Shown: positions 1 through 60,411 of the stretch, piece after piece
Numbering within the stretch: position 1 is the stretch's first letter
Layout of the letters: each line of letters opens with the position of its first letter
Origin: Deltaproteobacteria bacterium
GTDB lineage: Bacteria; Desulfobacterota; Desulfobaccia; Desulfobaccales; 0-14-0-80-60-11
NCBI GenBank assembly: GCA_016875015.1
Contig: VGSJ01000008.1
Span: forward strand, 1 to 60,411
Direction: 5' to 3'
Length of the DNA stretch: 60,411 nucleotides
Made by a program: the position numbers and the translations under genes
Notes under the pieces: generated by a model
Seen by the model: only the letters and a program-made list of their open reading frames with translations
What the model was told of the DNA's origin: nothing
Databases searched by the model: none

Positions 1-337
1 CCGGCAAACAGGTAACTGACCATTTTAGCTTGATATCTGGCATGGTTGAGACCACCTGGAAAGGGCGATCTCTAACCATATATACTCACTAGTAAAATGT
101 CTAGACTGTTTTTATAATTATATTAGCAATTTATGTTTTTTGCTCCGCTATTCGCCAAGGAGATTTTTCTGATAATTTGATTTATGCTTCCTGACCATTA
201 GTCTGTCAGGCTAACCAAAGGATTACCCGTCGTTTTTGAGTCTACAGCCGATGCCAGGATAAGGCTTAAGCACCTTTATCCGAAACTATAAATGATACAT
301 GGCACTAGTGCCATTCGCGCCACTATGCGACCCCAAT
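1..337. other. Gene-free left edge
   Basis: No convincing coding frame is seen here. The stretch is AT-richer than the genes to its right. Its only clear structure is a 16-bp perfect palindrome near its right end, listed separately. It may be the 3' flank of the restriction-modification gene that is transcribed leftward into it. Confidence 0.5.
299..314. repeat. 16-bp perfect palindrome
   Basis: ATGGCACTAGTGCCAT is its own reverse complement. It lies about 24 bases beyond the stop codon of the leftward restriction-modification gene. No T-run follows on either strand, so it is not an ordinary intrinsic terminator. It could be a protein-binding site. Confidence 0.6.
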
Positions 338-3300
338 CTAGGGCTGCCAAATTTCATCAATTTCTCGCATCTGGTCAATGGTGAAGCGCAGTACCTTGAC
401 CACGTTGATGATGTTTTCGATTTCATCCAGGGAAAGTTGACGTCCCTTGCGTGACTTCAAGTATTTGTCCAGCACCTGGTAGCCGCCGATATGGAAATTC
501 CAGACATCTGCCGGCACCGGGGCGAAATACTGTTGGGGATTGATATAAAGCCGCTGTTCCGGGGCGTGGTAGGTTGGCTTTTCCACCCGGTCGCTGCCCT
601 TGGTAATATCGACCTGGGGCTGAGCCGGGATATCTTTGAGTAAATGCGCCTGTACCAAGGCCCAGCCGCTCCTGGCAAGGGCTTCAAAGGTTTTCCGGTC
701 ACCTGCGAACGGAATCCGCGGAAAGTCGATTTTCAGGAACTCGGCATATTTTTGCCGGTACGCGGGGCTGTGCAGCACGGCATAGATATAGCCCAGGATT
801 TCCTCCGGCTCGTAACGGTGGCCGTATTTCAGGTCGATGAAGGCGCGGAACTTGGGGGCGAAGTTTTCGCGGCGCTCGTTGTATTGAGCCTGAAGTTCCT
901 CGACAAAAAGGTGGTTGTTCTGGTTTTGGTTGGGCTTTTTATTTTTGGTGTCGTTGTAAAGGTAGAGGGGGAAAAGATAGCTAATGTCATAACGTGAAAC
1001 TGCTTTATGAGAAATAATATGCTCAGTTGCCAAGATAGACCAGTCATCTTTGGTAAGTCTTGTTGTCATTAAACCAATATTTTTATCTTTATGTAAAATA
1101 TGACACATGATCTGTTTGACAGTGCGCCAGATCAACACATCATCATAAATAATATAGCGCGAATCAAATGGCCTATATATTACTGGTAATATTTTTTCTT
1201 TGATATTAATATCGCTATATTGTTGCAGCTTATCCCAGGCTTTTAGTATATCCCAACCAATTTTCTTATTTACAGAAAATATTTTATAAAGTTCTTTGCC
1301 GCGCTCACTGTCTCGAAAACTTGAAAACCGTTTTAATAATGATTTTTTTTCATAAGCTATAACAAAGTCGTCGTGTGCAGTTGTCATGCCTACGCCATTA
1401 ACCGGAAAGATATCCGTAATCTTCCATCCCTGTTCATATTTTTCCCGCCTTGATTCATCCTGCGGAATAAACAGATAAAACGGGCTTTTAGGTTGTATTT
1501 CAAGCCAATTGGCATCATCGAAATCCATCTCCATGCAGGCGCGGTATTTTTCCTGCCGTTTGCCCCAAAGGTCGGCTTGAAAAACTTTGCGGTCCAGTCC
1601 TGGTTTGCGCACTAGCAAAGAAATACACACCCCCTGCTCGATATCGAAGACGTTTTCATCCTTGCCGCCGTCCGGGGTTTTTTCCTTTTTCTTGGTGCTC
1701 CCATGCAAATCAAGCACATAAATCCGGTTGAAGGTCCGCATCAGGCTCTGCCTCATGCCGCGGAAGGTGGGGTTGTCCAGGAAAGAATGGTTGGTGATGA
1801 TACCGACAATCCCTTCCTCCACCTGGTCCATCTTCCATTGGGCGAAGCGGATGAATTTGACGTAATCGTCCTGCAACCATTTGGGATTTTTTTCGCCCAA
1901 GGGCAGGCCATCAACCTGCTTGTAAGAGTTAATCAGCCCGGTAATCCATTTCCCCTTGTTCAGAGAATGACCGGAATAAGGCGGATTGCCGGTGATGACC
2001 AGGATAGGCCGGTTCTTGACGTTTTGGGCCAGTTCCACCTCTTTGGACAGGGCCGGGAGGAGCCAGTTTTGTTGGGGTTCGATGGGCTCCAGGGTGTTGG
2101 TGAGATAGATTTGCAGGCGCTCTTTGGGCTGCATGTGGAAGCCTTTATCAAGCAGATACTGCGACAGCTTCAGGTGGGCGATGGTATAGGGCGCGATCAG
2201 ATATTCAAAGCCATAGAGGTTTTTCAGGGCGTGTTCCCGGATCACCTGGTCCCGCACGCCCTCGGAGGTCTCGTCCAGGATTTGCTGCATCACTTCCAGG
2301 AGAAAAGTGCCGGTGCCGGTGGCGAAGTCCAGGACGGTGACGCGTTTGCGGTCGGCCAGACCGGCATGGATGCCAAAAGTGCTTTTCAAGATATCGTTGA
2401 CGGCCCGAACGATAAAATTGACCACGGGCGGCGGGGTGTAGTAAACGCCGCGGCTTTTGCGCATGTCCTTATCGTAAGCCTTCAAAAACCCTTCGTAGAA
2501 ATAGACGTAGGGGTCTTTGGCAAACAACAGCCGCTCTTCCTCGGTCTGGGGGAACAGGCGGCCCTGGCGTTTGCTGAAGGCCAGGTCCTCCCGGAGCGCG
2601 GCCAGATCAAGGTTGTTCATGATGCTGAGGATTTCTTCGATGAGCCACTTGATGTCCCGGTATTCCTCCCGGTCCAGTTCGTCCAGAAAATCCACCAGCT
2701 CGCGGATCAGTTCAAAATTCGTGGGAATGAACTGCTTGGCGTTGTTAAGGCTGATGGGGGCGCCATTGCCGCTGTTCAGCCGCGCCAGAAACAGGCCGTA
2801 GCCCAGCATCTGGGCGAAGGCGTCGGCAAAGCCGGCCAGGTCCAGTTCATGAAAGACGTCTCGCTTAAACACTCCATAGAGGCCGAAAAGCTTGCCGCGC
2901 TGGTCTTCTTGCTCCTGCCGGATTAATTCAGCGGTGAGAAATTGGCGCAATTCCTGGCAGCGCAGCGCCAGGGCCGCAGCCAAATCCTTGGCCCGGCCGA
3001 TACCCTTAGGCGGGGTGGATAAAAAGGCGGCGATTAAAACCGCGACTTTTTTCGCCTTATCAGAATCGAAGCGGGCCTTGGGATAGCCGACATCGCTGGG
3101 ATAGCAGAGGGTTTCCCGCTTGGTGATGACCCCGTCCCTCAGCCAGATCCATTCCAGGTAATCGGTCAGGATCAGGTTGCCGGACAAACGGTTGTATTTG
3201 ACGATTTGTTCAGACTTCAGAAATTGGTCAAGCTTTTCACCAATTTTCTTGGTTTCCAGATAGCCCAGGATGCGCTCGTCGTGGGTTTTGAATTTGAAAT

Positions 3301-3472
3301 CCGGGGCGCCTTTGCCGGTCAGGTCGCGCTTGGGTTCGTGAATGACCTTGATCTTCACTCCGGCCAGGGCGTTCAAAAGCTGATCCAGCGCCGGGCGCAA
3401 GGTGTGCTCGGTGGAGTCTGTGACATCGAGCTTTTTAATTTGCTCAAAATAAGCTTTGAAGGCTCCAATCAT
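338..3472 (-). CDS. Single-chain restriction-modification enzyme (type IIG / ISP-like)
   Basis: The 1044-residue protein combines cleavage and adenine-N6 methylation in one chain. Near residues 57-75 it has a PD-(D/E)xK-like nuclease signature (PD at 57-58, ETK at 73-75). Methyltransferase motif I (DFATGTGTF) is near residue 382 and the catalytic NPPY is at 496-499. The C-terminal third resembles the specificity domain of type ISP enzymes. It lacks the helicase of true type ISP proteins (about 1500 residues), so type IIG is a better fit. The start has GAGG about 11 bases upstream. Bases 960-1380, encoding roughly residues 698-838, are about 33% GC against about 60% in the rest of the gene, which suggests an exchanged target-recognition domain. 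No separate specificity subunit is seen nearby. Confidence 0.85.
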   Translation of the reverse strand: MIGAFKAYFEQIKKLDVTDSTEHTLRPALDQLLNALAGVKIKVIHEPKRDLTGKGAPDFKFKTHDERILGYLETKKIGEKLDQFLKSEQIVKYNRLSGNLILTDYLEWIWLRDGVITKRETLCYPSDVGYPKARFDSDKAKKVAVLIAAFLSTPPKGIGRAKDLAAALALRCQELRQFLTAELIRQEQEDQRGKLFGLYGVFKRDVFHELDLAGFADAFAQMLGYGLFLARLNSGNGAPISLNNAKQFIPTNFELIRELVDFLDELDREEYRDIKWLIEEILSIMNNLDLAALREDLAFSKRQGRLFPQTEEERLLFAKDPYVYFYEGFLKAYDKDMRKSRGVYYTPPPVVNFIVRAVNDILKSTFGIHAGLADRKRVTVLDFATGTGTFLLEVMQQILDETSEGVRDQVIREHALKNLYGFEYLIAPYTIAHLKLSQYLLDKGFHMQPKERLQIYLTNTLEPIEPQQNWLLPALSKEVELAQNVKNRPILVITGNPPYSGHSLNKGKWITGLINSYKQVDGLPLGEKNPKWLQDDYVKFIRFAQWKMDQVEEGIVGIITNHSFLDNPTFRGMRQSLMRTFNRIYVLDLHGSTKKKEKTPDGGKDENVFDIEQGVCISLLVRKPGLDRKVFQADLWGKRQEKYRACMEMDFDDANWLEIQPKSPFYLFIPQDESRREKYEQGWKITDIFPVNGVGMTTAHDDFVIAYEKKSLLKRFSSFRDSERGKELYKIFSVNKKIGWDILKAWDKLQQYSDINIKEKILPVIYRPFDSRYIIYDDVLIWRTVKQIMCHILHKDKNIGLMTTRLTKDDWSILATEHIISHKAVSRYDISYLFPLYLYNDTKNKKPNQNQNNHLFVEELQAQYNERRENFAPKFRAFIDLKYGHRYEPEEILGYIYAVLHSPAYRQKYAEFLKIDFPRIPFAGDRKTFEALARSGWALVQAHLLKDIPAQPQVDITKGSDRVEKPTYHAPEQRLYINPQQYFAPVPADVWNFHIGGYQVLDKYLKSRKGRQLSLDEIENIINVVKVLRFTIDQMREIDEIWQP

Positions 3473-3510
3473 AACGGCACATCCTCTATGCGGTTTTCAT
3501 AGTGCTATTA

Positions 3511-5682
3511 TTATTCCCCTTTTTCCCTTTTCCCCTCTTCGCCTTTTTCCCCTTCTTCTTCTTCCACCAGCACCAGGTTGACGTGGCGGCGCCGGAGGTC
3601 CACGTGGGCCACCTTGACCCGGACCGAATCGCCCAGGGCGAAGATGCGCCGGGTGCGGCGGCCGAACAGGCGCATGTGGGTTTCCTCGTAGCGGTAGTAG
3701 TCGTCGGGCAGGTCCACCAGGCGCACCAGGCCCTCGGCGAAGACCTCCTCCAGGGAGACGAAAAAGCCGAAGGCGTTGACCCCGGTGATGCGGCCCGAAA
3801 ACACGTCGCCGACGCGGTGGGCCAGGCAGCGCACCTGCATGCGGGACAGCATCTCCCGCTCCGCGTTGACGGCGGCCCGCTCCCGGCGGGTGAGATGCCC
3901 GGCCTGGGCCTCCAGGTCTTCCGGGTCCAGGGAAAAGGGTGGTTTGCGCCCCGCCAGACGAGCCAGGAGCTGCCGGTGAATCAGCAGGTCGGGATAGCGC
4001 CTGATGGGAGAAGTGAAGTGGGTGTACCAGTCGGTGGCCAGGCCGTAGTGACCCAGGTTTTCCCCGGCGTAGCGGGCCTGCTTCAAAGAGCGCAGCAGCA
4101 TCAGCTGCACCATGGGGGCCAGGGGCGTCTGGCGCACCTCGTCGAGAAACTCCCGGAGGACCCGGGGGTCCCGGTTGACCTCCTTGGGGAGATCAAACCC
4201 CAGGGTCTTGAGGTAGGTGCGGAACGCCGCCAGCTTGGCGGCGTCGGGGCGCTCGTGCACCCGGAAGAGAGAGGGCTCCCCCAGGAAGGTGGACACCGCT
4301 TCGTTGGCGGTGATCATGAACTCCTCGATGAGCTGGTGAGACACCAGGTGATCCACCCGGCGGACGTCCACCGGCCAGCCCCGGTCGTCCAGCACCACCT
4401 CGGCTTCGGGGAGGCTCAGAAGGAGGCTGCCCCGTTCGGCCCGGCGCTCCCGGAGGAGGTCGCAGAGCTCCGTCATTTGAGTGAGCATCTTGACGAAAGC
4501 CCGGTAGCGGCTCTTTAGTTGACGGTCTTGCTTGACCAGCAGATCGTCCACCAGACGGTAGGTGAGGCGGGCGTGGTTGCGGACCACGCTGCGGGCAAAG
4601 GTAAAGTCTTTCCGGCGGCCCCGGCGGTCGAAGTTGAGAACGGCGGTCACCGCCAGGCGGTCTTCCCCGGGGATGAGGCTGCAGACGTTGGTGGCGAGCT
4701 TCTCGGGCAGCATGTGCACCGCCCGCTGGGGGAAATAGACGCTGGTGCCCCGCTGATCTGCCTCTTTATCCAGGGGCGAGCCCGGAGTGACGTAGTGGCT
4801 CACATCGGCGATGGACACGTAGAGGGTGAAGCTCCCCCCCGGCTTTTTCTCCAGGCAGACGCCGTCGTCGAAGTCCCGGGCGGTCTCGCCGTCGATGGTC
4901 ACCATGGGCAGATGGCGGAGATCCAGCCGGCCTTTCAGGGCCAGCTCCGACAGGTCCGGGGTGATGTTGGCCGCCGCGGCCAGGACCTCCGGTGAAAACT
5001 CATCCGACAGTTCATACTTCAAAATCACCAGCCGGGTCTGGACCTCGGCGTCTTCCACGTCGCCCAGGACCTCGGTGACCACTCCCTGGGGATTGAGGTG
5101 CCCCGTGGGATAGTGGGTCACCGCGGCCCGGACTATCTGTCCCGGGGCGGCGCCGTTTAAGTGCTCCGGGGCAATCACCAGGTTGAACAGAAGGTGCTCG
5201 TCTTCAGGCGCCACAAAATAGGTGTCGCCAGCCTGGGACAGGGTGCCCAGCACGTCCTTTTGCCGGCGGGAGAGGATCCGGATCACCCGGCCTTCCTTGC
5301 GGCGGCCCCGGCTGCCCTCGATCCGCACCACCACCCGGTCGCCGTGCCAGGCTTCTTTCAGGTTCGCGGCCACCAGGTAGATGTCCTTGCCGCCGGTCTC
5401 CGGGGTAACGAAGCCGAAGCCGTCGGGGTGGACGGAGAGCTCCCCCGCCACCAGGTTCATCTTCTCAGCCAGGCCAAAGCGACCGCCCTTGAGGGAGACC
5501 ATCTGCCCCTGGGCCACCAGCTGGTCCACCGCCGTAGCCACGGCCCCGGCCTGGTCCTGGCCGGCGTTAAGCAACCGGAGCAATTCATCCATCAACAGCG
5601 GCCGGGCGGCTTCCTGAAAGGTCCGCAGGATGTGATCTTCTTTGGGTGCCGGCTTCTTTTTACGCCGTCTTCTCGTCGTCAT
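3511..5682 (-). CDS. rnr: Ribonuclease R (RNB-family 3'-5' exoribonuclease)
   Basis: A 723-residue cytosolic exoribonuclease that degrades structured RNA. The order is a basic N-terminus and winged-helix segment, cold-shock domains (about 80-230), the RNB catalytic domain (about 255-590, with the acidic active-site string ARDFDDGV) and a C-terminal S1 RNA-binding domain (about 640-715). The tail is rich in Glu and Lys. GAGG lies six bases before the ATG. Length and order match RNase R/VacB rather than the shorter RNase II. It lies 38 bases upstream of the restriction-modification gene on the same strand; the two are functionally unrelated. Confidence 0.95.
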   Translation of the reverse strand: MTTRRRRKKKPAPKEDHILRTFQEAARPLLMDELLRLLNAGQDQAGAVATAVDQLVAQGQMVSLKGGRFGLAEKMNLVAGELSVHPDGFGFVTPETGGKDIYLVAANLKEAWHGDRVVVRIEGSRGRRKEGRVIRILSRRQKDVLGTLSQAGDTYFVAPEDEHLLFNLVIAPEHLNGAAPGQIVRAAVTHYPTGHLNPQGVVTEVLGDVEDAEVQTRLVILKYELSDEFSPEVLAAAANITPDLSELALKGRLDLRHLPMVTIDGETARDFDDGVCLEKKPGGSFTLYVSIADVSHYVTPGSPLDKEADQRGTSVYFPQRAVHMLPEKLATNVCSLIPGEDRLAVTAVLNFDRRGRRKDFTFARSVVRNHARLTYRLVDDLLVKQDRQLKSRYRAFVKMLTQMTELCDLLRERRAERGSLLLSLPEAEVVLDDRGWPVDVRRVDHLVSHQLIEEFMITANEAVSTFLGEPSLFRVHERPDAAKLAAFRTYLKTLGFDLPKEVNRDPRVLREFLDEVRQTPLAPMVQLMLLRSLKQARYAGENLGHYGLATDWYTHFTSPIRRYPDLLIHRQLLARLAGRKPPFSLDPEDLEAQAGHLTRRERAAVNAEREMLSRMQVRCLAHRVGDVFSGRITGVNAFGFFVSLEEVFAEGLVRLVDLPDDYYRYEETHMRLFGRRTRRIFALGDSVRVKVAHVDLRRRHVNLVLVEEEEGEKGEEGKREKGE

Positions 5683-5858
5683 CGTCTGCCTCGCAACCCG
5701 GGCCGTAAAGGGGTTGAGGTGTTATCCGCCTTTGCCGCCGCGTCCGTTGATATCGTGGATTTAGAAAACATTTGTCATAATATCAACATGTTAAACGATA
5801 GTCACCAAAAAACGGCATCCTGGGTAAACCTTTGCACCGGCACCGGCATCCTGTCGGG

Positions 5859-5911
5859 GCCGCACCCAGGTGTGCGCCCTCTTGGAGGGGACACGCGGGT
5901 CCCCCCCGACA
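5859..5911. repeat. Dispersed repeat family C (GTGTGCGCCCTC type)
   Basis: A GC-rich imperfect palindrome carrying GTGTGCGCCCTC followed by GGGACACGCGGGTCC. A close relative lies at 39982-40041, where the same blocks sit between GTAGGGGCG and CGCCCCTAC arms. Confidence 0.6.
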
Positions 5912-5940
5912 AAAAATGTCCATTGATCGCCAAATAGTAT

Positions 5941-6035
5941 GATACCGAGTTGCGATCAAAGGGTTATTTTTGTAGCCGCAGGCTTTAGCCTGCGCCGGCA
6001 CAGGCTGGAAAGCCTGTGCTACCCTTTGATTGCGA
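5941..6035. repeat. Paired hairpins (family A) in ATACC-type flanks
   Basis: Two hairpins lie side by side: CGCAGGCT-TT-AGCCTGCG at 5977-5994, and arms GCACAGGCT / AGCCTGTGC at 5998-6019. They are framed by GATCAAAGGG and CCCTTTGATT. The second hairpin recurs at 55175, 59580 and 59621. The outer ATACCGAGTTGC flank resembles that of the 81-bp elements at 30419 and 55424. Confidence 0.65.
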
Positions 6036-6315
6036 ATTGTTATGAGACCCCAAGAGTCCGTCTTGGCGTTATCTCAATCTCACCTTGAGGGAGAGGCGGC
6101 CTTTTATAGCCGTGAGGGCCTAAGTACCTTTTTTCATAAATATGGTAACGTTATATATTGCGCTATTTATGAACTACTGTACTTAGGGGAGAATTTTGTC
6201 CGTGGCCCCAGCCGGTATCCGGCTCAATAACCGTGACCGGTTCCTGGCTTCCCGGCTTTCCTCCCGGGGGGCGGGGGGCCGCCTCTGAATATGGATAAGC
6301 AACCCTTATGGAAAC

Positions 6316-7908
6316 ATGGAAATAATGGCATCAATGGAATTAGTGGTGTCCATCCAAAGCCGGGAATCTCTGGCCACCGCCCTGGACCGGGGCGTGGGAG
6401 GGGTGGCGGCCCGCCTGCCCCGGAACCCGGATTCCCAGGTGTTCTCCGAACTCGCGGCCTGGCGGGACGCGGCCCGGCGGCATGGGGTCAAATTCTTTCT
6501 CACCTGGGATTGGCTGGTGCGGGAAAGAGATCTGGCCGGGGTGCCGGATATGCTCGCCGCCGTGGCCGGCCTCGCCCCCGATGCCTTGCAGCTACGAGAC
6601 CTGGGCCTGGTCCGGGAGGCGCGCCGGCGTTATCCCAACCTCCCTCTTGAGGCCGCGGGCAACTTCGGGGTCCACAACTCTCCGGGAGTGCAGCTGGCAG
6701 CCACCCTGGGGTTCAGCCAAGTGGTGGTGGCGGGACCCATCAGCCTGAAAGACCTGGCCTTGATGCGACGCCAGACCGCCATACCTCTGACCATTACCCT
6801 CACGACCGGCTGTCAGGGTTATGCCGGCCTGTGCCTTATGGCTGAGTACCTGGGGGTGCGCTGTGAAGCCTGCTGCCTGGCCCGGCCGGAAAACGCCGGG
6901 ACGCTGATGGCCACCCTGGAGACCTTTTCCGGCCTGTGTCAGTTGGGGATAGAGGCGGCCCAACTCAGGGGAGAGCTCCTGGCTCCCGCGTCCCTGGCCC
7001 AGGTGATTGAGATCTGCCAATCCGTGGCGACGGCCTCCCCCATGGAGCGCCCCCGGGTCCTGGCCGCCGCCCGGCAGGTGGTGGAGGGGGAGACCCTCCG
7101 GATGTCCCCGCCGCCCCCGGCAACCCCTTCCGGCCCCCCGGTGTACCCGCTGCCGCCGTCGCAGCGAAGCGTCCAGATCTCCTCCCGGCCCGGGTTGCTG
7201 GGGAGGGGCCGCATCTGGCTGGAGGCCCGGGATTACGCCGAGGCCGCGGCGCTGGCCCTGGAGTGGCGGGAGCCCATGTTGCTGACGCTGACTTCGGATA
7301 ATTATGCCGCCTTTCTTCAAGAGCATCGCCACTGGGATCCCCGGCGGCTCCTCTGGCGGCTGCCCCCCGCCATCCCGGAATCGGCCCTGGCGTTCTACCA
7401 GAAAGCCCTGGAAACCCTCAGGCAGGGAGGCTATACCCGCTTTGTGGCCGGGGATTGGGGCGCCGTGGCCCTGGCGGGGGCGGCCGGGGGCCAGGTCTTT
7501 GGCGACCAAACCCTCGGGGTGCGCAATTCCTGGTCCGTGGAAGCCGGCCGGGAGTTCAACGTGTGCCGGGTTTGCCTGCCCCCGGGACATCGGTCCGATC
7601 ACTGGCAGGAGCTCCTGGCGGCGGCCCCGTCCGGCAGTTTCTGGAGTTACCTCTACTGCTGCGCCGCCCTGGCCGTCTGCCCCGGAGAAGCCGCGGCCCT
7701 GACCCCGCCGGAAAACCTGCGCTGGATTGTGGAAGAGGGCAAGGCCCTCCTGTGCCTCAAAGCTCCCCAGAATCTTCACGACCTGGAGCACTGGTTCAAA
7801 CAGCAGTCTATTCTCCCCCTGGTGGTGGCCCTGCCCCACAGCCCCCGGCCCCGGGGCCAACTCCCCCCCTGGCTGGTCTCCCGCCCCCAGGACCGCCCCC
7901 GCCGGTAA
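6316..7908 (+). CDS. U32-family peptidase-like protein
   Basis: 530 residues. The N-terminal 240 residues have the U32 barrel pattern: D-L-G-L-V near residue 95, then a hydrophobic G-N-F-G-V-H-N strand. A Cys cluster follows (TTGCQGYAGLCL, then CEACC), where U32 enzymes carry their iron-sulfur ligands. U32 proteins act in tRNA/rRNA hydroxylation, quinone hydroxylation or proteolysis; which applies here cannot be told. The C-terminal 270 residues are divergent. No strong ribosome-binding site precedes the first ATG; Met at 6325 or 6334 would serve equally. The gene is very GC-rich, and its other frames are open for long stretches for that reason alone. Confidence 0.7.
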   Translation: MEIMASMELVVSIQSRESLATALDRGVGGVAARLPRNPDSQVFSELAAWRDAARRHGVKFFLTWDWLVRERDLAGVPDMLAAVAGLAPDALQLRDLGLVREARRRYPNLPLEAAGNFGVHNSPGVQLAATLGFSQVVVAGPISLKDLALMRRQTAIPLTITLTTGCQGYAGLCLMAEYLGVRCEACCLARPENAGTLMATLETFSGLCQLGIEAAQLRGELLAPASLAQVIEICQSVATASPMERPRVLAAARQVVEGETLRMSPPPPATPSGPPVYPLPPSQRSVQISSRPGLLGRGRIWLEARDYAEAAALALEWREPMLLTLTSDNYAAFLQEHRHWDPRRLLWRLPPAIPESALAFYQKALETLRQGGYTRFVAGDWGAVALAGAAGGQVFGDQTLGVRNSWSVEAGREFNVCRVCLPPGHRSDHWQELLAAAPSGSFWSYLYCCAALAVCPGEAAALTPPENLRWIVEEGKALLCLKAPQNLHDLEHWFKQQSILPLVVALPHSPRPRGQLPPWLVSRPQDRPRR

Positions 7909-7913
7909 ATAAA

Positions 7914-7942
7914 TTGCAGGCTCAGGGCCTTTTTGATATATT
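7914..7942 (+). promoter_or_regulatory. Sigma-70-like promoter before the TlpA-like gene
   Basis: TTGCAG, a 17-base spacer, then TATATT. The -10 box lies 44 bases before the thioredoxin-like start codon, giving a short leader with AAGGAG. Confidence 0.55.
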
Positions 7943-7986
7943 TGCGATGAACATGAGAGGTATATCCTCGAAACAAGGAGTTTTTA

Positions 7987-8493
7987 ATGGCTCATAAGTC
8001 ATATCGCCTTTCCTGGACCATAGCTCGGATGCTGATGGTGGCCGCCTGCGTTCTGGCCTTGGCGTCACCAGGCTGGGGGGCCGGCAAGGCCGCCCCGAAC
8101 TTTTCCCTGAAAGATGTGCTGCAGGGCAAGGAATACTCCCTGAGCCAGTTCAAGGGCAAGGTGGTGGTAATCAACTTTTTCACTTTCTTCTGCGGTCCGT
8201 GCCGGGATGAGATGCCGGACCTGAACCAAATCCATAACGAACTCAAGGGCAAGGGCCTTCAGATGTTGGGTATCGCACTCAGTTCCGACCCCACCCAAAT
8301 CCGCTTCCTGGTGAAGCAACTGGGCCTGGAATACCCGGTGCTCACCGGCAATGACAAGGTGAGCGATGACTATGGGAGCGTCGCGGTGGTGCCTACCACG
8401 GTAATCATCGACAAGTCAGGCAACGTCGCCCAGAGGATCGAGGGCACCCGGAAAAAAGCCGCCTTTCTGAAACTGATCGAACCGTTGCTGTAA
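7987..8493 (+). CDS. Exported TlpA/ResA-type thioredoxin
   Basis: 168 residues. A Sec signal peptide covers about residues 1-33 (basic start, hydrophobic core, A-x-A-like end near PGWGA). A thioredoxin fold with a CGPC active site follows in the segment NFFTFFCGPCRDEMP, the AhpC/TSA-Redoxin signature of TlpA/ResA proteins. It should reduce disulfides in the periplasm, for example during cytochrome c maturation, or act as a peroxidase-like redoxin. The cis-Pro loop is VVPTT. AAGGAG lies seven bases before the ATG. No cytochrome-maturation genes are adjacent. Confidence 0.85.
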   Translation: MAHKSYRLSWTIARMLMVAACVLALASPGWGAGKAAPNFSLKDVLQGKEYSLSQFKGKVVVINFFTFFCGPCRDEMPDLNQIHNELKGKGLQMLGIALSSDPTQIRFLVKQLGLEYPVLTGNDKVSDDYGSVAVVPTTVIIDKSGNVAQRIEGTRKKAAFLKLIEPLL

Positions 8494-8649
8494 CGAACCG
8501 GACGGGCTGATTTCCCGTAAACCAGCCGGACTGGTGGCCATTAGCGCTGACGACGAACCGAAATAAGGTGATGGGAGGCAGCCCGGGGGAGGTTTTTCTA
8601 TCCCGTGCCCCTCCCCTTCCCCATGCCCGTCAACCGGAGATGACCATTT

Positions 8650-10410
8650 ATGGCTTCATGGCAAGAATTACCCGAATGGGCCCAGGAATTGGCGGAGCAC
8701 GTCAAGGAGGGCGAAGCAGCCCTTTTTATCCTCCATGGGCAGGTCTTCGACTATACCCGGGTGAATGGCGATTACCTGCCGTTCCGCCATTTTCTGGGCC
8801 ATTGGCTGGCCCAGGCTCGCCATGTGGTCTTCTACAATCTCGGCCTGGGGCTGGAGTTTGGGGACGACGTCGGCGAAAATGCCTTTAAATCGGCCCTGGA
8901 GCCACCGGCTCAGGGGCTAGCACCGGGGGAAGAAGACGGAGAGGACGTCTCCCGGGTCCGGGCCCGGGCTTTGCGGGCCCTGGGCCAGCCGCCCCAGTCC
9001 AAACCTCTGCCCCAAAGTCCCCGGGAAGTGCTCCAACTGGCGGAACGGGTGATGACCGTCCCTTGCCGGCAGGACGGCCTGTCCCAGCCTCTGGCCCTGA
9101 TCCTGGAATACGCCGAAACCATCGTGCCCGCGGTGGACCTGGGGTCCATGGGAGAGCCGGACCGGGCCTCGCTGGTCACCCTGCTGCGCTGGGCCCGGCA
9201 GCGGGAACTGGTGGAGCAGGGCCATCTGGTTATCCTGACTACCGGCAACCTGGCGGAGTTAAACCCCAACCTGCTCTTGAGCCGCCACGGGGCCCAGATC
9301 ATCGAGGTGCCGCCGCCGGATCAGGCCGCCCGGCTCCATTTCATCGAACACTTTCTCTCCTCCGGCGCCTGCCGCCTGGAGCTGTCTTCCCAGGAGCTGG
9401 CCAATCTGGCCGCGGGCTTAAGCCTCCAGGTGGTGCGCGCCCTCCTGCGCCGGTCCCGGCGCGCCCCCCTCACCATGGAGATGGTGCGCCAGCAGAAGAA
9501 GGATCTGCTGCGCCAGGAGCTGGTGGGGCTCATCGAAGTCATCGAACCCCGGTTCGGCCTGGATGAAATCGGCGGGTTGGAACCCATCAAGGGGTATTTT
9601 GCTCAGATTGTCCAGGCTATTCACGCCGGCGACCACAAACTGGCGCCCCGGGGCATCACCATGATGGGCCCCCCGGGCGTGGGCAAGACCGCCCTGGCGG
9701 AAGCCCTGGCTCGGGACATCGGCTTCAATTTCGTCAAGCTGCTTAACCCCCGCACCAAGTGGGTGGGAGAAAGCGAACGCAATTTTTTCAAGGCCCTCAA
9801 CACCCTCCGGAGTCTCACGCCCCTGGTGGTGGTGGAAGACGAGGCCGATCAGAGCGAGCATGGCCGCGATGAGTACTCCGGGGACACCGGGGTCAGCAAC
9901 CGCCTCCGGCAGATGCGCTTTGAGTTCACCGGCGACCCGGCCATCCAGGGCAAGGTCCTGTGGATCAGAATTACCAACCGCCCGGATCGGCTGGACCGGG
10001 CGGACCTGCGCTCCGGGCGTTCCAGCGAACGGATCCCCTTCTTCATGCCGGATTTCACCGAAAAGTGTCACATTTTCCAGGTGGTGGCCAAGCGCAGTCA
10101 CATTGCCTGCGATTTTGCGGATTTTACTGAGGTCACCCATTACCTGGAGCAGCGACACCCGGAAGTGATCACCGGCGCGGACATTGAGGAACTGGTCTTC
10201 CGGGCCTACCGGCAGGCGCGGGTGGCGGGCCGGGAGAAAGTGCGCCCCGAGGACTTCCACCGGGTGATCGACGACTTTCTGCCTCCCCACCAAGCCGAGG
10301 TCCTCCGGCAGATGGAGCGCCTGGCCCTGAACCAGTGCTCCTCCCGGCGCTTTGTGCCGGAGCGCGTCTGGGCCTGGGCCGCCGGGGGCGAAGAGGAAAA
10401 AGACAATTGA
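8650..10410 (+). CDS. Two-lobed AAA+ ATPase (inactive first lobe)
   Basis: 586 residues. The first 285 residues look like a degenerate AAA lobe: a Walker-B-like strand (LALILEYAETIVP) and a sensor-1-like LTTGNLAEL are present, but there is no Walker A. The second lobe is canonical: Walker A GPPGVGKT at 340-347, Walker B ending in D397-E398, a TNRPDRLD sensor and Arg residues in SNRLRQMR. Overall this resembles the Ycf46/CDC48-like classic AAA group, which remodel or unfold proteins. GGAG lies about 10 bases before the ATG. An AT-rich methyltransferase follows after 63 bases, and an E2-like gene of matching GC follows that. The pairing with the E2-like gene is inferred from synteny only. Confidence 0.8.
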   Translation: MASWQELPEWAQELAEHVKEGEAALFILHGQVFDYTRVNGDYLPFRHFLGHWLAQARHVVFYNLGLGLEFGDDVGENAFKSALEPPAQGLAPGEEDGEDVSRVRARALRALGQPPQSKPLPQSPREVLQLAERVMTVPCRQDGLSQPLALILEYAETIVPAVDLGSMGEPDRASLVTLLRWARQRELVEQGHLVILTTGNLAELNPNLLLSRHGAQIIEVPPPDQAARLHFIEHFLSSGACRLELSSQELANLAAGLSLQVVRALLRRSRRAPLTMEMVRQQKKDLLRQELVGLIEVIEPRFGLDEIGGLEPIKGYFAQIVQAIHAGDHKLAPRGITMMGPPGVGKTALAEALARDIGFNFVKLLNPRTKWVGESERNFFKALNTLRSLTPLVVVEDEADQSEHGRDEYSGDTGVSNRLRQMRFEFTGDPAIQGKVLWIRITNRPDRLDRADLRSGRSSERIPFFMPDFTEKCHIFQVVAKRSHIACDFADFTEVTHYLEQRHPEVITGADIEELVFRAYRQARVAGREKVRPEDFHRVIDDFLPPHQAEVLRQMERLALNQCSSRRFVPERVWAWAAGGEEEKDN

Positions 10411-10473
10411 GGTAAGGCGATTATATGCTTGACAAACCATGAAGGAGACTTGAATACAGTTAAGGTATGAAAC

Positions 10474-11961
10474 ATGAATAAACTATATTTTGGCGATTGC
10501 TTAGACATTTTAAAGAAGCTAAACAAGGAGCACCCTTCTGGTTTTATAGATCTGATTTATATAGACCCGCCATTCAATTCAAAGAGAAACTATAATATTC
10601 TTTTTGAAAATGCCGACCTAAAAGATACAAAGGCCCAAAAGGAAGCATTCTCCGATACGTGGAGTAATGTTTCTTATAAGGATACGCTTGAAGAACTAAA
10701 AGATATTGATCTTGATCTGTTAGCTTTTCTTGAAAGTTTGGATAACAACAGAATATCAAAGAGCGCTGTTTCCTATCTCACAACAATGGCAATAAGAATA
10801 TATTATATGCACAAAGTTTTGAAAGACACGGGAAGTTTTTATCTTCATTGTGACCCGACTATGAGCCATTATCTGAAAATATTGTGTGATTTAATTTTTA
10901 AAGTGACTAATTTCAGAAATGAAATAGTATGGTGTTATCGCAGATATACAGCCATTTCTAAACGCTTTCAAAGGCTCCATGATGTAATTCTTTATTACGC
11001 TAAATCGAACAAATCGACCTTCAATCAACTTCTTATTCCATATGGCGACAAATCAGGCAAAATGGATGCCCATTATAGGCAGGATGAGGACGGGAAGTGG
11101 TATAGGTGGCAAAAAAGAAAAGATCAAGAGCCATATAAAATTAAACTTAGCGAAGGAGTCAGATACGGTGATTGGTGGGATATCCCAATAATAAACGCTT
11201 CTGCCAAAGAACGGCTGGGCTACCCAACACAAAAGCCGGAGGCATTGCTTGAAATAATTGTTGAAGCAAGCTCAAATAAAGGTGATTTAGTGGCTGACTT
11301 TTTTGGCGGGTGCGGCACGACTATTTCCGTTGCACAAAAACTGAAAAGAAATTGGCTCGCGGTAGATATTTCCCACTTGGCAATCGGTCTGATTGAAAGG
11401 CGATTGATTAAGTCCTATGGCAAGACAATTAAAAATACTTATGAAATAGACGGACTCCCTAAAGACATATCTTCTGCTAAACAACTTGCCGAAGGCACGT
11501 CCCGCGGTCGCCTTAAATTTCAGGACTGGATTATCGAAGCAATGATCGGTGGTGTCCATAATCCTAGAAAAACTGCCGATGGAGGGTGGGATGGCCATTT
11601 AACGTTTGAATTGCCGAATCATCAAAAAGAAATAATCATTATTGAAGTAAAGAGTGGCAATGTAAATGTGAAAAACTTAAGAGAATTTGTACAGGTAATA
11701 AACAAACAAAAAGCGGCGATTGGTGTATTTGTCTGTTTTGAAGAAAAAGTAACTAAACCGATGCGATTAGAAGCAAAGGACGCAGGATACTACAAGAAAG
11801 ATATATTCGGCGCTAATTATGACAGAATCCAAATAATGACAGTTGAGAAACTTCTTGAAGGTGAAGAAATTAAAATGCCTAATATTTTAACAACAACTTT
11901 TAAAACAGCTAAGGGGAATAAAGAAAACGTCGAACATCCGGGTTTATTTAAGGATAAGTAA
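10474..11961 (+). CDS. DNA methyltransferase fused to a PD-(D/E)xK nuclease domain (AT-rich)
   Basis: 495 residues. Beta-class amino-methyltransferase order: motif IV DPPF at 31-34 near the start, then motif I FFGGCG near 276-281. A C-terminal domain (about 350-470) has D373-G and E391-V-K393, the Mrr-like PD-(D/E)xK arrangement. It could be a single-chain restriction-modification enzyme. The gene is roughly 37% GC while both neighbours exceed 60%, so it is probably a recent import. It shares layout and many motifs with the gene at 47613-49259 (NQLYFGD / NKLYFGD start, DPPFNS, TQKPE, VKSG). AAGG lies about nine bases before the ATG. Confidence 0.85.
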   Translation: MNKLYFGDCLDILKKLNKEHPSGFIDLIYIDPPFNSKRNYNILFENADLKDTKAQKEAFSDTWSNVSYKDTLEELKDIDLDLLAFLESLDNNRISKSAVSYLTTMAIRIYYMHKVLKDTGSFYLHCDPTMSHYLKILCDLIFKVTNFRNEIVWCYRRYTAISKRFQRLHDVILYYAKSNKSTFNQLLIPYGDKSGKMDAHYRQDEDGKWYRWQKRKDQEPYKIKLSEGVRYGDWWDIPIINASAKERLGYPTQKPEALLEIIVEASSNKGDLVADFFGGCGTTISVAQKLKRNWLAVDISHLAIGLIERRLIKSYGKTIKNTYEIDGLPKDISSAKQLAEGTSRGRLKFQDWIIEAMIGGVHNPRKTADGGWDGHLTFELPNHQKEIIIIEVKSGNVNVKNLREFVQVINKQKAAIGVFVCFEEKVTKPMRLEAKDAGYYKKDIFGANYDRIQIMTVEKLLEGEEIKMPNILTTTFKTAKGNKENVEHPGLFKDK

Positions 11962-12024
11962 ACGAATACTATTTTATATTTTCTCTGGGTTTGCAAAGTA
12001 TACAATCCCCTTTCAAAGGGGGGA

Positions 12025-12837
12025 ATGAAGAAGCAAGGAAAAATCTCGGCCATCAAAGACAAGATCATTATCACCGGGGCTGACATGATCCTCCAGGAGG
12101 AGGCGGGGGAAGGGCAGTTACGTGTGGCTCGCCGGGCGCCCCTGGAGGCGGTGCTGCGCTACGCGGCCCGGGTCATGCCGCCCCCGCTGCCGGTATTGCC
12201 CCCGGGCGCCCGCTGGCTCTGCCGGAAAAAAGACCTGTTCTTTCTGGTGGTGGAGCATCCCCCCCAATGCCGCACCCTGAGGGTCAGCCGCGGCAAAAAA
12301 GGCGAGGATGATTACCACCCTTACCGCCTGGCCTTCCCTTACGTTATCTATGTCCTGACCTTCTACCGGGACGGTTTCGAGGAAATGAAGATGTTCTTCC
12401 GGAACCGTCCCTTGAGTGCCCCCACGGATACCCTCTATCATACCAACCTGCCCAACGTCCGGGGGGAACCGGGTCACTACGGCAGTCAAAGGGTCTGCTT
12501 GCGCTACCGGCCGGAGATGCTGGAGGGGGCTCCCCTGGCCGAGTCGGTGCCGGCGCTCCTCGAGTTCTTCTGGAGCACCGGCTTCAATCAGGATATTGCC
12601 AACAGCGCCTTCGGGCGGGCCCAGGCTCGGGACCCGCGGTTCGCCAGTCTCGAAGCCTGGGAGGCGGCCAGTGGGGCAAACCCCCTGTTCCCTTTAGAAG
12701 TTGATTGGGAACCGGCGGGCCGGGATTTGCCGGGTTTGTGGTTGGAATGCTTGAAGCTGCATGGCGAAACCGCTGCCCCCATCAATACCGCCGGCGAACT
12801 GGCGGATATCCTCTACCGGCTGCCGGTGGGATACTGA
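12025..12837 (+). CDS. E2-like protein (prokaryotic E2 family D / PRTRC-B-like)
   Basis: 270 residues, not a firmly recognised family. The centre matches the E2 (UBC) plan: strand FPYVIYVLTF, then RNRPLSAPTD, then an HPN-like stretch YHTNLPNV, then GSQRVCLRY, where the Cys sits as the catalytic Cys does in the E2 motif G-x-I-C-L. A helix with ESVPALLEFFWSTGF follows, like the FF-S-FT motif of PRTRC protein B. It would be a conjugation-type enzyme or a non-catalytic E2 relative. No E1 (ThiF) or ubiquitin-like gene is seen in this window. The start is uncertain: G-rich bases abut the first ATG, and Met at 12085 is an alternative. GC-rich like the AAA+ gene, unlike the methyltransferase between them. 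Confidence 0.5.
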   Translation: MKKQGKISAIKDKIIITGADMILQEEAGEGQLRVARRAPLEAVLRYAARVMPPPLPVLPPGARWLCRKKDLFFLVVEHPPQCRTLRVSRGKKGEDDYHPYRLAFPYVIYVLTFYRDGFEEMKMFFRNRPLSAPTDTLYHTNLPNVRGEPGHYGSQRVCLRYRPEMLEGAPLAESVPALLEFFWSTGFNQDIANSAFGRAQARDPRFASLEAWEAASGANPLFPLEVDWEPAGRDLPGLWLECLKLHGETAAPINTAGELADILYRLPVGY

Positions 12838-13043
12838 AGCCGGCCGCAAGCCCCCGAACTCACGGGGTTCCCGGCGCTCGAAAGCCGCCGCGGTCTCTTG
12901 CAACTGCCAGGCTGGACCGCGTTCCGGTTGCGGCCATTGGCGTGACCGTTACGGGACGGGGCCCCGGCTGCGTCCGCCCTGCCTGCCTGGCGATCGAAGC
13001 TTCAGCTCACCGGGGTCAAACGAGCCGGTCATGACCCCAGGGA

Positions 13044-13253
13044 TTAAGCCTCAACCTTTTGCCGAGGGGTTACCTTGCCATGGGTTTTGAAGGTAAAGGC
13101 CACCGGGGAATCGGCGGCAAAACATTTCAGCGACGTCACCACCAGTTTTCTCAACGTCTGAAGCAGTTCCTGGGATGAAATATCACTGTAATCGCCCTCC
13201 AAAGTGAGATACAAGTCGTTGCCTTTCCGACAGACCGAGACCGTTGGTCTCAT
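13044..13253 (-). CDS. Small conserved-looking protein, unknown function
   Basis: 69 residues, no family recognised. The start at 13253 is chosen because AAGGAGG lies seven bases before that ATG; a longer frame from 13301 has no such site. The protein has alternating strands (TVSVCRKGNDLYLTLEGDY) and one helix with ELLQTLRKLV, ending in a strand and a basic tail. It reads like a small alpha/beta, possibly STAS-like, domain, but that is a guess. It is transcribed leftward, 370 bases downstream of the receiver-only regulator. Confidence 0.5.
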   Translation of the reverse strand: MRPTVSVCRKGNDLYLTLEGDYSDISSQELLQTLRKLVVTSLKCFAADSPVAFTFKTHGKVTPRQKVEA

Positions 13254-13623
13254 GACGCCCTCCTTTTCGTGCCCCGGCACGGCGGTAATGATATAGTTCA
13301 CTGCTTTTCACCCAACCTTGAAAGTCTTGGTTAACTGGCTTTATCCGGTTGTTACTCATACACATAACACGATTGAGTTGCAGCGCACTGAGGGAGATTA
13401 CTGATAATCACGGCAGGATTTACTGATTTTGGTTGGGGGAAATCTACTATCCCGGTAAAGATCAGGAACCCGTTTTTAGGGTGATTCGCTTTGGAGGTCG
13501 GCAGTGAGGCCGGGGGAAAGAGGGGCGCGGGCTTGATGTACCGCGTTGGTTGCCGGCTGGAGCGCGGCGGCGATGGCGGGCTTGCCGGGGAAAAATCAGG
13601 TCATGGCCCGGGCTCTCAAGCTG
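13254..13623. other. Gene-free spacer downstream of the receiver-only regulator
   Basis: No coding frame of note. The reverse strand just past the stop of the receiver-only regulator was read in all frames for a residual LuxR helix-turn-helix and none was found, so the output domain is deleted rather than frameshifted. Confidence 0.5.
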
Positions 13624-14073
13624 TCAATCAGGAAGATCGCCACGCGAGAATTCATGGGCCAGGTCTGTAATCAGCAGGTTGGATAAGTTAGGGCTGAGAT
13701 AGATTTTCTGGGTTATTATGGTATGGATGGCCTTCACCAGTTCCTCCAGGGCGCAATCTTTCAACAGATAGCCCGAGGCCCCGGCGTTGAGCATATTCAA
13801 GACAAACAGACTGTCAGAGTGCATGGAGAGGGTAAGAACTTTGACCCCGGGATATTGAGACAATATCTGACGGGTCGCTTCCACGCCGTTCAAGTCGGGC
13901 ATGGAAATATCCATGATCACTACCTGGGGGGAGAATTCTTGGATGAGCTTTATGGTAGTATGATAATTTCCCGCCTCACCCACCACTTGCATATCAGGTT
14001 CGCCGGCCAGGAGCAGGGCAAGGCCCTGGCGTATTATCCGATGGGGATCCGCCAAAACAATCTTGATGGCCAT
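13624..14073 (-). CDS. Receiver-only response regulator (NarL family, HTH lost)
   Basis: 149 residues from the ATG at 14073, which has GGGAG eight bases upstream. The receiver domain is complete: acidic pair ADPH at the start (one Asp of the usual DD replaced, ADP rather than ADD), phospho-acceptor Asp in VVIMDISMPD, Thr/Ser switch in LTLSMHSDS and Lys in LLKDCALEEL. It stops about 15 residues after the last helix (LITDLAHEFSRGDLPD), where its two neighbours continue into a LuxR helix-turn-helix. It is clearly a paralogue of the regulators at 14303 and 15222. It may act as a phosphate sink or competitor rather than a DNA binder. Confidence 0.85.
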   Translation of the reverse strand: MAIKIVLADPHRIIRQGLALLLAGEPDMQVVGEAGNYHTTIKLIQEFSPQVVIMDISMPDLNGVEATRQILSQYPGVKVLTLSMHSDSLFVLNMLNAGASGYLLKDCALEELVKAIHTIITQKIYLSPNLSNLLITDLAHEFSRGDLPD

Positions 14074-14188
14074 TCTGTCTCCCGGGGAGGTCGATTGGGC
14101 AGGTCGCACGGAGATATGCCGGAGCAGACAAGGTTTGGGTCATGAAACCAAATTAATCAAGCTGCCCCAGGTGTTGTGCATAAAAATA

Positions 14189-14225
14189 TAGGGATTCCCC
14201 CAAAAAGCATTTAGGGAATCCCTAA
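14189..14225. promoter_or_regulatory. Paired operator-like palindromes
   Basis: GGGATTCCC at 14191-14199 and TTAGGGAATCCCTAA at 14211-14225 (perfect 7-1-7 inverted repeat), centres 23 bp apart or about two helical turns. They lie upstream of the receiver-only regulator. Related sites lie at 15138, 19190, 19398 and 19420. Confidence 0.55.
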
Positions 14226-14302
14226 TTTTTGTTTCCGGAAAACCTTAATTTTTTAAAGTTACCCGCGGACGCGGCGTATCTGGCCGTGATCCTCAGGCAG
14301 GC

Positions 14303-14992
14303 TTAGACTTCAAGAGAGGTCAATCCCTGGCGGATAGCGTATTTGGTGAGTTCCGCGACACTGTGAATCCCCAATTTAGTCATGACCTGTTTGCGATGGG
14401 CTTCCACGGTTTTGACGCTGACACAGAGACCGTCGGCGATTTGGTTGGTAGTTCTGCCTTCGGCCATGAGTTGCAGAACTTCCCGCTCCCGGGGCGACAG
14501 GACGGAAAACGCCGAGGAATTCGTGGTCTGCCAACCAGTCACGAAATCCCGGATCACGATGTCGGAAACCCCCGGACTCAGGTAGGTTTTATGGTCCACC
14601 ACGGCGCGGATCGCTTTCACCAGTTCTTCCAGGGCGCAGTCCTTGAGCAGATAACCCGAAGCGCCTGACTTGATCATGTTGAGCACAAAGAGGCTGTCGG
14701 AATGCATCGACAGGGCGATCACCTTGACGTCCGGAGCCCCGGACAATATCTGGCGGGTCGCCTCGATGCCGTTCAGCTCAGGCATAGACAGATCCATGAT
14801 AATAATGTCAGGGAGTAATTCCTGGGCCTGTTTCAACACCTTGCGCCCGTTATCGGCTTCGGCGATTATCACCATGTCAGATTCTGCTTCCAGCAGGATG
14901 CGCAACCCCTGGCGCATAATCTGGTGGTCGTCCGCCAGTATGATTCGAATCGGTCGGTTCGTGCTATAAAATGAATTTTTTCTTTGGCCCAT
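14303..14992 (-). CDS. NarL/FixJ-type response regulator
   Basis: 229 residues: receiver domain (about 16-130) with ADDH acidic pair, acceptor Asp in IIIMDLSMPE, SMHSDS switch and LLKD Lys, then a LuxR-type helix-turn-helix (about 165-225, LSPREREVLQLMAEG ... SVKTVEAHRKQVMTKL). It should bind DNA when phosphorylated. It is one of three tandem paralogues and the receiver sequence from SMHSDS to LVKA is almost identical in all three. A 229-base spacer with one palindrome separates it from the regulator upstream. The likely kinase is the protein at 15875-18577. Confidence 0.93.
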   Translation of the reverse strand: MGQRKNSFYSTNRPIRIILADDHQIMRQGLRILLEAESDMVIIAEADNGRKVLKQAQELLPDIIIMDLSMPELNGIEATRQILSGAPDVKVIALSMHSDSLFVLNMIKSGASGYLLKDCALEELVKAIRAVVDHKTYLSPGVSDIVIRDFVTGWQTTNSSAFSVLSPREREVLQLMAEGRTTNQIADGLCVSVKTVEAHRKQVMTKLGIHSVAELTKYAIRQGLTSLEV

Positions 14993-15137
14993 GGGAATCC
15001 CCCCAATGCTAACTCACTGGCAAAACGGTTCCTGGCCGAAGCCACGGGTGGACCGGCGCCTCGATCCGCCCCGGCCAGAATACTTCTTTAAGATTTGCTG
15101 ATTATTCTTCTACACCGGTGCAGGGCAACTTGCAGTC

Positions 15138-15149
15138 GGGGATTCCCTA
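15138..15149. promoter_or_regulatory. Operator-like palindrome
   Basis: GGGGATTCCCTA, sharing the GGGA-N-TCCC core with the sites at 14191 and 14211. It lies upstream of the regulator at 14303-14992, about 145 bases before its start. Confidence 0.45.
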
Positions 15150-15221
15150 CTTTTGTGATGCGCAAAGCCTGAATTTTCCCGTTTTTCTAGCCGGATGGCC
15201 AGCCCAGAGCTTAAGACCGGG

Positions 15222-15878
15222 TCAAATTTCCAGGGAAGTCAGGCCTTGGCGTATGGCATACTTAGTGAGTTCGGCCACGCTGTGAAGATCCAGTTTGTTC
15301 ATCAGTTGTTTGCGATGGGCTTCCACCGTCTTCACACTGACGAACAGGCTATCCGCGATTTGGTTGGTGTTTTTGCCTTCCGCCATCAACTGCAGCACTT
15401 GTCGTTCCCTGGCCGTCAGGATGGAGTAGGCCGAAGAAGAGGACTCCGCTGAGGACCACCCGATGACGAAGTCTTTGATCACAACATCGGAAATGCCGGG
15501 GCTGAGATAGACCTGGCGGTTCAGCACCGTGCGCACCGCTTTCACCAATTCCTCCAGGGCGCAATCTTTCAGCAAGTACCCCGAAGCCCCCGCCTTGAAC
15601 ATATTCAACACGAAGAGACTGTCGGAATGCATCGACAGGGCAATAACTTTGACTCCCACGGCTTCGCCCAGTATCTGGCGCGTGGCTTCGATGCCGTTGA
15701 GGTCGGGCATGGAAATGTCCATGATCACCACCTGGGGGGCAAGTTTCTGGACCAACCTGACCACTTCCAGCCCATTGTCCGCCTCACCCACAACCTCAAA
15801 ATCAGGTTCTTCGGACAGCAGACTGCGGAGCCCGTGACGCACTATCTGGTGGTCGTCCGCCAACACGATCTTGATCAT
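15222..15878 (-). CDS. NarL/FixJ-type response regulator, kinase-linked
   Basis: 218 residues: receiver (about 1-120, acceptor Asp in VVIMDISMPD) and LuxR helix-turn-helix (about 155-215, LTARERQVLQLMAEG). Its ATG overlaps the stop codon of the sensor kinase by four bases, so the two are translationally coupled and form the primary pair. It ends TKYAIRQGLTSLEI, nearly the same as the neighbouring regulator (TSLEV). This argues that the downstream copies arose by duplication of this gene. Confidence 0.94.
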   Translation of the reverse strand: MIKIVLADDHQIVRHGLRSLLSEEPDFEVVGEADNGLEVVRLVQKLAPQVVIMDISMPDLNGIEATRQILGEAVGVKVIALSMHSDSLFVLNMFKAGASGYLLKDCALEELVKAVRTVLNRQVYLSPGISDVVIKDFVIGWSSAESSSSAYSILTARERQVLQLMAEGKNTNQIADSLFVSVKTVEAHRKQLMNKLDLHSVAELTKYAIRQGLTSLEI

Positions 15879-18577
15879 GTTACTATCTCCGCATGAGCCT
15901 TCTTAGCGTGCTGGAGGGGTACTACCAGAGTGATCCGGGTTCCCCGGCCATTGCCCGGTTCCACCTGCACCCGGCCGCCAAGATACCGCAAGCGCTCTCT
16001 AATACTGAAGAGCCCAAAGCCGCCGTTGCTTTTTAGCCGCGGGTCTTGCCGGAGGTCTTTAATCCCCACTCCGTCGTCTTCAACCGCGATGCTCAGGTCG
16101 TCGTTTGCTCGCCGGATGGTTACCCGGGCATTGCGGGCCTGGGCATGTTTGACGATATTAATCATTAACTCCCGCACCGAACGGAAGAGCAGGACTTTGA
16201 TTTCATCATTCATGGGGATGGGGAGCATATCTTTTTGCACGTCCACCTTGATGCCGTGCTGCGACCGGACCTGCCTGGCGAACCATTCCACCGCGGCCTC
16301 AAAGCCAAGCTCGTAAAGGACCGGGAGGCTCAGTTCGAAGGTCAAGGATCTGGTGTCCTGGATCATCTGATCGATGAGTTCCCGCACCTCGCTCAAGGAT
16401 TTGGCCTGTTTCTCCGCGGTGACGGACTTTTGGAGCCCCCCCAGTTTGATCTTCGAGATGGCCAGGGCCTGGCCGATATTGTCATGCAGGTCCGTGCCCA
16501 GGCGCCGCCGTTCGCGCTCTTCGGTCAGGGACAACTCCGACGCCAACGATTGGAGCTGTTCCTGATAAGTGCGGATATCTTCCTCCGCCTTTTTCCGGTC
16601 AGAAATATCTGCGACCATGCCGATGGCAAACTGCGGGGCGCCACCCGCGCCCCGGAGCAGGGACACGGTTACCTGTCCCCAGACCATCCGGTTGTCCTTA
16701 TGCAGGTAACGATTCTCCCGGGAGTAGGAATCTCGCGCCCCCTTCCCCAATTCGGTGAACAGCTTGCCGCTTTTCAGGGCATCTTCCGGATGGAGGAACT
16801 CCGTGAAATGTTTCTGTACCACCTCATCCTTGCCATATCCCAGCATTTTCAGGAACGCGGGGTTGACATCTAAGAGGCGGCCTTCCAGATCCCCCAGAGA
16901 CATGCCAATGGCAGCTTCTTCGAAGATTTTCCGGAATCGCATTTCCGTCTCCCGCAAGGTCGTGATATCACTGAACATGGCAAAAGCGCCGACAAAATGG
17001 CCGTCTTCAAACAGCGGCACCGAACTCATAATGACCGAGGCCAGTCCCCGGTTCTTGCACGTGATATCCAACTCCTGCTGGGCCACCCGGTTCATCCGGT
17101 TCTGAGCCATGACCTCCCTTAACAGCTTCTGATTGTCCTGATCCAGCAAGTCATAAATTTTATTATTTTCCAGCGTGTCATGGCCGGTAATCTCTCTCAT
17201 CCGGCGGTTGGCAAATTTGATGCGGCCTTTTTCATCGATAATCCAGATACCTTCGTGGGCATTTTCCACCAGCTCGCGGTATTTCCGTTCTGACACTTCC
17301 AACTTGCGGTAGAGCACGGCATTTTCCAGGGCGATGGCAATCTGGTTGGCAAAACTCACAATAAACTCCCGGTCGCCATCGGTGATCATCGCATCCTCGT
17401 GGACGCGATCGGCCAGGAGCACGCCGATCACCTTGCCCCTGACCGTGAGAGGGACCAGGATGAAGGCTTTGGGCTTGAAAAATCGGATCAAGCGGTTGTT
17501 CATGTTAAGTTTGCTGCGCGCCACATTTTGAATCACCACCGGGATGCCGGTCATAGCGACCCGGGCAATGACGTTATCCACTTTGCTGATGGGAATCTGA
17601 TAATTCCTCACCTGGTCAAACAGTTCGGGGGCGATCCCCTCCGCATAGGTAAGTTCCAGCACCTCCCCTTTTTCGTCCAGGAGCAGAATCCCGGCCCGAT
17701 CCAATTTGGCCGAGTTGATGAGGAGCCGCAACGTTACCTGCAGCAGTTGCTCCAGATTGAGAACGGAGAGCGCCGCGGTGCTGGTTTCCTGCATGCAGAT
17801 GAGTTGATCGATCTTTCCTTTTAACTGGATATTTAACCGGTGGATTTCGTCAAATTTCTTCTTCAGGAGTTCTTTATCCCGCTCGAGTTCCTCAATAGTA
17901 TAATTGAGCGCCCGCCAAGGCACCAGAAGTCTCAACAAGACTTCTTTTAAAGAAAACTTTCTCTGCCATCTAAAGTGATACTCACAATAATCATCCCCTT
18001 GAAAAAAACATTTAGTTTCTTCCAAAGCCGCGGGGGGAAGATTCCAGATGGTGGGAATACCTGAATATATCCCCTTATTAAATAGACAAAAATCGATATG
18101 ACCGGGAATTTCCTTGAACCAGTGCAACCGGACGACCGCGCTATCACTGCTGGTTTCTACCAGTTCAATGCTCTTGTTCCTATTAAATTTATCATTAATA
18201 GCTTGAACTTTTTTAAGAGTACGGCGAGGGTTTTTGTAAGCGAACATAATAATTCGCTGCACATACCCCAATTTTTTTCTGGCCGCGGATTCAAATCCGA
18301 TCTTAAACGCGACGGCATCATCCTGGGTTATAGCCTTGGCATTCTCAAACATCCGGGTGACCACATCACTGGACACCCAGTTATGCATCTCCATCAAAAA
18401 TTCTTGGGGGTTGTCCAGGCCTTCAATTTCCGGGCCCAGACCCGCAAAGAGATGGTGAACTTCCCCAGGCATGGTTTCTTGAAAATATTCGATTATGGCC
18501 CGGGTATTAAGACAACTATGATGCTTCTCCATCCGATTATCTGACCCCGTTTCTCCTGTGGCTTGCTTTAGCCTCAC
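15875..18577 (-). CDS. PAS/GAF sensor histidine kinase (NarX/HisKA_3 class)
   Basis: Up to 900 residues, no transmembrane segment, so probably a cytosolic sensor. The N-terminal 215 residues resemble V4R-type small-ligand domains: they end in ETKCFFQGDDYCEYHF, as V4R domains end in a Cys-x-G-D-x-x-C-E-x motif. A coiled coil (about 218-262), a GAF domain (about 275-420), two PAS domains (about 430-675), HisKA_3 with phospho-acceptor His698 (DLHDNIGQ) and a HATPase (about 790-890, DDGVGIKD, NGGFGLFSIRERL) follow. The start is uncertain: GTG at 18577 or ATG at 18532. It is coupled to the regulator at 15222. The ligand is unknown; the V4R-like domain suggests a hydrophobic or redox-linked ligand. 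Confidence 0.88.
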   Translation of the reverse strand: MRLKQATGETGSDNRMEKHHSCLNTRAIIEYFQETMPGEVHHLFAGLGPEIEGLDNPQEFLMEMHNWVSSDVVTRMFENAKAITQDDAVAFKIGFESAARKKLGYVQRIIMFAYKNPRRTLKKVQAINDKFNRNKSIELVETSSDSAVVRLHWFKEIPGHIDFCLFNKGIYSGIPTIWNLPPAALEETKCFFQGDDYCEYHFRWQRKFSLKEVLLRLLVPWRALNYTIEELERDKELLKKKFDEIHRLNIQLKGKIDQLICMQETSTAALSVLNLEQLLQVTLRLLINSAKLDRAGILLLDEKGEVLELTYAEGIAPELFDQVRNYQIPISKVDNVIARVAMTGIPVVIQNVARSKLNMNNRLIRFFKPKAFILVPLTVRGKVIGVLLADRVHEDAMITDGDREFIVSFANQIAIALENAVLYRKLEVSERKYRELVENAHEGIWIIDEKGRIKFANRRMREITGHDTLENNKIYDLLDQDNQKLLREVMAQNRMNRVAQQELDITCKNRGLASVIMSSVPLFEDGHFVGAFAMFSDITTLRETEMRFRKIFEEAAIGMSLGDLEGRLLDVNPAFLKMLGYGKDEVVQKHFTEFLHPEDALKSGKLFTELGKGARDSYSRENRYLHKDNRMVWGQVTVSLLRGAGGAPQFAIGMVADISDRKKAEEDIRTYQEQLQSLASELSLTEERERRRLGTDLHDNIGQALAISKIKLGGLQKSVTAEKQAKSLSEVRELIDQMIQDTRSLTFELSLPVLYELGFEAAVEWFARQVRSQHGIKVDVQKDMLPIPMNDEIKVLLFRSVRELMINIVKHAQARNARVTIRRANDDLSIAVEDDGVGIKDLRQDPRLKSNGGFGLFSIRERLRYLGGRVQVEPGNGRGTRITLVVPLQHAKKAHAEIVT

Positions 18578-19175
18578 CGGTGGCCGGCCGACTCCTTCAC
18601 CTTACCCCTCGTTGCCCCTGGGGATCAAGGCGGGCTCCTCAATAAAAACCTGCCAGAGAGACCTTCGGTCCTTCCGGCGGCGCGCCCCCGTCGCCCGAGG
18701 CCGGACGGGCCGGTGATGCCCGGGATCACCAGCTTTATCAACCCAACGCTCTCTTAACCTGAACGGTTAAACCTGATACCCCTTGAACGCATGATAAAGA
18801 ACTATGGACAAATGTCAAGAGAAACCACTTCTTCTGCTTTTACTAATGGGTTGCAACCTGAAACCCCTTGGTCATCAACAATAACTCTTCAGCCTTCTCC
18901 AGCAAAAAAGCTGGCGCCTTGTCATCTTCCTTAGACTTGCCTGGGGAAACTTTCCCCGGTAAAGCCGGCGAAATCCCATTTCAACCCTGGGCCAGTTACT
19001 TTTACTTCCCGACGGCTTAATACATTTCCCACACGCTAATTAGGGTATTCATCTGTTAAATCAAGATGTTTCCTAATTGTGGGGGAAATCTATCTTCGCT
19101 ATTGTCCAGTGGGGGGTTCCTGACCCTGACAGGGGTTAGTCCGTTTTAGGAAAATCAAACCCCATAATTAGGGTT

Positions 19176-19250
19176 TTGGAAGGGGAAAATAGGGATTATC
19201 CGATAGTTCTTCTTTTAACAGGCTAATATTGTAAAAGATTTGCCTATTTC
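19176..19250 (+). promoter_or_regulatory. Duplicated regulatory block, copy 1
   Basis: Contains TTGGAAGG, then TAGGGATTATCC at 19190-19201, then TAATATTGTAAAAGATTT near 19224. The same order recurs 208-230 bases downstream in copy 2. It probably holds a promoter and operator for the acyltransferase operon. Confidence 0.5.
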
Positions 19251-19383
19251 ATTCACGCGCTGGAGAACAAAGTCATGAACCATCATAACTGTCAGGCTAA
19301 CATACTGTTTTTAATCATTTATTTTAATTGCACCTTTCACGCGGCCAGGCATGCCTGTCTTTTTCCTCCATAAATTTGGGAAC

Positions 19384-19480
19384 TTGGAAGGAAAAAGTAG
19401 GAAATGTCCTAGCGCATAATAGGGAAACCCTAATATTAATTTCTTCATAACGTTAATATTTTAAAAGATTTACTTAATTT
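19384..19480 (+). promoter_or_regulatory. Duplicated regulatory block, copy 2, with an extra operator
   Basis: Contains TTGGAAGG, TAGGAAATGTCCTA at 19398-19411, TAGGGAAACCCTAA at 19420-19433, then TAATATTTTAAAAGATTT near 19454. Compared with copy 1 it has about 22 extra bases, which hold the second palindrome. The two palindromes are two helical turns apart. Confidence 0.55.
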
Positions 19481-19498
19481 TTTTAAAGGAGTAAGGCC

Positions 19499-20497
19499 AT
19501 GTTTTCCACGAGGATCCGGCTTCCCAAAATCTCCCTGAGCCTGAGCAAGTTTCTGCAAATGAAACTGAACAGCTTCCTGTTCCGCTTCTTGCCCTTCTCA
19601 GTCTCACGATGCTATATCATGTTCCTGGGCCGGCTCTACTATCTCCTGAACTGGACTGAAAAAATCCTGATTCGGAAAACCATCAAGCATGTTTTGGGTA
19701 AGCGAATTCAGGCCCCCTTCCTGCATAAAAAAGTCAAAGCCGCCTTCAAAGGGATCTTCGACCATTACCACGAGAAGTTGTTCGTCGGTTATTCCAACTT
19801 CCCCAGGCTGCTGAAGTTCTTGAGGTCCCAGGTCAAGTTTGCCGGTGCGGAGAATCTCCAGGCCGCCTTGCAGGATGGCAAGGGGGTTATCCTGGTAACC
19901 GGTCACTTCGGGGCAGTGGAGTTTTTACCCGGGGCCTTGGCCTTGAATGGCTATCCCACTTCCATGATTTGCCGGTTCCAAACCACCCGGCTGCGGGAAT
20001 CCATGGGCCAGCGGGCCGAAGCGGTCGGCCTGCACCTGATTGACGCGGACGAGGGCAACATTATTCTGTCGTCCATGAAGGCTCTCAAGGAAGGCCGGAT
20101 TCTCATCACCGAGTGTGACGAATTTGACGAATGGCGCCCTGATCCCCGCCGGGACAGTTACTTTCTCAACTACCGGCTGCCCTCGGACCGGACCCTGGAG
20201 CTGTTGCGGAAACGATCCGGCGCCCAGGTCATCACGGCTTTGATGCAGCGCGACGGTCAGCAGCAGTACACCTGCAATCTGACCCCGGTGGGCAATGGCG
20301 CCGCCCCGGCGAATCTCCCCGTTCACGAGCAATGTCTGAGCGTGCTGGAGAAAACAGTGGAGGAATACCCGGAGCAATGGTATCAGTGGAAGAAGTTTGG
20401 TAAGATAATTGAATCTCTCTTTGAGGTCGAATATGATCGTCAAGAAGCTGGATATCTGGCACCTGAAATTGGGCTTTCAGTCCCCGATCAAGCATAA
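19499..20497 (+). CDS. LpxL/HtrB-like lipid acyltransferase
   Basis: 332 residues. The catalytic H-x4-E motif is in ILVTGHFGAVEFLP (near residue 139). A hydrophobic N-terminal segment with basic flanks (about 30-65) suggests inner-membrane association. These features place it in the lysophospholipid / lipid A acyltransferase (LpxL-like) group. It may act on lipid A or on another acyl acceptor; identity with true LpxL is not clear. AAAGGAG lies seven bases before the ATG. Its last 65 bases overlap the start of the epimerase gene in another frame, so the two are tightly co-translated. Confidence 0.78.
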   Translation: MFSTRIRLPKISLSLSKFLQMKLNSFLFRFLPFSVSRCYIMFLGRLYYLLNWTEKILIRKTIKHVLGKRIQAPFLHKKVKAAFKGIFDHYHEKLFVGYSNFPRLLKFLRSQVKFAGAENLQAALQDGKGVILVTGHFGAVEFLPGALALNGYPTSMICRFQTTRLRESMGQRAEAVGLHLIDADEGNIILSSMKALKEGRILITECDEFDEWRPDPRRDSYFLNYRLPSDRTLELLRKRSGAQVITALMQRDGQQQYTCNLTPVGNGAAPANLPVHEQCLSVLEKTVEEYPEQWYQWKKFGKIIESLFEVEYDRQEAGYLAPEIGLSVPDQA

Positions 20498-21602
20498 CCT
20501 GGCGACTCACGAGGGTTCTGACAACATCGTCCTCGGGGTGACCACTGATGCTGGGATCACGGGATTCGGCGAAGGGGTCCCCCGGGCCTTTGTCACCGGG
20601 GAGGGGCTCAGCGACAGCCTCTTGTTTCTCCGGGAGGTCCTGGCCCCGGCAATAGTGGCCGGGGAGTTCCCTTCCCCCCAGGCGCTGCTCCAAGACCTGG
20701 AAAACCTCTATCAACATGCGCACGCCCAGCGCCACCCGGCAGCCTTCTGCGCCTTGGAAACAGCCCTGCTGGATGCCGCCGGCCGGACCTGGGATATGCC
20801 GGTAACCGAGTTGATCGGCCCCAAACTGAGAACCAGCCTGGAGTATAGCGCGGTCATCCCCCTGATGTCCCCGGAGTTGATTCGGCACTTACTCCGGCTG
20901 GTCAAGATGAACCGCATGCGTTTTGTCAAACTCAAGGTGGGGACTGACGCCGACCTATCGACCTTGCGCCTGGCCCGGGACGAATTAGGCTACGACGTCG
21001 ATATCCGGGTGGACGCCAACGCGGCCTGGACGCCCTCCGAGGCGATTGCGCGCCTTAAGGAAATGCAACCATATCGCATCAGCGCGGTGGAGCAGCCGGT
21101 GGCCAAGGCCGACTTTGCCGGGTTGAAACAGGTGAGCGAGGCGATCCAGATCCCGGTTATCGCGGATGAGTCTTTGTGTAATGAAGACGATGCCCGCCGC
21201 TTGATCGACCTGAAGGCCTGCCGGATGTTCAACCTCCGCGTCTCCAAATGTGGCGGTCTGGGGGCCGCCAGCCGCATCAGACGGATGGCCGAGGCAGCCG
21301 GGATTTTATGCCAGTTGGGTTGTCATGTGGGGGAAACCAGCATCCTCTCGGCCGCCGGCCGCCATTTCGCCTTAACCGGGCCGCAATTATCCTATGTGGA
21401 GGGCTCATTTTCCCCCTTTCTGCTGCTCCGGGATGTGGTTTCCCAGCCGGTGGCCTTTAACAGCGATGGGATAGCCTACGAATTGCCCGGCCCTGGTTTG
21501 GGGGTTGAAGTCTTGGAAAGCGCCCTGGACGAGTTGGCCGTCTCGCACTACGTGGAGATACCCCAAGTCTCGTATTTCAGAAATACCTTTGCAAATAGAT
21601 AA
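20433..21602 (+). CDS. Enolase-superfamily (dipeptide epimerase / MLE subgroup) enzyme
   Basis: 389 residues. The start at 20433 is chosen because GAGGT lies just upstream; a longer frame from 20409 lacks one. An enolase-like N-terminal lid domain is followed by a barrel with catalytic KLKVG (K-x-K), metal ligands D in VDANAAW, E in AVEQP and D in IADES, and the Lys in RVSKCGG. This is the muconate lactonizing / L-Ala-D/L-Glu epimerase subgroup. The substrate could be a dipeptide or an N-acyl amino acid; co-translation with an acyltransferase makes the latter worth considering, but this is inference. Confidence 0.82.
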   Translation: MIVKKLDIWHLKLGFQSPIKHNLATHEGSDNIVLGVTTDAGITGFGEGVPRAFVTGEGLSDSLLFLREVLAPAIVAGEFPSPQALLQDLENLYQHAHAQRHPAAFCALETALLDAAGRTWDMPVTELIGPKLRTSLEYSAVIPLMSPELIRHLLRLVKMNRMRFVKLKVGTDADLSTLRLARDELGYDVDIRVDANAAWTPSEAIARLKEMQPYRISAVEQPVAKADFAGLKQVSEAIQIPVIADESLCNEDDARRLIDLKACRMFNLRVSKCGGLGAASRIRRMAEAAGILCQLGCHVGETSILSAAGRHFALTGPQLSYVEGSFSPFLLLRDVVSQPVAFNSDGIAYELPGPGLGVEVLESALDELAVSHYVEIPQVSYFRNTFANR

Positions 21603-21607
21603 CCGTC

Positions 21608-21706
21608 ATCTCACCCCCCCTTGATGGAGGAGGGCTGGGGTGGCTGAATTATTAGTTATGCTTTCAAGTTGAGAAATAATTCTCCCTCCCCCAGCCCCGG
21701 TCGAGT
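21608..21706. repeat. Imperfect hairpin element after the epimerase
   Basis: GGAGGGCTGGGG...GAATTATT faces AATAATTC...CCCCAGCCCC. It could act as a terminator-like structure. It shares the CCATCAAGGGGG theme with the element at 24693-24853, so it may be a decayed repeat. Confidence 0.45.
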
Positions 21707-21745
21707 CAGGCCACTTAACGAAACCAAAACGGAGAAGTTAAGGAT

Positions 21746-22948
21746 ATGCAGGGTGTGTATGCAGCCTCAAAGAAAGTTTTTCGGCTCCTGGTGAACGGCT
21801 GTGCCACCGTCAGGTCTCACCCCACCGTGCCCGCTTCCCTGGAAGAAAAGGTGCGGGTGCCAGGATTTCCAGGGGTGCGGGGCTGGGGGAACCCCCTGAG
21901 CCAGGGCCTTCGTGAGAGCCTGGCGGAGGCGCTTCGTCAGGAATTGGCGGCCCAAGCCGGTAAACCGGCCGGAAAACTCGCTCTGAAAAGTGAGGACGTG
22001 CTGGTTCTCTCCGGCGGGAGCGACAAGGGGGCCTTCGGGGCCGGGCTTCTCTGCGGCTGGACCGAACACGGCGACCGGCCCACCTTCAAGCTGGTAAGCG
22101 GCTTTAGCACTGGGGCGCTCATCGGCCTCTTCGCCTTCCTCGGGCCGACCTACGATGGGCAATTGAAAGAAGCCTACACCACTATCTCCGCCAAAAATAT
22201 TTTTAAAGTTAAAAAATTATTTTCGATACTGACCTCGGAATCCATCGTCGATAGCCAACCCCTGGCAGAACTTATTGCCAAGTACGTAAACGAGAAGATG
22301 CTCAGGGACATCGCCGCTGGCCACCGGCAGGGTCGGCGTCTCTTCGCGCATACCACCCAACTGGACGCCCAGCGCCTGGCGGTCTGGGACCTGGGGGCCA
22401 TCGCCGCCAGCGGCCACCCCCAGGCCTTGGCCCTCTTTAGAAAGGTCCTCTTGGCGTCGTCGGCGCTGGCGGGAGTATTCTCACCGGTTTACTTCGAGGT
22501 GCAGGCGGAAGGACAAACCTACGGGGAGATGCATGTGGATGGAGCAACCGCGGCGGAGGCGATTACCTACGAGCACGCCGTACAGCCTTTGACTGCCATC
22601 CAGGAGGTTGAGCCCCCGGCTCTGCAACGCCCCCGCCGCCTTTTCATCATCCGGAACGACCAGCTAAGGCCCGAGTGGCAGGAAGTGAAGCCTCACCTCC
22701 TGTCCATTATGCCGCGTGCTCTCGCCACCCTCATCAAGAACCAGAGCGTCGGCGATCTTTATCGGCTGTATTACGAAGCTCAGCGGGATGGCTTTGATTA
22801 CCACCTGGCCATCATCCCGGAAGATTTTCAGGTCCCGCAACGGGAGAAATTCGATCCGGCATACATGAACCAACTTTTCGCGCTAGGGTATGAAATGGCC
22901 CGCCGAGGCTGCCCTTGGGCCAAGAAGCCGCCGAGGCTTAATGAGTGA
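21746..22948 (+). CDS. Patatin-like phospholipase, probable lipoprotein
   Basis: 400 residues. The catalytic dyad and oxyanion hole are visible: GGSDKGAFGAG (oxyanion loop near 91), GFSTG (nucleophile Ser, near 118) and DGATAAE (Asp). Before it is the conserved stretch VPGFPGVRGWG found in a lipoprotein subgroup of patatins. The N-terminus (LLVNGCATVR) has a Cys where those proteins are lipidated, but its hydrophobic core is short and no perfect lipobox is present. It probably hydrolyses phospholipid acyl chains at a membrane. AAGG lies just before the ATG. It sits in the same orientation as the acyltransferase pair, 143 bases downstream, suggesting a lipid-related set. Confidence 0.82.
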   Translation: MQGVYAASKKVFRLLVNGCATVRSHPTVPASLEEKVRVPGFPGVRGWGNPLSQGLRESLAEALRQELAAQAGKPAGKLALKSEDVLVLSGGSDKGAFGAGLLCGWTEHGDRPTFKLVSGFSTGALIGLFAFLGPTYDGQLKEAYTTISAKNIFKVKKLFSILTSESIVDSQPLAELIAKYVNEKMLRDIAAGHRQGRRLFAHTTQLDAQRLAVWDLGAIAASGHPQALALFRKVLLASSALAGVFSPVYFEVQAEGQTYGEMHVDGATAAEAITYEHAVQPLTAIQEVEPPALQRPRRLFIIRNDQLRPEWQEVKPHLLSIMPRALATLIKNQSVGDLYRLYYEAQRDGFDYHLAIIPEDFQVPQREKFDPAYMNQLFALGYEMARRGCPWAKKPPRLNE

Positions 22949-23060
22949 GGGAAAATGCGGCGGTCATGAGAAAATATCCCGCTTGCCGTGTTTCCTTGAA
23001 GTCCTGATTTGGGGTTTCCTCCTCTGCACGCGGTTATAAAGCAGATTTTCCCCATTTACT

Positions 23061-24539
23061 TTACTTGCCCTTTTTCCTCCATGCCATTTGGAGTTGTAAA
23101 GCATTTGCACCTTTCTCATAAATAGAGTCAGGTAATAGAGACGCCAGTTTTCTTACCGGATTACTTCCCAAGAGACGAAATACCCACAGGGGAATCTTCT
23201 GTAGTCTTGGATGCAATTTGGCAATCCTCAGTAAGAGGACGAGAAATATTTCATAGTTCTTCTGATACCTTACGACACCCCTGGTGTAAGACCTAAAGAT
23301 CTCTTCATCAAATTCCTTAATCAAGCCGTCGTTTTTCGCGCGATCGTAGATTGGCGTACCTGGATATAATGATAAAAAGAACAAATTCGGTTTGAAGTGC
23401 GGGGGAAGATCAAGCAGGAAGTTATACGTTTGCATTATGTCATCCCTGGTCTCGTAAGGGTTGTCAATGATAAAGTCAACGATAATTATAAGATCCCTTG
23501 TTTCTGAATATGGTGCAATCTCTTTGATGACTTTGCTTGTCTGTGCCAGAGAGATATTTCTATTGTAGACTTCAGTAATCACCCTTTGGCTTCCCGACTG
23601 GATGCCCATGTTAAATGCGATTAAGCCGTGGTCTAACAAGATTTCCATTTTTTTCGTTCTATATGTTCTGGCGCTCGCGGCTACGCCAAAGGGAATCCCA
23701 ATTTCCTTCTTGTACCGCGCGGCAAAGTCTTCTATCTGCTTTTGGGGTCTTGCTAAGAAATCATCATCGCCGAACGCAATGAATTTAATGAAAGGAAGTG
23801 TGGTCAGGGTATATTTGATCTCATCAATTACGCGACCCACACTATAAAACCGCATTATGTTTTTTCCAAACATTGCTACGTACCGGCAATTGTTGCAGTA
23901 AGAGCATTCGTGTGGACAACCTCTGGAGGTGAGGAAGTACATGGTGGGTACATAAAAGGGATACTGTTCGGTGGCCGCCTTGATCCTGTCCATTGTCAAT
24001 GGCAGCAATTCACCATCCAAGAGAAATTGGTTATCGAGGCCGTAGTCGTAATAGGGAAGGCTATCTAGATCAGAAAAAGGTGGTAATACTTCGTTGATGA
24101 CATAAGATCCGTTCACTTTAAATGCCATATTTGGGATATCTAAGTAATCTGTTCCGGCATCTAATCTGTTCACCAACTGAACTGCAGCCTCATCGCCTTC
24201 TGAGAAACAGACTGCATCAGCATACTTAAGGCTCAATTCGGGGGTGGCAATGCAGTGCGGGCCTCCCCATACAACCTTTAAGCCCGGAAATGTTTGATGA
24301 ATAAGATTGGTAATCCGAACTGCCCTCCCAAAGTAATTGCTGTACACCGCGAGCATCACGAGGCCTGTATTTCTGAAGATCTCATTCAACCTCTCCAATT
24401 CAGTCAGTTCATATTCAGGCTCACGTCTGGCGAGGTATACGTTCGTCACCCGGTGTCCGGCTCTTTTTAGGAGTGATGATATGAGTCGGGAGCCATCACA
24501 TGCGAGCCTGCCGCTCACACTAATTAGAGTGATTTCCAT
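23061..24539 (-). CDS. B12-binding-domain radical SAM protein
   Basis: 492 residues. A Rossmann-like cobalamin-binding domain (about 1-165; VVWGGPHCIATPE, FSEGDEAA) precedes a radical SAM domain with the cluster motif C-x3-C-x2-C in SRGCPHECSYCNN (near residue 206). The layout resembles B12-type radical SAM proteins that methylate or rearrange unusual substrates such as hopanoids, lipids or natural products; no substrate can be assigned. The last 100 residues are basic and partly hydrophobic. GC is about 43%, far below its neighbours, which points to horizontal acquisition. It converges on the patatin gene. Confidence 0.82.
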   Translation of the reverse strand: MEITLISVSGRLACDGSRLISSLLKRAGHRVTNVYLARREPEYELTELERLNEIFRNTGLVMLAVYSNYFGRAVRITNLIHQTFPGLKVVWGGPHCIATPELSLKYADAVCFSEGDEAAVQLVNRLDAGTDYLDIPNMAFKVNGSYVINEVLPPFSDLDSLPYYDYGLDNQFLLDGELLPLTMDRIKAATEQYPFYVPTMYFLTSRGCPHECSYCNNCRYVAMFGKNIMRFYSVGRVIDEIKYTLTTLPFIKFIAFGDDDFLARPQKQIEDFAARYKKEIGIPFGVAASARTYRTKKMEILLDHGLIAFNMGIQSGSQRVITEVYNRNISLAQTSKVIKEIAPYSETRDLIIIVDFIIDNPYETRDDIMQTYNFLLDLPPHFKPNLFFLSLYPGTPIYDRAKNDGLIKEFDEEIFRSYTRGVVRYQKNYEIFLVLLLRIAKLHPRLQKIPLWVFRLLGSNPVRKLASLLPDSIYEKGANALQLQMAWRKKGK

Positions 24540-24847
24540 ATCGATTTTTCCGTCCGTCCTTTGATCTTAATGAAAATTTATTTGGGAAATTATTAAAAGC
24601 AGAGAAATTTCAGAGAAATTATTGAATGTCACTAGATTTTTCCGAGGAGACCGAAGATGGGCGGCAAGCTTGACCTCTCTTTTTCTTCTAATTTTTGATG
24701 ACCTCGTAAAAAGTCTCTTTCCCCTCCCCTAGTGGGAGGGGATTAAGGGGAGTGGGAAGATAACTAATCGATGATATTAATTATTTCACCCCCACCCTAA
24801 CCATCCCCCATCAAGGGGGAGGGAATTTTGGACTTTTTACGAAACCA
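24540..24847. other. Gene-free spacer, mostly a repeat element
   Basis: The left half is AT-rich and featureless and should hold the promoter of the radical SAM gene. The right half is the inverted-repeat element listed next. Confidence 0.5.
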
Positions 24848-24853
24848 TCAAAA
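24693..24853. repeat. MITE-like element with terminal inverted repeats
   Basis: About 161 bp bounded by 24-base inverted repeats that match at roughly 20 positions; both contain TCGTAAAAAGTC and begin TTTTGATG. Inside are facing G/C-rich blocks (CCCTCCCC / GGGGAGGG). The right end overlaps the stop codon of the FadL gene. No transposase is present. Confidence 0.6.
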
Positions 24854-26161
24854 TTGAAACGACCAGCTCAGCCCCAGAGAGTGGACATCACTGTTATAAC
24901 GCCCATTGGCTTGTAAGGTGGCGGGAACCCCGTTGGTCACAATGGTGTTGTTTTTGGTGCGGCTCTCCGACAGGATGTAATTGTAGGCGATGCCCAGGGT
25001 AAATCTCATGATCTTGAGATCCTTCCCCACCGTAAAGATGTGACGGTTAGCGTCGGGCACCTGGGGGTCAAAGCTCGTATTCGGCACCGGGGTGAGGTCA
25101 TAGATGTATCCGGCCCGGAGCTTCACCCACTCATTCACTTCATAATTGGCCCCGAAGCGGAAGGCCCAGGCATCATGCCAGTTCTTGGGGTTGGTGAGGG
25201 TTGTGACTCCGTTTGGCGTAAGCGGGATGTCTAAATTGACTTTCTGCTTGCTATACGAAGACCACCCCGTCCAGGTGGTGTCAAATTCAAAAGTGAATGG
25301 TTTGAACCGGCTGTAGGCAATCCCCATGGTCAACGACGGGGGATAGACAATGGCGCCCTCGGCAGAGGTGGCGATCCCCCCCGGTAACGGCGCCGGCGGG
25401 CTGCTGGTAAAGCCGCCGCGGTGATTCACCTTGATTTGACTGCGGTAGGCCACCCCCAACTTCACCCCCGTCAGTGGTTCGTAATGCAGCCCTAAGTTGT
25501 AGCCCACCCCGCTCCCCTGGCCGGTAAACTCGGTTTCGCCATCGGGAAACGCCTTGCCCCGGACCACCACCGGAAACTTGCGCTTGAGGCGCACTTTGGA
25601 CCACAGGACATCGAACCCGGCCGCCAGTGAGAGGTTGTCCAGAACTTTAACGGACATCACCGGGTTGAGATTATACGTATGCAGGCTGGAGAAGGTGGTG
25701 ATATATCGGCCCGCCCAGGTCGGCGGCCAGACCGTTCCCATCCCGAAGGGCGAAAAAAAGCCGAGGCCCAGGGCTAGCCGATCATGGACGGGGATGGCGA
25801 TATAGGCCGTCAGGCTTCGGTATAATCGATGATTGGTTTGAGAGTCCTGGCCGCCGCCGCTATACTCGCGATCCGGATAATTGAAGAAGCTTCCCTGATA
25901 AACTTGGGTCCTTTTGATCTGATTGAGCCCGGCGGGATTATAAAAGATGGCTGAGGCGTCATTGGCCTCGGCCACGAAGGCGTTGCCCTGGCCCATGGCC
26001 GCAGTTCCCTGCTGCATCAGGGCAAAACCAGACGCCCAGGCCGAAGAGGCGCCCCAGCAGAAAAGCGACCCCGCGACAATTATTGCCAGGACAACACTAT
26101 TCCCGTGCCAGATTGATTTACCAAGATTGCTAAAAACCAACATTCCCAAGAAGCTCTTCAT
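24848..26161 (-). CDS. FadL/OmpP1-type outer-membrane channel
   Basis: 437 residues. A long signal peptide (about 1-44) ends at ASSAWA, then the mature N-terminal hatch reads SGFALMQQGTAAMGQGNAFVAEANDASAIFYNPAGL, the hallmark of FadL proteins. The remainder is a beta-barrel with alternating strands, and the chain ends in Phe as outer-membrane proteins do. It should import long-chain fatty acids or other hydrophobic compounds. The stop codon falls in the right end of a repeat element. No fatty-acid degradation genes are adjacent, but lipid-acting genes lie 2-6 kb away. Confidence 0.9.
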   Translation of the reverse strand: MKSFLGMLVFSNLGKSIWHGNSVVLAIIVAGSLFCWGASSAWASGFALMQQGTAAMGQGNAFVAEANDASAIFYNPAGLNQIKRTQVYQGSFFNYPDREYSGGGQDSQTNHRLYRSLTAYIAIPVHDRLALGLGFFSPFGMGTVWPPTWAGRYITTFSSLHTYNLNPVMSVKVLDNLSLAAGFDVLWSKVRLKRKFPVVVRGKAFPDGETEFTGQGSGVGYNLGLHYEPLTGVKLGVAYRSQIKVNHRGGFTSSPPAPLPGGIATSAEGAIVYPPSLTMGIAYSRFKPFTFEFDTTWTGWSSYSKQKVNLDIPLTPNGVTTLTNPKNWHDAWAFRFGANYEVNEWVKLRAGYIYDLTPVPNTSFDPQVPDANRHIFTVGKDLKIMRFTLGIAYNYILSESRTKNNTIVTNGVPATLQANGRYNSDVHSLGLSWSFQF

Positions 26162-26836
26162 ATTGGCCTCGCAGAATTAGTTTTATCGATTTAAATAGCT
26201 TTTTCCCCAAAAATCAACTCTTTTTTCATTACCTTTGCCGTTAGTAGCGATTATTCTTGATATGATCTGGTTAGCTGAGAAACTTCGTTAAGTTAGGTTC
26301 TACCCTGGACAATCAAAATAGGCGTTGCGCTCGTTGCTTCTTTGTAAAGATTCGCCCATCAATCCCAACCATACAGAATGACAGTTCCCCTCTGGGAAAA
26401 GTGGCATCGTGCCTGGGCCGCATCATTACTCCTTGGCGCGGGCAACTGTCTGCAGTCGTCTCATTCGATGCCGCCGCCCGCCTAGGGTTGATTTTTTCCT
26501 CAGGCCGGTTTATTCTTAAATACATATTTAATCGGTGATTACTCAATCAAGAAGTCATGTCCTCTCTCCGAGTCTCCCAGGGCCATCACTGGAACCGAAA
26601 GATCTTCGAGAAATATCATTGGGAAATATCATTTGCAAGCCAAACCTGATAGTATTTTGCAAAAAAATTGCCCTGTGGTCTTCCATGGACCTCCGGAGAA
26701 AGATCCTCTGGGGAACTCTCGCAGCCTCCGGTGGCGAGAGGTCCATGGGCGACGCGGTTTGACTTGAAGGCCGTTAGGGATAATTGCCCGGATCTGCTTT
26801 GATTGCCGGTCGGGTGAGGAGAAAGTAGTACTGACC
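26162..26836. other. Gene-free divergent spacer
   Basis: 675 bases between fadL (leftward) and the CpsB-like gene (rightward). No credible gene. The left part is AT-rich. The right part holds a long hairpin with 11-bp perfect arms, listed separately. Confidence 0.45.
26683..26748. repeat. Long hairpin with 11-bp perfect arms
   Basis: CCATGGACCTC at 26683-26693 pairs with GAGGTCCATGG at 26738-26748; inner CCGGAG / CTCCGG can extend it. It lies about 90 bases before the CpsB-like start. It could be a leader structure or a dispersed repeat. Confidence 0.45.
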
Positions 26837-27574
26837 ATGATTGATATTCATGCCCATATCCTGCCTGGTGTGGACGATGGAGCCAAAAACTGGGAGCAAT
26901 CCCTGGAAATGGCGCGGATGGCGGTGGCGGATGGCATCACGGTAATGGTAGCCACCCCGCACCTCTTTAAAGGGAGATCCACCGATCTGACTCAGTTGAA
27001 TACCAAAGAAATAATTCTCCAGCACGTGGCGCAACTGAGGCACAGATTGTCTGAAGAAAGAATACCGCTGGAACTCATCCCGGGTTGTGATTTTCCCCTT
27101 GGGTTCGAATCATTAAAACTTTTGGATGACGGCCGGGCGTTGACCATTAATGACGCCAAACGCTATTTGCTCTTAGAGCTCCCGGATACCTCGTTGCCGC
27201 CGGCGATTGAAGAAATCTGTTTTCATTTGCAAGCCAGGGGTATAACTCCCATCATTACTCATCCTGAGCGGCACCTGGTTATGCAAGAGATGCCCTATAA
27301 GCTCAAGCGGTTGATTGACCTGGGCTGCCTGGTTCAGATGACCGGCAACAGCTTAACCGGTTGGTTTGGCAGGAGAGTCAAAAAGATAGCGCGACAATTT
27401 GTCAAGTTGGGGTACATTCACCTGCTGGCTACCGATGCCCACGACCCTAAGAGGCGTCCTCCCTTGCTGAGCGCCGCGGTGGCTGAATTATCCCGTCTGG
27501 TGGGAGAAAAACGCGCCCGGGCCATGGTCAGCGATATTCCTGGGAAAATCATCGCAGGTGAACCTTGCTTTTAA
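26837..27574 (+). CDS. CpsB/YwqE-type PHP protein-tyrosine phosphatase
   Basis: 245 residues, the usual length. The PHP metal site is clear: DIHAHILPGVDDG at the start, TPH near 40, a central PGCD and a C-terminal TDAHD. This is the manganese-dependent tyrosine phosphatase family that dephosphorylates bacterial tyrosine kinases controlling exopolysaccharide export. GAGGAG lies about 14 bases before the ATG, slightly far. No Wzc-like kinase or polysaccharide genes lie nearby, so it acts in trans or on another target. Confidence 0.88.
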   Translation: MIDIHAHILPGVDDGAKNWEQSLEMARMAVADGITVMVATPHLFKGRSTDLTQLNTKEIILQHVAQLRHRLSEERIPLELIPGCDFPLGFESLKLLDDGRALTINDAKRYLLLELPDTSLPPAIEEICFHLQARGITPIITHPERHLVMQEMPYKLKRLIDLGCLVQMTGNSLTGWFGRRVKKIARQFVKLGYIHLLATDAHDPKRRPPLLSAAVAELSRLVGEKRARAMVSDIPGKIIAGEPCF

Positions 27575-27757
27575 GACTTCGGGGCCTTGGCTCTCTTTCT
27601 CCTGTCCCTGAAACCATGACCGCGCCTAATTTTTCCTTTTCGGTTGGGTCGATCCCCAAAAAAAATTGCTTAATTTCCCCTCTCGCCTGGTTATAATGAA
27701 TGCAAGGGTCTCAGGTGGACCCCAAAGATTTCTCATCATCGGAAATGCCTGCTCAGG

Positions 27758-28285
27758 GTGGCACAGAAAAACATTATGTCTGGATTCGCTTACGCGGCAA
27801 CGATTTTCCTGTTTTTGAGCTCGGCCGTCATGGGTATCTCAGGGTGTGCTCACGTCAACCAGCAGTCTCTATCCCAGGAAGTCAACGTAACGCCTCCACC
27901 CCTGGAGGTAAAAGCGTTTTTTGTGGCCGCCAATGAAGCGAACTACCGGGGACTCCAAAATCCTTCGTCCGGTAACGTTGATCTATCCGCCTATGCTCAC
28001 CTGATGGCGGTCAAATATCCTCGCACCTTCCAGGTCGATGTCTTAAAAAAACCGCCTTCGAGGCCCTATAAATCCTTTGCGGTGCTGGAATGCGAACCTG
28101 CGCCTCACTCCAAACCTGAGGAGGTGGTGGAAAAATTAAAGAATAAAGCCAGGGAGATCGGCGCGGATGCGATCATCCTCTCCGGCGCCGGTCCGGACCA
28201 GGGACTTGCCGGGATTCCGCCGACTTCAAAAATGCAAGCCGTGGCCATCAAGTATATGTTGACGAACACGTCAGATATCAGATAG
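27758..28285 (+). CDS. Lipoprotein of unknown function
   Basis: 175 residues from GTG at 27758; ATG at 27776 is equally likely. A hydrophobic signal (FAYAATIFLFLSSAVMG) ends in the lipobox ISGC, so it is predicted to be lipidated at that Cys. The mature part has PPLEVKAFF, FAVLECEPAP and a helix-strand stretch VEKLKNKAREIGADAIILSG, typical of small envelope lipoproteins that group with LPS-assembly or metal-sensing families. No specific family is assigned. Confidence 0.7.
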   Translation: MAQKNIMSGFAYAATIFLFLSSAVMGISGCAHVNQQSLSQEVNVTPPPLEVKAFFVAANEANYRGLQNPSSGNVDLSAYAHLMAVKYPRTFQVDVLKKPPSRPYKSFAVLECEPAPHSKPEEVVEKLKNKAREIGADAIILSGAGPDQGLAGIPPTSKMQAVAIKYMLTNTSDIR

Positions 28286-28302
28286 AGGTCTTCGAAATCC
28301 CG

Positions 28303-28536
28303 GTGGCGGGGATACCGGACAAAAAAACCTCCGACTTCTCGCTCCGCCAATTCCCCACGGTCAACATGCTCCAGGAGCTTAAAGAGCACAGCCGGATAGA
28401 CCTCAAGATCATCGCGGCGCAAGTCGAAGCCATCCCGGATGAAGTAAAGCCGGGTCGGTCGCCGGCCGTGGCGGACGCTATTGACACAGCCTGCCAGCGC
28501 CTCATGGCGGCTCTGCCGGGAGAGGGGCCGGGGTGA
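28303..28536 (+). CDS. Possible small ORF or gene fragment
   Basis: 77 codons from GTG. The same frame stays open upstream (protein-like YQIEVFEIPVAGIP), overlapping the end of the lipoprotein gene but with no start codon there. The composition (ELKEHSRIDLKIIAAQVEAI) looks like a real helical protein. No ribosome-binding site is evident. It may be the 3' remnant of a longer gene. Confidence 0.3.
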   Translation: MAGIPDKKTSDFSLRQFPTVNMLQELKEHSRIDLKIIAAQVEAIPDEVKPGRSPAVADAIDTACQRLMAALPGEGPG

Positions 28537-28653
28537 GCCGCCGCCATCGCCCCGGGCTTCCGGGCCCTCTTTGACCGGCTCACACCCCGCCTCTCCTCCC
28601 CCTCCCCTCTCGCGCCGCAAGACGGCTTTCGCGCCTCACCCGGCCTTAAGGCC

Positions 28654-29028
28654 TCATTCCCACCGGAGTTCGATGCCCGAAACCCCCCGGCCTCCCTGAA
28701 CCGGGCTCACGGCGCCGCACCGGGGGCACTCCACCAGCGGGGACAGGTCGTGGGGATCCACGGCGCCCTCCGGCAGAGCTCCCTGATAGCTGCATTTCCC
28801 GCAGGTCAACGTCACCGGTTCAATCGTCAGGTTTAGCCGGAATCGCGCCAGGGGCGTCCCCAGGACCAAAATCTCATAGGCCTGCCGGGTGGCGGCCTCG
28901 GAGTGCACCGCCAGGGGCCCCACTCTCAAGACCACCTCCGGTGAACTCCCGTCCGGGGGGTCATCCACCTTTTTGAGTTCTGCCAGGATGTGGGCGATTA
29001 CCTGCTCCATTAATGAATATTCATGCAA
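28654..29028 (-). CDS. hypA: Hydrogenase nickel-incorporation protein HypA
   Basis: 124 residues. HypA begins Met-His-Glu, because His2 binds nickel. Here that is only met by a TTG start at 29028, which gives MHEYSLMEQVI. GGAGG lies about 11 bases before that TTG, while the upstream GTG at 29040 would have the site touching it. The zinc-binding pair of CxxC motifs is present (CGKC near 73 and CPRC near 105). It delivers nickel to NiFe-hydrogenase precursors with HypB. No other hydrogenase or hyp genes are in the window. Confidence 0.93.
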   Translation of the reverse strand: MHEYSLMEQVIAHILAELKKVDDPPDGSSPEVVLRVGPLAVHSEAATRQAYEILVLGTPLARFRLNLTIEPVTLTCGKCSYQGALPEGAVDPHDLSPLVECPRCGAVSPVQGGRGVSGIELRWE

Positions 29029-29040
29029 CTTTGCCGTCAC

Positions 29041-29439
29041 CTCCCCTTATAGCCTCAGGTTTCTCAAGGAACCTCGGGGAGGCGCCACTCACCCCGGTCA
29101 GCCATACCACAGTTGACCCCGGGAGGCGAAATATTTCAACCTCTCTTGAACCCGGAGACCCTCCAGGCAGAAATCCCCGGTCCCGCCTGGCGTTATGCTT
29201 CATAAATTGTCTGGCAATTATTTTGCCCAGACCTCCCAAATGCTCTTTTAAAGTCCCCCGTTCCTAAGGGATTTAGGGGCAATGATGTTCACTTAAAGGG
29301 GGGCTGTCAAAATGTAGGACGGGCACTGCCCGCCTAACCACTTGAAAAAACAGCCGAAAGCATCTGTTTCACATTTTTTTGTCATTGCACGGGAGGTTCA
29401 CTGCAACGCATAGACACCTTAAAGTGAACCGTATTGGTC
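29041..29439. other. Gene-free spacer
   Basis: 399 bases. It contains a GGGCACTGCCCGCC palindrome near 29319; a similar GGGCAGTGCCCGCC lies near 59727. Otherwise nothing recognisable. Confidence 0.4.
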
Positions 29440-29853
29440 CTAATCCCCATCTTCGGAGTCCTTATTCCGGATAACCCCGGCGCCAAATCGCGACGTGCCG
29501 GGTTTGGACGGCGCCGCCTCCGGCATCGGCCCCCGCATCTTCTTCATTGACGGTTGCCTTTGTTGTTGCTGCTCCTGCTGCTGCATCTTCCCCCGTTCTT
29601 GCTGCTCTTGGCTGCGGCGGAGTTCCAACTTCTCGGCTTCCTCTGACCGGACCGCACTCTCAGCCAGCAGCAGCGGCATGGCGACATGCGCAGGCTTATA
29701 TCGGAGACCGGCCAACCGATGCCAGAGGTCGGAGTAAAGGCTTTCCGGCCTTCTCAGCCAGCCGGCCCAGGTCAGGCTGTGCACGGCCGCGCCCACCAGG
29801 ACCAGCAAGATGACCAGGTGCAGCCAGGTAGTTTTGCGACGGAGATTTTTCAT
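29440..29853 (-). CDS. Truncated CHASE2-like membrane protein
   Basis: 137 residues. A basic start and one transmembrane helix (about 12-31) are followed by ESLYSDLWHRLAGLRYKPAHV, which matches the opening of CHASE2 sensor domains (Y-D-x-x-x-R-L-x-G-x-R-x-P). The match ends there: the rest is a Gln-rich low-complexity tail (QQQEQQQQRQ). CHASE2 proteins normally continue for about 250 residues before a cyclase or kinase domain. It may therefore be a decayed sensor gene that has acquired a new tail, or a small anchored protein. No ribosome-binding site is seen. Confidence 0.45.
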   Translation of the reverse strand: MKNLRRKTTWLHLVILLVLVGAAVHSLTWAGWLRRPESLYSDLWHRLAGLRYKPAHVAMPLLLAESAVRSEEAEKLELRRSQEQQERGKMQQQEQQQQRQPSMKKMRGPMPEAAPSKPGTSRFGAGVIRNKDSEDGD

Positions 29854-30568
29854 AGCTTCAAGGGAATATGTCGGTTGGAGATGCCCGCATCATTAATCGA
29901 TTCCCGCCGGGTTGCTGGCCTTCCCGGCATAAAGACTTTAGCAGATGGCGGCCAAACTGCCAATTCCTTCCATGGGTCATTCCCGGCGCCGCGCCGGATC
30001 TTGTCCTCTTAATAAATTCCAGACCCTCAACCCTGCCCGGCATGGCCAGGAAACCATTTTGCCACCGCGTGCTCCCCAAGGAGCAACCCGAGCCGACCAG
30101 CCGCCCTGGGGGTAGGATTCGCCGGACTCCCCTTGCTTGAGCCGGCATCCAGGCAAACTTTCACCTCTGGCCATTTTATGCCGATTACGGATTTAAGCCT
30201 GGACAATTCGGCAAACACCGGTGCCGCGCCCGCCGGCGGCAGGCGCAGGTGGCCTCCGCCTCCCGGCTCAGCGTCACCTGTGGTTGCATCGGTTTAGCGC
30301 GAACCCTTTTTTCCTCAACTTAACGGATTCTCCGGGCCCCGGTCTAATTTTAACAACCGCTTGTGCTGACCGCAGCTGGCTTAATACCAAGTTGCAGTCA
30401 AAAAACCTTGAATATTCATGTCATTCTGAACGGAGCGCCGCGGAGTGAAGAATCTCGGAGGCTTAAAAAGAGAGAGTCTTCGCTGCGCTCAGAATGACAA
30501 ATAATAGTCTTTTGATTGAAATTTTTTATAAGAACCCCATCAAACTTTGCCGTGGGAGGAATCACTTC
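29854..30568. other. Gene-free spacer with an 81-bp repeat
   Basis: 715 bases before the VIT/VWA gene. The middle is GC-rich without a recognised RNA or gene. The right end carries the repeat element at 30419-30499, so the promoter for the VWA gene probably lies between or within these. Confidence 0.45.
30419..30499 (+). repeat. 81-bp inverted-repeat element, copy 1 (family B)
   Basis: Bounded by TGTCATTCTGA and TCAGAATGACA. It is matched by an 81-bp copy in the opposite orientation at 55424-55504. Similarity extends outward on both sides: AAGTTGCAGTCA on the left and TAGTCTTTTGATTG on the right. No coding capacity. Confidence 0.75.
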
Positions 30569-32965
30569 ATGTTCAAATCGCCCCGTACCTTTGGCGCCAT
30601 ACTGGCTTTCTTGGTGACCGGTTTGTTAACCACGGCCGCGCTCCCCGGTGAAAAATCCGCCGGGTACGGTAAGCCAGGAGCGGCGGACAAGACCCTGGCG
30701 CCTTACTTTGTCGTCTTGAGCGACGACCCGAAAGTTGACGCCTTGCCCCTTAAAAGCACCAGGGCCGACGTCAAGATCGCCGGCGTGGTGGCCGAGGTCA
30801 AGATCACCCAGGTTTATCGCAATACCGGGCAAAAGACCCTGGAGGCTATCTATGTTTTCCCCGGGTCTACCCGGGCCGCGGTCCATGCCATGCGCATGAC
30901 CATCGGCGATCGGGTGGTGGAAGCCAACATCATGGAGCGACAAAAGGCCCGGGAAACCTATGAGACGGCCAAAAAGGAAGGCAAGACCGCCTCCCTTTTG
31001 GAGCAGCAGCGGCCCAATGTCTTCCAGATGAACCTGGCCAATATTCTGCCCAATGATGAGATCAAGGTGGAACTCAGGTACATGGAACTTCTGATCCCGG
31101 AAGACCATATCTATGAGTTCGTCTACCCCACGGTGGTAGGCCCCCGGTACACGACCAAGACGGCCGCCGGGGCGGTGGATACCGACAAATGGGTCCAGAA
31201 CCCTTACCTGCACGAGGGGCAGGCCCCGCCTTATACCTTTGGCCTGAACGTGGAACTCACCAGCGGGGTCCCCATCGCCAGCCTGACCAGTTCCAGCCAT
31301 GACGTGGCCATCAACTACTCGGGCAAAACTGCGGCTCAAATCAGCCTCAAGGACGAGAAGACCGGCGGCAACAAGGACTTTGTGCTGCGTTACACCCTGG
31401 CCGGCGGCAAGATTGAAACCGGCCTCCTGCTGTACCCCGGCCAGGAAGAAAACTTTTTTATGCTGATGCTGGAGCCCCCGGCCCGGGTCAAACCCGAGGC
31501 AGTCTTGCCCCGGGAGTATATTTTCATCGTCGATGTCTCCGGCTCCATGCACGGCTTCCCCCTGGATACCGCCAAAGCCATGATGAAAAACGTCATCAGC
31601 GACCTGAAGCCCCAGGATTTTCTCAATGTGCTGTTGTTTGCCAGCGGTTCGGCGGTGCTCTCGCCCACCGGTTCCCTCCCCGCCAGCAAGGCCAACAAGG
31701 AAAAGGCCCTGTCTTTTATCCAGACCAAGCCCGGCGGGGGCGGGACCAATATTGTGCCGGCCCTGACCACGGCGCTGGCCCTTCCCCGGACCCCGGGGGT
31801 TTCCCGGATCGTGGCGGTAGTCACCGACGGCTACGTGTATGTGGAGCCCCGGGTTTTTCAACTCATCCAGGACAACCTCGGGGCAGCCAACCTCTTTGCT
31901 TTCGGCATCGGCACTTCGGTTAACCGCCACCTCATTGAGGGCATGGCCCGGGCCGGGATGGGCGAGACCTTCGTGGTGCTCAACAGTGGTGAGGCCGCCA
32001 AACAGGCCGCCAAATTTCGCCAGTACATCGCCAACCCGGTGCTCACGGACATCAAGGTTGCCTATGAGGGCTTTTCGGCCTCGGAGGTCGAACCCCAGGC
32101 CCTCCCCGACCTCTTCGCCATGCGGCCCCTCACCCTGCTGGGCAAATACCGGGGCAGCCCCACGGGCGCCATCGTAGTGCGGGGAAAAACCGCCAAGGGT
32201 CCCTATGAGCAGCGCCTGGAACTGAAGGAGGCCAAAGCCGGCCCCGAAAACGCCGCGCTCCGGCTGCTCTGGGCCCGGCAGCGGATCATGAGCCGGGTGG
32301 ATTTCAGCCGGTTTGACCGAGAAAACCAGGAATTGGTGAAAGAGGTGACTGCCCTGGGGCTGAAATACAGCCTCCTGACCCCTTACACATCGTTCGTGGC
32401 GGTGGATCAAGTCAAGCGGGCCGACGGCCAGGTGGTCTCCGTCAAACAACCTCTGCCCCTCCCGGAAGGGGTTTCCGACCTGGCCATCGGGGAATCAAGG
32501 TCAAAGGCCATGACGCCGTCCATGATGCCGCCGTCGCCATCCGGGCTGATAGCCAAGGATGAGAGTATGGGATTTATGGGCGGGGGGCGGAAGCCTAAAA
32601 CCGGTCCCCGGGGCGAAGGAACGGTCCCGGCGGAGACTGGAGTTTCGGTAACGGTCAAGGATGTCCGGGTCAAAGGGAATCTGACCCCGGCCGCGGTCCA
32701 AAAGGCCCTGGAAGGCGGGTTGGCGAAGCTGGCGCAGTGCTGTCAAGACGCCGCCAAAGCCGGGGTGAAGCTGCCGGCGGAACTCACTTTGACCTTTACC
32801 ATCGGTCTGGACGGGAAAATTGCCGGGACCCCGAAGGTTGCCCTAACCGCGCCGCAACCAAGCCTGGAAAACTGCCTGGCCGCGGCCCTCAAGGGGTTAC
32901 AGTTTCCTCAGCCGCAGCCGGCGGCCGTCCCGGTGACGGTAACCCTCAGCCTGACCGAGAAATAA
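30569..32965 (+). CDS. VIT and von Willebrand factor A domain surface protein
   Basis: 798 residues. The start at 30569 is chosen because GGGAGGA lies eight bases upstream and a signal peptide follows at once (FGAILAFLVTGLLTTAALPG); a frame from 30494 begins inside the repeat. Order: signal peptide, VIT domain (about 35-175; TRADVKIAGVVAEVKITQVYRN), VWA domain (about 310-490, MIDAS DVSGSMHG), linker, and a C-terminal domain (about 700-795) like the AgmX/PglI C-terminus with ENCLAAALKGLQFPQP. Such proteins are exported and bind metal-dependent partners; their exact role is unknown. A perfect terminator follows. Confidence 0.85.
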   Translation: MFKSPRTFGAILAFLVTGLLTTAALPGEKSAGYGKPGAADKTLAPYFVVLSDDPKVDALPLKSTRADVKIAGVVAEVKITQVYRNTGQKTLEAIYVFPGSTRAAVHAMRMTIGDRVVEANIMERQKARETYETAKKEGKTASLLEQQRPNVFQMNLANILPNDEIKVELRYMELLIPEDHIYEFVYPTVVGPRYTTKTAAGAVDTDKWVQNPYLHEGQAPPYTFGLNVELTSGVPIASLTSSSHDVAINYSGKTAAQISLKDEKTGGNKDFVLRYTLAGGKIETGLLLYPGQEENFFMLMLEPPARVKPEAVLPREYIFIVDVSGSMHGFPLDTAKAMMKNVISDLKPQDFLNVLLFASGSAVLSPTGSLPASKANKEKALSFIQTKPGGGGTNIVPALTTALALPRTPGVSRIVAVVTDGYVYVEPRVFQLIQDNLGAANLFAFGIGTSVNRHLIEGMARAGMGETFVVLNSGEAAKQAAKFRQYIANPVLTDIKVAYEGFSASEVEPQALPDLFAMRPLTLLGKYRGSPTGAIVVRGKTAKGPYEQRLELKEAKAGPENAALRLLWARQRIMSRVDFSRFDRENQELVKEVTALGLKYSLLTPYTSFVAVDQVKRADGQVVSVKQPLPLPEGVSDLAIGESRSKAMTPSMMPPSPSGLIAKDESMGFMGGGRKPKTGPRGEGTVPAETGVSVTVKDVRVKGNLTPAAVQKALEGGLAKLAQCCQDAAKAGVKLPAELTLTFTIGLDGKIAGTPKVALTAPQPSLENCLAAALKGLQFPQPQPAAVPVTVTLSLTEK

Positions 32966-32980
32966 GGCGCCGGAGCCATC

Positions 32981-33032
32981 GCCCCAAGGCCCCGGGGCCG
33001 ACTTAATCCCCGGGGCCTTGGGGCATTTTTTT
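32981..33032 (+). terminator. Intrinsic terminator of the VWA gene
   Basis: A perfect 17-bp stem (GCCCCAAGGCCCCGGGG / CCCCGGGGCCTTGGGGC, 32981-32997 and 33008-33024) with a 10-base loop is followed by seven T. Confidence 0.92.
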
Positions 33033-33162
33033 AGATTTTTCCCGGCGCGATCCCCGGCCTCACCCCAGGATCAGGATGCCGGAAAGGGGTCTGGGCGGCG
33101 CAGATAGCATCCGCCATGGTCTTGTTCTTGACGGAATAACTAACGAGGACATCGTGTGCCAT
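33031..33162 (-). pseudogene. TIR-domain remnant
   Basis: 43 codons from ATG with GGGGA about eight bases upstream. It opens MAHDVLVSYSVKNKTMADAI, the box-1 pattern of TIR domains, and ends VRPGIAPGKI, which resembles the IRCWIAPRDI box-2 stretch. A full TIR domain needs about 130 residues, so this is a truncated copy. It ends in the T-run of the VWA terminator. It could be a decayed effector gene. Confidence 0.4.
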
Positions 33163-33434
33163 AAAATCCCCAGACGCGGAGGTCAAAGTCTCTTGCAGGG
33201 AAAGGGACAAGTTGCTGCTGTCATCGCCCAAAAAGCCCAAGGGGTCAGAAAAAATAGATACCACGGTATGATGGCAACGCCTTGATCTAAAATAGGTCTT
33301 TTATGTTTTTTATCAATAAATATCCGGTTGTTACAGGCAGCTCGCTTAAAGCCAGGCAGATTCAGGCGCACCTGGACGAAGTTGAGGCATGCCCGCCCTG
33401 GCGCCGGGAGAACCCGGCCGCGGCCAGAATAGCC

Positions 33435-33463
33435 TTTACACTCAAGTCCAAGCCTAATATACT
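33435..33463 (+). promoter_or_regulatory. Sigma-70-like promoter of the lpt-rpoN operon
   Basis: TTTACA, a 17-base spacer, then TATACT, ending 37 bases before the lptC ATG. No stronger promoter is seen within the operon up to rimI. Confidence 0.65.
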
Positions 33464-33500
33464 TCAAAGAAAAACCGCTTAACTTGGCACGAAAAATAAT

Positions 33501-34076
33501 ATGGGTAGAGGGGCAGATAGCCGGGGCCGCTCCCGGTGGCTCTGGGGGCTGGGGGTCATGGCGTTCCTGGGAGTGGGGGCCTGGGGTCTCTGGGGCCACA
33601 GGCCGCCGCCCCCGCCGCCCAAGACCGTGACCCCGGCCCAGCCCCCGCGGATGGAGGGCCTCGCCCTCACCGAGATTCATGAAGGCGATAAAACGTGGGT
33701 CCTGGAGGCCAAGAAGGCGGATTTTCACCCGGACCAGGCGACCATCAGCATCAGCGGCGTCCGGGTGGAATTCTTCGGCCCCGGCGAAGACATCCGGGTG
33801 AAGGCCGAGGCGGGGCTGTTTAACACTAAGACCCGGGTCTTGACCCTGAAGGGGCAGGTGGAGATGAAGCGCGGCGAGTTGCTGATCCAAACCAGCGAGG
33901 CCGCCTTTGTGCCGGCCGAGCGAGCCTTGCTCGCCCCCGAGGCGGTAGTGATCACGGAGGCGGGCCTCAAGGTGGAGGGCAAGGGGCTGCGGGTGGAACT
34001 GGCCGCCAAGAAGCTGGTTATCGCCCAACACCATCTTACCGAATTACAGGTCAAGGATTGGAGGGGCAAGCATTGA
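33501..34076 (+). CDS. lptC: LPS export protein LptC
   Basis: 191 residues. A basic start and one inner-membrane helix (about 13-30, WLWGLGVMAFLGVGAWGLWG) precede a Pro-rich linker and a periplasmic beta-jellyroll (about 50-185) with the LptC rhythm of repeated strands (WVLEAKKADFHPDQATISISGVRVEFF). LptC links the LptBFG transporter to LptA and passes LPS through the periplasm. The stop codon overlaps the lptA TTG start (TTGA). There is no strong ribosome-binding site; translation start is the first Met before the basic segment. Confidence 0.88.
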   Translation: MGRGADSRGRSRWLWGLGVMAFLGVGAWGLWGHRPPPPPPKTVTPAQPPRMEGLALTEIHEGDKTWVLEAKKADFHPDQATISISGVRVEFFGPGEDIRVKAEAGLFNTKTRVLTLKGQVEMKRGELLIQTSEAAFVPAERALLAPEAVVITEAGLKVEGKGLRVELAAKKLVIAQHHLTELQVKDWRGKH

Positions 34077-34696
34077 AACGCCATCGGTTTTTAGCCCTCG
34101 CCGGGCTCCTGGTCATGTTATGGGCCGGTTCTTCCCCGGCGGACGGCGCCGCCCCCAAGCAGCCGAGCGGGGAAGTCCCTCTGCGCATCACCGCCGCCCG
34201 CCTGGAAGCGGATCAGAAAGAAGGGATCATCATGTTCAGCGGCGAGGTGAAGGCCATATACGGCGATGCCACCCTGTACGCCGACCAGCTGCGGGTTTAC
34301 TTTAAGGCCAAACCCGAGCCCCCCAAAGGGGCCGCCAAACCGCCCCAGGAAAAGGCGGAACCGTCCCCCCTCGGCGATTTGGGGGCTGAGAAGATTGACC
34401 GCATCGTGGCCAAAGGCAATGTGCGCATGGTTCAGGAGGACCGGGTAGCCACCGGTAACGAGGCCATCTACTACAAGGACCGGGATGAGGTGGTGCTTAC
34501 GGGCAATCCCCAGGTATGGCGGGCCGAAAATACCCTGAAAGGGGAACGGATCATCTTCAATCTCAAGACCGACAAGGCGCTGGTGGAAAGTTCGCCGCAG
34601 CGCCGGGTGGAAGCCCTGCTCTATTCCCGGGGGTCTTCTGAAGGCAAAGCCCCCCAGCCTATCAGCCCCAAAGCCCGCAAGAGCCGCCAGCCTTAA
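34073..34696 (+). CDS. lptA: LPS transport protein LptA
   Basis: 207 residues from a TTG start at 34073. GGAGG lies eight bases before it and a textbook signal peptide follows at once (KRHRFLALAGLLVMLWAG), while a TTG at 34058 would place extra residues before it. The mature part is an OstA-like jellyroll (LRITAARLEADQKEGIIMFSGEV, later GNVRMVQEDRVATGNEAIYY). It forms the periplasmic bridge of the Lpt system. A Pro/Lys-rich insert near 90-110 and a basic tail are extra compared with E. coli. It overlaps the lptC stop. Confidence 0.9.
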   Translation: MKRHRFLALAGLLVMLWAGSSPADGAAPKQPSGEVPLRITAARLEADQKEGIIMFSGEVKAIYGDATLYADQLRVYFKAKPEPPKGAAKPPQEKAEPSPLGDLGAEKIDRIVAKGNVRMVQEDRVATGNEAIYYKDRDEVVLTGNPQVWRAENTLKGERIIFNLKTDKALVESSPQRRVEALLYSRGSSEGKAPQPISPKARKSRQP

Positions 34697-34699
34697 GCT

Positions 34700-35422
34700 A
34701 TGCATCGGCTCACCCTGCAATCTTTGACCAAGAGCTACGACGGCCACAAGGTGGTGGACGGCGTGTCTATGGAGGTGAAGAGCGGCGAGGTGGTGGGGCT
34801 CCTGGGGCCCAATGGGGCCGGCAAGACCAGCACCTTTTTTATGGTGTTGGGGCTGCTCCAACCCGACGGCGGGAAGATCTACCTGGACGGCCAGGACATC
34901 TCCCTCCTGCCCATTTACCGCCGGGCCCGGTTGGGCTTGCAATACCTCCCCCAGGAGCCTTCGGTGTTCCGGAAGCTCACGGTGGCCGAGAATATCATGG
35001 CGATCCTGGAAACCCTGGAGCCGGACCCTCAAGTGCGCCAGGAGCGCCTGGAGAAGCTGCTGGCCGACCTGCACATTTCCCACCTGGCCAACCAGAAGGC
35101 CTCGGCCCTCTCCGGGGGCGAGCGGCGCCGGGTGGAGATCACCCGGGCCCTGGTCACCGCTCCCCACTTTATCATCCTGGATGAGCCCTTTGCCGGCATC
35201 GATCCCCTGGCGGTGTCTGATATCCAGAATATTATCCGTGACTTGAAAAACCGGGGCCTGGGCGTGCTCATCTCGGACCACAGCGTGCGGGAAGCCCTGG
35301 GGGTCTGCGACCGGGCTTATATCCTTCACGAGGGGGTCATCCTGGAGGAGGGCCCCCCGGAACAGCTGGTCCAGAGTGAGTTGGCCAAAAGAATTTACTT
35401 GGGCGAGGCCTTTAAGTTATAA
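34700..35422 (+). CDS. lptB: LPS export ABC transporter ATPase LptB
   Basis: 240 residues, the usual length. Walker A GPNGAGKT (near 38), Q-loop in YLPQEPSVF, ABC signature LSGGERRR and Walker B FIILDEPFAGID are all present, with the switch His in SDHSVREAL. It powers LPS extraction from the inner membrane with LptF and LptG, which are not in this window. Three bases separate it from lptA. The next gene, rpoN, follows in the lptB-rpoN order common in proteobacteria. Confidence 0.96.
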   Translation: MHRLTLQSLTKSYDGHKVVDGVSMEVKSGEVVGLLGPNGAGKTSTFFMVLGLLQPDGGKIYLDGQDISLLPIYRRARLGLQYLPQEPSVFRKLTVAENIMAILETLEPDPQVRQERLEKLLADLHISHLANQKASALSGGERRRVEITRALVTAPHFIILDEPFAGIDPLAVSDIQNIIRDLKNRGLGVLISDHSVREALGVCDRAYILHEGVILEEGPPEQLVQSELAKRIYLGEAFKL

Positions 35423-35487
35423 TAGTTTTGCATCCCGCCACCGGCCGGGGTGCTTATTCTGGCGAACTTTTTGCATAAGGCGAACCG

Positions 35488-36975
35488 ATGGCCTTAGAAA
35501 TCAGACAAAGCTTAAAACTTACGCAATCCCTCATCATGACCCAGAAATTGCAGCAAGCCATCAAGCTGCTGCAACTTTCCCGTATGGAACTGGTGGGGGA
35601 AATTACCCAGGCCCTGGAAACCAACCCGGTCCTGGAAGATGATCAGTTTGAAGAAGAAAAGCCGCCGGAAGAGGAAGAGTTCAGTCTGGGAAATTATGCC
35701 AATGGCAATGAATCGCCGCCGGAGGAGGCCAAAAGCGACGGCGAGGCCAAATCCGCGGCGGAAGAATGGGATTGGGACAGCTTCCTGAAGGATCGGCTCA
35801 TGCCGCCCCCCATGGGCGAATACGAAGAACGGGAAGCCCTGCCCTTTGAGTCCCTGAATGCGGAAGAGACCACCCTGAAATCCCACCTCATCTGGCAACT
35901 CCGGATGGCCGAACTGGATCAAGAGGGCGATAATATCGGGGTAATGATCATCGGCAACCTGGACAAAGATGGTTATCTCCGGTCCACGGTGGAGGAGATC
36001 GCCGGTGAGATGCGGGTCGCCCCGGCCCGGGTGGAGCAGGTCCTTTCGATCGTCCAGGGATTCGACCCGCCGGGGGTGGCCGCCCGGAACCTGAAAGAAT
36101 GCCTCCGGTTGCAGCTCAATATCCTGGGCATCCATGACCCCCTGGTGCTCGATATGGTCGACCGCCACCTGAACAATCTGGGGAACAAAAATTACCAGGC
36201 CATCGCCCGGGACCTGAAGGTGTCCATCGGGAAGGTGGTGGAGGCCGGCGACCTCATCAGTAACCTGGAGCCCAAGCCCGGCCGGGGTTTTGACGCAGAA
36301 GAGGCGGACTACATCAACCCCGACGTCCACGTGGAAAAGGTGGGAAACGACTACGTAATCCGTCTGAACGATGACGGCCTGCCCAAATTGCGGGTTAACG
36401 CCTTTTACCTGGAGGCCATGCGAGGTCCCGACAAACTCCCGGACTCGGTCAAGAGTTATATTCAGAAGCACTTGGATAATGCCCTGTGGTTTATTCGCAG
36501 CATCCACCAGCGGCAAAAGACCCTGTACCGCGTCACCGAAAGTATCGTGCGCTTCCAACGGGATTTTTTGGATCACGGTCTGTCCCAATTGAAACCCCTG
36601 ACCCTGCGCCAGGTGGCGGAAGATGTCCAGATGCACGAATCCACCATCAGCCGGGTAACCACCAACAAGTATGTGTACACCCCCCAGGGGGTTTTTAATC
36701 TCAAGTTTTTCTTCAACAGCGCCATCAACATGTCTTTGGGGGAACAGATCGCCTCGGAGAGCGTCAAGGACAAGATCCGCCAGCTCGTGGCTGGCGAGAA
36801 CCCGGAGAACCCCTTGAGCGATCAGGAGATCACCGAAACCTTGCGGCGCCAGGATGTGATCATTGCCCGGCGCACCGTGGCGAAATATCGAGGCATGCTG
36901 GGGGTGCTACCCTCCAGTAAACGCAAGAAACCCGGGTACCGGCACAAGAGCCAGCCAGAAAATCATGCCCTTTGA
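35488..36975 (+). CDS. rpoN: RNA polymerase sigma-54 factor
   Basis: 495 residues. Region I is Gln- and Leu-rich (SLKLTQSLIMTQKLQQAIKLLQL). An acidic region II spans about 55-95. Core-binding and helix-turn-helix regions follow, with the RpoN box ARRTVAKYR near residue 468 for -24 recognition. It directs transcription from -24/-12 promoters with enhancer-binding ATPases. It lies in the usual context lptB-rpoN-hpf-ptsN. No obvious -24/-12 promoter was found by eye in this window. Confidence 0.97.
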   Translation: MALEIRQSLKLTQSLIMTQKLQQAIKLLQLSRMELVGEITQALETNPVLEDDQFEEEKPPEEEEFSLGNYANGNESPPEEAKSDGEAKSAAEEWDWDSFLKDRLMPPPMGEYEEREALPFESLNAEETTLKSHLIWQLRMAELDQEGDNIGVMIIGNLDKDGYLRSTVEEIAGEMRVAPARVEQVLSIVQGFDPPGVAARNLKECLRLQLNILGIHDPLVLDMVDRHLNNLGNKNYQAIARDLKVSIGKVVEAGDLISNLEPKPGRGFDAEEADYINPDVHVEKVGNDYVIRLNDDGLPKLRVNAFYLEAMRGPDKLPDSVKSYIQKHLDNALWFIRSIHQRQKTLYRVTESIVRFQRDFLDHGLSQLKPLTLRQVAEDVQMHESTISRVTTNKYVYTPQGVFNLKFFFNSAINMSLGEQIASESVKDKIRQLVAGENPENPLSDQEITETLRRQDVIIARRTVAKYRGMLGVLPSSKRKKPGYRHKSQPENHAL

Positions 36976-37017
36976 GATCCCGGCTTTTCTGCGAGTTCAA
37001 CCCTTTGGGAGGCAGTA

Positions 37018-37545
37018 ATGCAAATATCCGTAACTTTCAAGAAGATTGAACCATCTGAGGCCCTAAAGAATTATGTGACCGACCGGTTAACTAAGTTCAA
37101 ACGATATCTGGACGGGCCGGTGGAAGCCCACGTCGTTTTGGGGCTGGAAAAATTTCGCCATCTGGCGGATGTCACTATTGACAGTAATGGCCACATCATC
37201 AAAGGAAGAGAAGAGAATACCGACATGTACGCGGCCATCGATCTGGTGATGGACAAGATCGATATCCAGTTGAAAAAGTTTCGGGACAAGTTGAGGAGCG
37301 CCAAAGGCGACCGGAGCCGATCGGCTGCCCCGGCGCCGGCCGAGGCGGAGAAAGCCCCGTCTTTACCGGCGATACGGCGCAAACGGGTGGAGGTGCCGGC
37401 CCTGCAACTGACCGATGCGGTGGAATTCATGCAAAGCGGGAAGGACACCCTGTTGGTCTTTACCGATGTGGCCAGCGGCAACTTAAATATCTTATACCGT
37501 CGCCCGGATGGCAACTATGTCCTGGTCGAACCCGATTTGGGATAG
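37018..37545 (+). CDS. hpf: Ribosome hibernation-promoting factor (long form)
   Basis: 175 residues. The N-terminal domain (about 1-100, MQISVTFKKIEPSEALKNYV) binds the 30S decoding site. A basic/Ala-rich linker follows, then a C-terminal dimerization domain (about 120-175, KRVEVPALQLTDAVEFMQ ... VLVEPDLG). The two-domain layout marks the long form, which makes 100S ribosomes without RMF. GGGAGG lies just upstream of the ATG. The position after rpoN is standard. Confidence 0.95.
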   Translation: MQISVTFKKIEPSEALKNYVTDRLTKFKRYLDGPVEAHVVLGLEKFRHLADVTIDSNGHIIKGREENTDMYAAIDLVMDKIDIQLKKFRDKLRSAKGDRSRSAAPAPAEAEKAPSLPAIRRKRVEVPALQLTDAVEFMQSGKDTLLVFTDVASGNLNILYRRPDGNYVLVEPDLG

Positions 37546-37562
37546 AGGTATCAGGGAACCGT

Positions 37563-38024
37563 ATGAAAATTATCGACCTCCTGGCCCCAAATTGTGTTTT
37601 ACCCAATTTGCAAGCCACCAACAAAAAGGGAGTGCTGGAGGAACTGGCCCAAACCCTGGCGCCAGGCGCCGACGGACTCTCACTCCAAACCGTGATGGAG
37701 GTGCTCCTGGACCGGGAGCGCCTCGGGAGCACCGGCATCGGCGATAACATCGCCATCCCCCACGGCAAGCTGGCGCAACTTTCCCGGCTCATGCTGTGCT
37801 TTGGCCGCAGTCTTAAAGGAGTTGACTTCGACTCCATGGATGGCAAGCCTTCGCAGATCTTTTTCATGCTGCTCGCCCCGGTAAACTCCGCCGGTCTCCA
37901 TCTCAAGGCCCTGGCCAAGATTTCCCGGATGCTCATGAGCCAGCCTTTCCGGGATAACCTGATGAAGGCGAAGGGGGCCGAGGAGCTTTACCGCTTGATT
38001 GCCGAACGAGACGCGGAATTTTGA
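37563..38024 (+). CDS. ptsN: Nitrogen PTS EIIA protein (PtsN)
   Basis: 153 residues. The fructose/mannitol-type EIIA fold has its phospho-acceptor His in GDNIAIPHGKL (near residue 67), preceded by LLDRERLGSTG. It relays phosphate as a regulator rather than a sugar importer, linking carbon, nitrogen and potassium status. Seventeen bases separate it from hpf. Its 3' end overlaps the extended upstream reading frame of rapZ. Confidence 0.94.
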   Translation: MKIIDLLAPNCVLPNLQATNKKGVLEELAQTLAPGADGLSLQTVMEVLLDRERLGSTGIGDNIAIPHGKLAQLSRLMLCFGRSLKGVDFDSMDGKPSQIFFMLLAPVNSAGLHLKALAKISRMLMSQPFRDNLMKAKGAEELYRLIAERDAEF

Positions 38025-38100
38025 GGTTGGGTCCGAATATGCTCATCTGGCTATCGATGGCGACCATCCAGGTCTCTTGAGCTCGCTCAATACGGTAAAA

Positions 38101-39027
38101 ATGGCGCAGAACCCAGGTCCGCACTCGGAATCGAATCACCGCCACCAGTCCCCCTTTTCCATTACCATCCTCACCGGGCTTTCCGGTTCGGGGAAGAGCA
38201 CGGTGTTGCGCGCCCTGGAAGATATCGGCTATTTTTGCGTTGACAACCTGCCCCTGGGCCTGCTCCAGCCTTTCCTGGACATGCAATCAGCGGCTGTTTC
38301 GAGCGGGCGCCGGATCGCCCTGGTCATGGACGTCCGCACCGAAGGCTTCCTGCAGAATTTCAGCCAGGTGTTTCGCCGTCTCGAAGAACTGGGCTACCAT
38401 CTCCACATCATCTTTCTGGAGGCGGATGACGCCACCTTAATGCGGCGTTTCAGCCAGACCCGCCGCCAGCACCCACTGGCGGACCATGACACCATCGTTA
38501 AGGCCCTGCGCCAGGAGCGCAACTCCATGGCGGACTTGCGACAACTGGCCCACCGGATCATCGACAGCTCCCACTACAACCCTCATCAACTGCGGGAGTT
38601 GGTCAAGGATGAATACTCGGAACTGGCGCCCCGCCAGAGGATGTGGCTCCATCTCATCTCTTTCGCCTACAAGAAGGGCATTCCCCCGGAAGCCGACATG
38701 GTGCTGGATGTGCGGTTCTTGCCCAACCCTTATTTTGTGGAAGAATTGCAGCCCCTTACCGGAGAAAACCCCGGGGTCCGGAAGTATGTTCTGGATCGTC
38801 CTGAAACCCAAGCTTTTCTCGACCACCTGTTCACGTTTGTGGACTTTCTCCTGCCCCACTACCAGGAAGAAGGCAAAACGCATCTCACCCTGGCCATCGG
38901 TTGCACCGGTGGACAGCACCGTTCGGTGGTCATCGCCAACGTCCTGGGGCAACATCTGAGCCGGGAAAATTATCCGTTCACCCTTAGCCATCGCGATATG
39001 CCGCGGTCCGCAGGAGAACAGTTATGA
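38101..39027 (+). CDS. rapZ: RapZ-family nucleotide-binding protein
   Basis: 308 residues from ATG at 38101; a longer frame reaches back into ptsN, but the conserved part only begins near SPFSITIL. Walker A is GLSGSGKS. The C-terminal signature GCTGGQHRSVVIAN is present. In enteric bacteria RapZ hands the small RNA GlmZ to RNase E; whether it does so here is unknown, and a role in cell-wall sugar sensing is the general theme. No clear ribosome-binding site precedes 38101. It sits between ptsN and an EIIA(Man) gene, which it overlaps by four bases. Confidence 0.92.
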   Translation: MAQNPGPHSESNHRHQSPFSITILTGLSGSGKSTVLRALEDIGYFCVDNLPLGLLQPFLDMQSAAVSSGRRIALVMDVRTEGFLQNFSQVFRRLEELGYHLHIIFLEADDATLMRRFSQTRRQHPLADHDTIVKALRQERNSMADLRQLAHRIIDSSHYNPHQLRELVKDEYSELAPRQRMWLHLISFAYKKGIPPEADMVLDVRFLPNPYFVEELQPLTGENPGVRKYVLDRPETQAFLDHLFTFVDFLLPHYQEEGKTHLTLAIGCTGGQHRSVVIANVLGQHLSRENYPFTLSHRDMPRSAGEQL

Positions 39028-39425
39028 TCGGAATCTTAATCGTCACTCACCGGGACCTGGCCGAGGCCTTGATGAGCGTCTGGGACCTGGTCCTGGGGCG
39101 GCAGGAGGGCATCGCGGCCGTGTCCCTGGACCCCAGCGCGCCCCCGGAGGTCTCCCGCCAGCAGATCCAGCGCGGCCTGTCCCAGGTGAATGGCGGCAAC
39201 GGCGTCATCATCCTCACCGACATGCTGGGGGGGACCCCATCCAATCTCACCCTGTCCTTCCTGCAAGAAGGCCAGGTGGAGGTCGTCACCGGCGTCAACC
39301 TGCCCATGCTCATGAAACTGGCCCACATCCGGGATCAACAGGACCTGCGGGAGGCGGCGTTGGCCCTGCAGCAATCCGGCCAGAAGGGGATTGCCGTGGC
39401 CAGCGAGGTCCTCAAAAAGAAATGA
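39024..39425 (+). CDS. Mannose-family PTS EIIA domain protein
   Basis: 133 residues, a single EIIA(Man) domain. The phospho-acceptor is His in LIVTHRDLAEAL (residue 9) and the fold signature LTDMLGGTPSN is present. No EIIB, EIIC or EIID permease genes are adjacent, so it is likely regulatory, as in other deltaproteobacteria where it follows rapZ. It overlaps rapZ by four bases and rimI by four bases. Confidence 0.92.
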   Translation: MIGILIVTHRDLAEALMSVWDLVLGRQEGIAAVSLDPSAPPEVSRQQIQRGLSQVNGGNGVIILTDMLGGTPSNLTLSFLQEGQVEVVTGVNLPMLMKLAHIRDQQDLREAALALQQSGQKGIAVASEVLKKK

Positions 39426-39898
39426 CCCAGGGGCTCATCATCCGCCGGGCCGGCCTGGCGGATGTCTCGGCCATCTGGGCTATTGAAAAGGCAGCCTTTC
39501 TCACCCCCTGGTCCCGGTGGTCCTTCCTGGCGGAATTGGGCCAGAGGTACAGCCACACGCTGGTTATTGGCCCCGCCGCCCCCCACCCCCGGCAGACCTT
39601 GGGGTACCTCATCTTCTGGGTCGTGCTCGACGAGATGCACATCCTCAACCTGGCGGTGCACCCCAAACACCGCCGCCGGGGCCTCGCCCGGCGGTTGCTG
39701 GCCGAGGGCCTGGCCCAGGCCCGGACCTTAGGGGCCGAACTCGCCTGGCTGGAGGTGCGGACCTCCAACCTCGCGGCCCAGGCCCTTTACAAATCCTTCG
39801 GCTTCAGAGAAGTGGGCCGCCGCCCCCGCTACTACGACGACACCCGGGAAGACGCTTTGCTTCTGACCCTGGACTGGAGCGAGGCGGGAAAAAAATGA
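39422..39898 (+). CDS. rimI: Ribosomal-protein-alanine N-acetyltransferase RimI
   Basis: 158 residues, GNAT fold. The acetyl-CoA loop is HPKHRRRGLARRLL (Q/R-x-x-G-x-A), the core strand is DEMHILNLAV and the C-terminal YKSFGFREVGRRPRYY is the RimI pattern. It acetylates the N-terminus of ribosomal protein S18 and related substrates. It overlaps the EIIA gene and ends the operon; a strong hairpin begins at its stop codon. Confidence 0.9.
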   Translation: MTQGLIIRRAGLADVSAIWAIEKAAFLTPWSRWSFLAELGQRYSHTLVIGPAAPHPRQTLGYLIFWVVLDEMHILNLAVHPKHRRRGLARRLLAEGLAQARTLGAELAWLEVRTSNLAAQALYKSFGFREVGRRPRYYDDTREDALLLTLDWSEAGKK

Positions 39899-39949
39899 GG
39901 GAGGGGGCAAGGGGCTTTTTCGTAAGCGCCCCTTCCCCCCTCCCTCAGG
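39896..39949 (+). terminator. Hairpin at the end of the lpt-rpoN operon
   Basis: TGAGGGAGGGGGC...AAGGGGC faces GC-CCCCTT...CCCCTCCCTCA across a short T-rich loop; the left arm includes the rimI stop codon. No T-run follows, so termination may be factor-assisted. Confidence 0.5.
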
Positions 39950-39981
39950 CTCTCTCCCCCCGATCCTGATATCATTTTCAC

Positions 39982-40041
39982 GTAGGGGCGCACCTCTAGA
40001 TGTGCGCCCTCAGAGGGCAGACACGCAGGTCCGCCCCTACA
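39982..40041. repeat. Dispersed repeat family C, copy 2
   Basis: Ends GTAGGGGCG / CGCCCCTAC frame inner GTGCGCCCTC and ACACGCAGGTCC blocks shared with 5859-5911. A related shorter palindrome lies at 55298-55326. Confidence 0.6.
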
Positions 40042-40129
40042 GGAGGCTGGCCGGGGAGTTTGAGGCGACGGTGGGGGAATCAATTATAAAAAATTCCCCC
40101 GGCCCTCCCCTGCCATTATTTTTGCCAAC

Positions 40130-41404
40130 TTAAGCCGTATTACACTGACAGCCGCCGCCCGGATGTTGGCGCGGGCTGGTGGTCAGGGTCTGCTTAAGAT
40201 ATTTCTCCACCAGGGCCTCCGGGACTTCCAGGGGGGCCCCGGCGATCACTTCCATGCCTTTTTTGCCCAGGAGCCCCTGGGCTTTCTCTCCCAGGCTGCC
40301 GGCGATGACGTGGGTTATTCCCAGGTCATCCAGCCACTCGGGGAGGCCCCCGGGTTCGTGGGCCGGTTTGGGGATGAGGTCTTGGGGACCCACGGCGCCG
40401 TCTTTGACCGTGAAGACGGCAAAGTGGGAGGCGTGGCCGAACTTATCCGACAGTTTGCCGTCTTTCACCGGCAGGGCGAATTTCATCACCCCTGGCTCCC
40501 GGGTAACCAGTGGCGTCAGGGGCAGGGTCTCCAGGATATAATCCACGATGGGCGAAAGGGCCTGGAAGAAGGGGCTGTCTTCCATCTTGACATCAATGAG
40601 CCGGCCCTGGTCCGCGGCCTCCACCATCGCCGGGTCAAAGGGCAGTGCCCCCAGGAAGGGGACGTTGGCGGCCTGGGCGGTTTTTTGGCCGCCGCCGCGC
40701 TTGAACAGGGCCAGATCCTTGCCGCAGTGGGGGCAGCCGTAGCCGCTCATGTTCTCGATAATCCCCACCACCTTCATGTTGATCTTTTCGCAGAAATTGA
40801 GGGATTTGCGCACGTCCGCCAGGGAGATCTCCTGGGGGGTGGTGACGATGACGGCCTGGGCGTCCGGAATGGTCTGGGCCACGCTCATGGGCTCATCCCC
40901 GGTCCCCGGCGGTGAATCCACCACCAGGTAGTCCAGGTCGCCCCACTGCACTTCGGTGATGAACTGCCGGATGAGCTGGTGCTTCAGAGGCCCCCGCCAG
41001 ATCACCGCCATTTCCCGGTCCCGCATGATGGCCTCCACGGAGATGACCCGGAGGTTGTCAAAGAGGTCCGGCGGCAGGGCAAACTGGCCATAGGTCAGGT
41101 CCAGGGGTTCCTTGAGACCCAGCATCCTCAAAACGTTGGGGCCGTGCAGGTCCACATCCATCAACCCCACCTTTTTCCCCCGGCGGGCCAGGCTCAGGGC
41201 CAGGCTGACGGCGACGCTGCTCTTGCCTACGCCGCCCTTGCCGCTCATCACCACCAGCTTGCGGCGAATCTGCTTCAGGGCCCGGGTCAATTCCCTTTCT
41301 TCTTGATCCTTCTGGGTGGCATGATGAGCCGGATCGCACCCCTGGCAAGACTTGGGGTCTTCGCCGCAGGATTGGGGATCGGCTCCGTGAGAACATTTAT
41401 CCAT
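40130..41404 (-). CDS. Mrp/NBP35-type ATPase fused to a NifX-like domain
   Basis: 424 residues. A Cys-rich N-terminus (CSHGADPQSCGEDPKSCQGC) is followed by a deviant Walker A SGKGGVGKSS (near 54), VVDSPPGTGDEP and a CxxC (GYGCPHCG) for cluster binding. Residues about 315-405 resemble the dinitrogenase iron-molybdenum cofactor (NifX/NafY) domain, and the tail has CQC. This Mrp-NifX fusion is typical of sulfate-reducing deltaproteobacteria (MrpORP). It is thought to carry or insert iron-sulfur clusters. It is leftward and convergent with rimI. Confidence 0.93.
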   Translation of the reverse strand: MDKCSHGADPQSCGEDPKSCQGCDPAHHATQKDQEERELTRALKQIRRKLVVMSGKGGVGKSSVAVSLALSLARRGKKVGLMDVDLHGPNVLRMLGLKEPLDLTYGQFALPPDLFDNLRVISVEAIMRDREMAVIWRGPLKHQLIRQFITEVQWGDLDYLVVDSPPGTGDEPMSVAQTIPDAQAVIVTTPQEISLADVRKSLNFCEKINMKVVGIIENMSGYGCPHCGKDLALFKRGGGQKTAQAANVPFLGALPFDPAMVEAADQGRLIDVKMEDSPFFQALSPIVDYILETLPLTPLVTREPGVMKFALPVKDGKLSDKFGHASHFAVFTVKDGAVGPQDLIPKPAHEPGGLPEWLDDLGITHVIAGSLGEKAQGLLGKKGMEVIAGAPLEVPEALVEKYLKQTLTTSPRQHPGGGCQCNTA

Positions 41405-41434
41405 ATTTCAAGCTCTCCTTATGGGTAGTCAATG

Positions 41435-41456
41435 AAAAAACCGGCCGAGAGGCCGG
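41435..41456 (-). terminator. Terminator after the site-2 protease
   Basis: CCGGCC-GAGA-GGCCGG (41441-41456) with six A on its left reads as a stem followed by six T on the minus strand. It closes the pan-met-ahc operon, upstream of the Mrp gene. Confidence 0.85.
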
Positions 41457-41491
41457 AGCCTCCCTCCCAGATTCCTCTCGCCTTGAAAAAC

Positions 41492-42118
41492 TCATCCCAG
41501 CATGATCATGGCAATCTGCCGGTAAAGGGGCATGAGGATAGCCCCCATGATGCCGGTGTAGAACAGGACCAGGATGAGGATGAAGCCCACCGGCTGCAGG
41601 TAGCTATAGAGGCGGGCAAGCTCCCGGGGCAGCAGGAGGGCCAGGATGTGGGAGCCGTCCAGGGGCGGGATGGGAATCAGGTTGAACAGGGCCAGGTAAA
41701 TGTTGATGCTCACGCCGAAGTAGGCCAACTGCATGAGGCCCTGGTTTTCGAGCCCCAGACGCAACAAGACGGAAAAAATCGCGGCCAGGGCCAGGTTGCT
41801 GATGGGCCCGGCGGCGCTCACCGCAAACTCCCCCCAGCGGTAATTGCGATAGTTGAGGGGGTTGACCGGCACCGGCTTGGCCCAGCCGAACAGAATGCCG
41901 GCATGGGTCATCAGGAGCAAGAGCGGCAGGATGATGGTCCCCACCGGGTCGATGTGGGGGACCGGGTTCAGGGTGATGCGGCCCATGATGCGGGCGGTGG
42001 GGTCGCCGTTCAGGAGGGCCACGTAGCCGTGGGCCACCTCATGGATAATGATGGAAAACAGGAGCACCACGGCCATGAGGGCCGCTTCCAGGAGGTAGGG
42101 TAAGGTCATCCCGGGCAT
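41492..42118 (-). CDS. Site-2 protease family (M50) membrane metalloprotease
   Basis: 208 residues. The zinc site HEVAHGY (H-E-x-x-H) is in the first hydrophobic segment and NLIPIPPLDGS supplies the third metal ligand (N-x-x-P-x-x-D-G). About five hydrophobic helices. This is the small SpoIVFB-like, PDZ-free group; substrates are unknown. The start at 42118 follows the previous gene by five bases; Met at 42109 is an alternative. It is the last gene of its operon. Confidence 0.9.
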   Translation of the reverse strand: MPGMTLPYLLEAALMAVVLLFSIIIHEVAHGYVALLNGDPTARIMGRITLNPVPHIDPVGTIILPLLLLMTHAGILFGWAKPVPVNPLNYRNYRWGEFAVSAAGPISNLALAAIFSVLLRLGLENQGLMQLAYFGVSINIYLALFNLIPIPPLDGSHILALLLPRELARLYSYLQPVGFILILVLFYTGIMGAILMPLYRQIAMIMLG

Positions 42119-42123
42119 ATTGC

Positions 42124-43542
42124 TCAGGTTTCCCGGATCAAGGCTTCTCCCGCGCCCCGCAGCCGCTCCAGTTCCGTAAGCGACGCTGCCTCGAAATAGA
42201 AGCGCACCACCGGCTCGGTGCCGGAGGGCCGGAAACACACCCAGCTGCCGTCTGAAAGGAGATACTTGTGCCCGTCCAGGGTGATGTGCTCGGCCACGGC
42301 CAGACCGGCGAACCGGGCCGGCGCGGTCTGAAGGCGCACCAGCAGCCGCTCTTTGACTTCCGGCGTCAGGGAGAAATTGAGGCGGCGGTTGTAGACCGGC
42401 CCCACCTTGGCAAACAGGTCGGCAATGAGTTCGGGCAGGCCCTTGCCTTTCCGGGCCACCATTTCGGCCACCAGAACCCCGGCCAGGATGCCGTCTTTTT
42501 CCGGCAGATGGTGCTTCATGGAGAAGCCTTCGCTCTCCTCGCCCACCATGACCACCTGGTCGTTATTGATATATTCCCCCAGGTGCTTGAAGCCCACCTT
42601 GGTGATGTGCACCGGGCGGTGGTGTCGGGCGGCGATCCGGTCCAGCAGGTGGGTGGTGGCCACGCTGCGGGCCACGCCCCCGTCCCACCCCCGGGTCTCG
42701 ATGAGATAATCGAAGAGGAGGCCCAGGACGGTATTGGCATCCCGATAAACCCCGGCGGCGTCCATGACCCCGAAGCGGTCGGCGTCGGCGTCCACCGCCA
42801 GGCCCAGATGCGCCCCGGTGGCCCGGATGCGGGCCGAGAGATCCTGGAGGAATTCCTCGGAAGGCTCCGGCCGGTGCCCGCCGAAGTAGGCGTCCCGATA
42901 GCCGTTGAGGAGTTCCACCTCCACCCCCGCCTCCCTGAGAAAGGCGTCCAGGTAATCCCGGCCGGTGCCGTAGAGCACGTCCACCACCACCTTGAGGCCT
43001 GACCGTTTCAAGACCTCGAGGTCCACCAGCGTCCTGAGGTGCTCAAAATAGGCGGCCCGGGGCTCCAGGTCGACGACCAGCCCCTGTTTCCGGGCTGTTG
43101 CCACGGGCATGGTCTTGACCGCGGCGGCGGGCAGGGCGCCGATGAGGGATTCAATGGCGTTGGTCACCGTTGATGGGGCCGGCCCGCCGGTGGCGGGCGA
43201 GAACTTGAGGCCGTTGTACTCCGGGGGATTGTGGCTGGCGGTGATGTTGATGCCCCCGGCGTGCTGGCCTTCCCGGATGGCGAAACTCACCACCGGCGTG
43301 GGGCAATCCCGGGTGGTGAGATGGCTGGTGATGCCGTTTCCCGCCATCACCTCCGCGGCGGCGGCGGCAAAGGCCTCGGACCGGAAGCGAGTATCGTAGC
43401 CGATCACCACGCCCCGATGGGCAAGGCCTTCTTGTTTGAGATAGTCGGCAATGGCCTGGCACACCAGGCGGGCATTAGCGAAGGTGAAATCTTCCGCGAG
43501 AATACCCCGCCAACCCGAGGTTCCGAATTTGATTTCCGTCAT
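42124..43542 (-). CDS. Phosphoglucomutase / phosphomannomutase family enzyme
   Basis: 472 residues from ATG at 43542, with AGG eight bases upstream; a longer frame from 43596 lacks homology. All four motifs are visible: active-site Ser in TASHNPPEYNG, Mg loop DADADRFG, sugar loop GEESEG and phosphate loop RPSGTEP. It interconverts hexose 1- and 6-phosphates. Substrate preference (glucose, mannose or glucosamine) cannot be told. It is the fifth gene of the panC-panD-metK-ahcY set, an unusual mixture of pathways. Confidence 0.93.
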   Translation of the reverse strand: MTEIKFGTSGWRGILAEDFTFANARLVCQAIADYLKQEGLAHRGVVIGYDTRFRSEAFAAAAAEVMAGNGITSHLTTRDCPTPVVSFAIREGQHAGGINITASHNPPEYNGLKFSPATGGPAPSTVTNAIESLIGALPAAAVKTMPVATARKQGLVVDLEPRAAYFEHLRTLVDLEVLKRSGLKVVVDVLYGTGRDYLDAFLREAGVEVELLNGYRDAYFGGHRPEPSEEFLQDLSARIRATGAHLGLAVDADADRFGVMDAAGVYRDANTVLGLLFDYLIETRGWDGGVARSVATTHLLDRIAARHHRPVHITKVGFKHLGEYINNDQVVMVGEESEGFSMKHHLPEKDGILAGVLVAEMVARKGKGLPELIADLFAKVGPVYNRRLNFSLTPEVKERLLVRLQTAPARFAGLAVAEHITLDGHKYLLSDGSWVCFRPSGTEPVVRFYFEAASLTELERLRGAGEALIRET

Positions 43543-43606
43543 CCGACCTAGTTCCTTGAGTCGCTGGCCGTTGGCCAGCCTGGTGGGCAATGCCACCCTT
43601 TAGAAC

Positions 43607-44863
43607 TTACGTCCCCAAGTCGTAGGAGGACAGATATTTTTCCTGTTCGGGAGTCAGGGTGTCGATATCCACCTGCATCGCCGCCAGTTTCAGCCGGGCG
43701 ATTTCTCTATCGATAGCTTCCGGGACCGGGTAGACTTGCTTCTTGAAATTCTGGTGGTTCTGCAAAATGAATTCCGCGGACAAGGCCTGATTGGCAAAGC
43801 TCATATCCATGACCGCCGAGGGGTGGCCTTCGGCTGCGGCCAGGTTGACCAGGCGGCCTTCCGCCAGCACATAGAGACAGGTGCCGTTTTTCAGGGTAAA
43901 TTCTTCCACCGCGTCCCGAATCTGGCGCCGGGCGGTGCTGAGGCGCTCCAGGGCCGGGATGTCGATTTCCACGTTAAAGTGCCCGGAATTGGAGAGGATG
44001 GCGCCGTCTTTCATAAGCCCGAAATGCTCTTCCCGGATGACATTGATGTCGCCGGTGAGGGTGCAGAAGATGTCGCCGATCCTGGCGGCCTGCGCCATGG
44101 GCAGGACTTCGTAGCCATCCATCAGGGCTTCCAGGGCCTTGAGGGGGTTGACCTCGGTGATGACCACCCGGGCGCCCATGCCCCGGGCCCGCATGGCCAG
44201 TCCCCGACCGCACCAGCCATACCCGGCCACCACAAAGATGCTGCCGGACATCAGCCGGTTGGTGGCCCGCATGATGCCGTCGATGGTGCTCTGGCCGGTG
44301 CCGTAGCGATTGTCGAAGAGGTATTTGGTCATGGCGTCATTCACCGCGATGATGGGGAAGCGCAGCACCCCATCTTTGGCCATGGCCTTGAGGCGGATCA
44401 CCCCGGTGGTGGTCTCCTCGGTGCCGGCGAAAACCTCCCCGAGCAGGTCCTGGCGTTTGGTGTGGACGGTGAAAACCAGGTCGGCCCCGTCGTCCATGGT
44501 CATCTGGGGTTTCACATCCAGGGCCTGGTCGATGTGGCGGTAGTAGGTGTCGCCGTCTTCCCCTTTGATGGCGAAGGTGGGGATGCCTTCGTGCTTGGCC
44601 AGGTAAGCGGCCACATCGTCCTGGGTGCTCAGGGGATTGGAGGCGCAGACGTGGACCGTGGCCCCGCCGGCTTTCAAGGTGGCGGCCAGCACCCCCGTCT
44701 CGGTGGTGACATGGAGACAGGCGGCGATCCTGAGCCCGGCCAGGGGTTTTCCCCGCTCGAACCGCTCCCGGATGGCATTCAAGACCGGCATATCCCGCTG
44801 GGCCCACTCCACCCGCAGGCGGCCCTTGTCAGCCAAATTAATATCTTTGACGTCGTAATGCAT
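43607..44863 (-). CDS. ahcY: Adenosylhomocysteinase
   Basis: 418 residues. NAD-binding [10 protein letters not shown] and substrate-site stretches ([25 protein letters not shown]) are clear. It splits S-adenosylhomocysteine into adenosine and homocysteine, relieving product inhibition of methyltransferases. GAGG lies about eight bases before the ATG. It begins 12 bases after metK, so S-adenosylmethionine synthesis and recycling are co-transcribed. Confidence 0.97.
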
Positions 44864-44875
44864 GAAGTTTCCTCG

Positions 44876-46078
44876 TTATGGTTGGGGAGTGCATACGCAC
44901 TTGGGGGCGGGCCCGGCCAAACCGGCTTTTTCCCGCAAGATGTCCACTTTGCTGATGTACTCCCAGGTGAAGTCTGGATCGGTGCGGCCAAAATGGCCGT
45001 AAGCCGCGGTCTTCTTGAAGATGGGGCGCTGGAGTTCCAGGTACTGGATCATGGCGGCCGGCTTGAAGCTGAAGGTGGACTTGATGATGTCCAGGAGATT
45101 GTCCTCGGGGATGACCGAGGTGCCGTAGGTATAGACCATGATGGACAGCGGGTCGGGCAGGCCGATGGAGTAAGCCACCTGGACTTCGCAGCGATTGGCC
45201 AGGCCGGCGGCCACCACGTTCTTGGCCACGTGGCGGAGCATGTATGAGGTGGTGCGGTCCACCTTGGTGGGGTCTTTGCCCGAGAAGGCGCCGCCGCCGT
45301 GATAGCCCCGGCCGCCGTAGGTGTCCACGATGATCTTCCGGCCGGTCATGCCGCAGTCGGCCAGGGGGCCACCCACCACGAACCGGCCGGTGGTGTTCAC
45401 CAGAAACTGGGTGTCCACCAGCAGGTGGGCCGGGATGGTCTTTTTGATGACTTCCTCGACGATGGCCTCTTTCAGATCCTCATACTTGACGTCGGGGTTA
45501 TGCTGGGCCGCGACCACGACGGTGTGCACGCTTTTGGGCAGACCGTTTTCATAGCGCACCGTTACCTGGGTCTTGCCATCGGGACGCAGAAATGGCAACC
45601 GGCCGTTTTTTCTCACCTTGGCCAGGCGCTCCGCCAGCCGATGGGCGTACCAGATGGGCATGGGCATCAGGTTTTCGGTGGAGGTGGTGGCATAGCCGAA
45701 CATCAACCCCTGATCACCGGCCCCCTGCTCCGGGGTCAGCCCCCGGCCCTCGACCCCCAAGGCGATATCCGGCGACTGGCGGTCCAGGGAGGTGATGACG
45801 GCGCAGGTGGCCCAGTCGAAGCCTATGGATGAATCGTTATAGCCGATCTCTTTAATGGTTTCCCGGACGATAACGGGAAAATCCACCTGCGCCGTGGTGG
45901 TGATTTCTCCGGCAATCATGACCAGGCCGGTGGTAACCAGAGTTTCGCAGGCCACCCGGGCAAACTTGTCTTGGGCAATGATGGCATCTAAAATCGCGTC
46001 GGAGATTTGATCCGCCACTTTATCGGGATGCCCCTCGGTCACTGACTCCGAGGTAAAAAGAAAATCTGATTTGGCCAT
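44876..46078 (-). CDS. metK: S-adenosylmethionine synthetase
   Basis: 400 residues from ATG at 46078 (a longer frame from 46249 adds 57 residues that have no match and overlap panD). The hallmark motifs are [25 protein letters not shown] and [15 protein letters not shown]. It makes S-adenosylmethionine from methionine and ATP. AAGGAG lies about 10 bases upstream. The 67-base gap to panD is too short for a SAM riboswitch. Confidence 0.97.
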
Positions 46079-46145
46079 CCTAAGGGGACTCCTTGAGACA
46101 AGAATAATCGCGGCGCGGGGGATACCCGCGCCTATCCTGACAAAT

Positions 46146-46541
46146 TTAACCGGATATAGAGAAAAAAGCGAGTGGTTTTTCAACCGAGGCGGTATTTTTG
46201 AGGCGATTGTTTTGGTCCACCAGGACCACCTTGGGTTGGTGCCGTTCAAGCTCCGCTGCCTCGTAGGTGGCGTAGGTGGTGATGATGATCAAATCCCCCA
46301 CCGCCCCTTTGCGCGCCGCGGCCCCGTTCAAACAGATGACCCCGGAATCTTCCTCGCCTTCAAGGGCGTAGGTTTCAAACCGTTCGCCATTGGAGATATT
46401 GTAAACGTGGACCATCTCGTAGGCCAAGATGTCCGCGGCCCGCATCAATTCCGCCGCGATGGTAATAGACCCCTCATAATGCAGGTCGGCCTGGGTGATG
46501 GTGGCCCGGTGGATTTTGGATTTCATCATTGCACGCAGCAT
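46146..46541 (-). CDS. panD: Aspartate 1-decarboxylase
   Basis: 131 residues. The self-cleavage site Gly-Ser is in HYEGSITI (residues about 24-25), which yields the pyruvoyl group; NGAAAR and [10 protein letters not shown] are also conserved. It makes beta-alanine for pantothenate. It starts [13 protein letters not shown] as PanD proteins do and overlaps the end of panC by 16 bases, so the two are coupled. Confidence 0.97.
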
Positions 46542-47392
46542 AAACGGGTCTCCGATAACAAGGTATTATCAATGAGGCGGGTCTTATTAACCCACACCGC
46601 CAGCAATAACCGGGCCTCGCCCCGGATGGCCCCCACTTCCTTGAGGGTGGCTGGGTCCACCAGGGCCACGTAGTCGATGCGGGCGCCGGGCGTCGCGTCA
46701 ATAATCTGGCGCACCGCGGCCAGGATAGGCTCCCGGCTCTTGACCCCGGCGGCCACCAGGTCCCGGGCCGCCAGCAGGGCCCGATAGAGGCACAGGGCCG
46801 CGGCCCGTCCTTCCGGGTTCAAGTAGGTATTCCGGGAACTCATGGCCAGTCCGTCCGGCTCCCGATTGATGGGCCGGCCGGCGATCTTAATCGGCAGATC
46901 CATATCCGCGACCATCTGCTTCACTACCATCAACTGCTGATAGTCCTTTTCCCCGAACACGGCCACCCCGGGGGAAACCTGGTGGAGGAGCTTAAGCACC
47001 ACGGTGGCCACCCCCCGGAAATGCCCCGGCCGCGAGGCGCCGCACAGGCCGCCGGACAGGGACTCCACTTCCACAAAGGTCTGGTACCCCGGGGGATACA
47101 TGGCCTCAGCTTCGGGGGTGTAGAGGCAATCGACCCCGACCTCCCGGGCCAGGCGCACATCCCGGTCCAGGTCCCGGGGGTAGCGCCCTAAATCTTCCTG
47201 GGGCCCGAATTGAGCTGGATTGACGAACAGGCTCACCACCAGGCGGTCCCCGATGGTCCTGCCATACTCCATCAGGCTCAAGTGCCCCGGGTGGAAAAAG
47301 CCCATGGTGGGCACCAGGACGACTTTCAATTCCTGCCCCCGCCACTGCCGGGCCAGGCTTTGCATCTCCTGGGGGTCGCTGATTATCTCCAT
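46526..47392 (-). CDS. panC: Pantothenate synthetase
   Basis: 288 residues. The HIGH-like motif is PTMGFFHPGHLSL and the KMSKS-like loop is MSSRN. It joins pantoate and beta-alanine. The ATG directly follows a hairpin and seven-T run; the only Shine-Dalgarno-like bases (GGGG) lie inside that hairpin, so expression may be controlled at this point. panB is not in the window. Confidence 0.96.
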   Translation of the reverse strand: MEIISDPQEMQSLARQWRGQELKVVLVPTMGFFHPGHLSLMEYGRTIGDRLVVSLFVNPAQFGPQEDLGRYPRDLDRDVRLAREVGVDCLYTPEAEAMYPPGYQTFVEVESLSGGLCGASRPGHFRGVATVVLKLLHQVSPGVAVFGEKDYQQLMVVKQMVADMDLPIKIAGRPINREPDGLAMSSRNTYLNPEGRAAALCLYRALLAARDLVAAGVKSREPILAAVRQIIDATPGARIDYVALVDPATLKEVGAIRGEARLLLAVWVNKTRLIDNTLLSETRLCCVQ

Positions 47393-47490
47393 AAAAAAAC
47401 CCCAGACCGATTCTCCGGGGGGTTAGAAGCCGCCCGTCGAGTCTCAGTCCGCGCTACGCCGGATCCAAGCTCTGGGTTAACTACAATTAA
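47393..47490 (-). promoter_or_regulatory. Structured leader before panC
   Basis: On the minus strand AACCCC-CCG...CGG-TCT-GGGGTT forms a stem followed by seven T, ending at the panC ATG. It could be an attenuator or could mask the GGGG ribosome-binding bases. Upstream, GGCGTAGCGCGGACTGAGAC may fold too. Pan-motif RNAs occur before pantothenate genes in some deltaproteobacteria; I cannot confirm identity. Confidence 0.5.
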
Positions 47491-47520
47491 CTTTTACCAT
47501 GATTGCTGGGGAATTGTCAA
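47491..47520 (-). promoter_or_regulatory. Sigma-70-like promoter of the pan-met-ahc operon
   Basis: TTGACA (47520-47515), an 18-base spacer, then TAAAAG (47496-47491), about 100 bases before panC. Confidence 0.55.
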
Positions 47521-47612
47521 TCTTTAGATGGATTTTAGCGGCTCCGTGCGAACCACTGGCTGAAAACCTGTGCCACGGCGCTTAAATCGGTGCATCTGAA
47601 GCCCCATTACGC

Positions 47613-49259
47613 CTATAAAAGCCCTCCCTGCTGGTCTTCGGGGGCAGGCCCTTTATGCTTGCGGGCGGCCTTCTTGAAGGTCCCGGCCGGGGCGAAGCGC
47701 GGGTACTGCAATTCTTTCCCGGCGAACAGCTCGGCGATAGTGAGGATTTGCAGCCGGGGATACCGGTGCCCGGGAAAATGCACCGGCTCGTAAAACCCCG
47801 CGGCCGCGGCCTCCTCCCGCATGGGTTTGGTGGGCGGCTTCAGGGTCAGAAACGCCCCGATGGCCCCCTTCTCCCGGTCCAGCACCCCTTTCAGGTCGCG
47901 AATGTCCCCCGCCTTGACCCCGCCGCTCTTCACCTGGATCAGCACCTTCTTATACTTGCCGGAGTTGTCGTCGTCGAAATTGATCACCCCGTCGACCCCG
48001 GAGTCGGCGCCCTTCTTTTTATCCTGGGCCGGGCGGGCCTCCACCCGGCCCAAGGCCCACCACTCAAACTGGTGCCGGTTCGTCAGGGCCAGGGCCTCGG
48101 CGCTCAGTATGTCGGCGGGCTCGCCGATGACTTCATAGGGGGTCAGGTCCGGCCCGAAGCTGTCGTGCAAGCGCTTTTTTATCAAGGTGATGGCCAGGTG
48201 GGTGATATCAATGCCGATCCAGCGGCGTTTCAACCTCTCCGCCACGTTCAGGGCGGTGCCGCAGCCGCAGAAGGGGTCCAGCACCAGGTCGCCGGGGTTG
48301 CTGCTTAACTTAATAATTCGCTCTAATAAACCTTCCGGCTTTTGTGTGGGATAACCTAAACGTTCTTTGGCCTGGGCATTGATAGGAGGAATATCGGTCC
48401 ATACATCTTGAATCGGAACACCTTTCACTTCGTCCAGATATCGTTTGTATGCAGGCCAACCTCCACCTGGAGGCCAATAAATTCTCCCCTTCCTATCTAA
48501 CTTCTCCAAGTTTTCAATAGTAAATTTCCAATGGTTCCCTTTGGCCGAAACATCGAAACCACGCCAGGGTTGTCCCGAGGAACCTCGGCGTGTTCCCATA
48601 GCTGTTAGATTATCAGCCCTCCAAATACGCCCATCTGGGTCCATCTGAGTGTAATGAGATTGGATATATTTGGAGTCATGTGCAGTAAAAATGGGATTCC
48701 ATACATAATTGTCTGATTTACTATACAAGAACAATATGTCATGCGAAGGTCCAGGCCTTTTAGCGCTACTGTGAGCGCCGGTGCGCTTCCAAACTATTTC
48801 AGATAAAAACCTTTTGTGCCCAAACACCGCATCCAACAACAACTTTATATAATGACTCGCCGTGGGATCACAGTGGAGATAAATAGACCCCGTGGGCTTC
48901 AGGACCCGGTGCAGTTCCACCAGGCGCACCGCCATCATGGTGAGGTAGGCCATCATGTTGTTCTGGCCCAGGAAGGCGCGCAGGGCTTGCATCAGGTCGG
49001 ATAGTTTCCGGGGTCCCAGGGTGACCACGTCGTGGTAGGCGCCCTCGGCCTCCTGCCCCCACTGCCAGGTGTCTTCGAAGGCGGTGATCTGGGCCGCGGA
49101 TTTCTCGCCGCTTTTCTCGGCGAACAGGACGTTATAGGTGGCGTTGGAGTTGAAGGGCGGGTCGAGGTAGATCAGGTCCACGCTCCCGGCGGGAATACGT
49201 TGGCCCCGGAGGATATCCAGGTTGTCGCCGAAGTAAAGCTGATTCTTCCAGGTTTCCAT
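47613..49259 (-). CDS. DNA methyltransferase fused to an Mrr-like nuclease domain
   Basis: 548 residues. Beta-class methyltransferase: DPPF at 33-36, motif I PFCGCG near 328, TQKPEGLLERI between. The C-terminal domain has GVDGVINF and IQVKSG, the D-(x)n-Q-x-K arrangement of Mrr-type PD-(D/E)xK nucleases. It shares the order and many motifs with the AT-rich gene at 10474-11961. Bases 48300-48860 average about 45% GC against about 63% elsewhere in the gene; these encode the central residues that should recognise the target. It is monocistronic as far as can be seen. Confidence 0.86.
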   Translation of the reverse strand: METWKNQLYFGDNLDILRGQRIPAGSVDLIYLDPPFNSNATYNVLFAEKSGEKSAAQITAFEDTWQWGQEAEGAYHDVVTLGPRKLSDLMQALRAFLGQNNMMAYLTMMAVRLVELHRVLKPTGSIYLHCDPTASHYIKLLLDAVFGHKRFLSEIVWKRTGAHSSAKRPGPSHDILFLYSKSDNYVWNPIFTAHDSKYIQSHYTQMDPDGRIWRADNLTAMGTRRGSSGQPWRGFDVSAKGNHWKFTIENLEKLDRKGRIYWPPGGGWPAYKRYLDEVKGVPIQDVWTDIPPINAQAKERLGYPTQKPEGLLERIIKLSSNPGDLVLDPFCGCGTALNVAERLKRRWIGIDITHLAITLIKKRLHDSFGPDLTPYEVIGEPADILSAEALALTNRHQFEWWALGRVEARPAQDKKKGADSGVDGVINFDDDNSGKYKKVLIQVKSGGVKAGDIRDLKGVLDREKGAIGAFLTLKPPTKPMREEAAAAGFYEPVHFPGHRYPRLQILTIAELFAGKELQYPRFAPAGTFKKAARKHKGPAPEDQQGGLL

Positions 49260-49405
49260 GGCTCTGAATTCAGATTAGCGCTTTACTGCCGGGAAGGAAA
49301 GAGAAAAATCAGGCGGGCGCGGAGGCCCGCCCCACCAACTTTTTCATGCTTTACGGGTGGGGCAGGCCCAGGCGCGACTGCTCACAGCTCACTGCTCACT
49401 CCTGC

Positions 49406-49585
49406 CTACTTCTTCTCTTCCTCCGCCTTTCCCGTGGTCTTGGTGCCGCACATGGGGCAGAGTATGTCCACCTCTTTGGGGTCCCCGATGAACTTCTCCC
49501 TCATCTTCTCCGGCGGGATAAAACTTACGTCCCCGCACGCACACGCCGGGCACTCGGCGTGTACCACAATTTTCCTCTTCGTCAT
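49406..49585 (-). CDS. Small zinc-ribbon-like protein
   Basis: 59 residues. The start at 49585 is chosen because AAGGAGG lies five bases upstream. Two Cys clusters (CPACAC and CPMC) separated by about 30 residues could hold a zinc ion. The tail is Lys/Glu-rich. Function unknown; such proteins are often redox or nucleic-acid associated. Confidence 0.65.
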   Translation of the reverse strand: MTKRKIVVHAECPACACGDVSFIPPEKMREKFIGDPKEVDILCPMCGTKTTGKAEEEKK

Positions 49586-49750
49586 GCTGCCTCCTTCCTT
49601 GCCAGGATGAATCCCGGCTGTCCCCCAGGAGGGCGGGCGCAGCCGGGGCATCTTTATTAGTAATCATGCAATCGGCTAAATGGAAGGGACCGCCTCAGAT
49701 TTAAGCCCCGGGGCGCGGCTGGCGGGGAAGCCCGGGGAGCCCGGCCCCGC

Positions 49751-50080
49751 TTAGCTGAAGGTCCCCGGCCCGGTGGCGGCGGCCCGCTGGCAGCTCAACT
49801 CCTTGGCGCCTTTGGGGGAGTTCACCGGGATCAGGTGGTAGTTGGGCCCCAGCCGATGAATGTGGGTGTCGTGATAGGAGAATACCCGACCCTGGAGCAT
49901 CTTATCCGGCGAGATGGCGATGCCCGGCACCACGTTGCCGGGACTGAAGGCCGCCTGCTCCACCTCGGCGAAATAGTTCTCCGGGTTGCGGTTTAAGACC
50001 AGCTTGCCGACTTTGATGGGCGGGACCTCGCGGTGGGGCCAGACCTTGGTGATATCCAAGATGTCCCACTTGATTGGGCG
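49751..50080 (-). pseudogene. Catalase fragment
   Basis: About 100 residues match the central part of heme catalases: [40 protein letters not shown] and the heme-ligand region [14 protein letters not shown] with its Tyr. The N-terminal catalytic His region and the C-terminus are absent. The frame before the match runs through a terminator, so it is not a real start. It is a remnant of a roughly 480-residue enzyme. Confidence 0.75.
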
Positions 50081-50159
50081 CGTTCGGGTTGCCGCGCCGC
50101 CGTTACCGGGATCCCCCGATAAGTAAGTTGGTTGACCTTTATTTATACGATCCGTCAAG

Positions 50160-50194
50160 GAAAAAAAGCCTCCAGCCCTAAGAGGGCTGGAGGC
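50160..50194 (-). terminator. Intrinsic terminator of the formate dehydrogenase operon
   Basis: A perfect 12-bp stem, GCCTCCAGCCCT (50168-50179) with AGGGCTGGAGGC (50183-50194), loop of three, and seven A before it, giving a T-run on the minus strand. It lies 57 bases after the NuoEF stop. Confidence 0.93.
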
Positions 50195-50250
50195 AGGAAG
50201 CAACCGCAGTGGGGTTCAGCTATGACCCCGCTCTCATCCGGGGACCCGGT

Positions 50251-52110
50251 TTAACTTGGGTGCGCCTGACAGGCCCCGGCCCGGCATTTTTTCTCCTGGA
50301 TATGCGCCTCAATTTCCGGGCGGAAATGTTTCAAGGCGCTCATCAAGGGGACCCCGGCGGATTGCCCCAGGGGGCAGTAAGAGGCATCTTGTAAGGTGGC
50401 CGCCAGCCGTTCCAGGAAAGCCAGATCCTCCATCTTGCCCCGGCCCTGGTAGATACGGGTGATGGTCTGGAGCAGGCGGAGCGTCCCTTCCCGGCACGGG
50501 GTGCACTGGCCGCAGGATTCGTGCGCGAAGAAGACGGCCACGGCGCGCAGGAAATCCAGGACGCAGGTGGACTCGTCCATCACCAGCATGGTGCCGGATC
50601 CCAAGGCGCCGCCGGCTTCGGCCAGGGAGCCGAAGTCCATGGGGACATCCAGGGACTCGGCCGTCACCAGGCCGGCGGAGGCGCCGCCGGTCTGGCACAT
50701 CTTAAAGCTGCGGCCGGGGCGGAGGCCCCCGCCGTAAGTGTCGATCAACTCCCGGAGGGTGAGGCCCACCGGGGCTTCCACGATCTGGGGCGTTTGCACG
50801 TGGCCGATGACCTGGTAGATCTTGGTGCCCGAGGTGTCCGGGGTGCCAAGGCTCTTATACCAGGCCCCGCCCCGGTTGATGATGGCCGGGACGCTGGAGA
50901 GGGTCTCCACGTTGTTCACCACCGTGGGGCGGCCCCAGAGCCCCGAGACCCCGGGAAAGGGAGGCTTCAGCCGGGGGTAGCCCCGCTTGCCCTCGACGGA
51001 CTCGATGAGGGCCGTTTCTTCCCCGCAGATGTAGCAACCGCCACCGGAGCGGATTTCCACGTTAAAGGAAAAGTCAGTGCCGAACAGCTTCTCTCCCAAA
51101 AAGCCCTGGGCCGTGGCCTGGTTAATGGCATGTTGCAGGCGGTGCTGGGAAAGATAGTATTCTCCCCGGCAGTAGATGAAGCCCCGGCTGGCCCCCACCG
51201 CGTAGCCGGCGATGGCCATGCCTTCCAGGACCTTATGGGGGTCGCCCTCCATCAGGTAGCGATCTTTAATAGTGCCCGGCTCCCCTTCGTCGGCATTGCA
51301 GACGATGTACTTGGGAGTAACCGTCAGAGGCCGGGTAAAAGACCACTTCAGTCCGGCGGGGAACCCGGCGCCGCCCCGGCCCCGGAGTCCCGAAGTTTTC
51401 ACTTCCTCGACCACAGCTTCCGGCGTCATGGTGGTCAAGGCTTTCTTCAGGGCGCCGTAACCGCCCCGGTCCAGGTAAGCCTGGATCTCCATGGGATCGA
51501 TCAGGCCCACATTATCCATAAGGACCGGTTCAGCCGGACAGTGCTTGTAATGGCGATAATCTTTCGTGGAGTAAGGCAACTGGCGGAAATCCGGTGCCTT
51601 GCCGGCCCGGTAGTCGGCGATGATTTGCCCGATTTTCTCCCGGGTCAGGTTGCCGTGGACCACCTCGTTGATCTGCATGGCCGGGGCTACTTCACAGATG
51701 CCCAGGCAAGCCGACAACTCCAGGGTAAACAAGCCGTCCGCGGTGGTTTGCCCCACCGCCAGGCCCAGTTCCGCCTGGAGCGCCTGGAGCATATTTTCGG
51801 CGCCGTTCACATGGCATGGCGGGGATTGGCACATCCTGACGATGTATTTCCCCCTGGGCTTCCAGGCGAACATGGAATAGAAACTCATGGTGCCGAAGAT
51901 GTCGCTGCCGGGGAGGTTGAGTCCCGCGGCAATGGCAGCTTGCATGGGCGCCGGCACGTAGCCCATGATTTCCTGGGCTTCATGGAGGACCGGCAGCAGG
52001 TTCCCGGGGGTAGCCCGGCGGCCGGCGATGATGGCCTCCAGCCGGTCCAAAACTTCCGGTTTGAGGTTATCGGTCGGAACAATGGCGCAGGGGCCAGGAT
52101 TAGTTGTCAT
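50251..52110 (-). CDS. Fused NuoE-NuoF-type NADH-oxidizing subunit
   Basis: 619 residues. The first 160 residues are a thioredoxin-like NuoE domain with a [2Fe-2S] site (CQSPPC and CLGIC). The rest is NuoF: FMN/NAD-binding GLRGRGGAGFPAGLKW and YIVCNADEGEPGT, then the [4Fe-4S] ligands ESCGQCTPCREG. It lacks the extra C-terminal ferredoxin domain of bifurcating hydrogenase subunits. It should pass electrons between NAD and the adjacent formate dehydrogenase. It begins 19 bases after the alpha-subunit stop. Confidence 0.93.
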   Translation of the reverse strand: MTTNPGPCAIVPTDNLKPEVLDRLEAIIAGRRATPGNLLPVLHEAQEIMGYVPAPMQAAIAAGLNLPGSDIFGTMSFYSMFAWKPRGKYIVRMCQSPPCHVNGAENMLQALQAELGLAVGQTTADGLFTLELSACLGICEVAPAMQINEVVHGNLTREKIGQIIADYRAGKAPDFRQLPYSTKDYRHYKHCPAEPVLMDNVGLIDPMEIQAYLDRGGYGALKKALTTMTPEAVVEEVKTSGLRGRGGAGFPAGLKWSFTRPLTVTPKYIVCNADEGEPGTIKDRYLMEGDPHKVLEGMAIAGYAVGASRGFIYCRGEYYLSQHRLQHAINQATAQGFLGEKLFGTDFSFNVEIRSGGGCYICGEETALIESVEGKRGYPRLKPPFPGVSGLWGRPTVVNNVETLSSVPAIINRGGAWYKSLGTPDTSGTKIYQVIGHVQTPQIVEAPVGLTLRELIDTYGGGLRPGRSFKMCQTGGASAGLVTAESLDVPMDFGSLAEAGGALGSGTMLVMDESTCVLDFLRAVAVFFAHESCGQCTPCREGTLRLLQTITRIYQGRGKMEDLAFLERLAATLQDASYCPLGQSAGVPLMSALKHFRPEIEAHIQEKKCRAGACQAHPS

Positions 52111-52129
52111 GGGAGCCTCCAGGTAACGG

Positions 52130-54823
52130 TCAAGCCTTCTCGATGTTCACGGCGCATACTTTGAACTCCGGGATTTTGGCCACCGGGTCCAGGGCGGCGA
52201 TGGTGAGCTTATTCACCGGCGCTTCATGGTAGTGGAAGGGGATAAAGATGGTCCCCGCCACTGCCTTGGGCGACACCAAAGCCCGGGCGACCAGCTCGCC
52301 CCGGCGGCTCTTCACCCGCACCGGCTCGCCATCCGCGATGCCATAGCGGGCCGCATCCCCGGCCGTAATTTCCACCCGGCATTCCGGGGCTTTTCCCTCC
52401 AGGCCCGGAGCCCGGCGGCTCATGCTGCCGGTATGGTACTGGTAAAGCACCCGCCCGGTGGTCATAACCAGAGGATAGTCGGCGTCGGGCATTTCCGCCG
52501 GATCCCGGTGATCAATGGCGAAGAAGGCGCCCTTGCCCCGGGAAAACTGGCCCCGGTGCAAATAAACGGTCCCGGGGTGTTCCGTGGTGGGACAGGGCCA
52601 TTGCAGTCCGCCCTCCGCCTCCAAACGGGCATAAGTGATGCCGGCATAGGATGGCGTAACCTGGCGAATCTCCTCGAAGATGGCTTCGGGGCCGGCATAG
52701 TTCATGGGGTACCCCAGGCGCCGGGCAAGCTCCGCAATAATCTGCCAGTCAGGCCGGGAATCGCCCAGGGGCGCAATCACCTGGCGCACCGGGGCCACCC
52801 GCCGCTCCGTATTGGAGAAAGTGCCTGATTTTTCGGCAAAGGTCGCCGCGGGCAAGACTACGTCGGCCAGTTGGGCGGTTTCGGTGAGGAAAATATCCTG
52901 CACTACCAGGAAATCCAGCTTGTTGAGCGCCTTGACCACGTGGTCGGCATCGGCTTCGGAAATGACCGGGTTCTCCCCGACGATATACAGGGCCTTAATT
53001 TTGCCCTCCGGGATGGCCGGCACCATGCCGGTCATGGTCAGGCCCACCCAATCCGGCAGCTTCTCGACCCCCCAGGCCGCCTCCATCTTGGCCCGGGCCG
53101 CCGCGTCGGTTACCGGCTGATAACCGGAAAAGACGTTGGGCAGGCCGCCCATGTCGCAGGCCCCCTGGACGTTGTTCTGGCCCCGGAGGGGGTTGACCCC
53201 GCCGCTCTCAATCCCGACGTTGCCGCAGAGCATGGCCAGGTTGGCCAGGGTCTTAACGTTGTCGGTGCCGCTGGTGTGCTGGGTGACGCCCATGGCATAG
53301 ACGATGGAGGCGGCCTTGGCCTGGGCATAGAGACGGGCGGCGCGGCGCAGGTCCGCGGCGGGCACCCCACTGATCTGTTCCACATATTCCGGGGTATATT
53401 TGGCCACGGTTTCCCGGAGAGCCTCGAAGTTTTCCGTACGTTCGGCAATATAGGCCTGATCGTGCAAATTCTCCTGAATGATGAGGTTCATCAGGCCGTT
53501 GATGACCGCGATGTCGGTGCCGGGAAGCTGCCGCAGCCACAGGGTGGCGTGGCTCACCAGGTCGATGCGGCGCGGTTCGATAACGATGAGGGCTTTATTC
53601 CTAAATTTCACCGCCCGCTTGATGAAGGTGGAGATAACCGGATGAGTCTCCGTGGTGTTGGATCCCGTGACCAGGATACAATCTGAGTCCTCAAGCTCGG
53701 CGATGGAATTGGTCATCGCACCGGAGCCGAAGGAGGCGGCCAGACCGGCCACCGTGGAGCTGTGTCAGAGACGGGCGCAGTGATCCACGTGATTGGTGCC
53801 GATCACCGCCCGCATGAGCTTCTGCATCAGGTAGTTTTCTTCGTTGGTCACCCGGGCCGAGCACCAGCCGCCGATCTTCTCGGGGCCCTCTTTATCTCTG
53901 ATATCTTTGAGGCGAGAGGCTACCAGGTCCAGGGCCTCGTCCCAGCCGGCCTCCCGGAAGGCGCCATTCTCTTTGATCAAAGGCGTTTTTAACCGGTCGG
54001 GGTGATCCACAAAGTGCCAGCCGAAACGCCCCTTGGCGCACAGCTTCCCCAGGTTGGGGATGGCATCGGCGCCGGTAACTTTCACCATGCGGCCGTCTTT
54101 GACATGGACGTCCACCTGACAGCCGACCCCGCAGTAGGGGCAGGTGGTGCGAACCAGGCGCCGTTCCCAGGGACGTCCCTGGCCTATGGCATGCTTGTCC
54201 AGGATGGCGCCCACCGGACAGGCCTGGAGGCATTCCCCGCAAAAGACGCAATCGGAGTTGACGTAGGGAAAATCTCCCCGGGCCACGATCTTGTTGTGCG
54301 CCCCCCGGTAGCCGATGGCGATGGCCTGGTTGACCTGCCACTCATTGCAGGCCCGGACGCACCGGCCGCACATGACGCACTTGGAAAAATCCCGCACGAG
54401 CATGTGGTTGTCATCTTCGTAGTAGTAGGGAGTATCCGGGGGATTGGCAAAATCGGGGGTCGTCACCTGGTAGCGATAGGCCAGGGACTGGAGTTCGCAT
54501 TCGCCGTTGGCCTCGCAGACCAGGCAATTGTGATTGCCCGAGGCCAGCAGCAGTTCGATGACCATCTTGCGAGCCTCCACCACCCGGGGGGATTCGGTCT
54601 GGACCACCATCCCCGGGGCCGCCTGAGTGGCACAGGCGGGGAGCAGGGTGCGGGCCCCCTCCACCTCTACCACGCAGACCCGGCAGGCTCCGGTGGGAGT
54701 CGTGTCTTTATAATTGCATAAAGTCGGCACCGTAATGCCGGAACCCAGGGCGACATCCAGAATAGTCTGCCCCGCCTCGAACGAGTGCGTCGCGCCGTTG
54801 ATTGTCAGAATCGACGGAGGCAT
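52130..54823 (-). CDS. fdhA: Selenocysteine formate dehydrogenase alpha subunit (NuoG-type N-terminus)
   Basis: 897 residues including selenocysteine 353, encoded by TGA at 53767-53765. Without read-through it would seem to be two genes, but the protein reads DHCARL-Sec-HSSTVAGL, where formate dehydrogenases carry Sec or Cys followed by the catalytic His. The N-terminal region has a [2Fe-2S] domain, the CxxCxxxGxC NuoG cluster (CLVCEANGEC) and two [4Fe-4S] ferredoxin sites (CVMCGRC, CVFCGEC). The molybdopterin domain starts with CPYCGVGC near residue 235. It oxidises formate or reduces CO2 and pairs with the NuoEF-like subunit. The start at 54823 has AGGGA six bases upstream; ATG at 54841 is less likely. 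Confidence 0.95.
53735..53767 (-). promoter_or_regulatory. Bacterial SECIS element
   Basis: Directly after the UGA, a stem GGUGGCC / GGCCGCC (7 bp) carries the apical loop GGUCU, which begins 18 bases after the UGA. Loop and distance are the same as in E. coli fdhF. It recruits SelB for selenocysteine insertion. Confidence 0.93.
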
Positions 54824-55174
54824 AATTTCCCTGCCCTCCATTTTAGAGTTCGGCTTTGGACCGTATCGGCTGAGTCTCCTGGCGTTCAGCCCGCCGACGC
54901 GGACTGCCGCGCCTTACCAAGAGTCCAGCTAGTCTGTGAAATTTTTATCAACCTACAGGATTGCTGGATGAAAATCAAGCAGGAAATGCCGGTGTGCTTA
55001 CTTACATGCCATTAGCGCCAAAGGGTCATCCTGAACTGAGAGAATAATTTAATGATTTTAACATGATGCCATCATAACCGCATTCAATCGACCAGTCCCT
55101 CATGAGCCGTTGGCTCACCCATAATTTTTGAAAAGTCCGGTGGGGCGGGCCTCCGTGCCCGCCGTGGCTGCGGT

Positions 55175-55219
55175 GGCACAGGCTTTCCAGCCTGTGCCGG
55201 GACAGCCGGGCGGCTGTCC
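55175..55219. repeat. Family A hairpin plus a second palindrome
   Basis: Arms GGCACAGGCT / AGCCTGTGCC around TTCC (55175-55198) are followed at once by GGACAGCCGGGCGGCTGTCC (55200-55219). Related units lie at 5998, 59580 and 59621. Confidence 0.65.
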
Positions 55220-55280
55220 TCCATATCCTCAGGAAATTTTCGAAGACAGACCTTCCGATCCGCCCGGCAAGGGAATGGTT

Positions 55281-55394
55281 TATACCGTGTTCGTTTTGTA
55301 GGGGCGGGTTTGAAACCCGCCCCTACGAGCCCCTACGAGAGATATCAATAGGTTATCTGGATGGTTTGTTTCATTTCAAAGGGAACACGGTATA
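55281..55394. repeat. 114-bp inverted-repeat unit around GTAGGGGCGGG
   Basis: TATACCGTGTTC at 55281-55292 faces GAACACGGTATA at 55383-55394. Inside is a long palindrome, arms GTAGGGGCGGGTTT / AAACCCGCCCCTAC (55298-55326). Confidence 0.65.
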
Positions 55395-55423
55395 AGACCA
55401 ATGAGCAATCAAAAGACTATTTT

Positions 55424-55504
55424 TGTCATTCTGAGCGCAGCGAAGAATCTCTCCTTTAAAGCCGCCGAGATTCTTCACTCCGCGGCGCTCCGTTCAGAAT
55501 GACA
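55424..55504 (-). repeat. 81-bp inverted-repeat element, copy 2 (family B)
   Basis: Same length and ends (TGTCATTCTGA / TCAGAATGACA) as the copy at 30419-30499, in the opposite orientation. Flanking matches extend to the AAGTTGCAGTCA and AGTCTTTTGATTG sides. Confidence 0.75.
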
Positions 55505-55563
55505 TGGATTTTCATAGCTTTGTGACTGCAACTTCGTATTAGGACAGGAGTCGAAGGCCAGGC

Positions 55564-58500
55564 TCAGCCGGCCCCCAGATGGACAGGCAGCAAGGTGGGC
55601 AGATCAATTGGGGTGATTTCTCCATCATATTCGGCTGCCATCACCCGGTCCCGGCCTGCTTGCTTGGCCCGGTAGAGGGCGGCGTCGGCCGACCGGATAA
55701 GTTGCACCCCGGTGTCGCCGTGGTCCGGATAAACGGCCACGCCCAAAGAGAGGGTGGCGGGTTTAAGACCATGGTGGCGCTGATGCAACTCCTTGACGGC
55801 TTGACGCAAACTTTCGGCCCGCTCCAGGGCAATCTCCATTGAGGTCCCCGGCAGGATGAGCAAGAATTCTTCCCCGCCATAGCGGCAGGCGATGTCTTCC
55901 CCCCGGATATGACTTTTGAGCAGAATTCCCAGGGCGCTCAGCAGTTCATCCCCGGCATTGTGGCCGAAGGTGTCATTATACAGCTTAAAATGATCCAAAT
56001 CCATCATGATCACGCCCAGGGAAATGCCCTGGCGTTTGACCCGGTTGAGCTCCCGTTCCATGGTCTCTTCCAGGTAGCGGCGGTTAAACAGGCCGGTGAG
56101 GGAGTCGCGGATGGCCTGGCTGCGCAGGGTCTCCCGGAGTTTCAAATTGGCCAGGGCCAGGGCCAGATCTTCGGCCACCGTCAGGGCTAACTGGTCTTTG
56201 ACGGCCGCCAGCGCCGGGGTCTGCGCTTCGGCTGGGGGCCCAGACCGGAGGTGCAACACCCCCAGGGTCTCCCCCTGGGCGATCAGGGGCACGCACAGAT
56301 AGCCGTGGGGGACAGACTCCGGGGGCAATTGGTGGCAGAACAGGGTTTCCTGCGGGCTTCCCACCTTGTGGAGCCGCCCGCGCCGCACCGACCAGCATTC
56401 ATCCGGGGCAAAGCTCGTGACCAATTGCACCGCCTTGCCCCAAATTGCCATGGGCTCAAACAGGTTCCGGGAATTATTGAGCATGTACAAGGCCCCCGCA
56501 TCATCCGGGAAAAGTCGGGGCATGAAATGCCCGATGGCCTTATAAGCTTCTTCCGGAGCCTGGCAGACCTGGAGCATATCCGCCATTTCATTGGCCATGG
56601 TCATGGCATGGTTGCGCTCCTCCACCTGGGCCAACACCTCCTGGAGACTCAGATTGGCTTCCTGGAGGGCTGTCTCCACCTGCTTGCGCTCGGAGACTTC
56701 ATGCCGCAGCCGCTGATTGACGGCGGCCAGATCATCCAGGGCCTTTTTGATCTCACTGAGGTCCCGGGAGACGCACATACTGCCAATCACCTTATGGTTG
56801 CGGTCGTATAAGAAACTGATGGACAGGGCGAACAGGGCAATGACCCCATCCTTTTTCTTCAAATAGACCTCATAGCCGCGGACCGAGCCGTCCCGGCGCA
56901 ATTGGCTCAGCATGGCTTGAAGTTGATCTTGGTCGGCATAAAGCTCAGAGGATGAGTTACCTTCAAGTTCACTGAAAGAATAGCCGAATACCTGCTCAGC
57001 AGCTTTATTCCATTTGATGATCCTGCCGCGCTGGTCCACGATGCCGATGGGGTCGGCGGAGTTGTCCAGGATATTTTCCAGGTATTCTTTGGCCTGCCTG
57101 ACCTCATTTTCGGCCTGGCGGCGCGCGGTGATATCCCGGACAAACACGATCTCCCGGATATGATCCCCGTGGAGAAGGTTGGCCGCAGTGCATTCCACAT
57201 CGACCAGAGAACCATCTTTGCGCCGATAGCGCCGGGCCGATATGTTGGCCTGAGCCTCCGGGTCTTCCCCGGCCACCGCCTCCCGGGTGTCTAAAGCCTT
57301 CGGCTCCAGGAGTTTGTCGATCTCCATGCCGACGAGTTCTTCCGGGCCGTACCCCAGCCATTGGGCCATAAAGGGATTGGCGCTTATAATCCGGCGGGTT
57401 TCCGGGTCAAAGACGAACACCGCTTCGGGCGCCGCGGCAAACATGGCCCGGAAACGGGCCTCGGAGGCCATGATGCGGTTGGCCCCTTCCCGGACGGACA
57501 GGTTGCTCCAGGCAAAGACCAGGGTTAAAAACACCAGAACGAAAGCCGCGGCAATGCCCATGAGGCGGTAGTGCATGACGGGGCGGAAGGTCTCCAAATT
57601 CACCAGCGACCAGCCCGGGGCGATGACGCTGTCGATATCTTGCCGGCTGACCACATAACGCTGCCCGTTAAATTCTATTCGGGTTTCGTCACGGAGGGGC
57701 TGAGGAAAGATGGGGGTGAAGCGGTCGGTCCCGTATTGGGCCTTGAAGCCGGCCGGGTCGGCGGCCGCTGCCGACCACAGGCTGTGATAGTCCAGGTTCG
57801 GGCGGCTGGCGATAAACACGATGCCCTGGGGATCGACGAGAAAGGCCGGGTCAAAGACCTGGAGGTTTTGTTGGAAACGATCCAGGGTCATCTTAAAAAC
57901 CGCCACCCCGATGACCTTTCCAGCCGGGTCATTGACCGGGTGGGAGGCGTAAAACCCCCGCTTTTTCGAGGTGACCCCCATAGCAAAGTAGCGGCCCACG
58001 GTCCCCGCCATGGCTTCCTGAAAGTAGGGCCGGAAGGCGTATTTATGTCCCACGAAGCTATCCGGGTCCCCCCGGTTGGAGGAGGCGATGGTGGCGCCGG
58101 AGGTATCCATAAGGTAGGCGACCGCGGCCCCGAAGCGCTTTTGATACCGGTCCAGCACCGAGTTGGCCTGGGCCAGGGTCTCGAGGGTCCCCGACCTTAG
58201 GGCCGGGGCGATCCAGGGGGAGGCGGACATGGCCTTGACCGCTTCCTCGGCTTCCCGGATTTCGAAAGTCAGGCTTTGGATGGCGATTTTATTCTGGCGC
58301 AGGCTGTCTTTCCGCACCTGCTGCCAGGCCAGGTTGCCCAGGAATTGGGTCAAAAACCAGCCGCCGGCCAGGATGACCGTTAGGGCCGCAACCTCGACAT
58401 ACAGGTAGCGGGCCCGGTACTGGTGGCGCCGATCATCGCCCACGGATTGCGCCACCTGGAAATAGCCCACACTCATGGCGGCGATCCACACCGCCAGCAG

Positions 58501-59115
58501 ACCCCGCACCAGCTGGATCGGCAGGCCCGTGAGGCTGGTGAAGGTCTCGTAATTGAGCGTATTGGCCGGAAACAACCCGGCTTGGGAAACCACCACGCCG
58601 GTGGCCAGGCCGTAGAGGATGAAACCGACGCCGCCGGCCAGCAGCCAGGGGCGGCACTTTGAATCGCCCTGGCGGGCTTCGGCGAAGAGCGCCCACGCCG
58701 CTCCCAGGCTGCCGGTCAGGCCCAGGAGATAGCGGGTAGTGGCGTTTAAGCCGTTCCAGCCGGACATTCCCCCCAGGCCGGCGCCCAGGGCCAAGACCAC
58801 CAAGAGCCAGCGCCCCGGTCCCCGGCCCCGTCTTCGGGTCAGGCTGAGACGGCCGAATTCCACCAGGCAGAGGAAAGACACGGTCATGACGGCCCAACGC
58901 AGGGACCCAAACCATCCCCCGTCCCCCCAGACCAGGGCCATCAGGTCCAACCACTCGTTGGCCCCGTGGGTGAGACCGAAGAGGGCCAGCCAGCCCCAGG
59001 GCAGCCGCTGGTTGACTTCTTTAGAAAGGATATAGCAAACCACTCCCAGGCCGATAAAGGCCAGGCCGTAGAAGAAGAAAATGTAATCCATCTGTCCCTG
59101 GAAAAAGGTGCTCAT
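55564..59115 (-). CDS. Membrane diguanylate cyclase with dCache, PAS and GAF domains
   Basis: 1183 residues. An N-terminal block of about seven transmembrane helices (1-235) precedes another helix (about 243-265), a periplasmic dCache-like ligand domain (about 270-530), a further helix, two PAS domains (about 570-820), a coiled coil, a GAF domain (about 860-1010) and GGDEF (about 1020-1170). The active site is RYGGEEFLLILPG. The product-inhibition I-site RGED lies five residues before GGEEF. It makes cyclic di-GMP in response to an external signal. No EAL domain. Confidence 0.92.
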   Translation of the reverse strand: MSTFFQGQMDYIFFFYGLAFIGLGVVCYILSKEVNQRLPWGWLALFGLTHGANEWLDLMALVWGDGGWFGSLRWAVMTVSFLCLVEFGRLSLTRRRGRGPGRWLLVVLALGAGLGGMSGWNGLNATTRYLLGLTGSLGAAWALFAEARQGDSKCRPWLLAGGVGFILYGLATGVVVSQAGLFPANTLNYETFTSLTGLPIQLVRGLLAVWIAAMSVGYFQVAQSVGDDRRHQYRARYLYVEVAALTVILAGGWFLTQFLGNLAWQQVRKDSLRQNKIAIQSLTFEIREAEEAVKAMSASPWIAPALRSGTLETLAQANSVLDRYQKRFGAAVAYLMDTSGATIASSNRGDPDSFVGHKYAFRPYFQEAMAGTVGRYFAMGVTSKKRGFYASHPVNDPAGKVIGVAVFKMTLDRFQQNLQVFDPAFLVDPQGIVFIASRPNLDYHSLWSAAAADPAGFKAQYGTDRFTPIFPQPLRDETRIEFNGQRYVVSRQDIDSVIAPGWSLVNLETFRPVMHYRLMGIAAAFVLVFLTLVFAWSNLSVREGANRIMASEARFRAMFAAAPEAVFVFDPETRRIISANPFMAQWLGYGPEELVGMEIDKLLEPKALDTREAVAGEDPEAQANISARRYRRKDGSLVDVECTAANLLHGDHIREIVFVRDITARRQAENEVRQAKEYLENILDNSADPIGIVDQRGRIIKWNKAAEQVFGYSFSELEGNSSSELYADQDQLQAMLSQLRRDGSVRGYEVYLKKKDGVIALFALSISFLYDRNHKVIGSMCVSRDLSEIKKALDDLAAVNQRLRHEVSERKQVETALQEANLSLQEVLAQVEERNHAMTMANEMADMLQVCQAPEEAYKAIGHFMPRLFPDDAGALYMLNNSRNLFEPMAIWGKAVQLVTSFAPDECWSVRRGRLHKVGSPQETLFCHQLPPESVPHGYLCVPLIAQGETLGVLHLRSGPPAEAQTPALAAVKDQLALTVAEDLALALANLKLRETLRSQAIRDSLTGLFNRRYLEETMERELNRVKRQGISLGVIMMDLDHFKLYNDTFGHNAGDELLSALGILLKSHIRGEDIACRYGGEEFLLILPGTSMEIALERAESLRQAVKELHQRHHGLKPATLSLGVAVYPDHGDTGVQLIRSADAALYRAKQAGRDRVMAAEYDGEITPIDLPTLLPVHLGAG

Positions 59116-59847
59116 GGGGTCGGCCTGCTCCTGTAGGACCGGATGGGGCTGCGTCCTCGGGCTCGAGGCGGGCGCTTGGCCCTCCCGCTCGACTTACACC
59201 AAGTTGGCGCCGGCCACTTAGTTGGCATCCCGGCTATCCTTTGAACATATCATGGCAGAAATCCATCCTGGGTAAATCAGGATATCTACTGAAAAACGTC
59301 GGGAGCACTTCTGAGTTTAGCCTGGGGCATTACCCAGGGGCGCAACTGCCCGGGCCTGGACCTTGCACTACTCCCTGGCGGGGAAATTGGCTTCCTCATG
59401 GTTTCTATCGGCACGAACCTTCGGGTGGTTTAATTTTCGGGATTGCGGACGGGGAAAGAGGCGGGGGAGGTGAGAGGGGCAGCGCGGCGGGCACGCCCAT
59501 TGAGGGGCAATACGCGCTAGTCAAATCAATCTGTTTAAAGCAAAATCTTGTTGAAAAAACAAGAAACTCAATTTCAGTAGCACAGCCTTTCCAGGCTGTG
59601 CACGGCTAACCTGCTTCCTTGGCACAGGCTGGAAAGCCTGTGCCACCAATTTAGAGAACTTTTCAGGACAGTTGCTCATGGGCCTATCGGCCCACCCGTA
59701 AAGCATGAAAAAGTAGAGATCGTAATTATGGCGGGCAGTGCCCGCCCTACAGTTAACTTTTCAGAGCACAACAGCCGGGGCGGCGGTTCCACAGAAAACA
59801 GAAAACGGAAAACTTTTCAGGACAGCCGGGATATCCGGCTGCCACCC
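59116..59847. other. Gene-free region with hairpin repeats
   Basis: 732 bases upstream of the diguanylate cyclase. Contains two family A hairpins, listed separately, and palindromes GGGCAGTGCCCGCC near 59727 and GCCGGGATATCCGGC near 59825. A rightward 122-codon frame from 59241 runs through these repeats and is not believed. Confidence 0.5.
59580..59644. repeat. Two adjacent family A hairpins
   Basis: Arms GCACAGCCT / AGGCTGTGC at 59580-59601, and GGCACAGGCT / AGCCTGTGCC at 59621-59644. The second is the same unit as at 5998 and 55175. Confidence 0.65.
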
Positions 59848-60319
59848 TCAACGCTTCTGCCAGGCTTCCCACATGGGCCGCCCTTCCGCATCCCGGAGCA
59901 GTAAAATGGAATCGCCCACCGTCACCTGGGCGGCGATCAGCCGGGTTTCCCCTTTCTCCTCCAGGCAGACTCCCTTAACCTGCACTTCCTGGCCCGGCTC
60001 GAGGTCAAATTCCTGACGCTCCAGATACCACACGGGTCCAAGGTGAACCCGCACCTGGACTTTGTCTTTGGTATCAATTAAGTATGGCCATACCGGGATG
60101 CATTTTATCCTGCAAGGTTTCCGTAAGAACCCGGCTCACTTTGCCGGTAATCGTCATGGGCTTGCAGGCGCCCGTCGCGGGGCATTGATAAGGGGTATAA
60201 GGGCAGGGGCGAAAGCCCTGGCCGCGGCCCTGGCTCATGGCCGCAGGGGGAAAGCCCAGGGCAACAATCAACAGCGCGATTAGGCCGAAGCCGAGAACCT
60301 GACACCGTTTCATACTCAT
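59848..60319 (-). pseudogene. Frameshifted small exported protein
   Basis: The first part (from ATG 60319, or 60313) has a signal peptide (KRCQVLGFGLIALLIVALGFPPAAMS) and PCPYTPYQCPATGACKPMTITGKVSRV. It stops at 60074. One base fewer near 60077-60080 would read on as ILIDTKDKVQVRVHLGPVWYLERQ and continue to 59848 (EAWQKR), giving about 156 residues. The later part is strand-rich (KGVCLEEKGETRLIAAQVTVGDS) and resembles an OB-fold. Function is unknown. It may be a true frameshift, or an error in the sequence. Confidence 0.65.
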
Positions 60320-60411
60320 TTTCGACAGTTGTAAGCCCAGATATAGGTATAAGTCATTGAAATTGTTAGGTGGCATAGATGGGAAGGGCGGAAATGTAGT
60401 GCCAACCCATG

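Follow-up and report, generated by a model that had tools for sequence, protein, structure and literature searches.

Most known ubiquitin-like protein (Ubl) systems of Bacteria are compact operons, many of which lie on mobile elements. The Bil and CBASS Cap2 systems share the E1-E2-JAB logic of the genes described here; unlike in those systems, the present genes are split between loci, no CD-NTase or Bil-type cluster was seen, and the E2-like protein matches no solved structure of that kind in sequence. On the ATPase side, bacterial CDC48/Ycf46-like AAA proteins also combine a GNVxD-type degenerate lobe with an active AAA lobe, and their genes adjoin vWA, DUF-type or JAB-ThiF genes, where no E2-like gene was recognised. 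The PRTRC system, found on plasmids, has the same four enzyme types as the genes considered here, a Ubl (protein C), an E2 (protein B), a JAB protein (protein A) and a ThiF-type E1 (cf. class 6d of Iyer et al. 2006, PMC1779556). Judged by sequence comparison, an AAA+ ATPase and an E2-like protein encoded in the window (the whole stretch of DNA analysed, 60,411 nucleotides) are probably parts of a divergent, chromosomally dispersed PRTRC-like Ubl conjugation system of Desulfobaccales-type bacteria. The predicted Ubl, E1, E2-like, JAB and AAA+ genes are all present in the window's genome, where they are scattered. The ATPase has the following features:

8650-10410, + strand: AAA+ ATPase of 586 aa (ATG at 8650 to the stop at 10410), its first lobe degenerate (about residues 1-290) and its second AAA lobe active
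9667-9690, + strand: Walker A of the second lobe, GPPGVGKT, invariant in 12 homologues
9826-9843, + strand: Walker B of the second lobe, VVVEDE, from the alignment of homologues

The ATPase gene starts with ATG in 12/12 genomes. Its product contains one classical AAA domain (PF00004, residues 337-464, 1.6e-22, 80.8 bits), in which Walker A and Walker B are intact and the motifs invariant, as expected of a classical AAA protein. The first ~290 residues gave no Pfam match and contain no P-loop; they carry an HGQVFDY-type motif at the position occupied by GNVNDR in the first lobe of distant homologues. In distant AAA relatives within the phylum, too, the first lobe is without a P-loop and reads GNVNDR or similar. 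The preliminary description had found the layout of the locus unfamiliar, with an inactive first lobe beside a conjugation-type fold; as far as the lobe is concerned this does not stand, a degenerate first lobe being common to other bacterial AAA proteins. An AlphaFold2 model of the ATPase from a 12-sequence alignment was not usable (pLDDT 44), and no copy was found in viral contigs. A gene for a TlpA/AhpC-like secreted thioredoxin (7987-8493 in the window) lies directly or closely upstream of the ATPase gene in most relatives. Elsewhere (L042, 1077-6345, in G028, a genome of the same order), a JAB/ThiF-like protein occurs in a gene run with another AAA protein of the degenerate-first-lobe type, possibly a related arrangement.

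Among 59 related genomes, the E2-like gene is present in 13 and a close relative of the ATPase in 12, all of them in the window's family, so that these co-occurrence figures are inflated by common descent. Where both genes lie on one contig they are same-strand neighbours in 10/10 genomes (4 genera), and the methyltransferase that separates them in the window is found between them only in the window's genome, which bears out the earlier proposal that the two are adjacent in relatives without it. In two genomes (G017 and G020) they are on separate contigs, and the ATPase is close to or at the end of its contig. The exception is a sister species (G001, 73% complete), which has the E2-like gene without ATPase or E1, and its homology to the window begins at ~12011. 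In the window, the E2-like gene is adjoined by a sensor kinase and three response regulators in tandem, the first of them short, all on the opposite strand (13624-18577).

JAB and ThiF genes were searched for in whole genomes. A second locus, on contig C97 of the window's genome (G000), encodes a JAB protein of 220 aa (P0012, 2860-3522) followed by a ThiF-like E1 of 223 aa (P0013, 3553-4224), and the pair is conserved across the positive genomes. The E1 gene and the ATPase share exactly the same set of 12 genomes, and the E1 gene is present in 0/47 others. A reading of ThiF gene counts as "no dedicated E1" is ruled out by this short ThiF adjoining JAB. The E1 matches PF00899 above the Pfam cut-off (5.7e-14); its best NCBIfam model is PRTRC_ThiF (TIGR03736, 6.5e-11), with 42.0 bits against a cut-off of 144.75, and a YPEI...D...SC block is common to it and a PRTRC ThiF. 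The JAB protein likewise matches PF14464 (Prok-JAB) above cut-off, and its only NCBIfam model is PRTRC_A (TIGR03735, 1.1e-8), at 34.9 bits against a cut-off of 101.8. Its JAMM motif, H-S-H-x7-S-x2-D, is intact and invariant.

The candidate Ubl was identified as a conserved small gene near the ATPase, 3-9 kb upstream of it in 7/7 relatives whose contigs extend that far; in the window's own genome it lies at the end of contig C3 (80712-81107). The preliminary description had noted the absence of Ubl and ThiF genes from the window and regarded a full conjugation system as not shown, a view now overtaken by the E1-like, JAB and Ubl genes elsewhere in the genome. The Ubl scores 1.8e-4 against the ThiS family (22.4 bits, just under the cut-off of 22.5) and 0.04 against MoaD_arch; in the PDB it matches PF1061 and SAMP2 weakly, and it has no match to PRTRC protein C (TIGR03738). 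The end of its core, LEFVRLAGEKG, is invariant in 8 genomes and is followed by an unconserved tail of 1-43 aa, much as in ubiquitin precursors. One PRTRC_C protein ends in FGAKG, so that a C-terminal GxKG is common to both, with GEKG here and GAKG in the PRTRC_C protein examined.

Among the other readings, the one that survives best, while still unlikely, is that E1, JAB, Ubl and E2-like protein function in sulphur transfer, for the thiolation of cofactors or tRNA in a CysO-like manner, with the AAA+ protein as an assembly factor. The Ubl is ThiS/MoaD-like, the hosts belong to a sulphate-reducing group, as is well established, and ThiF and JAB proteins are known to act in sulphur transfer; on the other hand, housekeeping ThiF and ThiS genes exist apart from these, including in genomes that do not have this system, and both an E2-like partner and a tailed Ubl accompanied by JAB are unusual for sulphur carriers.

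The E2-like gene and its features are as follows:

12052-12837, + strand: E2-like gene from the proposed non-canonical start ATC at 12052, by comparison of genomes (called ORF 12025-12837)
12035-12039, + strand: Shine-Dalgarno-like AAGGA before the proposed start, from the comparison of 13 genomes
12439-12498, + strand: LYHTNLPNV...VC block, with candidate catalytic Cys158 (12496-12498) and Asn144 (12454-12456)

Searches of the E2-like protein against Pfam, NCBIfam and PADLOC gave no meaningful match, and the model of PRTRC protein B (TIGR03737/PF14460) did not recognise it; PF14460 was also not found above cut-off in 247 genomes of the phylum, nor the E2-like protein in viral contigs, plasmids or phages. 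Both Cys158 and Asn144 are conserved in 11/11 homologues that cover the block, and a catalytic Cys with an upstream Asn is a feature of prokaryotic E2 proteins. An hhalign comparison with 15 PRTRC-B (Prok-E2_D) proteins is colinear over 157 columns, with the conserved Asn in register and Cys158 beside the PRTRC-B Cys, at a P of only 0.027; in a column permutation control, 11/300 scored as high (~4%), and a profile search with the same 15 proteins was not significant (E 22). The motif order LYH..N..C is alike in the two families, a pattern drawn up after both had been viewed and for that reason not independent evidence. Differences from PRTRC-B are the replacement of the His after the E2 Cys (N188 here) and extra residues between Asn and Cys. 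AlphaFold2, given 12 close homologues, returned a poor model (pLDDT 54.5) with the order helix, beta-meander, Cys loop, helix, and Foldseek with this model gave noise and no UBC match. One copy (G017, L040) contains a single in-frame TAA, from decay or an assembly error.

As alignment and model are weak when taken alone, the E2 assignment draws mainly on the genomic company of the gene. Somewhat less probable than the sulphur-transfer reading is the view that the protein is a lineage-specific, non-UBC protein with a chance LYH...N...C motif, only the ATPase neighbourhood being real. It would fit the lack of a family match, the weak profile scores and the poor structure model, but the genome set of the E2-like gene matches those of E1 and ATPase, E1 and JAB are PRTRC-like, and PRTRC's own E2 is a Prok-E2_D protein, the family to which the colinear alignment was obtained.

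In the preferred reading, that of a PRTRC-like conjugation system, several traits nevertheless set the present genes apart from PRTRC. They are chromosomal and spread over at least two loci, not in a single contiguous cassette; an AAA+ gene adjoins the E2-like gene, which has a non-AUG start; and the scores of E1, JAB and Ubl fall well short of the curated cut-offs, even though PRTRC_ThiF and PRTRC_A are the best matches of E1 and JAB. The system is therefore not a PRTRC system, though it is expected to work like one.

The preliminary description had the E2-like gene at 12025-12837; comparative evidence favours ATC at 12052 over ATG at 12025 as the start. At the protein level, conservation sets in at Ile10 of the called ORF, and the codon at this position is ATC, ATA or ATT in 13/13 genomes (ATC in 11, ATA and ATT in 1 each). 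Eight of the 13 have no ATG, GTG, TTG or CTG between the proposed start and the upstream in-frame stop, which in two genomes (G010 and G019) is only 6 nt upstream. In four (G014, G019, G020 and G021) the first canonical start downstream lies 33 or more codons away, and the intervening codons are under purifying selection in the E2-like frame only (pN/pS 0.31, 95% interval 0.20-0.46); constraint is much weaker upstream of the proposed start. A Shine-Dalgarno 4-mer or longer occurs 8-12 nt before the start codon in 12/13 genomes, compared with 35% in shuffles. From these comparisons the E2-like gene appears to begin at a conserved AUC codon.

To our knowledge, conserved non-canonical starts have been characterised for only a small number of bacterial genes. 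The infC gene of these genomes has ATC or ATA at the expected start after a strong Shine-Dalgarno sequence, a AGGAGGTGA-type ribosome-binding site (L122-L128). The sigR gene of Streptomyces has a GTC start that is repressed by IF3 (PMC5472188). These genes, sigR (GTC) and infC (AUU/AUC), are alike in having a conserved non-canonical start behind a ribosome-binding site; here, in contrast, the gene is one predicted to act in E2-like conjugation. It shows the features of the class discriminated by IF3, namely a conserved non-canonical start, a ribosome-binding site in place and, in 8/13 genomes, no canonical start upstream. If translated from AUC, the protein would therefore probably be made in low amount and in an IF3-dependent manner.

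The interval between ATPase and E2-like gene contains the following in the window:

10413-12013, + strand: inserted low-GC cassette of 1.6 kb (GC 36.9%), delimited by a sister-species match
10474-11961, + strand: N6/N4 DNA methyltransferase with a C-terminal Mrr-like nuclease domain, the cargo (PF01555 1.5e-44, PF22722 5.7e-8, PF04471 5.2e-6)
10941-11208, + strand: middle stretch of the methyltransferase, a gap between matching blocks that has no DNA match to the sister-species copy
12007-12023, no strand: CCCCTTTCAAAGGGGGG palindrome at the right-hand slot edge

The contrast reported earlier, of two genes with common strand and high GC around a GC-poor one, is confirmed (64.4% for the ATPase gene and 62.6% for the E2-like gene, against the GC of the interval). 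A copy of the cassette at another locus of the sister species (G001:C218) has 94-95% DNA identity over 10413-10940 and 11209-12013, and nothing outside. With such defined edges of homology the insertion is real, and that part of the earlier account, an original pair interrupted by a later insertion, is upheld. The stretch at 10941-11208 is probably the target-recognition region of the methyltransferase; with the middle swapped relative to the sister-species copy and flanks ~94-95% identical, the pattern is that of a specificity swap. Only short, chance-like terminal repeats were seen in the cassette, and the CCCCTTT palindrome is not enriched within the window. Five further paralogues of the methyltransferase-nuclease (40-47% identity) are found in the same genome, on contigs C7, C11, C62, C95 and C137. 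A Type ISP/IIG restriction-methylation enzyme (338-3472, - strand, PADLOC 1.7e-275) lies in a lower-GC stretch of the window upstream of the ATPase locus.

Across genomes the interval measures 282-1825 nt, and in eight its GC is below that of the flanks (37-51% vs 60-67%). The cargo differs by genome: the methyltransferase of the window, a TIR-like/deoxyribosyltransferase-like protein with or without DUF559, DUF559 alone, a ParE-type toxin-antitoxin pair, an AriAB (PARIS)-like ATPase, or an IS-like remnant with a small protein. All identified cargo is on the strand of the ATPase and E2-like genes, and in two genomes (G007 and G018) the slot has no cargo gene, only short spacers with repeats. 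The interval is thus a site where defence-type genes have landed recurrently, the methyltransferase being one such passenger, and not the site of a single interruption, as had been supposed. That ATPase and E2-like protein are instead the constant core of a modular anti-phage system, with the gene between them as an exchangeable effector, would suit the defence-like, varying and uniformly oriented cargo but is the least probable reading, and a poor prospect, given the two empty slots, the IS-like remnant in one genome, the methyltransferase cassette standing alone at another locus, PARIS-like and toxin-antitoxin genes that work independently elsewhere, and cargo genes that probably lie between JAB and E1 as well in G010 and G002 (where contigs break), all of which argue for a landing site rather than an effector position.

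For the PRTRC-like conjugation system we infer the following course. JAB would trim the variable tail of the Ubl and expose ...AGEKG, an end that the ThiF-like E1 would then adenylate. The E2-like protein, probably in low supply, would accept the Ubl in thioester linkage to Cys158 and hand it on to targets. The ATPase, likely a component of the system, would extract or unfold the modified targets with its one active, ring-forming lobe, and JAB could also remove tags. The fullest version, a complete Ubl pathway (tailed Ubl, E1, E2 and JAB) plus a Cdc48-like unfoldase, in which IF3 throttles the E2 step by way of the conserved AUC start, is put forward tentatively and leans towards the doubtful.

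We know of no experimentally established function of PRTRC-type systems, and a relative on the chromosome whose gene set is defined would make such function testable. The parts described here are chromosomal, scattered and kept within one clade, and the neighbour of the E2-like gene encodes an AAA+ ATPase, the partner that a ubiquitin system would need in order to act on tagged proteins. The AUC start of the E2-like gene is a separate surprise; if the throttling by IF3 is true, the E2 step would link protein tagging in these bacteria to the state of translation initiation.
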